Source: Stappia sp. MMSF_3263 (GTDB lineage Bacteria > Pseudomonadota > Alphaproteobacteria > Rhizobiales > Stappiaceae). From it: DNA of 64,000 nt. Below the pieces are notes generated by a model that was not told the DNA's origin, ran no database searches, and saw only the letters and a list, made by a program, of their open reading frames with translations. Below, piece after piece: positions 1 through 64,000 of the stretch; positions within the stretch are counted from its first letter, which is position 1, and every line of letters starts with the position of its first letter. Location: contig NZ_JASHIK010000004.1 of NCBI RefSeq assembly GCF_030733745.1, positions 124,001 to 188,000 of the forward strand, in the 5' to 3' direction. The translations under genes and the position numbers were made by a program.

Positions 1-1
1 G

Positions 2-550
2 CTGGCAGCCCGTGACATCGAGGTTCATCGGCTGGACCTGGTCGAATGCCCGGATCCCGATCATGCGGTTTTCGAGGCCGAATGCGGCAAGGGGACCTAT
101 GTCCGCGCCCTGGCGCGCGACATCGCGCGCCGGCTCGGCACCTGCGCCCATGTCGCGGAACTGCGGCGTCTTGTCGTTGGTCCCTTTGACGAGGCGGACA
201 TGATTCCGCTGGAAACTCTCGAAGAGTTGGGGCAATGTGCGCCCGGCGGGGGCCTCACCGGGGCCCACGCCGATTTTGTTTTGCCTGTTGCGACCGCGCT
301 GGACGACATCCCGGCGCTGGCCGTCAGCCGGCAGGACGCCGCCCGCCTCAGAAGAGGGCAGGGCGTTTTGCTGCGCGGGCGGGATGCCCCGGCGTCTACC
401 GGTCTCGTTTCAGTTACCACTCACGGAGAGTTGGTGGCGATCGGCGAGGTCGAGCGCGGGGAACTTCTGCCACGGCGCGTTTTCAATCTCGCGGAGGACA
501 CATCCACCGCGACCATCGTCGAAAGGACAACCGATGTCGATTACCGCTGA
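2..550 (+). CDS. truB: tRNA pseudouridine(55) synthase TruB, 3' part
   Basis: C-terminal part of the enzyme that makes pseudouridine 55 in the T-loop of tRNAs. The frame is open from base 2, so the 5' end lies outside the window; about 182 residues remain. The segment [20 protein letters not shown] is the typical TruB region, followed by the RRLVVGPF and LETL stretches of the C-terminal half; the catalytic Asp would be upstream and is not visible. The last 17 bases overlap the start of rpsO, consistent with the common rbfA-truB-rpsO-pnp arrangement and translational coupling. The family call is firm; only completeness is unknown. Confidence 0.93.
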
Positions 551-803
551 ACGCAAGGCGGAACTGATCAAGGAATATGCGATCAAGGAAGGTGACACGG
601 GGTCTGCCGATGTGCAGGTCGCGATCCTCACCGAGCGGATCGCCAACCTCACGGAACACTTCAAGGGTCATGGCAAGGACAACCACTCCCGCCGCGGCCT
701 CCTGAAGATGGTGAGCCTGCGCCGGTCGCTTCTCGATTACCTGAAGAAGACCGAAGAAGGCCGCTACCAGGACCTGATCAAGCGTCTCGGCCTGCGCCGC
801 TGA
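534..803 (+). CDS. rpsO: 30S ribosomal protein S15
   Basis: Small-subunit protein that binds the central domain of 16S rRNA early in 30S assembly. The 89-residue product has the family's exact usual length and its hallmarks: an N-terminal [12 protein letters not shown] start, [17 protein letters not shown], the [20 protein letters not shown] core and the C-terminal LIKRLGLRR. The ATG at 534 is chosen because it gives the canonical N terminus and follows an AAGGA-like ribosome site; it lies inside the end of truB. A strong hairpin follows the stop codon, and pnp lies about 260 bases further on. Confidence 0.98.
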
Positions 804-812
804 CGACACGGC

Positions 813-840
813 AACGCGGCGTCCGAAAGGGCGCCGCGTT
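813..840 (+). terminator. Hairpin after rpsO (weak terminator or RNase III site)
   Basis: A perfect 9-bp stem, AACGCGGCG at 813-821 with CGCCGCGTT at 832-840, around a ten-base loop. There is no T-run after it, so termination is probably incomplete. In E. coli the rpsO-pnp gap carries hairpins cut by RNase III for pnp autocontrol; a similar role here is inference. Confidence 0.5.
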
Positions 841-1064
841 CGCGTATCCGCCGTCCGCAAAGGGGCGGCCGGGTGACGGTCATGGGGCAGGATAGCAGGT
901 GGCTTGCATGCCCGGCGAGAAGCCGGGCTCACGAGCTCCCCGCTGTCTTGCCCGTGGCGCGTCTCGTACCGGTGCGAGGGCATGGTGCCGCTCGTACCAC
1001 CCCATGGGAATGACCCGCGCGAGGCCATTTGGGCGCCGCGGGTGACCGAAAGCTAGGATAGAGC
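841..1064 (+). other. pnp leader region with hairpins
   Basis: Non-coding stretch between the rpsO hairpin and pnp. It holds a 6-bp stem CCCGGC/GCCGGG at 911-927 with a GAGAA loop, and a second stem at 963-978 (CTCGTAC with GTGCGAG, one G-T pair). These could be the double-stranded targets through which polynucleotide phosphorylase controls its own mRNA, as known in enterobacteria. I see no clear sigma-70 promoter in it. Confidence 0.4.
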
Positions 1065-3182
1065 ATGTTTGATATTCATCGCGTGGAAGTCGACTGGGGC
1101 GGACGCCCGCTGACGCTGGAGACGGGCAAGGTTGCCCGCCAGGCGGACGGCGCGGTTCTCGCGACCTATGGCGAGACCAAGGTGCTGGCCACCGTCGTCG
1201 CCGCCAAGGAGCCGAAGCCCGGCCAGGACTTCTTCCCGCTGACCGTGAACTACCAGGAAAAGGCCTATGCGGCCGGCAAGATCCCGGGTGGCTTCTTCAA
1301 GCGCGAGGGACGCCCCTCGGAGCATGAGACGCTGACCTCGCGCCTGATCGACCGTCCGATCCGCCCGCTCTTCGTCGATGGTTTCAAGTGCGACACCCAG
1401 GTGATCATCACCGTCCTGTCGCATGACATGGAAAACGCGCCGGACATTCTTGCCATGGTGGCGGCTTCCGCGGCCCTGACCATCTCCGGCATTCCCTTCA
1501 TGGGGCCGATCGGCGGCGCCCGCGTTGGCTACATCAACGGCGAGTATGTCCTCAATCCGCTGATCGACGACATGTCTGAATCCTCGCTCGACCTGATCGT
1601 TGCCGGCACCGGCGAAGCCGTGCTGATGGTCGAGTCCGAAGCCAAGGAACTGACCGAAGACGCCATGCTCGGCGCCGTCATGTTCGGCTTCAAGGGCTTC
1701 CAGACGGTGATCGACGCGATCATCAAGCTGGCCGAGACCGCGGCTCGCGCACCGCGTGAGGTGAACCTTCCGGATCATTCGGACCTGGCTGCGCGCATCA
1801 AGGCGCTGGCCGCCGACGACCTGACCGCTGCCTACGCGATCCGCGAGAAGAGCGAGCGCAAGGCCGCTGTCGACGCCGTCAAGGCCAAGGTCGTCGAGAC
1901 GCTGACCGCCGAAGCCGGCGACGCCGGCATCGACAAGGTCGTTGTTGGCGATCTCTTCAAGAAGGCCGAGGCCAGCATCGTGCGCGGCGCGATCCTCGAC
2001 AAGGGCGAGCGCATCGACGGTCGCGACCTGAAGACGGTCCGTCCGATCGTGTCGGAAGCGGGCATCCTGCCGCGCGCGCACGGTTCGGCGCTGTTCACCC
2101 GCGGCGAGACACAGTCGCTCGTCGTCGCGACGCTCGGCACGAACGACGACGAGCAGTTCGTCGATGCCCTGGAGGGGACCTACAAGTCCACCTTCATGCT
2201 GCATTACAACTTCCCGCCCTACTCGGTCGGCGAGACCGGCCGCACGGGTTCGCCGGGTCGCCGCGAGATCGGTCACGGCAAGCTCGCATGGCGCGCCGTG
2301 CACCCGCTGCTGCCGCCGCATCACGAGTTCCCCTACACGCTTCGGGTCGTGTCGGAGATCACCGAGTCGAACGGCTCGTCGTCGATGGCAACGGTTTGCG
2401 GCACTTCGCTGGCGCTGATGGACGCGGGCGTTCCGCTGAAGGCTCCGGTGGCGGGCATCGCCATGGGCCTGATCAAGGAGAACGACAAGTTCGCGGTCCT
2501 GTCCGACATTCTCGGCGACGAGGATCATCTCGGCGACATGGACTTCAAGGTCGCCGGTACGGGCGAGGGCATCACCTCGCTGCAGATGGACATCAAGATC
2601 GACGGCATCACCGAGGAGATCATGCGGGTTGCGCTCGATCAGGCGCGCGATGGCCGCATCCATATCCTCGGCGAAATGTCGAGCGCCCTGTCGGAGGCCC
2701 GCGCCGAGCTCGGCGAGCATGCCCCGCGCATCGAAGTGATGAAGATCCCGGTCGACAAGATCCGTGAAGTCATCGGCTCCGGCGGCAAGGTGATCCGCGA
2801 GATCGTCGAGAAGACCGGCGCCAAGGTCAACATCGAGGACGACGGCACCGTCAAGATCGCCTCCGCGGATGGCAAGGCGATCAAGGCAGCCGTGAACTGG
2901 ATCAACTCCATCGCCGCCGAGCCGGAAGTGGGCGTGGTCTACGAGGGACGTGTCGTCAAGACCGTCGACTTCGGCGCCTTCGTCAATTTCTTCGGCGCCA
3001 AGGACGGGCTGGTCCATATCTCGCAGCTCGCGCCGCAGAAGGTTGCCAAGACCACCGACGTGGTCAAGGAAGGCGACAAGGTCTGGGTCAAGCTGATGGG
3101 CTTCGACGAGCGCGGCAAGGTTCGCCTGTCGATGAAGGTCGTCGATCAGGAGACCGGCAAGGAAATCGCCTCCGAGGGCTGA
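1065..3182 (+). CDS. pnp: Polyribonucleotide nucleotidyltransferase (PNPase)
   Basis: Phosphorolytic 3'-5' exoribonuclease, the core of RNA decay complexes. The 705-residue product has the full family layout: a first RNase PH domain (about 10-145), a helical linker, a second RNase PH domain (about 315-460) with the FTRGETQSL and GRREIGHG active-site stretches, a KH domain with the GSGG loop in [12 protein letters not shown] (about 565-578), and an S1 domain (about 620-690) ending in RVRLSMK-type sequence (here KVRLSMK). The ATG at 1065 follows AGGATAG and gives the typical [14 protein letters not shown] start. A strong terminator closes the unit. Confidence 0.98.
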
Positions 3183-3250
3183 CGTCCCGGGAGGGCCGGC
3201 TCCGGGCCGGACGCCGAGACATCCTGAAAACGGAACAAGACAGGACGGGC

Positions 3251-3284
3251 CGGGCCGGGGCAATCCCCGGCCCGTTTTCTTTTG
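3251..3284 (+). terminator. Rho-independent terminator after pnp
   Basis: A perfect 10-bp GC stem, CGGGCCGGGG at 3251-3260 and CCCCGGCCCG at 3265-3274, with a CAAT tetraloop and then TTTTCTTTT. It ends the truB-rpsO-pnp unit ahead of the convergent gene at 3335. Confidence 0.93.
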
Positions 3285-3334
3285 TGGACGCGACTGCGGA
3301 GGCGTGCCGGTTGCCGGGGACGGCGTCGGGCGTG

Positions 3335-6097
3335 TCAGGCGGTTCCGGCAACCGGTGTGCCGGTTTCGCCATGCGCGCCGAGAAATCCCTGGAACTGCTC
3401 GTCGGGCATCGGGCGGCCGAGGTGGAAGCCCTGGATCTGCGTGCAACCGAGATTGCCGAGAAGCCGGCACTGGCCTTCGGTCTCGACGCCTTCCGCGATC
3501 ACGGTGATGCCGAGGCTGGCCGCCATGACGACGATCGCCTCGACCAGCGCGAGGTCGTCGCGGTCGGTTTCCAGATCGCGAATGAAGGACCGGTCGATCT
3601 TCAAGGTGTCGATCGGGAAGCGCTTCAGGTTGCTGAGCGAGGAGAACCCCGTTCCGAAATCGTCGAGCGACAGCCGGATGCCCAGGCTGCGGATGGCATG
3701 CAGCGTCTCGATCGGATCGCTGCCGGTTTCGTCGAACATGACGCTTTCGGTGATTTCCAGATGCAGGCGGTCGGGCGGCATCCCGGTGCGCGCCAGCGTA
3801 TCGCGCACCAGATCGATGAACCGCTCGTCACGGCACTGGCGCGGCGAGACGTTGACGCTGATTGTCGGCAGGTCCAGTCCCTTGGCGATGCAGCGCTGAT
3901 AGAACAGGCAGGCTTCCTCGAGGACGAAGGCGCCAAGGGGAACGATCAGGCCGGTGTTCTCGGCGATCGGGATGAAATCGGCGGGTGAGATCGCCCCGCG
4001 CTCAGGATCGTGCCAGCGCACCAGCGCCTCGCAGCCCGACACGATGTTGCGACCGATATCGATCACCGGCTGGAAGTTCAGCGTGAGCTGGCGCTTTTCG
4101 AGCGCGCGCCGCAGCGAACTTTCCAGCTCCAGCGCCCGGGCGACATGCTCGTTCATATGGGCGGAGAAGAAGCGCAGCTTGTTCCCGCCTTCCGCCTTGG
4201 CATGGTACATGGCGGTATCGGCCTGGCGGAGCAGCAACTCGTCATCGTTTCCGTCGGCGGGGAAGACGGTGATGCCTATGCTGGCCGTCGAGAAGACCTC
4301 CACATTGCCGCCGACCACCAGCGGGCGCGACAGTTCCTCCAGGACGCGCGCCGCGGCGATCTCGACGTCGAAGACGCTGCGCGTGTTGCTGAGGATGACG
4401 GCAAACTCGTCGCCGCCCAGGCGGGCAACCGTGTCATTGTCGTCGAGCACCGATCCGATACGGGTTGCGGTGGCCTTGATGAGCTGGTCGCCGGTGCTGT
4501 GGCCAAGGCTGTCGTTGATGTTCTTGAACCGGTCGAGATCCAGGAACAGGAGCGCGACGATGTGGCCTTCCCACTGCGCCCGCGACATGGCCTGCACCAG
4601 CCGGTCGCGGAACAGGTTGCGATTGGGCAGTCCCGTCAGTGTGTCGAAATTCGCCTGTCGGACAATCAGCTCTTCCTGGCGCTTGCGCTCCGAGATGTCG
4701 CTGATCGTCGCGTAATAGGCATCGACGCCGTTCCAGCGGGTCTGGCGCAGATGAACCTCAACCCAGACGCGCGCGCTGTCCGTGGCGATTGCCTTGACCT
4801 CGTAGACATCGGGCGCGGATGCCCCGGATTCGCGCGCCTTGTTGTACGAGAACATTCTGTCGTGCTCTTCGGGAGCGAACAGGTTGATAACAGGTTGGCC
4901 GATCACCTTGTGGCGGTCGTCGATGCTGTAGCCAAGGATCCGCAACAAGGAGTCGTTGACATAAAGAACCTTCAGGTTCGCGTGGATGATGACGCCTTGC
5001 AGGGATTCATCGATCAACGCGCGGAACTGCGCATCGGTTTCCTTCAGATCCTGGAAGGCTTCCTGCAGGGTGGCGCCCAGGGCATTGAACTCGCGCACCT
5101 TGCCTGGCCGGTATGTGAGGTCGGAGGTGTCGCTGCGAATCTTGTTGGCGTAGCCGACGAGCCGTTGCAGGGCAGGACTGGTGAAGCGGTGCAGGGCATA
5201 GGCGCCCAGCACCGAGCCGGCGAGCACATAGAGAAGAAAGGGCGTGAACAGCGTCCGGTAGGTGTCCTGGATGTTTTCAATCGTTTCGCCGGGATGGTCG
5301 CTGACGAGGTGGATTTCCGGTCCGTCCATGCTGCCGGTAAGGCTCGACTGGACAAGGAGCCTGTCGTCGACCAGCACGTGGGATCCATCGGCGAAACTGT
5401 CATGCAGCTCTTCCAGGTCCACCTGCGTTCGAATCATGCCGACGCTGGCAACCACATGATTGCCCTGGAGCAGCGCCAGGCTTTCCGTGTCGAGCGCCTG
5501 AACCATGTCCGAGAGAATGAACATGCTGTCGTTCAGCACATATCCGCCAGCCAATGTGCCGAGAACCCGCCCGTCGAGCTCGTCGATAATGGGAATGGCC
5601 TCGACGGCGAGCAGCAGGGGGATGCCGTCGCGCCCGGAATCTCCCATATGCAGGCGCCAGGTGCCGGTGGGCAAGCGTGCCCGCTCGCCCGCCGGAAGGA
5701 CGGCACCCAGGTCGTAGATCGACGAGCCGGCATCGATCCAGCCGGGCATTCCGGCGCGGTCGATGACGAGCAGTTCGAACTGGGCCCCGACCGGTTGCTC
5801 GGCGGCATCGGCGAGGATCTGGCGAACCAGCTTGTCATTGCCGGATGCGATACCGCGGCGCAGGGCCGAATTGTCGGCGAGAGCGCGCAGATGGGTATCG
5901 AGCCGGACGAGCGACTGGTTGAACACCAGCCGGGCAAGCATGCCTTCCTTGCGGGCGAAACGTTCCAGTTCCCGGTCGGCGATCGACAGGCTGCCGATAT
6001 AGCTGATCGCGAAAAGCGCGGCCGACGTCGTCAGCAGGGCAACTGCGAAGAGCCCCAGCACGAACCTGTTGAAACTGAAATCGTTTGTTCGCCTCAT
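3335..6097 (-). CDS. LuxQ-like sensor with PAS-GGDEF-EAL output
   Basis: Inner-membrane protein of 920 residues, predicted to make and/or break cyclic-di-GMP. Order: TM1 (about 12-34), periplasmic domain (about 36-283), TM2 (about 284-302), a linker, PAS (about 355-470), GGDEF (about 482-640; GGDEF at 561-565), EAL (about 655-905; E690-A-L). The EAL domain keeps N749, E781, D812-D813, K833, E869 and Q889, so phosphodiesterase activity is expected. The GGDEF motif is intact, but the feedback I-site position reads D552-D-N-D instead of RxxD. The periplasmic part and the REFNALGATLQEAFQDL juxtamembrane stretch resemble Vibrio LuxQ as I remember it (for example IPIIDELDGRVLG followed by a VLND stretch). 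Its ATG overlaps the stop of the luxP-like gene in an ATGA, so the two are translationally coupled. Cyclase versus esterase balance cannot be told from sequence. Confidence 0.9.
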   Translation of the reverse strand: MRRTNDFSFNRFVLGLFAVALLTTSAALFAISYIGSLSIADRELERFARKEGMLARLVFNQSLVRLDTHLRALADNSALRRGIASGNDKLVRQILADAAEQPVGAQFELLVIDRAGMPGWIDAGSSIYDLGAVLPAGERARLPTGTWRLHMGDSGRDGIPLLLAVEAIPIIDELDGRVLGTLAGGYVLNDSMFILSDMVQALDTESLALLQGNHVVASVGMIRTQVDLEELHDSFADGSHVLVDDRLLVQSSLTGSMDGPEIHLVSDHPGETIENIQDTYRTLFTPFLLYVLAGSVLGAYALHRFTSPALQRLVGYANKIRSDTSDLTYRPGKVREFNALGATLQEAFQDLKETDAQFRALIDESLQGVIIHANLKVLYVNDSLLRILGYSIDDRHKVIGQPVINLFAPEEHDRMFSYNKARESGASAPDVYEVKAIATDSARVWVEVHLRQTRWNGVDAYYATISDISERKRQEELIVRQANFDTLTGLPNRNLFRDRLVQAMSRAQWEGHIVALLFLDLDRFKNINDSLGHSTGDQLIKATATRIGSVLDDNDTVARLGGDEFAVILSNTRSVFDVEIAAARVLEELSRPLVVGGNVEVFSTASIGITVFPADGNDDELLLRQADTAMYHAKAEGGNKLRFFSAHMNEHVARALELESSLRRALEKRQLTLNFQPVIDIGRNIVSGCEALVRWHDPERGAISPADFIPIAENTGLIVPLGAFVLEEACLFYQRCIAKGLDLPTISVNVSPRQCRDERFIDLVRDTLARTGMPPDRLHLEITESVMFDETGSDPIETLHAIRSLGIRLSLDDFGTGFSSLSNLKRFPIDTLKIDRSFIRDLETDRDDLALVEAIVVMAASLGITVIAEGVETEGQCRLLGNLGCTQIQGFHLGRPMPDEQFQGFLGAHGETGTPVAGTA

Positions 6098-7221
6098 CGG
6101 GAGTAGCGGAAAGCCCTCCTTTTCAACGCCTCGATCCGGGCCCGGTCATGATCGGCGGGAACCAGCTCGAACGCGCCTGAATAGACCAGCGGCACGTCGT
6201 TGCCGCGCCCCTGCTGGTCGAGGGAGATGGCTTCCGCTATGGCAACGCCGTTGTCGTCGTTCATGCGCATCACGGTGGCCGAAAGGCGTCCGTTCTCGAG
6301 CAACTCCAGTTCGGCGCTGCCACCGCCCCAGCCATTGGTCGAGACATTGCCGACCAGTCCCATTTCGGCGATGGCGTCGCTGACACCCAGGGCGATATCG
6401 GTCGAGCAGGAGAAGATGAAGCCTATATCGGGTTGCCGCGCCAGCAGCGTCATGGCTGCTTCACGTGCCTTTGCGCGGTCGAAGCCGACATAATACGAGG
6501 CGACGAGCCGTTTGCGCGAGCGCTCGACCATTGCGAGCCGGAAGGGCTCGCCACGTGCCTGGCTGACCAGGCCTTTCGGGCCGTAGAAGATCGCGTAGGG
6601 CTCGGCCTGGGGGCGCGTGTGGAGAATGTGCTCGGCGAGAAGCCGGGTGCCCGATGCATGGTCGAAGCCGACATAGAGAAACGGTTGTTCGCTTCCCCAT
6701 CTGCGCAGCGGTGTGGTGATGTTCTGCAGGATCACCTTGGGCCGCTCGCGGGCAATCAGGCGTTCGACGATGACGCGATGGCGCAGGGCGTCGAGGGTGA
6801 AGACGAGATAGTCGGGGTCGGACTTGAGCGCCTCCGCCACCTGCCGGGTCTGCTCCTGGATTTCCTGGCCGGGCTGGGTGAACTGCGACGTGATTTCGTA
6901 GCTGATGCCGAGTTCGTCGAGTCGCGCCTCGAGCGCAACAATGCTCCGTCGCCAGTAGTCGGAGGCCTGGATTGCCGGATAGACGATGGCGATCCGCACG
7001 GGATCGTCAGGCGCATCGATCGGCATCGCGGCATTCGCAACCCGGTCGGAGAAGCGCTCGGTGAGGGCGCGCTGTTCGGGCTGATTCTCGAAAAGTTCGG
7101 AAAGACTCCAGTACTCGTCGGGTGTTTCACGGCCGAGTTCAGCTCTCGCGGATCCTGCAACAAGCAGCGCCACCATCAGTAAAAGGCATGCCGGAATGTT
7201 GTTTCGGTCGTTTCTCACCAT
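6094..7221 (-). CDS. luxP: LuxP-type autoinducer-2 binding periplasmic protein
   Basis: Predicted periplasmic receptor for AI-2 (375 residues). The signal peptide runs to about A27 (cleavage after SARA). It is a two-lobed sugar-binding-protein fold closely matching Vibrio LuxP: ASDYWRRS, LQNITTP, QPFLYVGFDHA, CSTDIALG, NGWGGGSAEL, TVMRMNDD and a C-terminal ALKRRAFRYS. The residues that contact AI-2 in V. harveyi LuxP (as I recall Q77, S79, W82, N159, R215, T266, D267, W289, R310) are all present here as Q85, S87, W90, N167, R223, T274, D275, W298 and R319. Start 7221 is chosen for the signal peptide; the frame stays open to 7995 but that part is only the antisense of dapB. Its stop overlaps the start of the GGDEF-EAL gene, its likely partner. 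A related sugar ligand is possible but less likely given the full contact set. Confidence 0.88.
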   Translation of the reverse strand: MVRNDRNNIPACLLLMVALLVAGSARAELGRETPDEYWSLSELFENQPEQRALTERFSDRVANAAMPIDAPDDPVRIAIVYPAIQASDYWRRSIVALEARLDELGISYEITSQFTQPGQEIQEQTRQVAEALKSDPDYLVFTLDALRHRVIVERLIARERPKVILQNITTPLRRWGSEQPFLYVGFDHASGTRLLAEHILHTRPQAEPYAIFYGPKGLVSQARGEPFRLAMVERSRKRLVASYYVGFDRAKAREAAMTLLARQPDIGFIFSCSTDIALGVSDAIAEMGLVGNVSTNGWGGGSAELELLENGRLSATVMRMNDDNGVAIAEAISLDQQGRGNDVPLVYSGAFELVPADHDRARIEALKRRAFRYSR

Positions 7222-7543
7222 TCCATTCCGAGGTTGAAGACCGCCTTGCGAAGTCTGGATGATTGCCGGTTCACTTTCAAGAGAACAGTATCCAGTTGAT
7301 AAAGAATGAAAAATCGCCCCAGCATGGTACCTGTTGAAAATTACAAGGAGCGTTCGCACTCCACTGGAGACCAACGCACGGATTCGCGCAAGCACGCTTG
7401 ATGTCACTGCTATGTCTTCCCGGGTGTCCGGGAGCCGACAGGAGACAGGGCCATGTGGCGACGCGTTGCAGGCCGGCGTCAACCTGCTATACCGCCCATG
7501 ATGCGGGAAGCAGAGGACTGCGACAAGCGATGGAGTTGTGGAG
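7222..7543. other. Divergent intergenic region between luxP-like gene and dapB
   Basis: About 320 bases without a gene, AT-richer than the surroundings near 7290-7345. It holds a perfect odd palindrome CTCCA-C-TGGAG at 7359-7369 and a 6-bp hairpin TCCCGG/CCGGGA at 7418-7433 with a GTGT loop. A rightward promoter candidate for dapB is listed separately. For the leftward luxP transcript I find only a TGTAAT-like -10 (reverse strand, 7340-7345) without a convincing -35. The palindrome is a possible operator. Confidence 0.5.
7466..7493 (+). promoter_or_regulatory. Candidate sigma-70 promoter for dapB
   Basis: TTGCAG at 7466-7471 and TATACC at 7488-7493, 16 bases apart, about 50 bases before the dapB start codon. 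Pattern match only. Confidence 0.4.
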
Positions 7544-8356
7544 ATGACGGCGATGCGGCTGGCGGTTGTCGGTGCGGCGGGACGCATGGGCGGGGCGCTG
7601 ATCCGGGCCATCGCGCAGATTGACGGGGTCGTACTGTCGGGTGCCGTCGAACGGCTGGGCGCTCCGGATATGGGCAGGGACGCCGGTGAGGTTGCGGGGC
7701 TTCCGAAAAACGGAGTGCCGATCACCGACGACGCGCTGGCGGTGTTCGCAGCCGCCGACGGGGTGCTTGATTTCACCGCGCCCGCGGCAACCCGCCAGTT
7801 CGCCGAGCTTGCCGCCCAGGCACGCATCGTCCATGTGATCGGCACGACCGGCATGAGTGACGACGACGTGGAGGCGATCCGTCCCGCTGCCCGCCATGCG
7901 CGGATCGTCAAGTCGGGCAACATGAGCCTCGGCGTCAATCTTCTGGCGGCGCTGGTGCGGCAGGCGGCCGCCGCGCTCGACGAGGATTTCGACATCGAGG
8001 TGCTGGAGATGCACCACCGTCACAAGGTCGACGCCCCTTCCGGCACGGCGCTGCTGCTGGGCGAGGCCGCCGCCGAAGGGCGCGGCATCGACCTGGCCAC
8101 GCGCAGCGTGCGCTCGCGCGACGGCATCACCGGCGAGCGGCCGCGCGGCGACATCGGGTTTGCCGCCCTGCGCGGCGGCTCCGTCATCGGTGACCACAGC
8201 GTCGTCCTTGCCGGTCCGCTCGAGACCGTGACGCTCTCGCATCACGCGCAGGATCGTCAGATCTTCGCGCGCGGCGCGATCAAGGCCGCCCTGTGGGCGC
8301 GCGATCGCAAGCCCGGCCTCTACTCCATGGACGATGTTCTGGGCCTCAAGGCTTGA
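7544..8356 (+). CDS. dapB: 4-hydroxy-tetrahydrodipicolinate reductase
   Basis: NAD(P)H-dependent reductase of the diaminopimelate/lysine pathway (270 residues), cytoplasmic homotetramer. The N-terminal nucleotide-binding loop is GAAGRMGG, the conserved GTTGMS stretch is present, and the catalytic segment [15 protein letters not shown] carries the His pair and Lys of the family. Three starts are possible (GTG 7538, ATG 7544, ATG 7553); 7544 gives MTAMRL, matching the usual rhizobial MSDMRL-type start, and has GGAG eight bases upstream. gpmA follows 55 bases downstream and may be cotranscribed. Confidence 0.96.
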
Positions 8357-8411
8357 GATATTCCGCTGCCCGTGCCATCTGGCTGAACCCCCATCTGGAG
8401 AAATTCACGTC

Positions 8412-9032
8412 ATGGAACACCTCCTTGTGCTCGTCCGCCATGGGCAAAGCGAATGGAACCTCAAGAACCTGTTCACCGGCTGGAAGGACCCCGGCCTGAC
8501 CGAACAGGGGGTGGCCGAGGCGCGTGCGGCCGGAGCAAAGCTCAGGGACCTGAAGCTGGCCTTCGACATGGCCTACACGTCCGACCTGACCCGCGCGCAG
8601 CACACGCTGGGCCTGATCCTCAAGGAGCTTGGCCAGGAAGGACTCGAGACGGTTCGCGACCAGGCGCTGAACGAGCGTGACTACGGCGACCTGACGGGCA
8701 TGAACAAGGACGAGGCGCGGGAGAAGTTCGGCGAGGAGCAGGTTCATGTCTGGCGCCGCTCGTTCGACGTGCCGCCCCCGGGAGGCGAAAGCCTGAAGAT
8801 GACGGCGGAACGCGTGTTGCCCTACTACCGCTCCGAGATCCTGCCGCAGGTCATTTCCGGCAAGCGCGTGATCGTTGCCGCGCACGGCAATTCGTTGCGT
8901 GCGCTGGTGATGGAACTGGAAGGCCTGACGCCCGAGCAGATCCTCCAGCGGGAACTGGCGACCGGCGCTCCGATCGTCTATCGGCTCACCGACGAAGGCA
9001 CGGTTGCCTCCGTTCAGGATCTTGCCGACTGA
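8412..9032 (+). CDS. gpmA: 2,3-bisphosphoglycerate-dependent phosphoglycerate mutase
   Basis: Glycolytic enzyme interconverting 3- and 2-phosphoglycerate (206 residues, the short length usual in alphaproteobacteria). The catalytic motif [10 protein letters not shown] lies at the N terminus, the [10 protein letters not shown] arginine stretch and ERDYGDLTG follow, and the second catalytic His sits in [11 protein letters not shown]. The open frame extends upstream to 8334, but ATG 8412 puts the RHG motif at residues 9-11 as in relatives and has TGGAGA upstream. It converges with the kinase gene at 9153 across a shared terminator. Confidence 0.96.
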
Positions 9033-9090
9033 GCGGTTCCATCTGGCGGGCATCCTTCCTGCCGTCGGCCGGAAATGGATGAGAACAATG

Positions 9091-9130
9091 AAAAAGGGGC
9101 GCGAACCGACAGTGGTCCGCGCCCCTCTTC
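9091..9130. terminator. Bidirectional terminator between gpmA and the PfkB kinase
   Basis: GGGGCGCG at 9096-9103 pairs with CGCGCCCC at 9118-9125, with an inner ACC/GGT pairing. On the minus strand the stem is followed by a run of five T, so it is strongest for the leftward kinase operon; the plus side has only TCTTCT. Confidence 0.85.
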
Positions 9131-9152
9131 TGCTGAAGCGATCCGGGTCTTT

Positions 9153-10160
9153 CTAAAGAGCGAAGCCCTGCTGTCCGGCGAGCTGCCGCAGCGACTGTTC
9201 CGGCCGGGCGCCGACATGGCCGATCACCTCGGCCGCACAAAGGCAACCGAGTTCCGCCGATGTGGTGAAGTCGAAATCGCGCGACATGCCGAGGAGGAAG
9301 CCGGCGGCGAAAAGGTCTCCGGCGCCGGTCAGGTCGACGATGTCGCTGACCTTGGCGGCGGGCACTTGCACGGTCTCGCCGCGTGAAATCGCCATGGCGC
9401 CCTTGGCACCGAGGGTCAGTGCGGTCACCGCGCAATCCTCGCGAACCGCGGCGATGGCCGTGTCCAGATCGGAGGTCTCGTAGAGGGCCCGCAGTTCGTG
9501 TTCGTTGGCGAACAGCACGTCGATCGTGCCGTCGCGCATCATGCCGAGAAACTCGGCGCGGTAGCGGTCGACGCAGAAACTGTCGGACAGGGTGAGGCTG
9601 ACCTTGCGGCCATTGGCATGGGCGATGCCGGCGGCCTTGAGAAAGGCCTTCTTCGCCTCGGGCGGATCCCAGAGATAGCCTTCCATGTAGGTGAGGGCGG
9701 AGGCCGCCACGGTTTCCGGCTCGATATCCCGCTCCGACAGTTCGACGCAGGCCCCCAGATAGGTGTTCATGGTCCGCTCGCCGTCCGGCGTGATCAGGAT
9801 CATCGAGCGGGCCGTCGGCGGTCCCTCTCCCTCGATCAGGGCCGGTGTCTCGAAATGGACGCCGGTGCCGCGCATGTCGTGGCGATAGGCATTGCCCAGC
9901 TCGTCATTGGCGACCTTGCCGAAATAGGCCGGCGCCCCGCCGAGGGCGGCGATACCGGCTGCGGTGTTGCCGGCGCTGCCTCCCGAAATGCGGGTTGTCT
10001 GCCCCATCTTGTCGTAAAGACGCACGGCTTCCGCCGTGTCGATCAGGCGCATCGAGCCCTTCACCAGGCTTTCTTGCAGGAGGAAATCCTCCTCCACATG
10101 GGCGAACACGTCGCAGATGGCATTGCCGATGCAAAGGGTGTCGAAGCTTTGTCCTGTCAT
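9153..10160 (-). CDS. PfkB-family kinase, probably adenosine kinase
   Basis: Ribokinase-fold sugar kinase of 335 residues. The first PfkB signature is GGSAGNTAAGIAALGG (about 60-75), and the second is DLTGAGDLFAAGFL near the C terminus, with the catalytic Asp in GAGD. Alphaproteobacterial proteins of this type are usually annotated as adenosine kinase (adenosine plus ATP to AMP); another sugar or nucleoside is possible. It is the last gene of a leftward kdsB-pheA-kinase run, 39 bases after pheA, and ends at a strong terminator. Confidence 0.85.
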   Translation of the reverse strand: MTGQSFDTLCIGNAICDVFAHVEEDFLLQESLVKGSMRLIDTAEAVRLYDKMGQTTRISGGSAGNTAAGIAALGGAPAYFGKVANDELGNAYRHDMRGTGVHFETPALIEGEGPPTARSMILITPDGERTMNTYLGACVELSERDIEPETVAASALTYMEGYLWDPPEAKKAFLKAAGIAHANGRKVSLTLSDSFCVDRYRAEFLGMMRDGTIDVLFANEHELRALYETSDLDTAIAAVREDCAVTALTLGAKGAMAISRGETVQVPAAKVSDIVDLTGAGDLFAAGFLLGMSRDFDFTTSAELGCLCAAEVIGHVGARPEQSLRQLAGQQGFAL

Positions 10161-10199
10161 GACGGGGGCAGCATCCTTCTGATGGTGGTGGGGAAAGGG

Positions 10200-11090
10200 T
10201 CAGATGCCGGGCGTCGGGCGCAGGGCCCGGTTCGCTTCCGGTTCGCGGATCTTGTCCCGGAACGGGTCGGCGCGATAGACGCCAAGCAGTTTCAGCTCGG
10301 CCGAGTAAAAGGCGAGTTCTTCCAGCGCCAACGATACGGACCGGTCATCCGGGTGTCCTTCCACGTCGGCATAGAACATCGAGGCGAAAAACTGGCCTTC
10401 CAGCTGGTAGGATTCCAGCTTGGTCATGTTGACGCCGTTGGTGGCGAAGCCGCCGAGCGCCTTGTAGAGCGCCGCCGGGACGTTGCGGACGCGGAAGATG
10501 AAGGTGGTGATCACCGTCTGACCGTTGTTCGCGGCCCGCAGCGTGTCGCGCGAAAGGATCAGGAAGCGGGTGGTGTTGTGCGCCTCGTCCTCGACATCGC
10601 GGCGCAGGATCTTCAACCCGTAGGCCTCGGCGGCCATTTCGGGCGCAAGCGCCGAGGCGCTCCGGTCGCCGCGTTCCGCGACCTGGCGCGCCGACCCGGC
10701 CGTATCCGCGCCGATGATTGGCCGCAGGCCCAGTTCCCGGATCACCTTTCGGCACTGGCCGAGAGCCATGACGTGGCTCTGGACCGTGGCAAGATCCTCG
10801 ATCTTGGCGTCGGGCAGGCCCATCAGCTGGAAGCGGATCGGCAGGAAATATTCGCCGATGATCTGCAGCGAGGACCGCGGCAGCAAGTGATGGATGTCGG
10901 CGACACGACCGGCGACCGAGTTCTCGATCGGGATCATGCCGAGATCGGCCTCGCCCGCTTCCATCGCGGTGAAACAGTCCTCGAACGTGGCGCAGGGGAC
11001 AGGCTCGTAGTCCGGATAGACATTCCTGCAGGCCATATGCGAGTTGGCGCCATACTCGCCCTGGAAGACGATTTTCTTTTTCGTGGACAT
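10200..11090 (-). CDS. pheA: Prephenate dehydratase
   Basis: Converts prephenate to phenylpyruvate in phenylalanine synthesis (296 residues). The periplasmic-binding-like catalytic domain starts QGEYGANSHMA and contains IPIENSVAGRV and the catalytic Thr-Arg-Phe of NTTRFLIL (about residues 172-179). The C-terminal ACT domain carries KLESYQLEGQF, the phenylalanine-binding motif, so feedback inhibition by phenylalanine is expected. There is no chorismate mutase domain, as usual for alphaproteobacteria. It lies 14 bases after kdsB and is probably cotranscribed with it. Confidence 0.96.
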   Translation of the reverse strand: MSTKKKIVFQGEYGANSHMACRNVYPDYEPVPCATFEDCFTAMEAGEADLGMIPIENSVAGRVADIHHLLPRSSLQIIGEYFLPIRFQLMGLPDAKIEDLATVQSHVMALGQCRKVIRELGLRPIIGADTAGSARQVAERGDRSASALAPEMAAEAYGLKILRRDVEDEAHNTTRFLILSRDTLRAANNGQTVITTFIFRVRNVPAALYKALGGFATNGVNMTKLESYQLEGQFFASMFYADVEGHPDDRSVSLALEELAFYSAELKLLGVYRADPFRDKIREPEANRALRPTPGI

Positions 11091-11104
11091 GATGGACCGG
11101 TTGT

Positions 11105-11854
11105 TCAGTTGGGGTTGGCGTTGCGCCGCGAGAGGACCGCTCGAACGGCCTGGAGATCCTGGGGCGTGTTGACGTCCATGGGGACGCTGTCGATGAGACC
11201 TATATCGATGCGCATCCCCGCTTCAAGCGCACGCAACTGCTCGAGGCTCTCGCGCTTTTCCAGAGACGAGGGAGGAAGCGAGACGAACCGGTCGAGTGCG
11301 CTGCGGCGGTAGGCGTAGAGACCGATATGCTGGTAGAGCGGACCGGGGCCGGACGGAGCCGTCGCCCTGGTGAAATAAAGGGCCCGGAGGCGGCGCTCCG
11401 ACACTGGCGTGCCCACGGCCTTGACTGCGCCTGGGTCCTCGCGCAGCGCCGCGCTGCGGATTTCGGTCGCGATCGTGCCGATGTCGACAGCCGGATCCGC
11501 CAGCGGGTCGAATGCCGCCCTGATGGCGTCCGGCTCGATCAGCGGCACGTCGCCCTGCAGGTTGAGGATGACGTCGTACCGGCGCTCTGGATCGACAGTC
11601 TCGGCTGCGGCCCGGACCCGGTCGGATCCGCTCGGAAGGGCAGGGTCAGTCAGCACGGCGGTCCCGCCGGCTGCCTCGACCGCCGCCTTGATGCGCGGAT
11701 CGTCGCAGGCGATCACCACCGGCCCGATTCCGGCCGCCTCGCCACGTTCCATGACGTGAACAATCATCGGTTTCCCGGCAATATCGGCAAGCGGCTTGTC
11801 AGGCAGGCGCGTGGACGCCATCCGCGCCGGAATGACGACGAGTGCAGGCCTCAC
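11105..11854 (-). CDS. kdsB: 3-deoxy-manno-octulosonate cytidylyltransferase
   Basis: Activates Kdo as CMP-Kdo for lipid A core synthesis (249 residues from the chosen start). The nucleotidyltransferase signature VVIPARMASTRLPDKPLADI is at the N terminus, followed by NLQGDVPLIEP and QHIGLYAYRR (here YQHIGLYAYRRSAL), all typical of KdsB. GTG 11854 gives MRPALVVIPARM with GGAAGA seven bases upstream and the usual length; ATG 11905 would add 17 residues. It heads the kdsB-pheA-kinase run. The upstream region to 12059 is AT-rich and shared with the divergent cytochrome gene; TTGACG and TATAAA boxes are there on the minus strand but only 14 bases apart. Confidence 0.94.
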   Translation of the reverse strand: MRPALVVIPARMASTRLPDKPLADIAGKPMIVHVMERGEAAGIGPVVIACDDPRIKAAVEAAGGTAVLTDPALPSGSDRVRAAAETVDPERRYDVILNLQGDVPLIEPDAIRAAFDPLADPAVDIGTIATEIRSAALREDPGAVKAVGTPVSERRLRALYFTRATAPSGPGPLYQHIGLYAYRRSALDRFVSLPPSSLEKRESLEQLRALEAGMRIDIGLIDSVPMDVNTPQDLQAVRAVLSRRNANPN

Positions 11855-12059
11855 GGGCGATCTTCCGGCCGCTCTCGTCCGGGTTTGGACGGCGCGGCGC
11901 GACATGCGATGATTTGTATCATGGATTGCTCTTTTATACCTATGGACACGAGCGTCAAAAACTTTGTAGTTTCCGGCAACTTTTTCACCACGCGCGCGTG
12001 TTGCGCGGGGCCGGTTCGCATTGGCCTCGCAGCAACCGAGGGAGTTGGAGCCAGCGGGA

Positions 12060-12689
12060 ATGAATTCTGCCAAGCTAAATATGGTCGCCGGCGCCGTCCT
12101 GTCCGTCCTTCTCGTGACGATGGGTCTCGGTATCGTTTCGGACATTATCTTCCACGCGGAAGATCCGGCGATCCCGGGCTACGAGATCGTCGTCGCCGAC
12201 GCGGACAGCTCGGCCGCCCCGGCGGAGGAAGCCCCGCAGGTCGAACCGATCGCGGTTCGCCTGGCAAGCGCCTCTGCGGAGAATGGCGAGAAGCTGACGC
12301 GCGCATGTGCCGCGTGCCACGACTTCACGCAGGGCGGGGCCAACAAGGTCGGCCCGGCGCTGTGGGGTGTGCTCGGCCGCGCCCCCGCTTCGCATGAGGG
12401 TTTCCGCTATTCCGGCGCTATGCAGGAATACGCACAGTCGGCAGGCTCCTGGGACTACGAGAACCTGGATGCCTTTCTCGCGGCTCCCAAGGCGGTCGTG
12501 TCGGGCACCTCGATGGGATATGCAGGCATGAAGAAGCCTGCCGATCGCGCCGATCTGGTTGCCTATCTGCGCACCCTCGCCGAAAGCCCGATGGCGCTGC
12601 CGGAAGCGCCTGCCGCCGAGCCCGAGGCGCCGGCTGAAGGGGCCGAGACGCCGGCCGAAGGTGCCGAGACGCCGGCCGCCAATCAGTAA
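12060..12689 (+). CDS. Membrane-anchored cytochrome c (CycM-like)
   Basis: Class I c-type cytochrome of 209 residues held by an N-terminal membrane anchor (about residues 9-29) and facing the periplasm. The heme site is C83-A-A-C86-H87; the sixth ligand is probably the Met in GTSMGYAGM. The layout matches Bradyrhizobium CycM (cytochrome c552), which carries electrons from the bc1 complex to aa3 oxidase. The tail after about residue 180 is Pro/Ala/Glu-rich with a duplicated GAETPAE. ATG 12060 is preferred over TTG 12021 because it places the anchor at the very N terminus and has GGAG upstream. Confidence 0.9.
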   Translation: MNSAKLNMVAGAVLSVLLVTMGLGIVSDIIFHAEDPAIPGYEIVVADADSSAAPAEEAPQVEPIAVRLASASAENGEKLTRACAACHDFTQGGANKVGPALWGVLGRAPASHEGFRYSGAMQEYAQSAGSWDYENLDAFLAAPKAVVSGTSMGYAGMKKPADRADLVAYLRTLAESPMALPEAPAAEPEAPAEGAETPAEGAETPAANQ

Positions 12690-12720
12690 GGGGCGCCATG
12701 GCGCGCTGACAACCGTTTGA

Positions 12721-12747
12721 AGGCCGGGCTTGCTGCCCGGCCTTTTC
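12721..12747 (+). terminator. Rho-independent terminator after the cytochrome gene
   Basis: AGGCCGGGC at 12721-12729 and GCCCGGCCT at 12735-12743, a 9-bp stem with a TTGCT loop, followed by TTT. Confidence 0.88.
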
Positions 12748-12867
12748 GCATGTGGCTTGTGCCGCGCCGCGCGTAAACCGGATTGCAAGTTGTTTGCCCT
12801 AGCGTCAAATTGTCGAGCCTTGAAACAGAACGGACCTCTCTGCGGCTTCCCTGCTGCAAATGGGGTG

Positions 12868-12895
12868 TTGGATTGGTGAAGGTTCGGGATAGAAT
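12868..12895 (+). promoter_or_regulatory. Candidate sigma-70 promoter for the CHASE-GGDEF gene
   Basis: TTGGAT at 12868-12873 and TAGAAT at 12890-12895, spacer 16, in an AT-rich patch about 75-140 bases before the possible start codons of the next gene. Pattern match only. Confidence 0.45.
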
Positions 12896-12970
12896 TAACA
12901 ATACTGATCCCTTCGGGCTGGGGGGGTGATGAGGTAACTTTAGGGAGGGCGAGGCAGCGCTCCCGCAGGA

Positions 12971-14422
12971 ATGGCCCGTCACATGGCGCAGTGGAGCGCC
13001 GGCTGCCTATGCCTCATGGATGCACGGGGACAGATGACGCAGACGTCGGCTGGAAAGGAACTGGCGCATATCCGGTGGCGACACCGGGTGGTCGCTGCCG
13101 CCGTTCTGCTGGTGGTTTGCGTGTTCGGTATCGGGGTGACGGGCTACATTTCCGTCCTGCTGACCGAAAACGCACGCAAGCGCGTTCAGAACGAGACGCT
13201 TGCGCGCCTGTCCGAGGCGCGTGCCCGGCTCGAGGGCGAGATCGGCGCTACCCTTTATATCTCCCAGGGCCTGGTGAGCTTCACGGCCATCAACAGTGAT
13301 TTGACCCAGCGTCAGTTTCGCCGTTTCGCCGAGGAGATTTCCGCAGCCAACAGTCATATCAAGCTGATCGCCCTGGCTCCCGACAACATTGTCAAATACG
13401 TCTATCCGCTGATGGGCAATTTGCGCGCCCTGGGGCTCGACTACCGCACCAACGAAGCGCAATGGCCGGTGGTGAAGCGGGTCATGGAAGAGCGCCGCAC
13501 GATCGTTGCGGGACCTGTGAACCTCGTGCAGGGCGGGCAGGCGCTGATCGCGCGCTCGCCGGTGCTTATCCCCGTCGACGACAGCGAAAGCTCCCGGAAT
13601 CGCCTTTACTGGGGTGTCGCCTCCGTGGTCATCGACATCCAGGCCCTGTTCGCCGATGCCGGGATCCGGCCCGAGGCGAACGGGTATTACTTCGCCATTC
13701 GGGGCGCCGACGGACTTGGAGCCGACGGCGGCATGATCATGGGCGACCCGAACCTCTTCGAGGAAGACGCGCTCGTGTTGCCGGTCAGCCTTCCCAACGG
13801 CACCTGGCAGATCGCCAGTCGTCCCGTGTCGGGATGGATCGTCACGTCTCCCGAAACGCAGATCGCCCACGTCGTCGGCTTTGGCGTGACCTTCGCGATC
13901 GCGTCCTTGTCGGTGCTTGTGGTGCTGGCCCAGCAGCGCGCCCGTTCCATGGCCTTGCATGATGCGCTGACGGGGCTGCCTAACCGGCGGCTTCTGGAGG
14001 ACCGTCTCGAACAGCTGGCGGCGCTCAGTGAGCGCACCGGTTTCGGCTTTCAGGTTTTCTTTGTCGATCTCAACGCGTTCAAGCCGATCAACGACACGTT
14101 CGGGCACGCGGTTGGCGACATGGTGCTGAAGGAGGTGGGCAACCGGCTGCGGCTGGAAACACGGGATTCCGACACGATTGCCCGCATCGGGGGGGACGAA
14201 TTCGTCGTTGTCGTTCCCGGCGTCATCCACCATCCGACCACGACCAGCATTGCCGCGCGCCTGCGGGAAGTGGTGAGCGAGCCGGTGCAGGTCGGCGATC
14301 ATGTCATCGCGATCCGGGCAAGCGTGGGCTGGGCAACCTATCCGGACGACGCGACGACGATACCGGACATCCTCGAACTGGCGGACCGGCGCATGTATCG
14401 CGACAAGCTCGCGGCTGCCTGA
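12971..14422 (+). CDS. CHASE-domain diguanylate cyclase
   Basis: Predicted inner-membrane diguanylate cyclase (483 residues from this start). TM1 about 39-63, periplasmic CHASE domain about 70-285 (IALAPDNIVKYVYPLMGN, GLDYR, AGPVNLVQGG), TM2 about 298-320, GGDEF domain about 325-482. The active site GGDEF is at 407-411, and the inhibitory I-site R398-D-S-D401 is intact, so product feedback is expected. CHASE domains sense small extracellular molecules; the ligand is unknown. The start is uncertain: ATG 12971, 13016 or 13034 are possible, and 13034 (with GGGGA just upstream) would remove 21 unremarkable residues. No EAL domain is present. Confidence 0.88.
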   Translation: MARHMAQWSAGCLCLMDARGQMTQTSAGKELAHIRWRHRVVAAAVLLVVCVFGIGVTGYISVLLTENARKRVQNETLARLSEARARLEGEIGATLYISQGLVSFTAINSDLTQRQFRRFAEEISAANSHIKLIALAPDNIVKYVYPLMGNLRALGLDYRTNEAQWPVVKRVMEERRTIVAGPVNLVQGGQALIARSPVLIPVDDSESSRNRLYWGVASVVIDIQALFADAGIRPEANGYYFAIRGADGLGADGGMIMGDPNLFEEDALVLPVSLPNGTWQIASRPVSGWIVTSPETQIAHVVGFGVTFAIASLSVLVVLAQQRARSMALHDALTGLPNRRLLEDRLEQLAALSERTGFGFQVFFVDLNAFKPINDTFGHAVGDMVLKEVGNRLRLETRDSDTIARIGGDEFVVVVPGVIHHPTTTSIAARLREVVSEPVQVGDHVIAIRASVGWATYPDDATTIPDILELADRRMYRDKLAAA

Positions 14423-14598
14423 CCGGGCTTGGCGAACTGTTTTTCCGATTAAACTTTTGTCATGAAGCGTTTCACGCCTGTCAGCATGGCGACGAACCCC
14501 CTAGTATATGTCTGGAGAGAAATTCAAAGCGAAGGACCGGTTGCCGGCGTCCGCGCCGGTTGGCGGTGCTCACAACCAGACGGAACCGTTCGATCGCC

Positions 14599-16551
14599 AT
14601 GATGCAAACCCCTCCCATCCCGACCAACACGTGGGCCCGCCTGCGTGCAGTTCGTACTATCGCGGCCAGGGCCGGCGACAGGCATGCTGACAGTGCCGGC
14701 GCATGGTTTGCGGCTCCGCTTCTGGCGCTGGCCCTGTTGCTTGCGGCAATGTCCGCCGGACTTGCCCAGGCCGAGCCGGAATGGCGGCACGGAGCGGCGC
14801 TGAGCGGCGAGCCGAAATATGCCGAAGGGTTCGAGCACTTCGATTACGTCAACCCGGACGCACCCAAGGGCGGCATCGTGCGGCTCGGCGAATCCACCGG
14901 CTTCGACACGCTCAATCCGGTCCTGCCGAAGGGCAACACCGCACCCGGCCTCGGGCTGATGTACGATTCCCTGCTCGAGCCGGCGCTTGACGAAATCAAC
15001 ATCAACGCCGAATACGGTTTGATCGCGGAGGCTTTCCGCTACCCCGACGATTATTCCTGGGTGGAGTACCGGCTCAATCCGCAGGCCCGCTGGCATGACG
15101 GAACGCCGATCAGTGTCGATGACGTGATCTGGAGTTTCGGCAAGCTGAAAGACGTCAATCCCAGCCAGGCCTTCTACTACCGGCACGTGGCAAGCGCGGA
15201 AGCCACGGGAGAACGCGTCGTGCGCTTCACCTTCGATGCGCCGGGAAATCGCGAACTGCCCAAGATCGTGGGCCAGCTGATAGTCCTGCCCAAGCACTGG
15301 TGGGAGGGAACCGGTGCCAATGGGGCGCCCCGCGACATCTCCGGCGCGACGCTGGAGGCGCCGCTCGGATCCGGTCCCTACCGCATCGGCGCTTTCGAGC
15401 CCGGCCGCTATATCGAATACGAGCGCGTAGCGGATTACTGGGCGAACGAGCACCCGGTGCGGGTCGGCACCAACAATTTCGACAAGGTGCGCTACGAGAG
15501 CTACCGCGACCAGACGGTTCTGTTGCAGGCTTTCAAGGCTGACCAGTATGACTTCCGCGCCGAGAACAGCGCCAAGAACTGGGCGACCGGTTACGATTTC
15601 CCGGCGGTCAGGGACGGACGCGTCGTCCTCGAGACCTTCCCCGACAAGGCGCGCGGGATCATGCAGGCCTTCGTCCTGAACCTGCGCCGCGAGCCGTTCT
15701 CGGATATTCGCGTCCGGCAGGCGTTCAACCTCGCATTCGACTTCGAGACGGCCAACAAGACCGTCTTCTTCGGCCAGTACAAGCGCATTCCTTCCTATTT
15801 TGCCGGAACGGAGCTCGCATCGAGCGGTCTGCCGCAAGGCAAGGAACTGGAGATCCTGGAAAGCGTGCGTGATCTCGTGCCCGAGCGGGTCTTCACCACA
15901 CCCTACGAGAACCCGGTCAATGGCGATCCGGCTGCGCTGCGCGACAATCTGCGCAAGGCGGTCGAACTGTTGCGCGAGGCGGGCTACGAGCTGCGCGGGC
16001 GGCAGATGGTCAGTGTGGCGACCGGCGAGCCGCTGGAGATCGAGTTCCTCGGAAATGACCCCAATTCGGAGCGCTACGTCCTGCCCTACGCGCACAATCT
16101 GGAGCGCATCGGCATCAAGATGACGCTGCGCACCGTCGACACGCCGCAATACATCAATCGTATTCGCGAGCGCGACTTCGACGTGACGACGCTCGGCTGG
16201 GCCCAGTCCCTGTCGCCGGGCAATGAGCAGCGCGACTACTGGGGCAGCGAAGCGGCGGACCGGCCCCAGTCGCGCAACTATGGCGGCATCAAGGATGCAG
16301 GCGTCGACGCCCTGATCGAGAAGGTCATCTATGCCGGCGACCGGGACGAACTGGTCGCCGCGACGCGGGCGCTCGACCGGGTGCTGATGGCGCATTATTT
16401 CGTCGTGCCGCAGTTCTATATCGACGTTGACCGGACCGCCCGCTGGGACCGCTTCGGGCATCCGGAAAACATTCCCGAATACACCCACGGATTCCCCACG
16501 ATCTGGTGGTGGGATGCGCAAAAGGCCGAACGCGTCGGAGGCCGGGGATGA
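14599..16551 (+). CDS. yejA: Peptide ABC transporter substrate-binding protein YejA, first copy
   Basis: Periplasmic oligopeptide-binding protein (SBP_bac_5 fold, 650 residues). A long N-terminal region leads to a Sec signal peptide with a hydrophobic core near residues 37-55 and cleavage after GLAQA. The mature part has the YejA-type HGAALSGEPKYAEGFEHFDY start, the GSGPYRIG stretch and the C-terminal QRDYWGSEAAD. ATG 14599 is chosen; TTG 14560 is also open. YejABEF imports peptides and microcin C in E. coli and affects antimicrobial-peptide resistance in Brucella. It is the first gene of a five-gene operon and overlaps the second copy by four bases (ATGA). Confidence 0.92.
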   Translation: MMQTPPIPTNTWARLRAVRTIAARAGDRHADSAGAWFAAPLLALALLLAAMSAGLAQAEPEWRHGAALSGEPKYAEGFEHFDYVNPDAPKGGIVRLGESTGFDTLNPVLPKGNTAPGLGLMYDSLLEPALDEININAEYGLIAEAFRYPDDYSWVEYRLNPQARWHDGTPISVDDVIWSFGKLKDVNPSQAFYYRHVASAEATGERVVRFTFDAPGNRELPKIVGQLIVLPKHWWEGTGANGAPRDISGATLEAPLGSGPYRIGAFEPGRYIEYERVADYWANEHPVRVGTNNFDKVRYESYRDQTVLLQAFKADQYDFRAENSAKNWATGYDFPAVRDGRVVLETFPDKARGIMQAFVLNLRREPFSDIRVRQAFNLAFDFETANKTVFFGQYKRIPSYFAGTELASSGLPQGKELEILESVRDLVPERVFTTPYENPVNGDPAALRDNLRKAVELLREAGYELRGRQMVSVATGEPLEIEFLGNDPNSERYVLPYAHNLERIGIKMTLRTVDTPQYINRIRERDFDVTTLGWAQSLSPGNEQRDYWGSEAADRPQSRNYGGIKDAGVDALIEKVIYAGDRDELVAATRALDRVLMAHYFVVPQFYIDVDRTARWDRFGHPENIPEYTHGFPTIWWWDAQKAERVGGRG

Positions 16552-18446
16552 GCGGGGACGCGGACCGCCTCCTGCTGGCGCGATTCGACCCGAGCCGGCG
16601 CGAGTTGCTGGCCGGCGTCGCGGCCTTCTCCGCGGCAACGCTTCTCCCGGTCCGCTCCGGTCTTGCCGAGGAGGCGGTGGACCGCCGCCACGGCCTGTCC
16701 GTCTTCGGCGATCTGAAGTACCCGCAAGGGTTCGGCAGTTTCGACTATGTCGACCCGTCAGCGCCGAAGGACGGCCGAATTTCCTTCACCGCCCCGTCCT
16801 GGGCCTACAACCAGAACCCGCAGACCTTCAACAGCTTCAACACGTTCATCCTCAAGGGCGATGCGCCGCCGCGGATGGAACTGTGTTTCGACACGCTGAT
16901 GGTGCGCGCCCTCGATGAACCGGACGCCGTCTACGGGCTGGTGGCCGAAAGCGTCGAGGTGTCGGCGGACGGCAATGCCTATACGTTCAACCTCAGGCCC
17001 GAGGCGCGGTTTCACGATGAAAGTCCCCTGACGGCCGATGATGTCGCCTTCTCGCTGATGACGCTGAAGGAGAAGGGACATCCCTCCATCCGGCAGGTAC
17101 TGCGCGAGATGGACGAGGCGAGGGTCGAGGGACCTCACAGGGTGACGCTGGTGTTCTCCGGCCGGCAGTCGCGCAAGGTGCCGCTGATCGCGACGGGCAT
17201 GCCGATCTTCTCGAAGGTCTACTACACCCGCTACGATTTCGAACAGACGACGCTGACCCCGCCCCTGTCGTCCGGGCCGTACAAGGTGGGCCGCCACGAA
17301 GTCGGCCGCTATGTGGAGTACGAACGTGTCGCGTCCTGGTGGGGAGCGGACCTGCCGGTCAGCCGCGGCCACTACAATTTTTCCCAGGTGCGGCTGGAAT
17401 TCTTCCGCGACCGCCAGGTGGATTTCGAGGCCTTCAAGAAGGGCGTGACGACGTTTCGCGAGGAGTTCACCTCGCGCACCTGGGCAACGGAATACAATTT
17501 CCCCGCCGTCGCGGACGGTCGCGTCAAGCGCGAGGAAATTCCAGACGGCCGACCCTCGGGCGGCCAGGGCTGGTTCCTGAACACCCGGCGGTCGAAATTC
17601 TCCGATCCGCGCATTCGCCAGGCGCTCGGCCTTGCCTTCGATTTCGAATGGACCAATGCCTCGCTCTTCTTTGGCGCCTACAAGCGCACCCAGTCCTTCT
17701 TCCAGAACTCGCCGATGATCGCCGAGGGCACACCCGACGCCGCTGAACTGGAGCTGCTCGAGCCATGGCGGGGCAAGGTTCCCGAGGCGGTCTTCGGGCC
17801 GGCAATCGTGCCGCCGGTCTCCGACGGCACCGGCCAGGACCGGTCGATGCTGCGCGAGGCGGACCGGTTGTTGCGCGAGGCCGGATGCCGCCGCGACGGG
17901 GCGAGACTGCTGCTGCCGGACGGTCAGCCCCTCGCCTTCGAGATCATGTCGAACACGACGAGCTTCGAGCGGGTCACGCTTCCCTATATCAACAACCTGG
18001 AACGCTTGGGCATTGCCGCCAATTTCCGCGTTGTCGATCCGGCGCAGTACCAGGCTCGGATCAACGATTACGACTATGACGTGGTCTCGCGCCGCTTCGC
18101 GCTGCCAGCGACGCTGGGCGAGGAGATCCGCCAGTACTGGGGATCGGAGGCGGCGGATACGCCCGGCTCCAGCAACCTGTCCGGGATCAGGGATGCGGCC
18201 GTCGATGCGCTGGTGGGCAAGATCCTTGCCGCGACCACCCGCGAGCAGATGACGGTTGCCGCCCGTGCGCTGGACCGGGTGCTGCGGGCTGGCTACTACT
18301 GGGTGCCGCACTGGTACAAGGCGGTTCACACCGTGGCCATGTGGGATATCTTTGGCCGGCCGGCCACTCCGCCGGAGCACGGGTTCGCCCCGGAGGCGCA
18401 TTGGTGGTTCGACCGGGAAAGCGCCGAACGCATCGGCGTCCAATGA
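16548..18446 (+). CDS. yejA: Peptide ABC transporter substrate-binding protein YejA, second copy
   Basis: Second oligopeptide-binding protein (632 residues), a diverged paralogue of the preceding gene: both share the HG..(S/A).FG/SG.(L/P)KY opening, GPY(R/K)(V/I)G and QYWGSEAAD/RDYWGSEAAD stretches. The N terminus reads DPSRRELLAGVAAF, a twin-arginine-like signal, so this copy may leave by Tat while the first uses Sec. ATG 16548 overlaps the upstream stop, giving coupled translation. Paired yejA genes are known in rhizobia and Brucella; two binding proteins probably broaden the peptides handled by one permease. Confidence 0.91.
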   Translation: MSGDADRLLLARFDPSRRELLAGVAAFSAATLLPVRSGLAEEAVDRRHGLSVFGDLKYPQGFGSFDYVDPSAPKDGRISFTAPSWAYNQNPQTFNSFNTFILKGDAPPRMELCFDTLMVRALDEPDAVYGLVAESVEVSADGNAYTFNLRPEARFHDESPLTADDVAFSLMTLKEKGHPSIRQVLREMDEARVEGPHRVTLVFSGRQSRKVPLIATGMPIFSKVYYTRYDFEQTTLTPPLSSGPYKVGRHEVGRYVEYERVASWWGADLPVSRGHYNFSQVRLEFFRDRQVDFEAFKKGVTTFREEFTSRTWATEYNFPAVADGRVKREEIPDGRPSGGQGWFLNTRRSKFSDPRIRQALGLAFDFEWTNASLFFGAYKRTQSFFQNSPMIAEGTPDAAELELLEPWRGKVPEAVFGPAIVPPVSDGTGQDRSMLREADRLLREAGCRRDGARLLLPDGQPLAFEIMSNTTSFERVTLPYINNLERLGIAANFRVVDPAQYQARINDYDYDVVSRRFALPATLGEEIRQYWGSEAADTPGSSNLSGIRDAAVDALVGKILAATTREQMTVAARALDRVLRAGYYWVPHWYKAVHTVAMWDIFGRPATPPEHGFAPEAHWWFDRESAERIGVQ

Positions 18447-18527
18447 CAAGAGCGGACGCAAGCCGCGGGCGAAACGGCTGCATGATGATGCAGGTCGCCG
18501 TTTCTCGAGAAAGGGATCTCTGACACG

Positions 18528-19634
18528 ATGGGCGCCTACATCCTGCGCCGGCTGTTGCTGATCGTGCCGACGCTGGTCGGCATCATGGCCATCAATTTCG
18601 TCATCATCCAGTTTGCGCCCGGCGGGCCTGTCGAGCGGGTGATCGCGCAGCTTCAGGGCACCGACGTTTCCGCGACCGCCCGGATTTCCGGCGGCGGAAG
18701 CGACTTCGCCGGCAGCGGCGCGGATACGAGTGGCGAGGCGGCGGGCGGTTCGAAATATCGCGGTGCGCAAGGCCTCGATCCGGAGTTCATCAAGGATCTC
18801 GAACGTCAGTTCGGCTTCGACAAGCCGCCCCTCGAGCGCTTCGCCGGCATGTTGTGGGACTATGCCCGCTTCGATTTCGGCGACAGCTATTTCCGCGATA
18901 TCGCGGTGCTCGACCTGATTCTCGAAAAAATGCCGGTGTCGATCTCGCTCGGCCTTTGGATGACCTTCATCTCCTACATGATCTCGATCCCGCTCGGCAT
19001 TCGCAAGGCGGTGAGAGATGGTTCGCGTTTCGATGTGTGGACGTCGGCGGTGATCGTCGTCGGCTACGCGATCCCCGGGTTTCTCTTCGCCGTCCTGCTG
19101 ATCGTGCTCTTTGCCGGCGGCTCCTTCCTCGACTGGTTCCCCTTGCGCGGTCTCACATCGGAAAACTGGGAGCAACTGTCCTGGCCGGCCCGCATCCTGG
19201 ACTATTTCTGGCATTTGGCGCTGCCGCTCACCGCAATGGTGTTATCGGCCTTCGCCACGGTGACGCTGCTGACCAAGAACTCGTTCCTCGACGAGATCCG
19301 CAAGCAATATGTCCAGACAGCAAGGGCCAAGGGGCTGAACGAGCGACAGGTGCTCTACGGTCACGTCTTTCGCAACGCCATGCTGATCGTGATTGCCGGG
19401 TTCCCCGGAGCGTTCATCTCATCCTTTTTCGCCGGATCGCTGCTGATCGAGACGATCTTCTCGCTCGACGGTCTCGGCCTGCTCGGCTTCGAGGCGGTGA
19501 TCAATCGGGACTATGCCGTGGTTTTCGCCACGCTCTATATCTTCTCGCTCATGGGCCTGCTGGTGAACCTGATTTCCGATCTCACCTATACCTGGATCGA
19601 TCCGCGCATCGACTTTGAAAGCCGGGAGGTCTGA
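18528..19634 (+). CDS. yejB: Microcin C/peptide ABC transporter permease YejB
   Basis: Inner-membrane permease (368 residues, about six TM segments). It begins [20 protein letters not shown] as in DppB/YejB proteins, has a Gly/Ser-rich periplasmic insertion near residues 50-80 typical of YejB, and carries the EAA-type coupling loop [17 protein letters not shown] that docks on the ATPase. It lies 81 bases after the second yejA and one base before yejE. Confidence 0.95.
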
Positions 19635-19635
19635 G

Positions 19636-20808
19636 ATGGCGGATCACCCGATGAACGAGCCGGGCAGCGTTGCCGCAGGGACGGGCGTGAGCGCGCGGGT
19701 GGACCGGCCGACCGGTTTCCTGTCGCCGATCAATCGCCGCCGCCTGACCAATTTCAAGGCCAACCGCCGCGGCTACTGGTCCCTGTGGATCTTCATGGTG
19801 CTGTTCGTGCTGTCGCTGCTGGCCGAACTTCTCGTCAACGACAAGCCTATTGTCGTTGTCTACAAGGGAGAGGTGCTGGCGCCGATCCTGGTTGACTATC
19901 CCGAGGAGAAATTCGGCGGCTTCCTTGCCGTGACGGACTACCGCGACCCCTACATCCAGGAAGAGATCAACACCAATGGCTGGATGCTCTGGCCGCCGAT
20001 CCGCTATTCCTATCGCACCGTGAACAACGAGATCCCGGTGCCGGCGCCGGCTCCGCCCTCCTGGTTGCTCGAAAAGCAGGAGCGCTGCAGCCGCTATCCG
20101 CTCGGCATTGACGACCCGAACTGCACGCTTGGCAACTGGAACTGGCTGGGCACGGACGACCAGGGCCGCGACGTCGTCGCGCGCCTCGTCTACGGGTTCC
20201 GCATCTCGGTCCTGTTCGGCCTGGCGCTCACTGTCGCTTCCTCGGCGATCGGCATCGGCGCCGGCGCGGTGCAGGGGTATTACGGCGGCTGGACCGATCT
20301 TCTCTTCCAGCGGTTCATCGAGATCTGGACGGCGATCCCCACGCTCTATCTGATCCTGATCGTCTCCTCCGTGCTGATACCCGGCTTCTGGACCCTGTTC
20401 ACGATCCTGCTCGCCTTCTCCTGGGTGGCGCTGGTCGGAGTGGTGCGGGCGGAGTTCCTGCGCGCCCGCAACTTCGAATACGTGACGGCGGCGCGCGCGC
20501 TTGGCGTTGGCAATGCCACGATCATGTGGCGACACCTGCTGCCCAACGCGATGGTGGCGACGCTGACCTTCATGCCCTTCATCCTCAACGGCTCGATCTC
20601 GACACTGACGGCGCTCGACTTCCTCGGCTTCGGTCTGCCGCCGGGCTCCGCCTCGCTTGGCGAGCTTCTGGCCCAGGGCAAGAACAATCTCCAGGCCCCC
20701 TGGCTCGGGATCACCGGCTTCATCGTCATCTCGACCATGCTGAGCCTGCTGATCTTCATCGGCGAGGCCGTGCGCGACGCCTTCGATCCGCGCAAGAGCT
20801 TCGCGTGA
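19636..20808 (+). CDS. yejE: Microcin C/peptide ABC transporter permease YejE
   Basis: Second permease subunit (390 residues). A cytoplasmic N-terminal stretch with INRRRLTNFKANRRGYWSL precedes TM1 (about 52-72); a large periplasmic segment (about 75-175) and the transport domain with the AARALGVGNATIMWRHLLPN coupling loop follow. ATG 19636 is chosen because GGAGG lies six bases upstream; the track frame opens earlier at 19615 inside yejB. Stop and next start are seven bases apart. Confidence 0.95.
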   Translation: MADHPMNEPGSVAAGTGVSARVDRPTGFLSPINRRRLTNFKANRRGYWSLWIFMVLFVLSLLAELLVNDKPIVVVYKGEVLAPILVDYPEEKFGGFLAVTDYRDPYIQEEINTNGWMLWPPIRYSYRTVNNEIPVPAPAPPSWLLEKQERCSRYPLGIDDPNCTLGNWNWLGTDDQGRDVVARLVYGFRISVLFGLALTVASSAIGIGAGAVQGYYGGWTDLLFQRFIEIWTAIPTLYLILIVSSVLIPGFWTLFTILLAFSWVALVGVVRAEFLRARNFEYVTAARALGVGNATIMWRHLLPNAMVATLTFMPFILNGSISTLTALDFLGFGLPPGSASLGELLAQGKNNLQAPWLGITGFIVISTMLSLLIFIGEAVRDAFDPRKSFA

Positions 20809-20815
20809 GGACCCC

Positions 20816-22459
20816 ATGACCACCGACACGACATCCGCACCGCTTCTTTCCGTCCGCGACCTTTCCGTCGCCTTCACGCAGAACGGGGTCACCCAGACCG
20901 CCGTCGACCGCGTCTCCTTCGATATCGCGCCCGGCGAGACGGTCGCGCTGGTCGGCGAGAGCGGGTCGGGCAAATCGGTCTCGGCGCTGTCCGCCGTGCG
21001 GCTGCTGCCCTATCCGGCAGCCTCGCATCCGAGCGGCGAGATCCTGTTCAAGGGCGAGGACGTTCTGAAGGCCGGCGAACCGGCACTCCGGCGCATTCGC
21101 GGTAACGAGATCTCGATGATCTTCCAGGAGCCGATGACCTCGCTCAATCCGTTGCACTCGGTGGAAAAGCAGGTGGCCGAGGTGCTGAAGCTGCACCGGG
21201 GCATGGGCGAGACGACAGCGCGCAAACGCGTGGTGCAACTGCTCGACCAGGTCGGCATCCGCGACCCGGAAAGCCGCCTGCAGAGCTACCCGCATCAGCT
21301 CTCCGGCGGCCAGCGCCAGCGCGTCATGATCGCGATGGCGCTGGCCAACGAACCGGACCTGCTGATTGCCGACGAGCCGACCACGGCGCTCGACGTCACC
21401 GTTCAGGCACAGATCCTCAAGCTGCTAAAGGATCTGCAGCGCGACACCGGCATGGCGATGCTGTTCATCACCCATGACCTGGGTATCGTCCGCAAGGTCG
21501 CCGACCGCGTCTGCGTGATGACCAAGGGCAAGATCGTCGAGAGCGGGTCCGTCGCACAGGTCTTCAAGACCCCCCAACACGACTACACGCGCCACCTGAT
21601 CGAGGCCGAGCCGAAGGGCAAGCCGCCGGTGACCGACGACCGCCGCCCGATCGTTGTCGAGGCGAAGGACGTCAAGGTCTGGTTCCCGGTCAGGCGTGGC
21701 TTCCTGCGTCGCACCGTCGATCACATCAAGGCGGTCGACGGCATCGACGTCACCGTGCGCGAGGGCCAGACACTCGGCATTGTCGGCGAGAGCGGGTCGG
21801 GCAAGACGACGCTCGGCCTCGCGCTGCTCCGGATGATCTCATCCACCGGCAAGATCCGCTTCGGCAAGCGCGACATCGACACCCTGTCCTGGAAGGACAT
21901 GCGCCCGCTTCGCCGCGACATGCAGGTGGTGTTCCAGGATCCGTTTGGTTCGCTTTCCCCGCGCATGTCCGTCGCCGATATTGTCGGCGAGGGGCTGGCC
22001 GTCCATTTCCCGGGGATTTCGGCGGACGAGCGTGATGCCAAGGTGGCGGCCGCCCTTGTCGAGGTGGGCCTCGACGAGAACACCCGCTTCCGCTATCCGC
22101 ACGAGTTCTCCGGGGGGCAGCGGCAGCGCATCTCGATTGCCCGCGCCATGGTGCTGCAGCCGAAATTCGTCATGCTCGACGAGCCGACGTCGGCGCTCGA
22201 CATGAGCGTGCAGGCGCAGGTGGTCGATCTCCTGCGAGACTTGCAGAAGCGGCACGGCCTTGCCTATCTCTTCATCTCGCATGATCTGAAAGTGGTGCGC
22301 GCGCTTGCCAACGAAGTGGTCGTCATGCGCGCCGGCAAGGTGGTGGAGGCGGGATCGGCGGTCGATGTCTTCGACGCGCCGAGGACCGACTACACCAAGG
22401 CGCTGATGGCCGCCGCCTTCCATCTGGAGACGGCGGACACCGGTATCGTCAGCGAGTAG
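20816..22459 (+). CDS. yejF: Peptide ABC transporter, fused double ATPase YejF
   Basis: Cytoplasmic ATPase of 547 residues with two complete nucleotide-binding domains in one chain. Domain 1: Walker [12 protein letters not shown] (about 43-53), signature LSGGQRQRV, Walker B LLIADEP. Domain 2: Walker [12 protein letters not shown] (about 323-333), signature FSGGQRQRI, Walker B FVMLDEP. The pair powers YejBE. It is the last gene of the operon, and its stop is three bases from the stop of the convergent transglycosylase gene, leaving no room for an ordinary terminator hairpin. Confidence 0.96.
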
Positions 22460-22462
22460 GCT

Positions 22463-23686
22463 TCACTCCAGCCAGCAGGTGGCGCGCCGGCCCGTTTTTT
22501 CCTGTTCGAGCCCAAGGGTGCGCCGCGTCTTGAAGCCGATCAGTCCGTCGGCGCCGCCCACATCGTAGCCCTTTCCTTCAAGCGTCAGCTGCAACTCGCG
22601 GACCGCGCCGCGCGAGCGCGTCTTCACGTCCTTCCAACCCTGCACGAAGCCCGTATTGCTGCCGTAGCGGTCCGCCAGATGGCCAACGAAGAGCGCGTAG
22701 ACATCGGATTCGTTGTAGGCCTTGAGCACGTAGAAATTGTCGGTGGCGATGAAGGCCGGCCCGTTGCGTCCTGCCGGCATGAGAAGAAAGCCCGGTTGCG
22801 GCAGCTCATGCGCGGGGAAGGGACGATCCTTGACGCGCGTAACGCCTTCCGCCACCCAGGCCGAGATCGGCTGCCCCCGATCCGGCCCCTCGCGCGAACA
22901 GGAGATGGAGGCGGGTATCACCGCCTCATAGCCCCAGTCGCGCCCCTTCACCCAGCCGTACCAGGCAAGGTAATTGGCGATGGAGGCGAGCGTGTCGGGC
23001 ACCGAGCGCCAGATGTCGCGCTTGCCGTCGCCGTCGAAATCGACGGCGAGCCGAAGGAAGCTGGAGGGCAGGAATTGCGGTTGCCCGAGCGCGCCGCCCC
23101 AGGAGCTTTTCATCTCGGCCCGGGAAATGTGGCCGTCGGCAAGGATCTGCAGCGCCGCGACGGTTTCGCTGGCGAAGAAGTCGCGCCGGTCGCCCATGAA
23201 GGCGCGGGTCGCAAGTGTTCGCAGGGCGTCATGGGGAATGCGGGCGCCGCCATAGCCGGATTCCCTTGCCCAGATGGCAAGCAGGATGCGCGAGGGTACG
23301 CCGTATTTTCGTTCGATCCGGGCCAGTGTGTCCTGGTGGGTGCGGGCAAGCGCCCGGCCGCGATTGACCAGCGCGTTGAACTGGTTGTCGCGGAAATAGC
23401 CGCCCGGTGCCCGGAACTCCGACTGGTAGTTGACGGAAGGCGGGCGCTCCGGCCCGTCCGGGTCGCCGAGGCCGGGAAGCGATGTGTCCGGCGATAGGCC
23501 CTTGAGTTCGCGCGCGATCACGGAAGCGGGAATACCGGCCTCCCGCGCGGCCGGCACAATGCGGGTCTCCAGGAAGCTTGTGAACTTCGCCTGCAATCCC
23601 TGTTGCGCGGACGCGGGCAGAGTGAAGAGCGCAAGCAAGGCCGGGATGATGGCAAGGCGTAAAAGGGGAAGCGGGGCGCGTTGCAT
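22463..23686 (-). CDS. Lytic murein transglycosylase (MltB type) with peptidoglycan-binding domain
   Basis: Exported enzyme (407 residues) that cleaves the MurNAc-GlcNAc bond to anhydro-muropeptides. The signal peptide ends near PASA (residue 27) with no lipobox, so it is probably soluble periplasmic. The SLT_2 domain (about 30-330) contains the catalytic Glu142 in IWARESGYGG and the SSWGGALGQPQFLPSSF motif. A PG_binding_1 domain (about 345-400) follows. ATG 23686 is chosen for the signal peptide; the longer frame adds 25 polar residues. It converges with yejF. Confidence 0.92.
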   Translation of the reverse strand: MQRAPLPLLRLAIIPALLALFTLPASAQQGLQAKFTSFLETRIVPAAREAGIPASVIARELKGLSPDTSLPGLGDPDGPERPPSVNYQSEFRAPGGYFRDNQFNALVNRGRALARTHQDTLARIERKYGVPSRILLAIWARESGYGGARIPHDALRTLATRAFMGDRRDFFASETVAALQILADGHISRAEMKSSWGGALGQPQFLPSSFLRLAVDFDGDGKRDIWRSVPDTLASIANYLAWYGWVKGRDWGYEAVIPASISCSREGPDRGQPISAWVAEGVTRVKDRPFPAHELPQPGFLLMPAGRNGPAFIATDNFYVLKAYNESDVYALFVGHLADRYGSNTGFVQGWKDVKTRSRGAVRELQLTLEGKGYDVGGADGLIGFKTRRTLGLEQEKTGRRATCWLE

Positions 23687-23788
23687 GTCGGTCCGGTGCT
23701 GTTGGTCTTGCAGTGTCAACCTAGCATGCCCGGTTCCGCTTTTCATTTGTCCCCGGTTCAACCTGCCCCCGGACTTGTCTGCAAGGGC

Positions 23789-24397
23789 TCAGAACGCGGT
23801 GCGGGCCTTCAGCGCCTGGGCAAGGGTTCCTTCGTCGAGATAGTCGAGTTCGCCGCCGACCGGCACGCCATGGGCGAGGCGCGTCACCTTGACGTCGAAC
23901 CCGCGCAAGCGGTCGGTGATGTAATGGGCCGTGGTCTGCCCCTCGACCGTTGCGTTGACGGCAAGCACGATCTCTGTGACCTCGCCCTCGGCCACCCGCG
24001 CGACCAGCTTGTCGATGGTCAGGTCGTCCGGCCCGATGCCGTCAAGCGGGGACAGCGTGCCGCCAAGCACATGGTAGCGGCAGTTGAGCGCTCCGGCGCG
24101 CTCCAGTGCCCACAGGTCGGCGACATCCTCGACGACCACCACCGTGGAGCCGTCGCGGCGCGTGTCGGCGCAGATCGTGCAAGGGTCGCTGGTGTCGACC
24201 GTGCCGCAGGTGGAGCATACGGTGACGTGCTCCACCGCCACGCCCATGGCCTGGGCGAGCGGGATCAGCAACTGATCCTTCTTCTTGATCAGGTGGAGCG
24301 CCGCGCGCCGGGCCGAACGCGGACCCAGCCCGGGCAGCTTGGCGAGCAGCTGGATCAGCCGTTCGACCTCGGGTCCGGCCACTGCGCGATTGTTCAT
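23789..24397 (-). CDS. recR: Recombination mediator RecR
   Basis: Part of the RecFOR pathway that loads RecA on gapped DNA (202 residues, usual length). N-terminal helix-hairpin-helix [14 protein letters not shown] (about 18-31), a four-Cys zinc site at C61, C64, C73 and C76, and a Toprim domain from about residue 84 ([14 protein letters not shown]). The C terminus has the Walker-B-like ITDRLRG stretch. It follows ybaB by four bases in the dnaX-ybaB-recR operon, a gene order shared by many bacteria including Bacillus. Confidence 0.97.
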
Positions 24398-24401
24398 CGG
24401 A

Positions 24402-24722
24402 TCAGAACGGCAGCTTGAAACCGGCGGGGAGGCCGAGGCCGCCCATCATTTCCTGGGTCTTTTCCTGCAGCATCGCCTCGGCCTTCGCCTTGGCGTCCTG
24501 ATGGGCCGCAAGGATGAGGTCTTCCAGGATGTCGACCTCGTCGGCCTTGGCGAGTGAGGGGTCGATGCGGATCCCCTTGAGCTCTCCCTTGCCGGACAAG
24601 GTGACGGTGACCATGCCGCCGGCCGCCGCGCCGTCGACGGTGAGGGAGGCGATCTCCTCCTGCAGGGAGCCCATCTGCTCCTGCATCTGTTTCGCCTGTT
24701 TCATCATCTTCATAATGTCCAT
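24402..24722 (-). CDS. YbaB/EbfC nucleoid-associated protein
   Basis: Small DNA-binding protein (106 residues) forming a dimer shaped like tweezers. The N-terminal helix is rich in Met, Gln and Lys ([20 protein letters not shown]), followed by the strands with the GGMVTV(T)[10 protein letters not shown] signature and the [14 protein letters not shown] helix. It sits between dnaX and recR as in most bacteria. Its exact job, whether nucleoid structure or recombination-linked, is not settled for the family. Confidence 0.95.
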
Positions 24723-24811
24723 CGTGGTCTCCTTGGCGCGCCCGACCCTAAACGGCCCGGGCGGTCGGAAAATGGGAGCTGCCGGCGGTGTTTTCCAATC
24801 CGGCGCCCGCT

Positions 24812-26725
24812 TCAGATATCGGGATCGGTGTCGTCTTCGACCGGAGCCATGTCAAGGGGCGAGTCTTCGGCCGTGCTGACGCGCACGTCGACAACCTTGG
24901 CCCCCGGGAAGGTGGCGAGAAGGGCGGCGACCGCTGGCTCCGCCTTGGCATCGGAGATGAGCTGGCGCTGCGTCTCCTCGCGCTCCTCGTGAAGCGTCGG
25001 GCGGCCTTCCGTCCTCGACACGGTGACGATCCATCGCCGGCCGGTCCATTCGCTCAGCTTGCGCCCAAGACGTCCGGCCAGGTCCGGATCGGCATCCTTC
25101 ACCGGCTGGATCTCGATCCGGCCCGGCTCGAACCGCACCAGCCGCATCTGCCGCTCGATCTCGACCTTCAGGCGAATGTCGCGCTTTTCGGCGGCCAGGG
25201 CGGCGCAGTCGGCAAGCGACATCGGGCCGTCATAAGCCGGTTCCTCGGGTTGCGGCCGGGAGACGGTCTGTACCTGATGGCGAGGCTCGGCCTCGGAGCG
25301 GCGTGCGGCAAGGGCAGCGCCTCCCGGCAGAGCCTGCAGGCGTGGCGGCGTGTTGCCGGACGATACGGATGGCGAGACCGTCGGCTGCGAGACGGTGGAC
25401 GGCTCGAAGTTGACATGTTGCGCAGGCGTGACCGGCGCGCTGGCCGTTGCCCCGCCGGCCGGCGGGGTCGGCGCCGGCAAGGTCGAGGCAAGCGCTTCGC
25501 CCTGGCCGGCGCGCAGCAGCTTCAGCGCTTCCTCCGGATCGGGCAGGTCGGCGGCATAGGCAAGGCGCACCAGAACCATGTCGGCGGCCAAGTGCGGCTT
25601 GGGGGCGGCCTGGACCTCCTCGATGCCCTTCAGCAGGATCTGCCAGGTTCGCGACAGCAGTCGCAGCGACAGGCGGGCGGCCAGATCGCGCCCGCGCAGC
25701 CTTTCGGTTTCGGTCACGGAGGCGTCGTTGCCGGCATCGGGCACGATCTTCAACCGGGTCACCAGATGGGTGAACTCCGCGAGGTCCGAAAGCACGACGA
25801 CAGGATCCGCGCCGACATCGTATTGCACCCGGAACTCCGCCATCGCCGCGCCGGCATCGCCCCGCATGAGCTGTTCGAACAGGTCGATGACACGCGCCCT
25901 GTCGGCAAGGCCGAGCATGCCGCGCACGGTATCCGCGGTGATCCCTTCGGCCGCGCCGGGCGCGGCGACGCTGCCATGGGCAATGGCCTGGTCCAGCAGG
26001 GAGAGCGAATCGCGTGCCGAGCCTTCGCCGGCCCGGGCGACGAGCGCCAGCGCTTCGTCCTCGATCGGGATGCCTTCGGCCGCGGAGATCCGGCGCAGCA
26101 GGCCGACCAGCTTGTCGGCGTCGATCCGGCGCAGGTCGAAGCGCTGGCAGCGCGACAGCACGGTGACCGGAACCTTGCGGATTTCGGTCGTCGCAAAGAT
26201 GAATTTCACATGCTCGGGCGGTTCCTCGAGTGTCTTCAGAAGGCCGTTGAAGGCCGACTTGGACAGCATGTGCACTTCGTCGATGATATAGACCTTGAAG
26301 CGGGCGGAGGCGGGGCGATAGCGCGCCGCCTCGGTGATCTCGCGAATGTCGTCGATACCGGTATGCGAGGCAGCGTCCATCTCGATGACGTCGACATGGC
26401 GCCCGTCCATGATCGCTTCGCAGTGAACGCCGGGGCGGTCGAGATTGACGGTCGGTCGGTCGACCTCGCCGGGGATCTCGTAGTTCAGCCCGCGGGCGAG
26501 GATGCGTGCCGTCGTCGTCTTGCCGACGCCGCGAACGCCCGTCAGCATCCAGGCTTGGGCGATCCTGCCTGTCTCGAACGCGTTGCGCAGGGTCTGGACC
26601 ATCGGCTCCTGGCCGACGAGGTCCTCGAAACTTCTCGGTCGGTACTTGCGCGCAAGAACCCGATAGCCGGGATCGCGCGTGCCGCCGCCGGTGCCGTCCG
26701 GTGAATTGGGTGTGGAGCCATCCAT
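24812..26725 (-). CDS. dnaX: DNA polymerase III subunit gamma/tau
   Basis: Clamp-loader ATPase and polymerase-dimerising subunit (637 residues). AAA+ domain: Walker [10 protein letters not shown] (63-71), Walker [10 protein letters not shown] (about 144-152), sensor ATTEIRKVP. The usual Cys-rich zinc module after Walker A is altered: between residues 80 and 112 only one Cys (C102) remains, a variant I recall from other alphaproteobacteria. Domain III is followed by a Pro/Ala-rich linker (about 395-470) and a C-terminal tau-like domain. I find no A-rich slippery heptamer that would make a gamma form. The SRP RNA gene lies just upstream on the same strand. Confidence 0.96.
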
Positions 26726-26876
26726 GGCGTCAAGCTTAGCGGTGCGGGCCGGTATTGTTGAGGCCTATTCCGCATGGCGGCGACGATTTCCCCGCCTGCG
26801 GTCCCGGCCGGCTGACAGCTTCGGCCGACGCCGCCGGTATCGGCGCGCCGGGGTCAAACAGATGTTCCAAGGGAAA

Positions 26877-26977
26877 GGGTGGGAGGCTGGCACGGTGACC
26901 CGTGCCGCGACTCGTTGGGGCTGCTTCCTTCCGGACCTGACCCGGTTGGCGAGTGGCTCGTCCACCACCAACCTCCC
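26877..26977 (-). ncRNA. ffs: 4.5S signal recognition particle RNA (small bacterial SRP RNA)
   Basis: RNA partner of Ffh in cotranslational targeting. Read on the minus strand it contains the universal domain IV core GGTCAGGTCCGGAAGGAAGC, with the matching side of the hairpin, and its ends pair: GGGAGG at the 5' end (complement of 26972-26977) with CCTCCC near the 3' end (complement of 26881-26886). The roughly 101-base length fits the short SRP RNA type. The exact ends are inferred from the pairing and the promoter. It sits upstream of dnaX, an order also known in Bacillus (scr-dnaX). Confidence 0.95.
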
Positions 26978-26983
26978 GCGCCC

Positions 26984-27012
26984 TATATCGTGATTTTCAT
27001 GGCCGGATGCAA
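26984..27012 (-). promoter_or_regulatory. Promoter of the SRP RNA gene
   Basis: On the minus strand TTGCAT (27007-27012) and GATATA (26984-26989) are exactly 17 bases apart, and seven bases after the -10 the transcript would begin with GGGAGG, the 5' arm of the SRP RNA terminal stem. Spacing and start agree well. Confidence 0.65.
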
Positions 27013-27034
27013 GGAAAAATCCTGAAAATCCGGC

Positions 27035-28681
27035 TCAGGCACCTGCCGCCTGTCCGGGCTCCGCGGCGGCGCGGGCCCGCAACTCCCTGCGGATGATCTT
27101 GCCGGTCGTCGTCATCGGCAGGCTGTCGACAAAGGCGATTTCGCGCGGATACTCGTGCGCGGCAAGTCGCGACTTGACGAATTCCTGCAGTTCCCTCGCC
27201 AATGGCTCCGAGGCGGCGTGTCCTTCCGCCAGGACCACATAGGCCTTGACGATCTCGGTGCGGGTCGCATCCGGCTTGCCGATCACGCCGGCCATGGCGA
27301 CGGCCTCGTGAGCGATCAGGCAGTCCTCGATCTCGCCAGGCCCGATGCGGTATCCCGACGAAGTGATGACATCGTCGTCACGGCCCACGAAGCGCAGCCA
27401 GCCGTCTTCGTCTCTCACACCCATGTCGCCGGTCAGAAGGTAGTCGCCGGCGAATTTCGCATCGGTCGCTTCGCGGTTGTTCCAGTAGCCCAGGAACATG
27501 ACCGGGTCGCCGCGCCGCACGCCGATATTGCCCTGGGTCCCGTCGGGCACCGGATGGCCGAGCGCGTTGACGATGGCGACCGCGTGCCCGGGCACCGCGC
27601 GTCCCATGATGCCCGGCCGCGCCGGCATCAGTGCGGCGCAGGAGGAGACGATCATGTTGCATTCCGTCTGGCCGTAAAACTCGTTGATGGTGACGCCGAA
27701 CACCTTGCGTCCCCATTCGACGAGTTCGCTGCCCAGCGTTTCGCCGCCGCTGGCAATGGTACGCATGCGCAGGTTGAGTCCGGCCGGCGGATCGCCGGCA
27801 GCGCGCATCATCTTCAAGGCGGTCGGTGGAAGAAAGGCATTGCGCACGCCCTCTTGCGAGATCAGTCGGAATGCGGCCTCCGCCGTGAACTTGGCAAAGC
27901 GGCAGGCGACGACGGTGATGCCGTGATGGAGCGCCGGCATCAGCACGTCGAGCAGCCCGCCGATCCAGGCCCAGTCGGCCGGTGTCCAGATCCGGTCGCC
28001 AGGCTGCGGAAAGAGGTCGTGGCTCATTTCGACGCCGGGAAGGTGGCCAAGCAGCACCCGATGGGCGTGCAGCGCGCCTTTCGGCTGGCCCGTGGTCCCC
28101 GACGTGTAGATGATGATCGCCGGATCGTCGGCGCTGGTCGCTGCCGGCGTGAACTCCGCCGGCAGTGCGGCTGCCCCTGCGTGCAGGTCGACGGTCGAGG
28201 CGTCGCTGCCGTCGATCCGGTAGACCACCGAGAGCCCGGGCAGATCGTCCCGGATTCCTGCAAGCTTGGCTGCTCCGGTCCGGTTGGTGACCACTGCCTT
28301 CGCGCCGGAATTGCCAAGCCGGTAGGCGAGGGCTTCCTCGCCGAACAGCATGAAAAGGGGAATGGTGATGGCGCCGAGCTTCAGCGCCGCGATATGCGCT
28401 GCCGCTGTCTCCTTCGCCTGCGGAAGCAGTACTGCCACGCGGTCGCCGCGCCTGACGCCGTCGCGTTGGAAAAGGTTGGCGATCCGGTTCGACAGCGCCT
28501 TGAGTTCGGCGAAGCTGACGGTCTCGCGGGTGCCGTCCTCTCCGATGCACACGAGGGCGATCCGGTCCGGGTCGGCGTCCGCCCACTTGTCGCAGATGTC
28601 GACGCCGATATTGTAGCGCTCCGGCACGTTCCATTCGAAACGGGCGACAAGCTCCTCGTAGTTTTTCGCGTCGGCCAGCAT
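27035..28681 (-). CDS. AMP-forming acyl-CoA synthetase (acetate/medium-chain type)
   Basis: Adenylate-forming enzyme (548 residues) that activates a carboxylic acid to acyl-CoA. Phosphate-binding motif IIYTSGTTGQPKGALH (about 190-205), adenine-contact stretch NEFYGQTECN (about 333-342), hinge GRDDDVITSSGYRIGPGEIE (about 435-455) and the catalytic Lys in TTTGKIIRREL near the C terminus. The QTECN motif resembles medium-chain and AcsA-like synthetases rather than strict acetyl-CoA synthetase (no long Acs N-terminal). The substrate cannot be fixed from sequence. The gene stands alone, divergent from the HIT gene. Confidence 0.88.
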   Translation of the reverse strand: MLADAKNYEELVARFEWNVPERYNIGVDICDKWADADPDRIALVCIGEDGTRETVSFAELKALSNRIANLFQRDGVRRGDRVAVLLPQAKETAAAHIAALKLGAITIPLFMLFGEEALAYRLGNSGAKAVVTNRTGAAKLAGIRDDLPGLSVVYRIDGSDASTVDLHAGAAALPAEFTPAATSADDPAIIIYTSGTTGQPKGALHAHRVLLGHLPGVEMSHDLFPQPGDRIWTPADWAWIGGLLDVLMPALHHGITVVACRFAKFTAEAAFRLISQEGVRNAFLPPTALKMMRAAGDPPAGLNLRMRTIASGGETLGSELVEWGRKVFGVTINEFYGQTECNMIVSSCAALMPARPGIMGRAVPGHAVAIVNALGHPVPDGTQGNIGVRRGDPVMFLGYWNNREATDAKFAGDYLLTGDMGVRDEDGWLRFVGRDDDVITSSGYRIGPGEIEDCLIAHEAVAMAGVIGKPDATRTEIVKAYVVLAEGHAASEPLARELQEFVKSRLAAHEYPREIAFVDSLPMTTTGKIIRRELRARAAAEPGQAAGA

Positions 28682-28895
28682 GCCTTACCTCTCCCCAAGA
28701 CCCGGATCATTGGCTGATCGGCGACCCGGTGCCGTCTTTCGCATGCAATGGGCTGCCGGCGTCGTCAACGGGAAAAGCGCTGCCAGCCCGGGGCTGGCGC
28801 CGCCGTTTCCCGCAGCTATAGTGCGCAAGACCGGGGCCAATGTTCCAGGTTCTGCCGCATGGTCCGTCCGGGCCGATCGACCTTCAGGGGTAGCC

Positions 28896-29315
28896 ATGAG
28901 TAGCTTCCAGACCGACCCGCGTCTCGCCGGCGACAGCGTCCCCGTCTGTGACCTTGCCCTGTGCACGGTCCGGCTGATGCGGGACGGTCGCTTCGACTGG
29001 CTGCTGCTGGTTCCGCGCCAGGCCGATCTCGTCGAGATCGTCGACCTGGGAGAGAGCGATCAGCTTCTCCTGATGCAGGAGATCGCCATCGCAAGCCGCG
29101 TGCTGAAGGCGGAGACGGATTGCGACAAGCTCAATGTGGGGGCGCTGGGCAACATTGTCTCGCAACTGCATGTCCACGTGATCGCCCGCCGCAAAGACGA
29201 TCCGGCCTGGCCCGGACCCGTCTGGGGTGCGGGCCAGGCGGTTGCCCGTCCCGAGGCCGAGCGGGAGAAGCTGGTCTCACGCCTCGCGGCGGCCTTCGCC
29301 CGGGAGAGCGGATGA
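28896..29315 (+). CDS. HIT-family protein (Ap4A hydrolase-like)
   Basis: Small nucleotide-binding protein (139 residues) of the histidine-triad superfamily. The motif near residues 87-93 reads SQLHVHVIAR: the first His of the usual HxHxH triad is Gln, a form seen in a proteobacterial HIT branch. The two remaining His include the catalytic position. ATG 28896 follows CAGGGGTAG and starts MSSFQTDPRL; the open frame continues upstream without support. It is the first of three closely spaced genes with nudC, suggesting nucleotide clean-up, but the substrate is unknown. Confidence 0.85.
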   Translation: MSSFQTDPRLAGDSVPVCDLALCTVRLMRDGRFDWLLLVPRQADLVEIVDLGESDQLLLMQEIAIASRVLKAETDCDKLNVGALGNIVSQLHVHVIARRKDDPAWPGPVWGAGQAVARPEAEREKLVSRLAAAFARESG

Positions 29316-29379
29316 CTTTCCGTCCCGGAGACCGGTTCCCACACTCCCTGTTTTGCACCTTCCTGCCAGAAAGCTCTTC

Positions 29380-30327
29380 ATGACCGATCCGCATGTCCTT
29401 GGTTTTGCCTATCACGGCAATCCTCTCGACCGTCTCTCTGAGCATCGCGGCGACGATGGCTGGTTCAATGCTCACCTGCAGGGTTCCTCCGCCCGCTTCG
29501 TTTTCCTGTGCGAAGGACGGCCGCTGGTCGGGACTGCAGCGCATCCTCTTTCCATCCTGCATGGACGCGATGTGGGAGGCATGTTCCCGCCGCGCGAGGG
29601 CGAGGTCGTACTGCTCGGCTTCGACGTCGATGGAGCCCCGGTCTTTGCCGCGCCGCTGGGCGCCGGCGCCGAGGAGGTCGAGGCTGCCCTTCCCTCCGGC
29701 CTGAAACTGATCGATATCCGCTCGCTGGCGGTCCAGGATGCGCTGGCGCCCGGGCATCTTGGCATTCTGGCGCAGGCGAGCGCACTCCTTCACTGGCATG
29801 CGACGCACCGGCACTGCTCTCGCTGCGGTGCCGAAAGCGTCATGACGCAAGGGGGCTACAGGCGCGATTGCCCGTCCTGCGGCGGGCTGCATTTTCCGCG
29901 CACCGATCCGGTGGCCATCATGCTGGTGGCCGATGGCGACGATTGCCTGATGGGACGCCCGCCCCGTCTTCCGGAGGGCGTTTTTTCCACTCTTGCCGGG
30001 TTCATCGAGCCGGGGGAGACGATCGAAGAGGCTGTCCGCCGGGAAGTGTTCGAGGAGGCCGGCATTCGCGTTGGCCAGGTGGACTATCACGCCAGCCAGC
30101 CCTGGCCGTTTCCGGCTTCTCTCATGATCGGCTGTCACGGGGTCGCGACAAGCCGGGACATCACCATGGATGAAAGCGAACTGGAGGCCTGCCGCTGGTT
30201 CCCGCGCGAGGAAGTGCTGGCAATGCTTGAGGACCGTCATCCGGACGGACTGAAGGTGCCGCCGCCGCTGTCCATCGCGCATTGGCTGATTCGCAACTGG
30301 GCGGAGCGCAGGAGCGTCTCCGAGTGA
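29380..30327 (+). CDS. nudC: NAD(H) pyrophosphatase / RNA decapping hydrolase NudC
   Basis: Nudix hydrolase cutting NAD(H) to NMN(H) and AMP, and removing NAD caps from RNA in E. coli (315 residues). N-terminal NUDIX-like domain, a four-Cys zinc ribbon (CSRCG and CPSCG, about residues 146-170), the Nudix box GFIEPGETIEEAVRREVFEE plus AGI (about 207-229) and right after it SQPWPFPASLM, the signature that separates NudC from other Nudix enzymes. ATG 29380 is the first start giving the usual length. It overlaps the next gene by four bases. Confidence 0.95.
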   Translation: MTDPHVLGFAYHGNPLDRLSEHRGDDGWFNAHLQGSSARFVFLCEGRPLVGTAAHPLSILHGRDVGGMFPPREGEVVLLGFDVDGAPVFAAPLGAGAEEVEAALPSGLKLIDIRSLAVQDALAPGHLGILAQASALLHWHATHRHCSRCGAESVMTQGGYRRDCPSCGGLHFPRTDPVAIMLVADGDDCLMGRPPRLPEGVFSTLAGFIEPGETIEEAVRREVFEEAGIRVGQVDYHASQPWPFPASLMIGCHGVATSRDITMDESELEACRWFPREEVLAMLEDRHPDGLKVPPPLSIAHWLIRNWAERRSVSE

Positions 30328-30926
30328 TCCGTCCGGACGGCGACTGCATCTATCTCACCCATCCGCAGGTCGAGATCGATCCGGCCGTGCCCGTGCCCGA
30401 CTGGGGGCTGTCCGAGGCGGGTTTCCGGCGTGCCCGGGCCGGTGCGCTCCTTCCGGTCTTTTCCGGCGTGCGCTACATCGTCTCCAGCGCGGAACGCAAG
30501 GCGCGCCAGACGGCGGAGATCCTTGCCGGCCATCTCGGTCTGAGGGTCGTTGTTGACGAACTCATGCATGAGAACGACCGGTCTGCGACCGGCTTCCTGC
30601 CGCCGCCGGAATTCGAGGCGGTGGCCGACCGGTTCTTTGCCGCACCGGATGAGAGCGTGCGCGGCTGGGAGACGGCCCGGGCCGCGCAGACGCGCATCCT
30701 CGGACGGGTGCGGGCCCATCTTGCCGGAATTCCGGCGAACGAGACGGTGCTCTTCGTTGGCCATGGCGGCGTGGGAACGTTGCTCAAGTGCCATGTCGGC
30801 GGGTTCGCGATCGACCGCAGGCACGACCAGCCGCCGGGCGGGGGCGGGTGCTTTTTCATGTTTTCCCGTGCGGCGCTCGATGAGCGCAGCGCCAAGGGCC
30901 TCGACTGGTTGTCCGTCGACGACTGA
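30324..30926 (+). CDS. Histidine-phosphatase-superfamily protein with altered RHG motif
   Basis: 200-residue protein of the phosphoglycerate-mutase-like fold. The second half is ordinary (VSSAERKARQTAEIL and FVGHGGVGTLL), but where the family has Arg-His-Gly it reads T12-H13-P14 (IYLTHPQVEIDP). The phosphate-binding Arg is therefore missing while the nucleophile His remains; activity is uncertain. The GTG start at 30324 overlaps the nudC stop (GTGA), so the two are translated together, and the ATG frame further upstream only runs inside nudC. Substrate unknown. Confidence 0.8.
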   Translation: MIRPDGDCIYLTHPQVEIDPAVPVPDWGLSEAGFRRARAGALLPVFSGVRYIVSSAERKARQTAEILAGHLGLRVVVDELMHENDRSATGFLPPPEFEAVADRFFAAPDESVRGWETARAAQTRILGRVRAHLAGIPANETVLFVGHGGVGTLLKCHVGGFAIDRRHDQPPGGGGCFFMFSRAALDERSAKGLDWLSVDD

Positions 30927-31026
30927 GATGTCCGCTGCGCGCCGATCCGGGCATGCCGTCTTGCGCAGCGCAGGTCAGCCACCTACGTGAACGCTGCCAC
31001 CTCTATCGTCAGGACCGAATCGCATC

Positions 31027-31686
31027 ATGATTGCAGCCGCATTGCGCGCCCTTTCCCAGATCTTCGAACCTCGTCTCAGGGCGATCTTCTGGAAAACGCT
31101 CGGCTACACGCTGGTGCTGCTTTTTCTTGTGTGGGCGGCACTGAACGGTGCCGTGGCGACGCTCGTTACGCTGCCCTATCCCTGGTTGGAGACCGCGCTT
31201 TCCCTGTTGACGGGCATCGGCGCGATCTTCCTGCTCGGCTTTCTGGTCGCGCCGGTCACGGCCATCATCGCCGGCATCCTGCAGGACGAGATTGCCGAGG
31301 TGGTGGAGCAGGGGGACTATCCCGACGACCCGTCCGGGCGCGCGATGCCGCTGTCGAAGGCCCTGCCGCAGGCGATCAAGTTTGCCGGGATCGTGATTGC
31401 CGGCAACTTGCTGGCGCTGTTGCTGCTTCTCGTTCCGGGCGTCAACCTGATCGCGTTTTTTGTCGTCAACGGCTATTTGCTGGGCCGCGAGTTCTTCGAG
31501 TTCGCCGCAATGCGGTTCCGGTCCCCGGAAGAGGCAAGGGCGTTGCGCCGCGCGCACTCGGGAACCGTGTTCATGGGAGGCCTGGTCATTGCCGGCTTTC
31601 TCGCCGTGCCGCTCCTGAACCTGCTGACGCCGATCTTCGCCACCGTCATGATGGTGCATCTGAACAAGCGACTTACCTATAGGTAA
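31027..31686 (+). CDS. EI24/CysZ-like membrane protein
   Basis: Integral membrane protein of 219 residues with about four hydrophobic segments (near 25-45, 55-85, 115-150 and 180-205). The pattern, including LGFLVAPVTAIIAGILQDEIA and LVPGVNLIAFFVVNGYLLGREFFE, matches the EI24 family often annotated as sulfate transporter CysZ-like. In E. coli CysZ carries sulfate; that this member does is not shown. The start ATG lies 100 bases after the phosphatase-like gene, and the gene precedes the sdh promoter region. Confidence 0.85.
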   Translation: MIAAALRALSQIFEPRLRAIFWKTLGYTLVLLFLVWAALNGAVATLVTLPYPWLETALSLLTGIGAIFLLGFLVAPVTAIIAGILQDEIAEVVEQGDYPDDPSGRAMPLSKALPQAIKFAGIVIAGNLLALLLLLVPGVNLIAFFVVNGYLLGREFFEFAAMRFRSPEEARALRRAHSGTVFMGGLVIAGFLAVPLLNLLTPIFATVMMVHLNKRLTYR

Positions 31687-31764
31687 GGTTTGACCTGGCA
31701 TTCTCCGTCTGCCTGACCTGCGGTCGCGGTGAAAAGACTTCACCGGCTTCTCCGATAGGATATT

Positions 31765-31798
31765 TTGACGTTCCCGCCTGATGGGTTTAGAAGGCGGG
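31765..31798 (+). promoter_or_regulatory. Candidate sdh operon promoter with overlapping inverted repeat
   Basis: TTGACG at 31765-31770 and TAGAAG at 31788-31793 with a 17-base spacer. A 7-bp inverted repeat, CCCGCCT at 31773-31779 and AGGCGGG at 31792-31798, spans the spacer and the -10, so it could be an operator. No T-run follows, which argues against a terminator. Confidence 0.5.
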
Positions 31799-31823
31799 TA
31801 CACAAGGCCCTGATTTAGCTAAC

Positions 31824-31841
31824 GTTTACGTAAGCGTAAGC
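31824..31841. promoter_or_regulatory. TTACGTAA palindrome and GTAAGC repeat upstream of sdhC
   Basis: GTTTACGTAAGC at 31824-31835 contains a perfect 8-base palindrome (31826-31833); GTAAGC is then repeated in tandem (31830-31841). The same TTTACGTAA occurs just before mdh (42066-42074). Placed in the leader about 30-40 bases before the sdhC start, it is a possible shared regulator site. Confidence 0.4.
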
Positions 31842-31867
31842 CGATTGGGGAGACGGGAGAACAATCC

Positions 31868-32266
31868 ATGTCGGATGTCGGGATGAAAAACAGCCGGCCC
31901 CTTTCGCCGCATCTCCAGATCTACAAACCCATCCTCACAATGGTCATGTCGATCCTGCACCGCATTACCGGTGCGGCGCTGTACTTCGGCACCATACTTC
32001 TCGCCTGGTGGCTTGTCGCCGCGGCGGCCGGTCCCGATTATTTCGAGTTCGTCAACGAGCTCTACGGGTCGATCCTCGGGCGCCTCGTACTGTTCGGCTT
32101 CACCTGGGCGCTGGTTCATCACATGCTTGGCGGCATGCGGCATTTCATCTGGGACATGGGCCATGGCTTCGGAACGGAGGCGCGCGAATGGCTCGCCCGG
32201 GCCACGATCGCCGGTTCCGTCATCCTGACGATCCTGCTTTGGATCGTCGGCTATGCCGTGCGCTGA
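31868..32266 (+). CDS. sdhC: Succinate dehydrogenase cytochrome b556 subunit
   Basis: Large membrane-anchor subunit of complex II (132 residues, three TM helices). It carries [11 protein letters not shown] and SILHRITG, the quinone-site signature, and [13 protein letters not shown] with the His that ligates heme b (about residue 84). The ATG at 31868 is followed by an alternative MKN start; the first is preferred for length. It opens the sdhC-sdhD-sdhA-fkbM-sdhB operon and sits 13 bases before sdhD. Confidence 0.96.
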
Positions 32267-32279
32267 GGGAGGCACCACC

Positions 32280-32663
32280 ATGACTGACATGCGTACCCCG
32301 CTTTCCCGCGTTCGCGGTCTCGGCTCGGCAAAGGACGGCACCACCCATTTCTGGCGCCAGCGCGTCACGGCCGTCGCCAACGTCTTCCTGATCTCCTTCT
32401 TCGTGGTTCTCGTCGTCGCCCTGCAGGGCGGGGACCACGCCTCGGTGACTTCCGCGCTCGGCAACCCGCTGATCGCGATCCTGATGCTGCTGGTGATCCT
32501 GTCGGGCATTTATCACATGAAGCTCGGCATGCAGGTGATCATCGAGGACTACCTTCACGGCGAGGCGCTGAAGCTGCTGGCGCTGATGGGCAACACCTTC
32601 TTCTCGGTATTCGTCGGCCTTGCGTCGGTCTTTGCCGTTCTCAAGATCAGCTTCGGAGGCTGA
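32280..32663 (+). CDS. sdhD: Succinate dehydrogenase membrane anchor subunit
   Basis: Small membrane anchor of complex II (127 residues, three TM segments). Family features are [22 protein letters not shown] at the N terminus and the [18 protein letters not shown] stretch holding the second heme-ligand His region. ATG 32280 has GGAGG nearby and gives [15 protein letters not shown]; upstream codons of the same frame overlap sdhC and are not needed. It ends five bases before sdhA, whose ribosome site lies within its last codons. Confidence 0.95.
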
Positions 32664-32667
32664 AAAC

Positions 32668-34497
32668 ATGGCAGGACAAGCCTATTCCTTTGTCGATCAC
32701 CGCTATGATGTGGTGGTCGTGGGGGCCGGTGGCGCGGGCCTTCGGGCGACGCTCGGCATGGCCGAGCAGGGTCTGAGGACCGCCTGCATCTCCAAGGTCT
32801 TCCCGACCCGCTCGCATACGGTGGCGGCGCAGGGCGGCATTGCCGCGAGCCTGCAGAACATGACGCCCGACTGCTGGCAGTGGCACATGTACGACACCGT
32901 CAAGGGCTCAGACTGGCTCGGCGACACCGACGCGATGGAATATCTCGCGCGGGAGGCGCCCAAGGCGGTCTACGAGCTCGAGCATTACGGCGTGCCCTTC
33001 TCGCGCACCGAGGACGGCCGCATCTACCAGCGTCCCTTCGGCGGTCACATGCAGAATTACGGCGACGGTCCTCCGGTGCAGCGCACCTGCGCCGCTGCGG
33101 ACCGCACCGGCCATGCCATCCTGCATACGCTCTATGGCCAGTCGCTCCGCCACAATGCCGAGTTCTTCATCGAGTATTTCGCTCTCGACCTGATCATGTC
33201 CGAGGACGGCGTCTGTCAGGGCGTCATCGCCTGGAACCTCGATGACGGCACCATTCACCGTTTCTCCGCCAAGATGGTCGTGCTTGCGACCGGCGGTTAC
33301 GGCCGGGCCTACTTCTCCGCCACCTCCGCCCATACCTGCACCGGCGATGGCGGCGGCATGGTAGCGCGTGCCGGCCTGCCGCTTCAGGACATGGAGTTCG
33401 TGCAGTTCCACCCGACCGGCATCTACGGCGCCGGCTGCCTGATTACCGAGGGCGCGCGCGGCGAGGGCGGCTATCTGGTCAATTCCGAGGGTGAACGCTT
33501 CATGGAGCGTTATGCGCCGTCGGCCAAGGATCTCGCCTCGCGCGATGTCGTCTCGCGCTGCATGACGATGGAGATTCGTGACGGCCGGGGCGTGGGCAAG
33601 AACAAGGATCACATCTTCCTGCATCTCGACCACCTCGATCCCGACATCCTCGCGGAGCGCCTGCCGGGCATCTCGGAATCGGCGAAGATCTTCGCCGGCG
33701 TCGACGTGACCAAGGAGCCGATCCCGGTCCTGCCGACGGTCCACTACAACATGGGCGGCGTTCCGACCAACTACTGGGGCGAGGTGCTCAATCCGACCAA
33801 GGACGATCCGAGCGCCATCCAGCCGGGCCTGATGGCGGTCGGCGAGGCGGGCTGTGCCTCCGTGCATGGCGCCAACCGCCTCGGCTCCAACTCGCTGATC
33901 GATCTCGTCGTGTTCGGCCGTGCCGCCGCGATCAGGGCCGGCGAGGTGGTCGACCGCAAGTCCGCCGTGCCGACGCCGAACGAGGCGAGCTGCGAGAAGA
34001 TCATGGCGCGCTTCGACAAGCTCCGCCACGCCGACGGCTCCACGCCGACAGCGCAGCTGCGCGAGAAGATGCAGCGCGCCATGCAGGAAGACGCCGCGGT
34101 CTTCCGGACCCAGGAGAGCCTGGAGCAGGGCTGCCAACGCATTTCCGCGATCTGGGGCGAGCTTGCCGATCTCAAGGTGAGCGACCGTTCGATGATCTGG
34201 AACTCCGATCTCGTCGAGACGCTGGAGCTGGAAAACCTGATGGCCAACGCCATCACCACGGTTTACGGCGCCGAGGCGCGCAAGGAGAGCCGCGGGGCGC
34301 ATGCGCGCGAGGACTTCAAGGACGGTCCGCTGGGCGGTCGTGACGACGACAACTGGCGCAAGCACACGCTTGCCTGGGTCGCCGAGGACGGAACGACGAC
34401 GCTGGGTTATCGCCCGGTCGTCACCGAGCCGCTCACGACCTTCGAGGAAGGTGGCATCGACCCGAAGAAGATCGCGCCGAAGGCGCGCGTCTACTGA
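32668..34497 (+). CDS. sdhA: Succinate dehydrogenase flavoprotein subunit
   Basis: Catalytic subunit of complex II (609 residues), oxidising succinate to fumarate on the cytoplasmic face. FAD fold [12 protein letters not shown] (about 16-27), the His that binds FAD covalently in [10 protein letters not shown] (about residue 50), active-site segments [10 protein letters not shown] (about 248-257) and [13 protein letters not shown] (about 295-307), and a C-terminal end of RPV(V)TEPL and PK-rich type. ATG 32668 follows GGAGG. Sequence is typical for the family throughout. Unusually, the next gene is not sdhB but an FkbM methyltransferase. Confidence 0.98.
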
Positions 34498-34535
34498 GGC
34501 AGGGCCGCGGCAGAGAGCAGGAACCCGTTGGGAAC

Positions 34536-35381
34536 ATGACGGCGACAGGCATCGCGATCGACACGACCTCGCCCTTCGGCACTTATGGTGCCGAGGGTCT
34601 GGCCAGGTTTGCCTGGGCGCTTGCCGACCGCCACGAGATGACCGCGGGTTTGCGAAAGCGCATGCGCACGCTGGTGTCGCGGATCTGGGCTGGCCCCTAT
34701 GACGCGGAAGCGGACGGGCTCCGCTTTCGTCTCTATCCCGGCTCGAACTACGACGACCGAAAGATCATGGCCCGGCGGCGCCTGCCGGAGCGCGCCGAGC
34801 ACGACATGCTCGCGCGTCATCTGGTCAAGGGGACGGTCTTTGTCGACATCGGAGCCAATATCGGCAGCTATGCGCTCCAGGCGGCGCGGCGGGGTGCGCA
34901 GGTGCTGGCGGTCGAGGCCAACCCCGAAACGGCGGGGCGGCTGGCGTTCAACATTGCTGCGAACCGTCTCGACGAGATCGTCGTTGCGACCGTTGCCGTG
35001 GGAAACATGCCAGGAACCATGCAGTTGTGGAGCGAGCCGACGAATTGCGGTTTCGCGACGCTGGTCGAGGATCTGACGACGGGCGAGTGGGCTGGCGACT
35101 GGTCATCGCGCACGGTGACCGTGCGTCCGCTGGCGAACCTTCTCGCCGCGCACGGGATCGGCCGCGTCGACGTGCTCAAGGTCGACGTGGAAGGTTTCGA
35201 GGATCGGGTGCTCTTGCCCTATCTGCAGGATTGCGAGCCCGGTCTGCTGCCCCGGGCAGTGTTGATCGAGACGAATTGCCGGGAGCATTGGGCGCAGGAC
35301 TGCCTCGCCGTTCTTGCCGGCCTGGGATACGCCATCGAAGGCGAGACAATGGACAACATGCTTTTTGGGCGCGCCGCCTGA
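34536..35381 (+). CDS. FkbM-family methyltransferase inserted in the sdh operon
   Basis: SAM-dependent methyltransferase-like protein (281 residues). The SAM-binding loop is [17 protein letters not shown] (about 102-118), the acidic end of the second strand is VLAVEANPE, and the FkbM-type [15 protein letters not shown] segment is at about 212-226. FkbM proteins usually O-methylate sugars or small metabolites. There is no link to succinate dehydrogenase in sequence; yet it sits between sdhA (38 bases upstream) and sdhB (67 bases downstream) on the same strand and would be cotranscribed. Base composition looks like its neighbours. Substrate unknown. Confidence 0.85.
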
Positions 35382-35448
35382 AGGGCTGAATGCAAACCAG
35401 AATGAATGGCCTGCCTTGCGGACGGGCCGAAACGCGGAGCGACGAGAT

Positions 35449-36231
35449 ATGGTACAGCTGACGCTTCCCAAGAACTCCCAGGTTGCGGAAGGCAAGGTCT
35501 GGGACAAGCCGGCCGGCGCCAAGCACCTGCACGAGTTCCGCATCTACCGCTGGAACCCGGACGACGGCCGCAACCCGCGGGTCGATACCTACTTCATCGA
35601 CAGCGACGATTGCGGGCCGATGGTTCTCGACGGGCTCATCTATATCAAGGACAAGATCGACCCGACGCTGACCTTCCGCCGCTCCTGCCGCGAGGGCATT
35701 TGCGGATCCTGCGCGATGAACATCGACGGGACCAACACGCTCGCCTGCACCCGGGGCATGGAGGAAATCGGCGAGAAACCGGTGAAGATCTATCCCTTGC
35801 CGCACATGCCGGTGGTCAAGGATCTGGTTCCCGACCTGACGCGCTTCTATGCCCAGCACCGTTCGATCGAACCCTGGCTGCAGACGACAACGCCGGCACC
35901 CGAAAAGGAATGGCGCCAGAGCCATGAGGACCGCGCCAAGCTCGACGGCCTCTACGAGTGCATCCTGTGCGCCTGTTGCTCGACCTCGTGCCCGAGCTAC
36001 TGGTGGAACGGCGACCGCTATCTCGGCCCGGCCGTGCTGTTGCAGGCCTATCGTTGGCTGATCGACAGCCGCGACGAGGCCACCGGCGAGCGTCTCGACA
36101 ATCTCGAGGACCCGTTCCGCCTCTACCGCTGCCACACGATCATGAACTGTTCGCAGGCTTGCCCGAAGGGGCTCAACCCGGCCAAAGCGATCGCCGAGAT
36201 CAAGAAGATGATGGTCGAGCGTCGCTACTGA
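35449..36231 (+). CDS. sdhB: Succinate dehydrogenase iron-sulfur subunit
   Basis: Electron-transfer subunit of complex II (260 residues). The [2Fe-2S] ligands are in CREGICGSC with a further Cys in LACTRG (about 80-103); the [4Fe-4S] and [3Fe-4S] ligands are in [17 protein letters not shown] and [17 protein letters not shown] (about 171-245). Start 35449 gives [10 protein letters not shown] and the normal length. It closes the operon; a hairpin with a T-rich tail follows. Confidence 0.97.
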
Positions 36232-36259
36232 CCGGGTTTCCGGCCGATACGGGAGTTGG

Positions 36260-36290
36260 AAGGGCGGCCGGTGTGCCGCCTTTCGCTTTT
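36260..36290 (+). terminator. Terminator after sdhB
   Basis: AAGGGCGGC at 36260-36268 pairs with GCCGCCTTT at 36275-36283 (one G-T pair), loop CGGTGT, then CGCTTTT. It ends the sdh operon a few bases before the stop of the convergent outer-membrane gene. Confidence 0.75.
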
Positions 36291-36294
36291 CTGC

Positions 36295-36915
36295 TCAGAA
36301 GTGAACCGAGAGACCGCCGCGCACGAGGTCGACATTGCCGCCATAGCGGAAGTTGCCCAGGCCCAGATTGTAGGTCTTGTAAGGCAACTGGTAGTGCAGG
36401 TACTCGCCTCGGAGCGACAGAAAGTCCGTCAGCATCACCTCGAGGCCGCCGCCTGCCACCCATCCGACATGAGTCTCGCTCTGCTTGGCACCTGTGAAGC
36501 GCGCCTGCGAGATGCGTGCGGCGCCAATGCCGGCGGTGGCAAAGAGCAGGTAGCGGTCATGGGTCACGCCGGCGCGGACCCTTGCCGAAGTCAGCAGGCT
36601 GACCTGGTCGCTGAAGCGGCTCCACTCGTTGATCGTGGCCGAACTCAGGTCGATCTCGGCGCCCAGCAGAAATCGTCCGACCATGTGATTGTAACCGCCA
36701 TGGCCGCCGAACAACTCTCCCCGGTCCGTGGTCGAATGGCCGCTTGGCCAGGTGGTCGTGAACCAGCCGTAGCCGCCGTGTGCGCCCAGATAGAACCCGT
36801 CCCAGGAAAAACCGTCCGGGTTGGCGGAGACAAAGGGATTGAAACCGTCACTGGCGTGAGAGGGGGCGGCGGCAAGGGCAAGGCTCAGGGCAAGGGCGAT
36901 CGGGGCAATACGCAT
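36295..36915 (-). CDS. Outer-membrane beta-barrel protein (Omp25/opacity type)
   Basis: Secreted protein of 206 residues. The signal peptide ends near SHA(S) at about residue 22. The mature part alternates polar and apolar residues in barrel strands with the WDGFYLGAHGGYGW opening and the AGGGLEVMLTD and LSLRGEYLHY stretches of small rhizobial Omp25/Omp31-like barrels, and it ends in Phe (GGLSVHF), the usual outer-membrane insertion signal. It probably has eight strands. The role is likely structural; no specific function can be read. It is monocistronic and convergent with sdhB. Confidence 0.82.
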   Translation of the reverse strand: MRIAPIALALSLALAAAPSHASDGFNPFVSANPDGFSWDGFYLGAHGGYGWFTTTWPSGHSTTDRGELFGGHGGYNHMVGRFLLGAEIDLSSATINEWSRFSDQVSLLTSARVRAGVTHDRYLLFATAGIGAARISQARFTGAKQSETHVGWVAGGGLEVMLTDFLSLRGEYLHYQLPYKTYNLGLGNFRYGGNVDLVRGGLSVHF

Positions 36916-37036
36916 CTACAGGCTCCAGAATTCTCGATCGAAAAAAGTCCCAGGTCGCCGACTTCGTGTGAAATGAACGGCTCCGACACCTAAATGCAAC
37001 TTACAGGAGAGTGCAACCGTCCTGTGGTCTGGTGGG

Positions 37037-37414
37037 TCAACTCCAGACCGGGCTGGTGAAGATCGCCACGCTCGCCGCGAAACCGACGGTCCAGGCGAGT
37101 GAGCGCGGCGTCGAGCGGTCTGTCCAGTAGCAGAAGACGAAGATCACCCGCGCGCCGATGAAAAGCCCGGCAAGGTTGTCGACCCATTGTGGATCACCGC
37201 CCTGCCAGAGACCGGTGACGACCGCGACGGCGAAAAGCGGAAAGGCCTCGAAACCGTTCGCCTGGGCGGCTGCCGCCCGGGCCCGGAAGCCGTCCTTCCA
37301 GAAATCCGGATCGCGGGGGCTGGAATTGTTGAATTCCTTCGTCAGCTTGGCCGGGAAGGCCGAGAGGATCGGCAGGATCGCGGCGGCAAGCACGCACCAC
37401 AGGGCAAAAGGCAT
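37037..37414 (-). CDS. MAPEG-family membrane protein
   Basis: Small membrane protein (125 residues, four predicted TM segments) of the MAPEG family, which includes glutathione transferases. It has the FRARAAAAQANGFEAFPLFAVAV stretch with the conserved Gln-Ala-Asn-Gly region, and the NLAGLFIGARVIFVFCYW segment with the family's Arg. The start at 37414 (MPFALWCVLAAA) makes TM1 begin at once; the longer frame would add 25 charged residues. Enzyme activity is not certain; most bacterial members are uncharacterised. Confidence 0.85.
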   Translation of the reverse strand: MPFALWCVLAAAILPILSAFPAKLTKEFNNSSPRDPDFWKDGFRARAAAAQANGFEAFPLFAVAVVTGLWQGGDPQWVDNLAGLFIGARVIFVFCYWTDRSTPRSLAWTVGFAASVAIFTSPVWS

Positions 37415-37582
37415 GGGCAGGTCCTTCTTGGCAGCGGACGGCGTCCGCAGGCAGTCCCTGCACTTGCGGTGTCGCGAGGCGAAGGTCAAGTCGGCGGTGC
37501 GCCGCGTTGATCCAGAACAAGGCGCGTGCCCTCGCTTTCGCTATCGTCCGACCCGTCGAAAACCGAGCGGAGTTTCCCGAAA

Positions 37583-37930
37583 ATGGCCGTGAGTGACTGG
37601 CAGGCTTTCGTCGAGCAGACGGACGGGCGCATGGGCGCGCTGCGGACCGGTATTCCGGGCGTTGCGAAAGGGTTTCAGGAGATCGCGCGCGCGGCGATCG
37701 GCGCCGGTGCGCTTGACAGCAGAACCAAGGAACTCATCGCGCTCGCCATCGGCATTGCCGCACGGTGCGACGGATGTCTCGCCTATCATGCGAAAGCAGC
37801 CGCAAGATACGGCGCCACCCGCGAGGAGGTGATGGAGACGATCGGGGTCGCCGTCTACATGGGGGGCGGGCCGTCGATGATCTATGGCGCGGAAGCGCTG
37901 GCGGCCTTCGACAGTTTTGCGGAGGGCTGA
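37583..37930 (+). CDS. Carboxymuconolactone decarboxylase/AhpD-fold protein
   Basis: Small alpha-helical protein (115 residues) of the CMD family. It carries the AhpD-type redox motif C62-D-G-C65-x3-H69 in a helix (ARCDGCLAYHAKAA), so a thiol-peroxidase-like role is more likely than decarboxylation. ATG 37583 gives a normal length; the frame opens 19 codons earlier. It stands alone, divergent from the MAPEG gene. A second member of the family lies at 40191. Confidence 0.87.
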   Translation: MAVSDWQAFVEQTDGRMGALRTGIPGVAKGFQEIARAAIGAGALDSRTKELIALAIGIAARCDGCLAYHAKAAARYGATREEVMETIGVAVYMGGGPSMIYGAEALAAFDSFAEG

Positions 37931-38154
37931 AAACGGTCCTTTCCTCCTGCCACGGGATCGCCGCGATTTGGCCCGGAAGTGTTTGGCAGCTCGTCACATT
38001 GCCGTTTCGAAGCCCGCGTATCACCTGCGCTTGCGCCGGGGGGCGATTCGAAATCACCACGGACAAAGGCTCCGGCCAGCGCCAGTCGCGCGCGGGAGCC
38101 GGGCGGATCCTGCATCGCCTGCGTCATGCGGCGGTCGCGATCCAAGGAGTGACG

Positions 38155-38604
38155 ATGTCGGTAAATGTCCTGTTCCTGTGCGACGACAACGCGCGTCTCA
38201 GCCCGATGGCCGAGGCCTATCTCAACGTGGATCCTTCTCGCGGCCTCCGGGCCTTCTCCGCCGGGTTGTCGCCTGCGCCGGATCTCGCCGAGGGCGTCGG
38301 CAAGATCCTTGCCGCGCACGGGCTGTCGCTGACCGGCCTGCAGCCGAAAAGCTGGCGGCTTTTCACCCTGCCGCACGCGCCCGTCCCCGATGTCGTCGTC
38401 GGGCTTACACCGGCGGCCCTGGTGGCGACGACCCGTGCCTGGCCCGCCCACACGCGACTGGTCGACTGGGGCCTTGGCACGCGCGCGACGGCGCTGGTCG
38501 GGCGCGAGGCGCTGCGCGACGCTTTCCACGAGATCCGCCGCCGGATCAACCGGGCCATCGACGAGCAGAGCTTCCGCCACTCCGGGTTTCGCCGCATTGC
38601 CTGA
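38155..38604 (+). CDS. Low-molecular-weight phosphatase/ArsC-like protein with altered P-loop
   Basis: 149-residue protein with the LMW protein-tyrosine phosphatase/arsenate reductase fold: VNVLFLCDDNARLSPMAEAYLN at the N terminus, FSAGLSPAP, and a late VDWGLG segment where these enzymes have DPW/DW. The P-loop is C9-D-D-N-A-R14-L-S, i.e. C-x4-R, whereas functional members have C-x5-R-S. The Arg is therefore one place early and activity is doubtful. AAGGAG lies five bases before ATG 38155. The function is unknown; arsenate reductase should not be assumed. Confidence 0.75.
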   Translation: MSVNVLFLCDDNARLSPMAEAYLNVDPSRGLRAFSAGLSPAPDLAEGVGKILAAHGLSLTGLQPKSWRLFTLPHAPVPDVVVGLTPAALVATTRAWPAHTRLVDWGLGTRATALVGREALRDAFHEIRRRINRAIDEQSFRHSGFRRIA

Positions 38605-38615
38605 CTGGCGGGCGG

Positions 38616-39188
38616 TTAGCGTCCCGCCGGACGGCGGCCGGTATCGGTGAAGGCGCCGATCACGCCAAAGGCGTCGGCAATCTGTTCGCGGGCAAGGCTG
38701 AAAAGCGAGAACGAGCGCGGCTCGATGCGGCCGATGATGTCGCCCATCTCGAAGGTGAGGTCCGCTGTGAATTTTCGTGCCAGTTGCTGCATGGCGCGAT
38801 TGGTTGCCAGGCAGTTCATGTAGATGTGCCTGCAGCCGCGATTGCGCGCCGCGATCAGCGTCAGTTCCATAAGGCGCGTTCCGATGCCGGCCTGCTGGCT
38901 GCCGCTTTCGACGGAGAAGGCGGCCTCGGCCGTTTCGCCATCGCTGAACGAACGCAGCTCCGCCACGGCGCGCAAATGCCCGTCGGCAAAGTAGCCGTGG
39001 ATCACTGTTCCCAGCGTGAAGCTCGTCTCGGCATAGCAGCGCAGGAACGCATCGCTTGCCGGCATGGCAAAGCGGGCGCGGCGCGCTTGCGGATCGAGCC
39101 GCAGCAGGTGGTCGCGAAAGCGCGGCTGGTCCGCGAATGTCAGTTTTCGGTAGTAGCCGGTCTGCGGCTTTTCGCTTGAATGCGGCAT
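38616..39188 (-). CDS. GNAT-family N-acetyltransferase
   Basis: Predicted acetyl-CoA-dependent acyltransferase (190 residues). The GNAT core spans about residues 20-160, with the acetyl-CoA loop in QQAGIGTRLMELTL (about 99-112) and the following YMNCLATNRAMQQLARK strand-helix pair. ATG 39188 has AGGAG six bases upstream, so the longer frame to 39383 is rejected. It converges with the phosphatase-like gene at a distance of 11 bases. The acceptor is unknown. Confidence 0.85.
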   Translation of the reverse strand: MPHSSEKPQTGYYRKLTFADQPRFRDHLLRLDPQARRARFAMPASDAFLRCYAETSFTLGTVIHGYFADGHLRAVAELRSFSDGETAEAAFSVESGSQQAGIGTRLMELTLIAARNRGCRHIYMNCLATNRAMQQLARKFTADLTFEMGDIIGRIEPRSFSLFSLAREQIADAFGVIGAFTDTGRRPAGR

Positions 39189-39560
39189 GCGATGCTCCTG
39201 AAGGATAGGCACCGCTCCTTGGGGTCTCCCCAGACCAGATCCCTTGCTAGGCGCGACTTGCGGCGGATTCGTGGCGATCCGGGTCATCCCGGGTGGCATT
39301 TCCCGCAGTCTGCGGGTCATTATTTGGACCCAATTGCCTGCCCATTGGAAACGCGTCAACCATTTGGTCACCAAAACCGACAAGAATCATGACGGTTGGT
39401 GCCATGACATAGCGGGCAGGTCGACCGGGATACCGGACCTGGTCCCACTTGGCTTCCGGAAGCCGGTTTGCGTGTCATGGCAAGCAGATGATGCCCCGCC
39501 CGGCTCGGGTCGCGCACTGTGAAACCGTGTGAAGCCAGAACGAGCAAGGACAGACAGAAC
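39189..39560. other. Divergent intergenic region upstream of the GNAT and Omp19-like genes
   Basis: About 370 bases with no gene. It is AT-richer around 39310-39400. It holds an odd palindrome TTTGGT-C-ACCAAA at 39363-39375 and a smaller repeat GGGTC/GACCC near 39316-39333. I see no convincing -35/-10 pair for either side. The palindrome is a possible operator for one or both flanking genes. Confidence 0.45.
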
Positions 39561-40130
39561 ATGATCCGTTCCGCCCAGCATAGCGCACCCCTGGCAGCCA
39601 TGCTCTGCCTCACCGTGGCGCTGGCCGGCTGTCAGCGCCTGGGATACGGAAGCCGCAGCGCGCCGCTCCCGGCAACGCCCACCGCGCCTGTTGCCAGCCA
39701 GTCGCTGGAGCCGCTGCAACCTCTTGATCCGGCCTATGGCCAGCCTGGAACCGGCGTTGACGGCGCGCCGCTTGGCGACGCCGGCACCCAGGTCGCCGGT
39801 GTCGATCCGACCGCCGGTGCCTCCGGCGCTCCGCCGGCCGGCGCGCGCGAAATCGGTCGCAGCGACATGCTCGGCGGCTGGTCGCTGGCCTCCGGTTCCG
39901 ACAACTGCAAGCTCTTCATGACCCTGACCACCTGGAGCGGCGGCTATCGCGCCAATTCCCGCGGTTGCGCGTCTCCGCAGATGCAGACGATCTCCGCCTG
40001 GGACCTGCAGGGCAAGCAGGTGCTGCTCAAGGACAACAGCGGTACCACTGTCGCGGAACTTTACGCGACAGGCGCGGAGAGTTTCTCCGGTCGCACCACG
40101 TCCGGGGCGCCTGTCCAGGTGTTCCGCTAG
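39561..40130 (+). CDS. Omp19-like lipoprotein with Inh protease-inhibitor domain
   Basis: Outer-membrane-type lipoprotein (189 residues). The signal peptide ends in the lipobox LAGC, with lipidated C24. A low-complexity Pro/Ala/Gly linker (about 30-95) leads to a beta-barrel AprI/Inh domain (about 97-189) with the paired C116 and C136, GGYRANSRGC and WDLQGKQVLLKD. The layout matches Brucella Omp19, as I recall it (GYRA, GKQ.VL.D, TTGG tail), an inhibitor of host proteases. ATG 39561 follows AAGGACAG. The target here is unknown, since a free-living bacterium may use it against its own or rival proteases. Confidence 0.87.
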   Translation: MIRSAQHSAPLAAMLCLTVALAGCQRLGYGSRSAPLPATPTAPVASQSLEPLQPLDPAYGQPGTGVDGAPLGDAGTQVAGVDPTAGASGAPPAGAREIGRSDMLGGWSLASGSDNCKLFMTLTTWSGGYRANSRGCASPQMQTISAWDLQGKQVLLKDNSGTTVAELYATGAESFSGRTTSGAPVQVFR

Positions 40131-40190
40131 GGCGTTCGATGAACGTGCCCGGTCGGAAAGGCCGGGTCGATACCGAGACTGGGAGGGGGC

Positions 40191-40613
40191 ATGTCTGTCT
40201 GGCCTATACTTGCAGACGAGGAACTGCCGGCGCGTTCTGCCGCGGTCGTCGCTGATATCAAGGCGACGCGGAACACTGACTTCATCAACAATTTCTGGCG
40301 GGTTCTCGCCAATGACCCGCGGCTTCTGGAGCGTACCTGGTCCAGCCTGAAGGACGTCATGGGTCCGGGTTCGATCGATCCGCTGACCAAGGAAATGCTG
40401 TATGTCGCGGTGTCGATCGTCAACGGCTGCGAGTATTGCATTCGCTCGCACACGGCGGCGGCAAGGGCCAAGGGCATGAGCGAGGAGCAACTCGGCGAAC
40501 TGCTGGCGATCGTCGGCATGGCGAGCGAGACGAACAGGCTGGCGACCGGGTTGCAGGTGCCGGTGGATCAGCAGTTTCTGCCACCAGCGCAGGATCGGGA
40601 CACACAAGACTAG
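40191..40613 (+). CDS. AhpD-like peroxidase-related protein (CMD family)
   Basis: 140-residue member of the CMD/AhpD superfamily. The redox motif C80-E-Y-C83-x3-H87 sits in NGCEYCIRSHTAAA, the full AhpD active-site pattern, so a peroxide or hydroperoxide-linked thiol function is likely. The PLTKEMLYVAVSI helix precedes it as in uncharacterised peroxidase-related enzymes. It lies 61 bases after the Omp19-like gene and could be cotranscribed. Physiological reductant unknown. Confidence 0.88.
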   Translation: MSVWPILADEELPARSAAVVADIKATRNTDFINNFWRVLANDPRLLERTWSSLKDVMGPGSIDPLTKEMLYVAVSIVNGCEYCIRSHTAAARAKGMSEEQLGELLAIVGMASETNRLATGLQVPVDQQFLPPAQDRDTQD

Positions 40614-40807
40614 GAGACGGGCGAGATGTCCGGCGGATCGCCGCGCGGACAGGCCGCCAGCGGCACCTTGTCCGCGATACGGCACCCGTCAAGGGAGTTG
40701 CGGCGGACACGGGCGCGCGTTATCAGCGCCGCACCGGGCCCTCATGCTCCGCAGTGGGGTCTGGGCCGGCCACGCTGTTTCCCGTTTTGCCGAAGGGTTC
40801 CATCAAC

Positions 40808-41968
40808 ATGAGTGCCACGCCGTCAGCCCGGACAATCCCGATCGCGCATACGGTAGCGGGGCGCTACGGCGCCCTTGTCGAGGCCGGCGAGATAGAACGG
40901 GACGTGGCGCAGACCGAAGTCGTGGCGGCGCTTGACCGGCTCAACGAGCTGCTCGCCGAGACCGGGCCGGCATCGAAGAAGAGCGCGCTCGGCTGGCTGT
41001 TCGGCAAGCGCGGCGCCAGCCGTGAGCCCGTCAAGGGACTGTATGTCTGGGGCAAGGTCGGCCGCGGCAAGACCATGCTGATGGATCTGTTCTTCGACAT
41101 TGCCGTGACGAAGAAGAAGCGACGCGTTCATTTTCACGAGTTCATGGCCGATGTGCACGAGCGCGTCCACCGGGTACGGGCGGCGATCCGTGACGGCAAG
41201 ATGAGCGGGGACGACCCGATCCCGCCGGTTGCCTCCGAGATTTCCGGCGAGACGCGGCTGCTGTGTTTCGACGAATTCACGGTGACCGATATCGCCGATG
41301 CGATGATCCTCGGCCGGCTGTTCACAAAGCTCTTCGAGCGGGGCGTGATCGTGGTCGCGACCTCGAATGTCGATCCGGACGATCTTTATCGCGACGGTCT
41401 CAACCGCGGGCATTTTCTCAGCTTCGTCGAGCTCTTCAAAACGCGTGTCGACGTCGTCTGCCTGGACGCGCGCACCGACTACCGGCTGGAGAAGCTTGCC
41501 GGGGCGCCGCTCTATATCTCGCCGCTGGGCCCGGAGGCCGGTGAAAGGGTCGACGACCTGTGGCGGAAGCTGACACATGGCCTGCAGCCGCATTCGGAGG
41601 AACTGGAGGTCAAGGGGCGGCGCATCCCGATATCGCGCACGGCAGCCGGCGTCGCCCGCTTTACCTTTGCGGAACTCTGCGAGCAGCCATTGGGCGCTGC
41701 CGACTACCAGCGGCTGGCGCTGTCCTACCACACGTTCGTTGTCGAGGGCGTGCCGGTCATGGACCTTGCGCAGCGCAATGCGGCCAAGCGCTTCATCAAC
41801 CTCGTAGACACGCTCTACAACAACCGAAGCAAGCTGATCGTTTCCGCCGCCACCGAGCCTGAAGGCCTCTATGTGGCGACGAGCGGAACCGAGTCGTTCG
41901 AGTTCCAGAGGACCGTTTCGCGCCTTGTCGAAATGCGCTCGCAGGACTGGCTCAGCGACGAGGCGTGA
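40808..41968 (+). CDS. zapE: Cell division ATPase ZapE (AFG1/LACE1 family)
   Basis: AFG1-like AAA-type ATPase (386 residues). Walker A GKVGRGKTML (about 82-91), the FHEFMADVHERVH stretch that follows in this family, Walker B LLCFDEFTVTDIADAMIL (about 150-167), and the sensor VVATSNVDPDDLY. In E. coli ZapE acts on the Z-ring under stress; mitochondrial relatives handle respiratory subunits. ATG 40808 gives the family length; the frame is open back to 40436 without support. It lies just upstream of mdh, as in many alphaproteobacteria. Confidence 0.93.
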   Translation: MSATPSARTIPIAHTVAGRYGALVEAGEIERDVAQTEVVAALDRLNELLAETGPASKKSALGWLFGKRGASREPVKGLYVWGKVGRGKTMLMDLFFDIAVTKKKRRVHFHEFMADVHERVHRVRAAIRDGKMSGDDPIPPVASEISGETRLLCFDEFTVTDIADAMILGRLFTKLFERGVIVVATSNVDPDDLYRDGLNRGHFLSFVELFKTRVDVVCLDARTDYRLEKLAGAPLYISPLGPEAGERVDDLWRKLTHGLQPHSEELEVKGRRIPISRTAAGVARFTFAELCEQPLGAADYQRLALSYHTFVVEGVPVMDLAQRNAAKRFINLVDTLYNNRSKLIVSAATEPEGLYVATSGTESFEFQRTVSRLVEMRSQDWLSDEA

Positions 41969-42065
41969 GCCGTCTCCGGGAGGGGCTATTCCTTCGATTA
42001 GCTTGCACCCCGGCGCCAAAGGGTTTAGTGCCATGCGCGACCGTTGGGAACGGTTCATGCTCCAT

Positions 42066-42076
42066 TTTACGTAAAG
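42066..42076. promoter_or_regulatory. TTACGTAA motif just upstream of mdh
   Basis: TTTACGTAAAG at 42066-42076 holds the same palindrome (TTACGTAA, 42067-42074) seen before sdhC. It ends 16 bases before the mdh start codon and abuts the ribosome site. A 6-bp hairpin ACCGTT/AACGGT lies just upstream near 42040-42054. Confidence 0.4.
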
Positions 42077-42087
42077 GGAAGCAATAG

Positions 42088-43053
<966 letters not shown>

Positions 43054-43062
43054 CGTCGCTTT

Positions 43063-43088
43063 CGGGAGGTCCTTGGGCCTCCCGTTTT
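43063..43088 (+). terminator. Rho-independent hairpin between mdh and sucC
   Basis: CGGGAGG at 43063-43069 and CCTCCCG at 43078-43084, a 7-bp stem with an eight-base loop, then TTTT. Probably a partial terminator that lowers sucC transcription relative to mdh. Confidence 0.8.
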
Positions 43089-43131
43089 GCATGACGCCAA
43101 CCCTCTTCCAAACTATCCGGGGGATAGACGC

Positions 43132-44325
<1,194 letters not shown>

Positions 44326-44371
44326 GCCACACGCACGCTCGAAACGACGTAGGGCTGCGGATACTTGGGAG

Positions 44372-44710
44372 TTGATAGGAGCTTTGATTCCGATAAGCAG
44401 CCTGTTGGGGGGAGTTGCGTTGGCACTGTTGGGGCTAAGCATCTTCTCGTTTGCAGCGGGTCGCTGGGCTGGTTGGCTTGGGTTTGAAAAATGGGTGTCT
44501 CTAACATCCGTTGCCTTATCTGGCTTGGCCTGCGGCGCTTGTTGGGTTGTTGCTAGCTATCTATCGAACAATGCAAATAACGGGTTCCAGCCGATGGCGG
44601 CCGCGTATTTTGCGTTCTTTACTTCCGCGGTTCTCCTGATGAATGCCCTAGTGGCATTGTTTGGAATGTGGTTTCGGAGGCGCGCCGTGAAAATCAAGGA
44701 AGGCAGCTAG
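44372..44710 (+). CDS. Small three-TM orphan protein between sucC and sucD
   Basis: I do not recognise this gene. The frame is open from sucC to the base before sucD and encodes about 112 residues from TTG 44372 (TTG 44384 is also possible; no ATG is at the beginning). It has three hydrophobic segments: [38 protein letters not shown] and a third around [20 protein letters not shown], and a basic tail FRRRAVKIK. Codon use is unlike its neighbours: by hand count 47 of 112 third positions are A or T, while G/C dominates in sucC and sucD. This suggests recent gain. The sucD ribosome site (AAGGAAGG) lies in its last codons. It could be a non-coding insert, but the long hydrophobic pattern favours a protein. 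Confidence 0.55.
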
Positions 44711-45619
44711 ATGTCCATTCTCGTCAACAAAGACACCAAGGTCATCGTCCAGGGATTGACCGGCAAGACCGGCACGTTCCACACGGAACAGGCACTCGAA
44801 TACTACGGCACCAGGATGGTGGCCGGCGTGCATCCGAAGAAGGGTGGCGAAAGCTGGTCGTCGGGTCTGGAAAGCGCGGCGTCCCTGCCGATCTTCGCCA
44901 CCGTCGGCGAAGCGAAGGAAGCGACCGGTGCGGATGCGTCGGTGATCTACGTTCCGCCGGCAGGCGCAGGCGCCGCGATCATCGAGGCAATCGATGCCGA
45001 GGTGCCCTTCATCGTCTGCATCACGGAAGGCATTCCGGTCGCCGACATGGTCAAGGTGAAACGCCGGCTGGAGAAGTCCAACTCGCGTCTGCTCGGACCG
45101 AACTGCCCGGGCGTCCTGACGCCGGAAGAGTGCAAGATCGGCATCATGCCGGGCTCGATCTTCAAGAAGGGCTCGGTCGGTGTCGTCTCGCGCTCGGGCA
45201 CGCTCACCTATGAGGCGGTGTTCCAGACCTCCAACGCCGGTCTCGGCCAGACCACGGCCGTCGGTATCGGCGGCGACCCGGTCAAGGGCACCGAGTTCAT
45301 TGACATCCTGGAGATGTTCCTCGCCGACGACGAGACCCAGTCGATCATCATGATCGGCGAGATCGGCGGTTCGGCCGAGGAAGAGGCTGCCCAGTTCCTC
45401 AAGGACGAGGCCAAGAAGGGCCGTTCGAAGCCGATGGCCGGCTTCATCGCCGGCCGTACGGCGCCTCCGGGCCGCACCATGGGTCATGCCGGCGCGGTCA
45501 TCTCCGGCGGCAAGGGCGGCGCCGAGGACAAGATTGCGGCGATGGAAGAGGCGGGCATCCGCGTCTCCCCGTCCCCGGCCAAGCTGGGCGAGACCCTGCT
45601 CGAGGTTCTCAAGGGCTGA
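44711..45619 (+). CDS. sucD: Succinyl-CoA synthetase alpha subunit
   Basis: CoA-binding and phosphohistidine subunit (302 residues). N-terminal [21 protein letters not shown] is the CoA-fold signature, [13 protein letters not shown] lies at about 158-170, and the active-site His is in [18 protein letters not shown] (about residue 259). ATG 44711 directly follows the stop of the orphan gene. About 200 bases of structured leader separate it from sucA. Confidence 0.97.
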
Positions 45620-45816
45620 TTTTCCGCGATCACCGGTTTTTTTACCGAGTTCGCAGTCACATATGGGTACGGGTGCTTCCCTCAAGGAAGTTTCCCGTGT
45701 ACCGCTTTACATAGAAGCCACGCGGGACACGCCTCGCGTGGCTTCATCCCACATCCGTTTAACGGGGCGCTGCGTGAAAGGGCTCCCCTCAACAGGTGGG
45801 CGGGGGAGACCTCGCT
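45620..45816 (+). other. Structured leader between sucD and sucA
   Basis: About 197 non-coding bases. A T-rich CGGT-T7-ACCG element follows sucD (near 45635-45647), a weak terminator at best. Then come two hairpins: GGTACGGG...CCCGTGTACC at 45666-45703 with an inner CTTCC/GGAAG stem, and a perfect 11-bp stem GAAGCCACGCG (45714-45724) with CGCGTGGCTTC (45735-45745). Neither is followed by a T-run. They may form an mRNA control element for sucA or a processing site. Confidence 0.5.
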
Positions 45817-48813
45817 ATGGTGATGGCTCGGCAGGACGCGAACAGTGCTTTCGCGATGACGTCGTTTCTTTACGGCGGCAACGCGGCGTATATCGAAGAT
45901 CTTTATGCGCGCTTCAAGGAAGACCCCGGCTCTCTCGATGAGACGTGGCGAGATTTCTTCTCCAACCTTGCCGATGAAAAGTCGGACGTCCTGAAGGAGG
46001 CGCGCGGCGCCTCCTGGAAGCGTCCCGACTGGCCGCCGGCCGCCAACGGCGATCTGGTCAATGCCTTCGACGGCAACTGGGCGCCGGTGGAGAAGGCGAT
46101 TGGCGACAAGCTGAAGGCGAAGGCGGAGAAGGGCGGCAAACAGCTGACCGATGCCGACGTCCAGCAGCAGACGCGCGATTCGGTTCGGGCGCTGATGATG
46201 ATCCGCGCCTATCGCATGCGCGGCCATCTGCACGGGGACCTGGATCCGCTGCACCTCAAGGAGCAGCTCGATCACGAGGAACTGCATCCCTCCTCCTACG
46301 GCTTCACCGAAGCCGACTGGGATCGCAAGATCTTCATCGACTACATGCTCGGGCTGGAATTCGCGACCATTCGCGAGATGCTCGATATCCTAAAGCGGAC
46401 CTATTGCTCGACGCTTGGCGTCGAGTTCATGCACATCTCGAATCCTGCCGAGAAGGCCTGGATCCAGGAGCGCATCGAGGGTCCCGACAAGGAGATCGAG
46501 TTCACCCCGAAGGGCAAGAAGGCGATCCTCAACAAGCTGATCGAGGCCGAGGGTTTCGAGAAGTTCCTCGATATCAAGTACACCGGCACCAAGCGGTTCG
46601 GCCTGGACGGCGGCGAAGCCCTGCTGCCCGCGCTTGAGCAGATCATCAAGCGTGGCGGCGCGCTCGGCGTTCAGGAAATCGTGCTCGGCATGGCCCATCG
46701 CGGCCGTCTCAACGTGCTTTCCCAGGTCATGGGCAAGCCGCTGCGTGCGATTTTCCACGAGTTCAAGGGCGGGTCCTTCACGCCGGACGACGTGGAAGGC
46801 TCCGGTGACGTCAAGTATCACCTTGGCGCGTCTTCGGACCGCGAGTTCGACGGCAACAAGGTGCACCTGTCGCTGACTGCGAACCCGTCGCATCTGGAGA
46901 TCGTCAACCCGGTGGTCCTGGGCAAGGCCCGCGCCAAGCAGGACCAGTTGTCGGCGGTCGACGGCAAGTGGGTGGACACGACCGATGTCGACCGGTCGAA
47001 GGTGCTGCCGCTGCTGCTGCATGGCGATGCCGCGTTCGCCGGTCAGGGCGTGGTTGCGGAGTGTTTCGGGCTTTCGGCATTGCGCGGCCATCGCACCGGC
47101 GGCTCGATCCACGTCATCATCAACAACCAGATCGGCTTCACCACCAATCCGCGGTTCTCGCGCTCATCGCCCTATCCCTCGGATGTGGCCAAGATGATCG
47201 AGGCGCCGATCTTCCATTGCAACGGCGACGATCCGGAAGCCGTCGTCTATGCGGCCAAGATCGCGACCGAGTTCCGTCAGCTTTTCGGCAAGCCGGTCGT
47301 TATCGACATGATCTGCTACCGCCGCTTCGGCCACAACGAGTCCGACGAGCCGGCATTCACCCAGCCGATCATGTATCGCAAGATCCGCAGCCATCCGACG
47401 ACGCTGCAGATCTACTCGGAGCGTCTGGTCAAGGACGGCGTGCTGACGGCCGAGGAAATCGACGCCATGCGCGCCGAGGTTCGTGCGCGCCTGGACGAGG
47501 AATTCGAGGCCGGACAGGCCTACAAGCCGAACAAGGCCGACTGGCTCGACGGCAAGTGGTCGGGCCTGAAGCAGGCGCAGGATCTCGACGATCCCCGCCG
47601 CGGCCAGACCGGGCTGCCGATCGAGGAGGTGCGTGAAATCGGAGCGGCCCTGACAAGGGTTCCCGAGGGTTTCAACGTTCACCGGACCATTCGCCGCTTC
47701 CTCGACAACCGGAAGAAGATGTTCGAGACCGGCGAAGGTGTCGACTGGGCAACCGCCGAGGCACTGGCCTTCGGGTCGCTGCTTCTGGAAGGACATGCGG
47801 TGCGTCTCTCCGGCCAGGATTGCGAGCGCGGCACGTTCTCCCAGCGTCATTCGGTTCTCTACGATCAGGAGGACGAATCGCGGCTGATCCCGCTCAACAA
47901 CCTGCGCGAGGGCCAGGCCCGCTACGAAGTCATCAACTCGATGCTCTCCGAAGAGGCGGTTCTCGGCTTCGAGTACGGCTACACGCTGACGGAGCCGGGC
48001 GCGCTGACCTTGTGGGAAGCCCAGTTCGGCGATTTCGCCAATGGCGCACAGGTCGTCTTTGACCAGTTCCTGTCGTCTGGCGAGCGCAAGTGGCTGCGCA
48101 TGTCGGGGCTCGTCTGTCTCCTGCCGCATGGCTATGAGGGGCAGGGGCCGGAGCACTCCTCCGCGCGCCTCGAGCGCTTCCTGCAGATGTGCGCGGAAGA
48201 CAACATGCAGGTGGCGAACTGCACCACGCCGGCCAACTACTTCCACATCCTGAGGCGCCAGCTGAAACGCGACTTCCGCAAGCCGCTGATCCTGATGACG
48301 CCCAAGTCGCTGTTGCGCCACAAGCGCGCGGTCAGCCGGGTGGAAGAGTTCGCGGACGGGTCAAGCTTCCATCGGCTGTTGTGGGACGATGCGCAGCTTG
48401 AGGGCTACAGCGACATCAAGCTGGTGGCCGACGACAAGATCCGGCGGGTGATCATGTGCTCGGGCAAGGTCTATTACGACCTGTTCGAGGAGCGTGAGAA
48501 GCGCGGCATCGACGATGTCTACCTGTTGCGCGTCGAGCAGCTCTATCCGTTCCCGACCAAGGCGCTCGTCACCGAGCTTGCCCGGTTCAAGGACGCGGAT
48601 TTTGTCTGGTGTCAGGAAGAGCCGAAGAACATGGGCTCCTGGTTCTTCGTTCAGTCCTACCTCGAGTGGGTCCTGAACCAGATTGACGCCAAGCATGCGC
48701 GCCCGCGCTACATCGGGCGTGCCGCGTCGGCGGCGACGGCGACCGGCCTGATGTCCAAGCATGCGGCCCAGCTGCAGGCATTCCTCGACGAGGCATTTGC
48801 CGACCAGTCATAG
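45817..48813 (+). CDS. sucA: 2-oxoglutarate dehydrogenase E1 component
   Basis: Thiamine-diphosphate E1 of the 2-oxoglutarate dehydrogenase complex (998 residues). The N terminus has [23 protein letters not shown], the E2-binding region; then [13 protein letters not shown], the active-site [12 protein letters not shown] (about 290-301), [14 protein letters not shown], a diphosphate-binding [10 protein letters not shown] (about 404-413), and the C-terminal [13 protein letters not shown] 45817 is chosen because GGGGGAG lies eight bases upstream; ATG 45823 (MARQ) is also possible, and GTG 45796 is open. odhB follows after 145 bases that contain two hairpins. Confidence 0.97.
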
Positions 48814-48821
48814 CCGGTTGT

Positions 48822-48882
48822 CCCGCTCCCGGTATTCGTGCCGGGAGCGGGATGCCATCATTCTCCCCGGCCTTCGGCCGGG
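48822..48882 (+). repeat. Two GC hairpins between sucA and odhB
   Basis: A perfect 11-bp inverted repeat, CCCGCTCCCGG at 48822-48832 and CCGGGAGCGGG at 48841-48851, then a 7-bp one, CCCGGCC at 48866-48872 and GGCCGGG at 48876-48882. No T-run follows either. They probably stabilise or process the suc mRNA, or belong to a dispersed palindromic repeat family; other copies were not seen in the window. Confidence 0.6.
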
Positions 48883-48958
48883 AAAATGCCAGAACCCATC
48901 GTTCGCGCGCGCAGAGCCGGGATCTTCGCGCAGCCACCGAATGAAAGAGATTGTGACC

Positions 48959-50470
48959 ATGGCGACCGAAATTCGAGTGCCCACCCTCGGCGAATCCGTG
49001 ACCGAAGCGACGATTGCCCAGTGGTTCAAGAAGCCGGGCGAGCAGGTGACGGCCGATGAGCCGATCGTCGAACTCGAAACCGACAAGGTAACCGTCGAGG
49101 TGCCGGCGCCGGCATCCGGCACGCTTGGCGAGATCCTGGTCAAGGAAGGCGACACGGTGGAGGTCGGAACCTTGCTCGGGCAGATCAACGAAGGCGAGGG
49201 GGCCGGCGCGGCTCCGGCCAAGCCTGCGGCCGCGAAGACGGAAGCAGCGCCGGCCAAGGCGCCCGCCTCGGCGGAAACCGTTGATGTCGTCGTGCCGTCG
49301 GCGGGCGAGAGCGTGACCGAAGCCGATGTCGGCGAATGGTTCGTGAAGGTCGGGCAGCAGGTCAAGGCCGACGACATTCTCGTAGAGCTGGAGACCGACA
49401 AGGCGGCCCAGGAAATACCGGCACCTGTTGCCGGAACCGTGACCGAGATTGCTGCCGCGACGGGTGACACGGTCACCCCGGGCCAGCTGCTGCTGAAGAT
49501 CGCTGTGGGTGCCGGCGCTGCCGCCGCGCCGGCCGCGAAGCCCGCGGCCGCTGCCCAGGCCGATCCTGCCACCTCGATGCCGCCGGCGCCTGCCGCCGCC
49601 AAGATGATGGCCGAGAAGGGTGTTGCCGCCGACCAGGTCGCCGGGTCCGGCAAGCGTGGCCAGGTGCTGAAGGGGGACGTGATTGCAGCGGTCGCTTCCG
49701 GCATGACGCAGGACGCGCCCGCGGCGAGCGCACCGGCTGCGGCCCGCGCGCCGTCCGGCGAGGAAGATGCCGTGCGCGAGGAACGTGTGCGCATGACCAA
49801 GCTGCGCCAGACCATCGCCCGTCGCCTCAAGGACGCTCAGAACACGGCGGCCATGCTGACCACCTATAACGAGGTGGACATGGGCCCGGTGATGGAGCTG
49901 CGGAAGACGTACAAGGACCTGTTCGAGAAGAAGCACGGCGTCAAGCTCGGCTTCATGGGGTTCTTCACCAAGGCGGTCTGCCATGCGCTGAAGGAAATCC
50001 CGGCGGTGAACGCCGAGATCGATGGCACCGACATCATCTACAAGAATTACTGCCATGTCGGCGTGGCCGTGGGCACCGACAAGGGGCTTGTCGTCCCGGT
50101 CGTGCGCGATGCCGATCAGATGTCGATCGCCCAGATCGAGCAGGAGATCGGCAATCTCGGCCGCAAGGCGCGTGACGGCAAGCTCGGCATGGCCGACATG
50201 ACGGGTGGCACCTTCACCATCTCCAACGGCGGTGTCTACGGCTCGCTGATGTCCTCGCCGATCCTCAATGCGCCCCAGTCGGGCATTCTGGGGATGCACA
50301 AGATCCAGGAGCGGCCGATGGTCGTCGACGGCCAGATCGTGGCACGGCCGATGATGTATCTGGCGCTCAGCTACGACCACCGGATCGTCGATGGCAAGGA
50401 AGCCGTGACGTTCCTCGTTCGGGTCAAGGAGAGCCTGGAAGACATCCAGCGCCTCGTCCTGGACCTCTAG
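48959..50470 (+). CDS. odhB: 2-oxoglutarate dehydrogenase E2 with two lipoyl domains
   Basis: Dihydrolipoyl succinyltransferase core of the complex (503 residues). It has two lipoyl domains, residues about 2-77 with lipoyl-Lys43 ([10 protein letters not shown]) and about 107-182 with Lys148 ([10 protein letters not shown]), each followed by an Ala/Pro linker; then the peripheral subunit-binding domain (about 205-245) and the catalytic domain ending in the [11 protein letters not shown] active-site His (about 470). Most SucB proteins have one lipoyl domain; two are known in some alphaproteobacteria. ATG 48959 follows AAAGAGA; ATG 48941 would add MKEIVT. Confidence 0.95.
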
Positions 50471-50515
50471 ATCGGGAACGGGCGGGTACGGGACCGCGAA
50501 TCGGGAGGCGCACGC

Positions 50516-51130
50516 ATGGGTCTGGAATTCCTGCTCACGGCCCTGCTCGTGGTCCTGATCCCCGGAACCGGAGTGGTCTACACGGTGGCGACCGGCCTCG
50601 CGCTTGGCCGCCACCAGGGGATTGCGGCGGCCTTTGGTTGCACGGTCGGGATCCTGCCGGCGCTTTTGGCTTCGACGCTGGGTCTGGCGGCATTGTTGCA
50701 TGCCAGTGCGCTTCTGTTTCAGATCCTGAAATATGCGGGGGCGGCCTACCTTCTCTATCTCGCCTGGCAGGCGTTCAGGGAGGCTGGTCCGATGGCACTG
50801 GTGGGACGCTCGGCAAACGCACCCAGCCTTTGGGCGGTGGCCCGGACGGGTTTTCTCATCAACGTGCTCAATCCCAAGCTGTCGCTTTTCTTCCTGGCGT
50901 TCCTGCCGCAGTTCATCCACGCGGAGGGCGGTTCGGCAACACTGCAGGTGCTGCAGATGGGCGGCGTCTTCATGGCGCTCACGCTGATCGTGTTCATCGG
51001 GTACGGGATGTTTGCCGCCGTGCTCGGCGCGCGCGTCCTTGGAAGCCGGAGGGCCATGGCCTGGCTGAGCCGGACAGTGGCGCTGGCCTTCGCCGGGTTC
51101 GGCATCCGGCTCGCCCTTTCCGAACGATAA
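50516..51130 (+). CDS. LysE/RhtB-family exporter
   Basis: Membrane exporter of amino acids or similar small molecules (204 residues, about six TM segments). The N terminus LLTALLVVLIPGTGVVYTVA and the GxxxGxAAxxGC-type segment GLALGRHQGIAAAFGC are family marks, as is the KLSLFFLAFLPQF stretch (about residues 122-134). GGGAGG precedes the ATG. It sits between odhB (45 bases) and an SDR gene in the suc-lpd block; its substrate is unknown and its metabolic link is only positional. Confidence 0.88.
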   Translation: MGLEFLLTALLVVLIPGTGVVYTVATGLALGRHQGIAAAFGCTVGILPALLASTLGLAALLHASALLFQILKYAGAAYLLYLAWQAFREAGPMALVGRSANAPSLWAVARTGFLINVLNPKLSLFFLAFLPQFIHAEGGSATLQVLQMGGVFMALTLIVFIGYGMFAAVLGARVLGSRRAMAWLSRTVALAFAGFGIRLALSER

Positions 51131-51165
51131 CCGGTCATGTGTAACGCATCCATTCGGGGGATATG

Positions 51166-51924
51166 ATGGCTGAAGACGTCGTCGTGGTAACCGGCGGCAG
51201 CCGGGGGATCGGAGCCGCAGCCGCGCGCCGGCTGGCCTCCACTGGCGCCACGGTGCTCCTGACCTATGTTTCCAGCGCCGGGCGCGCGGATGAGGTGGTT
51301 GCAGAGATCGTCGGCCAGGGCGGCAAGGCTGTCGCGCTTCGTGCCGATGTGGGCACGGAAGATGACTGCCTGCGCATTTTCGCGGAAGCCGACCGGATCG
51401 GCCGGCTCCGCGGACTGGTAAACAATGCCGGGGTGGTTGATCTGGCCTGCCGGGTGACCGACATGTCGTTCGAGCGCCTTCGGCGCATCTTCGATATCAA
51501 CGTGCTGGGCTCGATTGTCTGTGCCCGCGAAGCAGTGAGGCGCATGTCCACCGCACATGGCGGCGATGGCGGCAGCATCGTCAACCTGTCGTCGGCATCG
51601 GCCAAGCTCGGTTCTCCCGATCAGTATGTTGATTATGCCGCCGCCAAGGGGGCCATCGATACGTTTACGGTGGGACTGGCAAAGGAGGTCGCGGGCGAAG
51701 GCATCAGGGTCAACGCCGTGCGTCCGGGGATTATCGACACCGAGATCCACAGCTCGGGCGGCGATCCCGACCGTGCGGCCCGCATGGCCGCCGACCTGCC
51801 CATGCGCCGTGCCGGGACAGCGGAGGAATGTGCCGAGGCGATCGCCTGGCTGATGTCCGATGCCGCAAGCTACACGACGGGAGCGATTCTCGACGTGTCC
51901 GGCGGCCGCTCGATCCTGCCCTGA
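51166..51924 (+). CDS. Short-chain dehydrogenase/reductase
   Basis: NAD(P)-dependent oxidoreductase of the classical SDR type (252 residues). Coenzyme loop TGGSRGIG (about 9-16), NNAG (about 86-89), active-site Ser in VNLSSASAKLG (about 142-146) and Tyr-x3-Lys in YAAAKGAIDTF (about 160-164), then RPGIIDTEIH. ATG 51166 is favoured over 51163 for its spacing from GGGGG. It is related to 3-oxoacyl-ACP reductases and glucose dehydrogenases, but the substrate cannot be inferred. It lies 54 bases before lpdA. Confidence 0.9.
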   Translation: MAEDVVVVTGGSRGIGAAAARRLASTGATVLLTYVSSAGRADEVVAEIVGQGGKAVALRADVGTEDDCLRIFAEADRIGRLRGLVNNAGVVDLACRVTDMSFERLRRIFDINVLGSIVCAREAVRRMSTAHGGDGGSIVNLSSASAKLGSPDQYVDYAAAKGAIDTFTVGLAKEVAGEGIRVNAVRPGIIDTEIHSSGGDPDRAARMAADLPMRRAGTAEECAEAIAWLMSDAASYTTGAILDVSGGRSILP

Positions 51925-51978
51925 GACACCATCCGGCGGCGCATGCCGCCGAAACGCGTAAAGCAAGAGGCGAATGCA

Positions 51979-53388
51979 ATGTCACAGTTTGATCTCGTCG
52001 TGATCGGCACCGGACCGGGGGGCTATGTCTGCGCCATCAAGGCGGCCCAGCTTGGCCTCAAGGTCGCGGTTGTGGAGAAACGTGCCACACATGGCGGCAC
52101 CTGCCTGAACGTCGGCTGCATTCCCTCCAAGGCTCTGCTGCACACCTCTGAACTTTTCGAGGAAGCGGCGGAAAGCTTCGAGGGCTTCGGCATCAAGGTC
52201 GGCAAGCCCAAGCTCGATCTCAAGGCGATGATGGGGCACAAGCAGAAGACCGTGGACGGCAACGTTACCGGCATCGACTTCCTGTTCAAGAAGAACAAGG
52301 TGACGGCCTTCCACGGCACCGGCAAGATCCTGGCGGCCGGCCAGGTCGAGGTGAAGGCGGAAGACGGCTCGACCCAGATTGTCGAGGCGAAGTCGATCGT
52401 GATCGCGACCGGCTCCGACGTTGCCCCCTTGCCCGGTGTCGAGATCGACGAGAAGCAGATCGTTTCCTCGACAGGCGCGCTCGAACTCGACAAGGTTCCC
52501 GGCAAGCTGCTCGTCATCGGCGCCGGCGTCATCGGTCTCGAGCTCGGATCCGTCTGGCGCCGGCTTGGTGCCGAGGTCACTGTCGTCGAGTTCATGGACA
52601 AGATCCTCGGCCCGATGGATGGCGACGTGTCCCGCAATTTCCAGCGGATGCTGAAGAAGCAGGGGATGGAATTCCATCTCTCGTCGAAGGTCACCGCGGT
52701 CGAGAAAAAGGGCAAGCAGCTTGCCGTCACCGTCGAGCCGGCAGCTGGCGGAGAGGCGGCTGCGCGCACGCTCGAGGCCGATGTCGTGCTGGTCGCCATT
52801 GGCCGCCGTCCGGTCACCGATGGCCTCGGGCTCGATGCGGTGGGCGTGGCGCTTGACGATCGCGGCCGGGTCAGGACCGACGGCCACTACCAGACCAACG
52901 TGCCAGGCATCTACGCCATCGGCGACGTGATTGCCGGGCCGATGCTTGCCCACAAGGCTGAGGACGAGGGCGTCGCGCTCGCCGAGATCCTTGCAGGGCA
53001 GGCGGGTCACGTGAATTACGGCGTCATCCCCGGCGTGGTCTACACCAGCCCGGAAGTCGCCGAGGTCGGCAAGACGGAAGAGGCGCTGAAGGCCGAGGGC
53101 ATCTCCTACAAGGTTGGCAAGTTCGCGTTCATCGCCAATGGCCGCGCCAAGGCAACCGGGCATACGGAGGGGTTTGTGAAGGTGCTTGCCGATGCCGAGA
53201 CGGATCGTGTGCTGGGTGTGCATATTCTCGGCCACGGCGCCGGCGAGATGATCCACGAGGCCGCGGTCCTGATGGAATTCGGCGGGTCTTCGGAAGATCT
53301 GGCACGCACCTGCCATGCTCATCCCACCATGAGCGAGGCCGTCAAGGAAGCCGCGATGGCTGCCTTCGCCAAGCCGATCCACGCCTGA
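51979..53388 (+). CDS. lpdA: Dihydrolipoyl dehydrogenase (E3)
   Basis: Flavoprotein reoxidising the lipoyl groups of the 2-oxoglutarate complex (469 residues). FAD fold [14 protein letters not shown] (7-20), the redox disulfide C42-LNVG-C47 in [15 protein letters not shown], a NAD fold [16 protein letters not shown] (about 181-196), and the C-terminal [13 protein letters not shown] with the active-site His-Glu pair. ATG 51979 follows AGAGG. It closes the mdh-suc-lpd block and is followed by a strong hairpin terminator. It may also serve other 2-oxoacid complexes, though E3 copies are often dedicated. Confidence 0.96.
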
Positions 53389-53420
53389 TCCTGCTCAGAG
53401 GGCCGGGTGCCGGCCAAATG

Positions 53421-53458
53421 GCAAAAGGCCCGCGCCGTTTACGGCGCGGGCCTTTTGC
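53421..53458. terminator. Bidirectional terminator after lpdA
   Basis: A perfect 17-bp stem, GCAAAAGGCCCGCGCCG at 53421-53437 with its complement at 53442-53458, loop TTTA. It has AAAA on one side and TTTT on the other, so it works for both strands: it ends lpdA and the convergent small gene at 53503. Confidence 0.93.
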
Positions 53459-53502
53459 GTATGCGGGCCAGGATCATCTGCGAAACAGCGGTGACCATCC
53501 TG

Positions 53503-53736
53503 TCACTGCTGCGTGTCAGGTTCCTCGCCGGGCGTATCGAGGGCCTCGGCCTGGCCGGCTTTCACCAATTCGTCCGTCAGGTCGTTTGTGGCCAGGGATG
53601 TCTGCGGCAACTCGGTGGATGCAACCGGGCTCATTTTCTTCTGGGAGGTCTTCATCCAGTTGCACTCGGCGATGGCCGGCGCGGTGGAAAAGGCGGCCAG
53701 GGCAACAAGACCCGTCAGTCCGGCTAGAATACGCAT
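53503..53736 (-). CDS. Small exported protein of unknown function
   Basis: Unrecognised 77-residue protein. It has a clear signal peptide (MRILAGLTGLVALAAFSTAPAIA) with cleavage near residue 23, leaving a mature acidic peptide of about 54 residues with a single Cys two residues from the new N terminus (ECNWMKTSQKKMS). GAGAGGAAC precedes the ATG at 53736. The remainder is Thr/Leu/Asp-rich with no TM. Likely periplasmic. The real ATG is inside a longer open frame. Confidence 0.7.
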   Translation of the reverse strand: MRILAGLTGLVALAAFSTAPAIAECNWMKTSQKKMSPVASTELPQTSLATNDLTDELVKAGQAEALDTPGEEPDTQQ

Positions 53737-53937
53737 GTTCCTCTCCGTTGTTGGCGGCGGGCGGTGGGAAACCCGCACCCGCCGCTGGCGGTTTCGACAT
53801 GGCGTGGCGCCAACCGAAGCGGCACCTTGGCGTCGTCCGGTGCCTCGGGCAGGGCGCGTGAGACGAGGAAGACGCTACGTTAGTTTAGCGCGCCGATGCT
53901 GCTGCGGCCAGTGGTGATTCGTTGAAGATCGGGGGCG

Positions 53938-54354
53938 TTATTCCCGCGTGAGGATTGCCGCGTGGAAGCTGTCGGCGACTTTGGGATCGTGCGAATCGAT
54001 CTTCACCAGCGCCTCGATGCGCGATCCCATCGAGATGATTTCGATCTCCCGCGCGCCGAAGAAGCCGGGGAAACGGGCGATCAGGCGACCGTTGGTCAGC
54101 CGGATCGCGGGTGTCCAGCCCCATTTGCAGTCCCGCGGTGCACATCGGGTGAACGCGCGCATACGCGAGACGATGACGCCACCGGCACAGTGGCTCTCGA
54201 TCTCGATGCGGCGGATCTGCTGGGTCTGGGCGGCCGAATTGTACCAGTGCCCGATCTCGGGGATGCGGCAACGGTCTTCAGCCTGTGCGCCCGTCGCGAA
54301 GAGCGGAGCGCACACAAGCAAGGCGATGAAGGACAGAATCAGCATCATCGGCAT
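53938..54354 (-). CDS. Exported cysteine-containing protein of unknown function
   Basis: Unrecognised 138-residue protein. The signal peptide runs to about residue 26 (cleavage after GAQA), and four Cys follow in the mature part (EDRCRIPE, SHCAGG, FTRCAPRDC), enough for two disulfides. A WYNSAAQTQQIRRIEIESHC segment and a mixed strand pattern suggest a small beta-rich periplasmic domain. ATG 54354 gives the signal peptide; ATG 54381 would prepend nine polar residues. It lies between xerC and the 77-residue gene, all on the minus strand. Confidence 0.7.
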   Translation of the reverse strand: MPMMLILSFIALLVCAPLFATGAQAEDRCRIPEIGHWYNSAAQTQQIRRIEIESHCAGGVIVSRMRAFTRCAPRDCKWGWTPAIRLTNGRLIARFPGFFGAREIEIISMGSRIEALVKIDSHDPKVADSFHAAILTRE

Positions 54355-54416
54355 GCATGATTCTTGTCCGGAAAGGCCCATGCCGCAAGCGGTTTCGGAA
54401 CCCGCATCGGGCTCCC

Positions 54417-55379
54417 CTATTGCGACCGCCCCGCGCCGCGCGGATGGGCCTTGTCATAGGCATCCAGCAGTCTTGCCGTGTCGACCTCGGTGTAGATCTG
54501 GGTGGTCGACAGGCTGGCATGTCCCAGCAGTTCCTGGATGGTCCGCAAATCGCCGCCGCCGGCCAGCAGGTGCGTGGCGAAGGAATGGCGCAACGCATGC
54601 GGCGTGGCGCTGTCCGGCAGGCCCAGGGCCCGGCGCGCCCGCGCCATGGCCAGTTGCACGATGCGCGGATTGAGCGGTCCCCCGCGAATCCCGAGGAACA
54701 AGGGACCCTCGGCGGCGGGAACATGTGGGCACAGCGCCAGATAGGCATCGACCGCGTCGCAGACGACGGGCAGGACCGGCACGACCCGCTCGCGCCCGCC
54801 CTTGCCGACGATTCGAAGGCTTCGCGTACCCCGTCGCGGAGCCGTCTTTCCTGTCAGCGACAGGGCTTCCGAGATGCGCAGTCCGCAACCGTAGAGAAGT
54901 GTCAGCACCGCCGCGTTTCTGGCCGCCACCCAGGGCTCTTCCTCAAGGCTCGCCTCCGCATCGACCAGCGTCATGGCGTCACCGGCGGAGACGGGCTTGG
55001 GCAGGGATTTCGGCTGACGGGGGGCACGTATGGCGGCGCTCGCGGCGGCATTGACCTGGCCGCGGGCCTCCAGAAAGCGCAGAAAGGAGCGGATCCCTGC
55101 AAGGCCGCGGGCGAGTGTCCGGCTTTCCGCGCCGGTCTTGCGGCGCGCGGCGAGAAAGCCGCGAAAGTCCGCCGGCTTCAACTCCGCGAGATCGGCGATC
55201 GCCGGAGGTTCGCCAAGATGCATGGTGAGGAAGCGCAGGAACTGGCGCAGGTCGCGTTCGTAGGCGACCAGCGTCTTGTCGGCAAGACGCCGCTCCGAGC
55301 CGAGCTGATCCAGCCAGTCGCCGATCGCCGCGTTGATGTCGGGCTTCGCCAGGACGAGAAGGGAATCACCATTGCTCAT
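54417..55379 (-). CDS. xerC: Tyrosine recombinase XerC
   Basis: Site-specific recombinase that with XerD resolves chromosome dimers at dif (320 residues). N-terminal SAM-like core-binding domain (about 10-110) and a catalytic domain with the full active-site set: R168 (GLRISEAL), K193 (GKGGRERVVP), H261 and R264 (HALRHSFATHLL), H287 (LLGHASLSTTQIY) and nucleophile Y296. Its place next to priA is the usual alphaproteobacterial site of XerC, so this is the housekeeping recombinase, not an integrase. Confidence 0.95.
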   Translation of the reverse strand: MSNGDSLLVLAKPDINAAIGDWLDQLGSERRLADKTLVAYERDLRQFLRFLTMHLGEPPAIADLAELKPADFRGFLAARRKTGAESRTLARGLAGIRSFLRFLEARGQVNAAASAAIRAPRQPKSLPKPVSAGDAMTLVDAEASLEEEPWVAARNAAVLTLLYGCGLRISEALSLTGKTAPRRGTRSLRIVGKGGRERVVPVLPVVCDAVDAYLALCPHVPAAEGPLFLGIRGGPLNPRIVQLAMARARRALGLPDSATPHALRHSFATHLLAGGGDLRTIQELLGHASLSTTQIYTEVDTARLLDAYDKAHPRGAGRSQ

Positions 55380-55441
55380 GGTGCAAGCCTAGCATGCCGT
55401 CGGCACTGGCGCGGCCTCCCGCCAGTGCCGGTGCGGCAGGG

Positions 55442-56095
55442 TTACAGGATGCTCTGGCCGGTCTTGGCCCAATCGGAAAGGAACTGCTCGAGCCCCTTGT
55501 CGGTCAGGGGATGCTTGACCAGTCCCTTGAGCACGGCAGGCGGCACGGTCGCGACGTCGGCGCCGACCAGCGCGCAGTCCTTGACGTGATTGGCGCTGCG
55601 GATCGAGGCGGCGAGAATTTCGGTCTCGAACCCGTAATTGTCATAAATGATGCGGATTTCCCGGATCAGGTCCATGCCGTCGATGTTGATGTCGTCAAGC
55701 CGGCCGATAAAGGGCGAGATGAAGCTTGCGCCGGCCTTGGCGGCGAGCAGCGCCTGGTTTGCCGAAAAGCACAGCGTGACATTGACCATGCGCCCTTCGT
55801 CCGTGAGCGTGCGGCAGGCCTTCAGCCCGTCCAGCGTCAACGGCAGCTTGACCGCGATATTGTCGGCGATGGCAGCCAGGGAGCGGCCTTCCGCGATCAT
55901 CGCGTCGGCTTCGGTGGCGGTAACTTCCGCGGAAACCGGTCCTTCGACCAGGTCGCAGATCTCGGCGATAACGTCCTTCATGGGCCGGCCGGCCTTCAGG
56001 ATGAGCGACGGGTTGGTCGTCACACCGTCGAGCAGTCCGGTTGCGGCAAGCTCCTTGATGTCTGCTGTATCGGCGGTGTCGACAAAGAATTTCAT
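55442..56095 (-). CDS. fsa: Transaldolase-like fructose-6-phosphate aldolase
   Basis: Decameric-type small transaldolase (217 residues) of the FSA/TalC group. It opens [20 protein letters not shown], carries TTNPSLI, the Schiff-base Lys83 in [28 protein letters not shown] and the C-terminal [14 protein letters not shown]. Members act either as transaldolase or as fructose-6-phosphate aldolase; the two cannot be told apart here. The start ATG is at 56095; the open frame runs on to 58375 opposite priA but that stretch is not coding. It diverges from priA. Confidence 0.93.
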
Positions 56096-56275
56096 GACGG
56101 CTCTGGCTCCTTCGGCAAAGGCGGCGTAAGGCGGACGCGGAAATCGCGAGGGCGCGGGCAAGCGCTGTCGCCCGCGCCTGTCTGCATACCGTAGGATGGC
56201 GCGCGACGACAGTCCCGATTCGCGCCCGATGGCGGAAGCCGGCGCGGCGGATACGAGGTTACGAGGGCGAACAAG

Positions 56276-58510
56276 ATGCCGGCGGGCAACGGGCAGGACC
56301 TGTTCGGAAACAACAATGCGGGCGCCGGCGGCGCCACGATCGCGCGTGTCCTGCTGCCGGTGGCGCTTGATGTCGCCTACAGCTATCGAGTGCCGGCCGG
56401 CGAGAGCGTTCGCCCGGGGACGATCGTTCGCGTTCCGCTCGGGCCCCGCGAGGTGACCGGTGCCGTCTGGTCGCTCGCACCTGCCGGTGCCGATGGAATC
56501 GCGCCCTCGCGGCTGAAGGACATCATCGAGGTCTATCGGGACGCGCCGCCGCTCGATGACACGCTGCGTGCCTTTGTCGACTGGGTCGCCAGCTGGACAC
56601 TGGCACCTCCCGGCATGGTTCTGCGCATGGTTTTGCGATCCGAGGAGGCGCTGGTCGCCGAGCCGCCGCTGCCCGGCGTCCGGAGGGCGGAGGGTGGAGG
56701 TCCGCCGGACCGGCTCACGCCGGCGCGAAAGCGCGTTCTCGCCTTGCTCGAGGAGGGTCTCGCCTTCACCAAGAGCGGGCTTGCCCATGCCGCCGGCGTC
56801 AGTCCCTCGGTTGTCGACGGGCTGCTTGCCCATGGCACGCTGGAGGTCGTCGAGCTTCCCGCCGCACCGCCCCCGCCGCTTCCCGAGCCGGACTGGAACG
56901 CACCGAAACTGACCCCGGCGCAGGCCCGTGCGGGTGAGGTGCTGGTCGAGAGTATCGGCAAGGGGTTTCGAACCTTCCTGATCGACGGCGTTACGGGTTC
57001 GGGCAAGACCGAGGTCTATTTCGAGGCGGTCGCCGAGGCACTGCGCCAGGGCAGGCAGGCGCTGGTTCTCATCCCGGAAATCGCCTTGACCAGCGCCTTT
57101 CTGAAACGGTTCGAGCAACGGTTTGCCGTGCGACCGGCCGAATGGCATTCTGAAGTCACCCCCCGCCAGCGCGCCAGGGTTTGGCGCGGGGTCGCCACCG
57201 GCGATGTCCGTGTCGTTGTCGGGGCCCGTTCCGCGCTGTTCCTGCCGTTTCGCGACCCCGGCGTCATCATCGTCGACGAGGAGCATGACGGCGCCTACAA
57301 GCAGGACGACCGGGTTCCTTACAACGCAAGGGATATGGCGGTCGTGCGCGGGCATCTTTCCGCGATCCCCGTGATTCTCGCCTCGGCCACCCCGTCCGTC
57401 GAAAGTCGGGTCAACGCGGACCAGCAGCGCTACACCAGGCTTGAGCTGCCGGAACGCGCCAGCGGTGCGCCGATGCCGGAGATCTCGATCGTCGACATGC
57501 GCCAGGACGGCCCGGAGCGGGGACGGTGGCTTGCGCCGACCCTCTGCCATGCGATGGCCGAAACGCTTGCCGGGGGCGGGCAGTCGCTGCTCTTCCTCAA
57601 TCGCCGTGGCTACGCCCCCCTGACATTGTGCCGTTCCTGCGGCCATCGCTTCCAGTGCCCGAATTGCAGCGCCTGGCTTGTCGAACACCGCTTCCGGGGA
57701 CGGCTGGCCTGTCATCACTGCGGCCATGGCGAGCCGACCCCGGACCATTGTCCGTCCTGCGGCGACACGCAGTCGCTGGTGGCATGCGGTCCGGGCGTGG
57801 AGCGGATCGCAGAAGAGGCCGCAGAACTCTTCCCCCAGGCGCGGGTGCTGGTGTTGTCCTCCGACCTGCAGGGCGGGCCGGACAGGCTCAGGCGCGAGAT
57901 GCGGGTGATCGAGGAGGGGGGCGCGGATATCGTCGTGGGCACGCAGCTTGTCGCCAAGGGACACAATTTCCCGCTGATGCGCCTTGTTGGGGTCGTCGAT
58001 GCCGATCTTGGACTTGCCAACGGCGATCCGCGCGCGGCCGAGCGGACCTTTCAGCTCCTGGCGCAGGTCACCGGCCGGGCCGGACGCATCGGCGGCGGAG
58101 GTCGTGGCCTGCTCCAGACCTACGCACCCGAGCATCCCGTCATCCGGGCATTGGCATCCGGTGACAGCACAGCCTTCTACGAGGCGGAGATTGCGGCGCG
58201 GCGGGTGGCCGGCCTGCCGCCGTTCGGCCGGCTTGCCGCGCTCATCGTGTCGGGGCCCGACAAGGCGAAAGCCCAAGATTATGCCCGGCAGGTCGCCCGT
58301 GCCACCCCGCATGACCGGGATATCACCGTCCTGGGGCCGGCCGAGGCGGCGCTGGCTCTTGTCCGGGGGCGTCACCGGTTCCGGCTGCTTGCCATGGCGC
58401 CTCGCGGTACCGACCTGCAGGCCGTGCTGAGGGGCTGGTTGGCCCGGCTTCCCAAGCCTGCCGGCGGTGTTCGGCTGCAGGTGGACATCGACCCGCAGAG
58501 CTTCTTCTGA
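56276..58510 (+). CDS. priA: Primosomal replication protein N' (PriA helicase)
   Basis: 3'-5' DNA helicase restarting stalled forks (744 residues). N-terminal 3'-DNA-binding domain (about 20-125), winged helix, helicase motifs with Walker [10 protein letters not shown] (about 239-247), DEEH box (about 334), and a zinc-binding insertion with CRSCGH, CPNCSAW, CHHCGH and CPSCGD (about 453-495). The motif [11 protein letters not shown] and the C-terminal QVTGRAGRI are also present. ATG 56276 is used. It precedes the atp operon, a common alphaproteobacterial order. Confidence 0.96.
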
Positions 58511-58609
58511 CGCTTCCTCGCAGATGGACCTTGCGCCGATGCCCTGCGGCTTTTAAGCCTGTTTGACCTTTTTCGGACCGGATTGCGGCATTTGGACCCC
58601 GTGGCGATG

Positions 58610-58638
58610 TTGCCCCGGTGTGAAGCCTGTGCTAATCG
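58610..58638 (+). promoter_or_regulatory. Candidate promoter for the atpHAGDC operon
   Basis: TTGCCC at 58610-58615 and TAATCG at 58633-58638, spacer 17, about 130 bases upstream of atpH and after the end of priA. A further TTGACC lies at about 58563. Pattern match only. Confidence 0.4.
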
Positions 58639-58767
58639 AAGCGCGGTTTTGCGGGACAGGCGCTGACTGGCGTTTCCCGCTTCTGAGAAAGTTACGATTT
58701 TCCAAAGCCTTGCGATCAGCTCTGCTGGGCGCACCGGCTCAAACCTGCCTAAGAGAGCACGGACCCT

Positions 58768-59328
58768 GTGACCGACAACGTATCTCTCATTTCAGGTGTG
58801 GCTCACCGTTACGCAACGGCGCTGCTCGACTTGGCCGAGGAGCAGGGCTCCGTCGCCGAGGTCGAGACCGCGCTGAATGCGTTCGAGAAGCTGCTCCAGG
58901 ACAGCGCCGACCTGCGTCGTCTCGTGACCAGCCCCGTGTTTTCCGCCGATGAACAGCTCAAGGCGCTGTCGGCGGTTCTCGACAAGGCGGGGCAGACGGG
59001 TCTAGCAGCCGGCTTCCTGAAGCTTGCGGCCAAGAACCGGCGCCTCTTTGCCGTTCCGGGCATGATCCAGGCGTTCCGCGCGGATCTCGCGCGCCGTCGT
59101 GGGGAAGTGCCGGCGGAGGTCGCCTCGGCGGCGCCGTTGTCGGACACCCAGCTTTCTGCCCTTGCCAAAGCGCTCGATGCGGCGACCGGCAAGAAGGTGG
59201 TGATTTCGTCGAAGGTCGATCCCGCGCTGATCGGCGGCCTTGTCGTCAAGGTCGGCAGCCGGATGATCGATACTTCGCTCAAGACCAAACTCAATTCCCT
59301 CAAGTTCGCGATGAAAGAGGTCGGCTGA
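58768..59328 (+). CDS. atpH: ATP synthase F1 delta subunit
   Basis: Delta (OSCP-type) subunit that joins the F1 head to the stator (186 residues). It has the [18 protein letters not shown] start typical of alphaproteobacterial AtpH and a C-terminal [21 protein letters not shown], the family's conserved end. The start is GTG at 58768. Its stop and the atpA start share a base (TGATG), giving tight coupling. First gene of an F1-only operon; the F0 genes are elsewhere, as usual in this class. Confidence 0.96.
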
Positions 59329-60857
59329 TGGATATTCGGGCAGCGGAAATCTCCGCCATCCTCAAGGACCAGATCAAGAATTTCGGCAAGGAAGCCGAAA
59401 TTACGGAAGTTGGTCAGGTGCTCTCGGTGGGCGACGGTATCGCTCGCGTCTACGGTCTCGACCAGGTTCAGGCCGGCGAGATGGTCGAGTTCCCGGGCGG
59501 CATCAAGGGCATGGCGCTCAACCTTGAAACCGACAATGTCGGTATCGTGCTTTTCGGGTCCGATCGTGACATCAAGGAAGGCGACACGGTCAAGCGGACC
59601 GGCGCCATCGTGGAGATCCCGGTCGGCAAGGGCCTTCTCGGCCGCGTCGTCGATCCGCTCGGCCAGCCTCTCGACGGCAAGGGGCCGATCGAGGGCGCCG
59701 AGATGCGCCGCGTCGATGTCAAGGCACCTGGCATTCTGCCGCGCAAGGGCGTGCACGAGCCGATGTCGACCGGTCTCAAGGCCATCGATGCCCTGATCCC
59801 GGTCGGCCGTGGCCAGCGCGAGTTGGTAATCGGTGATCGCCAGACCGGCAAGACCGCCATCATTCTGGATACTTTCCTCAACCAGAAGCCGATGCACGCG
59901 ACGGACAATGAGGGCGAGAAGCTCTATTGCATCTACGTCGCTGTTGGCCAGAAGCGCTCCACCGTCGCCCAGTTCGTGAAGCAGCTCGAGGAATCGGGCG
60001 CCTTGGAGTACTCGGTGATTGTCGCGGCCACCGCGTCGGATGCGGCGCCGCTGCAGTTCCTGGCGCCGTTCGCGGGCACTGCCATTGGCGAGTATTTCCG
60101 CGACAACGGCATGCATGCCGTGATCGGTTACGACGATCTGACCAAGCAGGCCGTGGCCTATCGCCAGATGTCGCTCCTTCTCCGCCGTCCGCCGGGGCGT
60201 GAAGCCTTCCCGGGCGACGTGTTCTACCTGCACTCTCGCCTGCTCGAGCGCTCGGCCAAGCTGAACGAGGCCAACGGGTCCGGTTCGCTGACCGCGCTGC
60301 CGGTCATCGAGACCCAGGGCAACGACGTTTCGGCCTTCATTCCGACCAACGTGATCTCGATCACCGATGGCCAGATCTTCCTTGAGACGGATCTGTTCTT
60401 CCAGGGCATCCGCCCGGCGGTGAACGTCGGTCTGTCGGTGTCGCGCGTGGGCTCGTCCGCCCAGATCAAGGCGATGAAGCAGGTTGCCGGCAAGATCAAG
60501 GGCGAGCTCGCCCAGTATCGCGAGATGGCGGCGTTCGCCCAGTTCGGTTCGGACCTCGATGCCACGACCCAGCGTCTGCTGAACCGTGGAGCGCGACTGA
60601 CCGAGCTTCTGAAGCAGGGGCAGTTCCAGCCGCTGAAGACCCAGGAACAGGTCGCCGTGATCTATGCCGGCGTCAATGGTTACCTGGACAAGCTGCCGCT
60701 GGACAAGGTGAAGGCCTTCGAGGAAGGCCTGCTGCTCAACCTGCGCGGCGAACATGCCGACCTCCTAGATGCGATCTGGGAGAAGAAGGCGCTGGACGAC
60801 GAGCTCGAAGGCCGCCTGAAGGCGGTTATCGAGACGTTCCTGAAGAACTTCGCCTGA
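59328..60857 (+). CDS. atpA: ATP synthase F1 alpha subunit
   Basis: Regulatory nucleotide-binding subunit of F1 (509 residues, usual length). Beta-barrel domain with [14 protein letters not shown] (about 28-41), P-loop GDRQTGKTA (about 169-177), and the [20 protein letters not shown] stretch that includes the ATP synthase alpha/beta signature (about 364-383). It alternates with beta around gamma. It overlaps atpH by one base. Confidence 0.98.
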
Positions 60858-60892
60858 CGTGTGACTGACGGCAACCGGGACAAGGGGCGGCC

Positions 60893-61762
60893 ATGCCGAG
60901 CCTGAAGGATTTACGAAACCGGATCGCCTCCGTGAAGGCGACGCAGAAGATCACCAAGGCCATGCAGATGGTGGCCGCGGCGAAACTGCGTCGTGCGCAG
61001 GAGGCGGCCGAGGCCGCGCGGCCCTATGCGGAACGCATGGAAGCAGTGCTGGCCAATCTTGCCAGCGCCTTCGAGGGACGCGACGACGCACCGCAGCTCC
61101 TTGCCGGTACCGGCAAGGACGATGTGCATCTGCTTCTCGTCGCCACCGCCGAGCGCGGTCTATGCGGCGGCTTCAACTCCTCGATCGCCAAGCTGGCGCG
61201 CGAGCGGGCGAAGTCGCTGATCGCGCAGGGCAAGACGGTCAAGATCGTCTGTGTCGGCAAGAAGGGCTTCGATTCCTTGAAGCGCGACATGGGCGCTCAC
61301 ATCGTCAAGACGATCGAGCTTCGCCACGTCAAGCGGGTCGCCTTCGAGAACGCGGACGAGATCGGCGATCTCGTCCGGCAAATGTTCGAAGAAGGCGAGT
61401 TCGACGTCTGCACGCTCTTTTATGCCCGGTTCCAGTCCGTGATCAGCCAGGTGCCGACGGCACAGCAGCTCATCCCGGCGATATTCGGCGAGGCAGCGGA
61501 GCTTGACGCGGTCTACGAGTACGAGCCCGACGAGGCGGAGATTCTCGAGGATCTCCTCCCGCGCAACATCTCGGTACAGATCTTCCGGGGTCTTCTCGAG
61601 AATGCGGCTTCCGAGCAGGGCGCGCGCATGAGCGCGATGGACAACGCCACACGCAACGCTGGTGACATGATCAACAAGCTGACGCTCAACTACAACCGTC
61701 AGCGGCAGGCTCAGATCACCAAGGAGCTGATCGAAATCATCTCGGGCGCCGAGGCGCTCTGA
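60893..61762 (+). CDS. atpG: ATP synthase F1 gamma subunit
   Basis: Central rotor shaft of F1 (289 residues). The N-terminal helix [36 protein letters not shown] pairs with the C-terminal [15 protein letters not shown] helix, and [11 protein letters not shown] is the central signature (about 84-94). Lies 35 bases after atpA and 24 before atpD. Confidence 0.97.
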
Positions 61763-63226
<1,464 letters not shown>

Positions 63227-63250
63227 CGAGACAGGGATCAGAGGCACGAC

Positions 63251-63658
63251 ATGGCAGGAGCATTCCAGTTCGAGCTCGTCTCTCCGGAGCGACTTCTTCT
63301 GTCCGAAGAGGCGACGATGGTCGTGGTGCCGGGGGCAGAGGGCGAATTCGGCATCATGGCCGGCCATGCTCCGATGATGTCCACCCTGCGACCGGGCGTC
63401 CTCAGGGTGTCCGGTGCAGCCGGCGACGATCAGGCCTATTATGTGCGTGGCGGGTTCGCCGAAGCCGGTCCCAAGGGACTGACGGTTCTTGCCGAGCACG
63501 CAATCGCGCTCAATGACCTCAACGCCGATGATCTGGCGCGCCAGATCAAGGAGGCCGAAGAGGACGTGACGGATGCCGACGATGATGCCACGCGCGAGAA
63601 GGCGGCGGTGCATCTCGCCCAGCTCCGCGATGTTCAGGCGGCGCTCGCTGCGGCCTGA
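63251..63658 (+). CDS. atpC: ATP synthase F1 epsilon subunit
   Basis: Rotor subunit that can inhibit ATP hydrolysis (135 residues). N-terminal beta sandwich with FELVSPERLLLSEEATMVVVPGAEGEFGIMAGHAP, the family signature, and a C-terminal helical hairpin (about 88-135). It ends the F1 operon; a strong terminator follows 36 bases downstream. Confidence 0.96.
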   Translation: MAGAFQFELVSPERLLLSEEATMVVVPGAEGEFGIMAGHAPMMSTLRPGVLRVSGAAGDDQAYYVRGGFAEAGPKGLTVLAEHAIALNDLNADDLARQIKEAEEDVTDADDDATREKAAVHLAQLRDVQAALAAA

Positions 63659-63694
63659 CCCTTGCGAGGGCCAATCTTCGGCTTGCGGATATCA

Positions 63695-63722
63695 GGGGCG
63701 CCCTACCGGGCGCCCCTTTTTT
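63695..63722 (+). terminator. Rho-independent terminator after atpC
   Basis: GGGGCGCCC at 63695-63703 with GGGCGCCCC at 63708-63716, a perfect 9-bp stem with a TACC loop, followed by six T. Confidence 0.95.
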
Positions 63723-63819
63723 GTCCAGACCTGGCCAAACGGAAGCCACGCGGTCCCGATTGAAAGCGGATGCGAAAACGGGTGGACATCGCTCGCATGC
63801 ATCCCGCATCGTTCAGTCA

Positions 63820-64000
63820 ATGAGCAACGCCGCATCATCCGCATTCGCCTCCTCCACTGGTCGCCCCGCGGCGCCGGAGGGATTTCGCGTGCTTCCCGGC
63901 CGGCTCGACCGTGCGGCGCAGGAAAGCCTCCTGGGGGAAGTTCGCGCGGTCGTCGCGGAGGCTCCGCTGTTCACACCGGAAATGCCGCGCAGCGGTAAAC
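63820..64000 (+). CDS. AlkB-like 2-oxoglutarate/Fe(II) dioxygenase, 5' part
   Basis: First 60 codons of a gene cut by the window end. The translation reads GFRVLPGRLDRAAQESLLG and then VVAEAPLFTPEMPRSGK, which matches the start of alphaproteobacterial AlkB-type DNA-repair dioxygenases (A-P-L-[FY]-T-P-x-M-P-R-x-G-K). The iron ligands lie beyond the edge. ATG 63820 is the likely start. The long open frame at 63573 in another phase is a shadow. Confidence 0.75.
   Translation, partial: MSNAASSAFASSTGRPAAPEGFRVLPGRLDRAAQESLLGEVRAVVAEAPLFTPEMPRSGK

Follow-up and report, generated by a model that had tools for sequence, protein, structure and literature searches.

A LuxP homolog paired with a LuxQ-type PAS-GGDEF-EAL sensor in Stappia: a probable AI-2 receptor complex with c-di-GMP output

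Results

The luxP-sensor gene pair and its genomic site

The window, i.e., the whole 64,000-nucleotide stretch of Stappia sp. MMSF_3263 DNA that we analysed, carries two real genes, encoding a LuxP homolog and a sensor in which a LuxQ-type periplasmic domain is joined to PAS-GGDEF-EAL (Table 1). An earlier reading of the letters alone (the sequence-only reading) had given their coordinates, strand and four-base ATGA overlap exactly. Both frames are open, and all 13 other Stappia genomes have the same overlap, which rules out an annotation artefact or a frameshift. An ABC-transport binding protein was likewise ruled out, as the neighbours of luxP are the sensor gene and dapB, with no transporter. 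The pair was found in 14/14 Stappia and 6/45 Roseibium-group genomes, and it lies between pnp and dapB in every genome of the two groups with both flanks read; because this site is common to both, a recent arrival via transfer is unlikely within the family. A search of positions 3100–7700 for a sigma-70-type promoter returned 0 matches, with 0.8 expected by chance, which counts against the explanation favoured below.

Table 1. Features of the gene pair, in window coordinates
Feature	Position	Strand	Basis
LuxQ-type transmembrane sensor, PAS-GGDEF-EAL output, 920 aa	3335..6097	-	Pfam, NCBIfam
EAL domain, residues 661-896	3410..4117	-	Pfam, motif check
GGDEF domain, residues 482-640	4178..4654	-	Pfam, motif check
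Cytoplasmic PAS domain, about residues 356-473	4679..5032	-	Pfam
Periplasmic LuxQ-like domain, about residues 32-283	5249..6004	-	Pfam, profile against PDB, model and fold search, hydropathy
ATGA overlap, luxP stop / sensor start	6094..6097	-	four bases, exact
LuxP homolog, 375 aa	6094..7221	-	homology, pocket residues, hydropathy, predicted fold

The LuxP homolog

The receptor begins with a hydrophobic signal-like segment (residues 9–27) and belongs to Peripla_BP_4 (Pfam), a sugar-binding fold family. When it was compared with the PDB by phmmer, the top four matches were LuxP sequences, with E-values of about 1e-96 (3e-96 to 6e-96) and whole-length alignments (residues 35/37–374), while the next match reached only 1.2e-13. 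The predicted model gave LuxP chains at ranks 1–8 (TM 0.85/0.92 to 1zhh_A). These values and the fold rule out a chance resemblance and bear out the LuxP identity proposed earlier.

The pocket was assessed through residues and fold. All nine AI-2 contacts named by the sequence-only reading are identical in the LuxP homolog (Q85, S87, W90, N167, R223, T274, D275, W298, R319), including D275 and W298, which we take to be contacts. The remaining seven correspond to the hydrogen-bonding residues listed for 1JX6 (Gln77, Ser79, Trp82, Asn159, Arg215, Thr266 and Arg310; PMC9687752), shifted by +8 in six cases and by +9 for R319. The same nine residues occur in 11 of the 13 other Stappia genomes, and the LuxP of genome G006 has eight of them plus one ambiguous letter. 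In a Stappia metagenome-assembled genome (G001/L078; 89% complete, 7% contamination), five of the nine are changed, which counts against the AI-2 reading. The product of 6094–7221 is a LuxP homolog with AI-2 pocket residues, and on these residues it would be expected to bind AI-2. Binding has been shown for three LuxP proteins drawn randomly from 267 (PMC12268683, with the organisms unnamed in its section 8).

The LuxQ-type sensor

Hydropathy placed hydrophobic segments at residues 13–31 and 283–302, bounding the periplasmic domain. The sequence-only reading had called this region LuxQ-like and had set beforehand the absence of a LuxQ match as grounds against the idea. The idea withstood this test, since Pfam LuxQ-periplasm (PF09308) scored 33.6 bits (cut-off 25.7); the match is a modest one that covers residues 39–219 only and to that extent counts against the favoured explanation. 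A profile built from 19 Stappiaceae sensors retrieved LuxQ chains as the sole PDB matches below E 0.05 (7.9e-18, 1e-8 and 1.7e-6), and the top six matches of the predicted domain model were all LuxQ (TM 0.71/0.83 to 3c30), followed by dCache-type domains at TM of about 0.4–0.56. This second resemblance is at the fold level only, and dCache_1 is not listed by Pfam for the window sensor. NCBIfam LuxQ_Vibrio matched residues 25–384 (E 3.3e-23) and thereby ran through the linker that had also been described as LuxQ-like, although its score, 81.5 of 1200 bits, is far under the whole-protein cut-off.

Pfam revealed no histidine kinase or receiver domain in the sensor and, as predicted from the letters, PAS-GGDEF-EAL in their place; the protein is therefore LuxQ-type in its sensor half only, and not a LuxQ. 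The GGDEF and EAL domains scored 155.5 and 239.2 bits, respectively. We compared them with a list of motifs that we take to be the catalytic ones: RLGGDEF is intact, the RxxD inhibitory site is absent from the GGDEF domain, and the EAL motifs read EALVRW, NVSPRQ, LEITES, LDDFGTGFSS, LKIDRSF and AEGVET. The catalytic motifs of both domains are intact in 14/14 Stappia.

luxS and Lsr genes

A genome search for luxS had been suggested as a way of telling whether the signal is made or overheard. No luxS was found in the window genome or the 13 other Stappia, nor in the six Roseibium-group genomes with the pair, by a search that detected the gene in 5 of 14 control genomes. Because none of the 20 genomes with the pair yielded luxS, the signal, if it is AI-2, would be overheard. 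This qualifies the proposal of a quorum-signal switch, as the cell would not be sensing a signal of its own. Away from the luxP-sensor pair, a separate locus of the window genome (C46) encodes LsrK (797 bits against a cut-off of 528) together with an LsrR-like regulator and an ABC transporter whose binding protein is LuxP-like; LsrK was found in 3/14 Stappia. The ABC-linked LuxP relative reads ESWNRTAWR at the nine pocket positions and departs at Q85 and D275.

Distribution and origin

Our survey of LuxP kept 80 loci from 293, of which 50 have a histidine kinase partner and 20 a GGDEF-EAL partner, the latter in Stappiaceae, Oceanospirillaceae and Aeromonadaceae. Two Neptuniibacter genomes (other than MED92) have LuxP with a GGDEF-EAL partner. 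Among close LuxP homologs of other alphaproteobacteria, all six readable partners are histidine kinases, with LuxQ-periplasm above the cut-off in five and just below it in one; the receptor half is therefore ordinary. The sequence-only reading presented the design as not known to be described in alphaproteobacteria; it also exists beyond that class, and a 2008 survey had already noted LuxP among marine bacteria that are luxS-negative (PMC2561040). A single origin of all GGDEF-EAL LuxQs was rejected on the LuxP tree with the 20 rows held together (p 1.4e-54); holding Stappiaceae and Oceanospirillaceae together was not rejected (p 0.19), nor was one clade on the output-domain tree (p 0.41), all on quick trees with groups named once a tree had been seen. 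The GGDEF-EAL form of LuxPQ signalling probably arose more than once.

The coupling of LuxP to the sensor, as originally proposed, holds in 14/14 Stappia and often does not in the Roseibium group, where LuxP was not found in 19 of the 25 genomes carrying the sensor. A LuxQ-type sensor can therefore persist without LuxP, and the link between the two is not constant in the family. At a possible LuxP docking point, 13 of 17 orphan sensors compared share an altered motif. This contrast with paired sensors is confounded by descent, as 13 of the 17 are one clade; of the remaining four, L202 and L204 retain N189. We also observed that the main LuxP-less clade departs at positions otherwise kept, as if its input had changed.

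Discussion

We consider it likely that the pair is a LuxP-LuxQ-type AI-2 receptor complex in which a c-di-GMP synthase/phosphodiesterase replaces the kinase half. Periplasmic LuxP would bind AI-2, the pocket pointing to the borated form that is favoured in sea water. We infer that LuxP docks on the LuxQ-like periplasmic domain and that AI-2 binding would alter the geometry of the sensor dimer; the change may travel down the second membrane helix and, by way of the PAS domain, reach GGDEF-EAL, which would alter c-di-GMP directly, without a phosphorelay. By analogy with NspS-MbaA, AI-2-LuxP may restrain the EAL phosphodiesterase and so raise local c-di-GMP, a sign that is a guess to which we lean slightly. 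With luxS undetected in the genome, neighbours would be the source of AI-2, and such eavesdropping would probably inform attachment or motility.

The lack of a luxS match would also suit a switch of the same build that responds to an AI-2-like sugar (e.g., a pentulose or its borate), a nutrient or a host/algal metabolite and not a LuxS product. In V. harveyi assays LuxP is a target of L-xylosone and L-xylulose (PMC12921845), PDB 4yr7 is LuxP with deoxy-xylulofuranose borate, and LuxP falls within a sugar-binding fold family. Sugar-binding proteins, however, match the receptor far more weakly than LuxP does, and the receptor has retained all nine pocket residues, among them Q85 and D275, the two altered in the ABC-linked relative; we regard this reading as unlikely. 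Still less probable, in our judgement, is a sensor independent of LuxP, with a ligand of its own bound by the Cache-like periplasmic domain and LuxP in an accessory or modulatory role. It would fit the Roseibium group, where LuxP-less sensors occupy the pnp-dapB site, with no adjoining LuxP gene, in 18/18 genomes read; 8 of 10 orphans scanned score above the LuxQ-periplasm cut-off, and of the 64 N-terminal positions conserved across paired sensors, 39 are conserved among orphans as well. The periplasmic fold resembles Cache domains, some of which bind AI-2 directly (PMC7584622, PMC11796354). Against it, LuxP is retained in 14/14 Stappia, the main LuxP-less clade is altered at positions otherwise kept, and dCache_1 is missing from the Pfam matches of the window protein.

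A broader picture, which we offer tentatively and hold slightly short of an even chance, is that LuxP-LuxQ is a plug-in AI-2 head wired to kinase, kinase-receiver, kinase-receiver-Hpt, serine phosphatase and GGDEF-EAL outputs (the last in at least two, probably three, lineages), several without luxS, and that the Roseibium group later lost the receptor more than once and kept the sensor, its main clade fixing a new motif in the segment where LuxP probably docks and becoming a sensor of something else. With a LuxPQ head acting directly on c-di-GMP, and luxS undetected in the same bacteria, a neighbour's signal would reach a lifestyle decision by a route both short and genetically clean, and this combination makes the eavesdropping idea testable. 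The 14 Stappia and 6 Roseibium-group genomes with the pair, together with the 19 in which the sensor but no LuxP was found, form a natural experiment on the docking of a periplasmic receptor to a Cache-like sensor and on the loss of that receptor.

Comparison with known systems

LuxPQ, the textbook receptor for AI-2, is in most accounts a Vibrio phosphorelay. The Stappia pair shares with Vibrio LuxP-LuxQ (1JX6, 1ZHH, 2HJ9) the receptor, its pocket residues, the periplasmic partner domain and the order of luxP followed by the sensor gene; it differs in having PAS-GGDEF-EAL for kinase and receiver and in a genome without a luxS match. Genes of the Lsr AI-2 uptake type are present in the window genome, at a locus separate from the pair. 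NspS-MbaA of V. cholerae responds to norspermidine (PMC5646818), whereas the Stappia binding protein is LuxP and its expected ligand AI-2, not a polyamine; the two are set apart here by description, and for docking and enzyme control of the NspS-MbaA kind the Stappia pair offers adjacency and homology. AI-2 also alters c-di-GMP through rpHK1S-Z16 (PMC7584622), YeaJ (PMC9637222) and AsrK-AsrR (PMC11796354). In these, unlike the Stappia pair, AI-2 is described as binding the membrane protein's own sensory domain (dCache_1 or GAPES1), with no LuxP, and AsrK works via phosphorylation of AsrR (PMC11796354).

The closest precedents are brief. The 2008 genome survey (PMC2561040) reported that in the marine, luxS-negative Neptuniibacter MED92 luxP shares an operon with the gene of a PAS-containing protein, and proposed sensing of others' AI-2; the partner was presented there as a presumed transcriptional regulator, and the main text mentions neither GGDEF nor diguanylate. 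Table 1 of a 2016 paper (PMC4822843) counts, among 115 LuxQ-periplasm proteins in UniProt 2012, 112 under kinases and one under c-di-GMP enzymes, a table number on whose organism, receptor and function its section 7 does not comment. With these two as prior traces of the design, the Stappia pair is best read as an unusual, new form of the known LuxP-LuxQ receptor.

Identity of the gene pair

The sequence-only reading had described a LuxP homolog and a LuxQ-type sensor encoded by genes that overlap by ATGA, and the coordinates and strand checked in the window agree with this arrangement. A strong terminator-like hairpin with a T tail lies 3' of pnp, in the gap where the pnp and sensor genes converge, and a CHASE-GGDEF diguanylate cyclase gene is located a few genes from the pair. 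A GGDEF match is also found within the fetched neighbourhood of the pair in 12 of the 13 other Stappia genomes.

Coordinates of the gene pair and of other features mentioned in the text
Feature	Position	Strand
LuxP homolog, 375 residues, N-terminal hydrophobic segment	6094-7221	minus
Sensor, 920 residues, periplasmic region bounded by two hydrophobic segments	3335-6097	minus
Terminator-like hairpin	3251-3274	plus
CHASE-GGDEF diguanylate cyclase gene	12971-14422	plus
Lsr-like locus (L021, L169), contig C46 of the window's genome (G000)	C46:38922-45399	
LuxQ-periplasm fused to SpoIIE phosphatase, Desulfococcaceae genome	L091:7254-9491	

When the LuxP homolog was compared with PDB using phmmer, four LuxP sequences topped the list (E 3e-96 to 6e-96), followed by designed and sugar-binding proteins at E 1.2e-13 or weaker. 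Its AlphaFold model (mean pLDDT 86.6) placed LuxP entries at ranks 1-8 of the fold search (TM 0.85/0.92 to 1zhh_A); proteins of the allose and ribose type came far below. All nine AI-2 pocket residues named from the sequence (Q85, S87, W90, N167, R223, T274, D275, W298 and R319) were found in the protein; D275 and W298 are residues which we take to belong to the AI-2 pocket. According to PMC9687752, seven of the nine are AI-2 hydrogen-bond partners in 1JX6. By homology and pocket residues, the protein is classed as a predicted LuxP. The pair is kept in Stappia MAG SP245 (L022/L078), where five of the nine LuxP pocket residues are changed and the catalytic motifs of the sensor are intact; either the ligand has changed or the pocket has decayed.

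The sensor had been read as carrying a LuxQ-like periplasmic region, with PAS-GGDEF-EAL instead of the LuxQ kinase. The Pfam LuxQ-periplasm profile bore this out (33.6 bits, cut-off 25.7), and PAS, GGDEF and EAL were all found by Pfam. NCBIfam LuxQ_Vibrio aligned to sensor residues 25-384 (E 3.3e-23) with a score far under its whole-protein cut-off, as expected because the sensor is without the kinase. When 19 Stappiaceae periplasmic domains were combined into one profile, its three best PDB matches were LuxQ chains (E 7.9e-18, 1e-8 and 1.7e-6), the next match standing at 0.083. Six LuxQ chains were likewise the best fold matches of the AlphaFold model of the periplasmic domain (pLDDT 84.0; TM 0.71/0.83 to 3c30), with dCache-type domains ranking after them (TM about 0.4-0.56). 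The predicted LuxQ identity is limited to the sensor half of the protein. GGDEF and EAL motifs are intact in all 14 Stappia sensors, and the RxxD inhibitory site is not present in any of the 19 Stappiaceae rows.

Conservation in Stappia and AI-2-related genes

The pair, with the identical four-base overlap, is present in all 13 other Stappia genomes. Its site lies between pnp and dapB-gpmA, both within the window; both flanks were also seen at 12 of the 13 other Stappia loci, L024 being the exception, where no pnp was detected. The same holds for all six loci with LuxP in a second genus of the family, taken to be the Roseibium/Labrenzia group and called the Roseibium group here. No luxS was found in the window's genome or in any of the 13 other Stappia by a search that did detect the gene in the Vibrio control and in 5 of the 14 control genomes. 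The pair is not classed as a quorum-sensing system for the cell's own signal.

The Lsr-like locus on C46 contains the AI-2 kinase LsrK (796.8 bits against a curated cut-off of 528), a regulator resembling LsrR (317 bits, under the cut-off of 486), and ABC permease and ATPase genes. The binding protein encoded where LsrB is expected has LuxP as its best PDB match (E 1.4e-47) and 7 of the 9 pocket letters. LsrK (E <=1e-100) was detected in 3 of 14 Stappia, none of which has luxS, and in 0 of 13 other genomes searched, absences that are less certain since the LsrK search was negative in all 14 control genomes.

Sensors without LuxP in the Roseibium group

Across the family, LuxP (E <=1e-60) was detected in 20 of 87 genomes (14/14 Stappia, 6/45 Roseibium group) and the N-terminal 345 residues of the sensor (E <=1e-20) in 39 of 87 (14 Stappia, 25 Roseibium group); with the sensor in 25 Roseibium-group genomes versus LuxP in 6, 19 genomes have an orphan sensor, with no LuxP found. 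Orphan loci were read in 18 of these 19 (all but G480; L202-L219): the sensor occupies the pnp-dapB site in all 18, and no LuxP-like frame lies beside it in any of them. LuxQ-periplasm was over the cut-off in 8 of 10 orphan sensors scanned. Several orphans carry an altered letter at position two of the EAL motif. In genome G488 (L178), a degenerate-motif second sensor, LuxP and the paired sensor stand in tandem, with two sensors around LuxP. The sensor tree requires three changes of LuxP presence; its starred branches by themselves already call for two or three. No luxS was found in the 24 Roseibium-group genomes searched (6 with LuxP, 18 without).

Within the N-terminal part of the sensor, 64 positions are kept in at least 90% of the 20 paired sensors, and 39 of them are also kept in 17 LuxP-less sensors. 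P169, R177, V178, N189 and L195 are retained in only 2 to 6 of the 17 orphans, and elsewhere in this part E51, L235 and I276 in 2 or 3 of them. Segment 184-191 (window sensor numbering) reads GGT[TS][VI]T[DS]S in 13 main-clade orphans of the 17 compared. These changes mark a candidate LuxP docking segment, from a contrast confounded by descent.

Distribution and origins of the GGDEF-EAL partner

Genome contigs were scanned with an alphaproteobacterial LuxP alignment, and the best 80 of the 293 loci obtained make up the set analysed; the R319 motif was part of one of the two search patterns, so R319 conservation in this set is partly built in. Partner classes come from BLAST-based classification of the neighbouring gene. 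Among these best 80 of 293, the partner is a histidine kinase at 50 loci, GGDEF-EAL at 20 (8 Stappia, 5 Roseibium group, 7 gammaproteobacteria), and a SpoIIE phosphatase, by Pfam, at one. The other nine comprise three LuxQ-periplasm plus PAS only, one split LuxQ, one short frame, two contig ends and two loci with no LuxQ-like gene found downstream. The SpoIIE fusion, which adjoins LuxP, represents another output type; LuxQ-type proteins in which PAS is the last domain and no output domain was identified lie beside LuxP in L098, L101 and L123 (Oceanisphaera, Oceanimonas).

LuxQ-periplasm, GGDEF and EAL were over the Pfam cut-off at 6/6 GGDEF-EAL loci scanned (L080, L096, L099, L114, L122, L065). 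The gammaproteobacterial cases are Zobellella, Oceanisphaera and Marinobacterium, where luxS is present, and two each from Neptuniibacter and Oceanospirillum, whose four genomes, of unstated completeness, gave no luxS match. Both Oceanospirillum proteins have an altered GGDEF motif (NADEF, NADEY).

In an even draw of 385 genomes of the class, the window's LuxP was matched at E <=1e-25 in 10, its own genome included; seven matches were close (45-51% identity) and two distant (30%). Partners were readable for six of the seven close matches and all were histidine kinases, five with LuxQ-periplasm over the cut-off and one (L056) just under. In a phylum-wide draw of 398 genomes, 14 had that domain over the cut-off.

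On a LuxP tree of 86 rows, built by a quick method, GGDEF-EAL partners sit in Stappiaceae, Oceanospirillaceae and Aeromonadaceae. After removal of the outgroup and the long-branched L078, constraint tests on 82 rows rejected a single group of all 20 remaining GGDEF-EAL rows (p 1.4e-54) and did not reject Stappiaceae and Oceanospirillaceae held together (p 0.19). On the output-domain tree, of 21 LuxQ outputs and 27 listed background GGDEF-EAL proteins from eight genomes, the Stappiaceae outputs clustered with 5 of 8 listed Stappiaceae background rows (support 96), and one clade of all 21 outputs was not rejected (p 0.41). Taken together, the results from both trees suggest that two or three independent rewirings to GGDEF-EAL are likely.

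Comparison with known systems

The pairing of LuxP with a LuxQ-type PAS-GGDEF-EAL sensor is confirmed as an observation, and its interpretation in the sequence-only reading is well supported by sequence and modelled fold. We infer a mechanism in which AI-2 would act on LuxP, LuxP on the sensor, and the sensor on c-di-GMP.

Among the matches listed in open PMC full text, we met no description of LuxP with a GGDEF-EAL LuxQ. PMC2561040 describes luxS-negative Neptuniibacter caesariensis as having LuxP next to a PAS 'transcriptional regulator', and proposes that such luxS-negative bacteria recognise the AI-2 of others. Table 1 of PMC4822843 counts a c-di-GMP enzyme for 1 of 115 LuxQ-periplasm proteins. 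The 267 LuxP proteins reported in PMC12268683 come mainly from proteobacteria, and three of them, picked at random, showed AI-2 binding. Neither LuxP nor LuxQ appears in the main text of a c-di-GMP sensing review (PMC8846402) or of an alphaproteobacterial c-di-GMP survey (PMC9756655). Control of c-di-GMP by AI-2 via other receptors is known from PMC7584622, PMC9637222 and PMC11796354. NspS-MbaA (PMC5646818) is the closest working principle to the LuxP-sensor pair.
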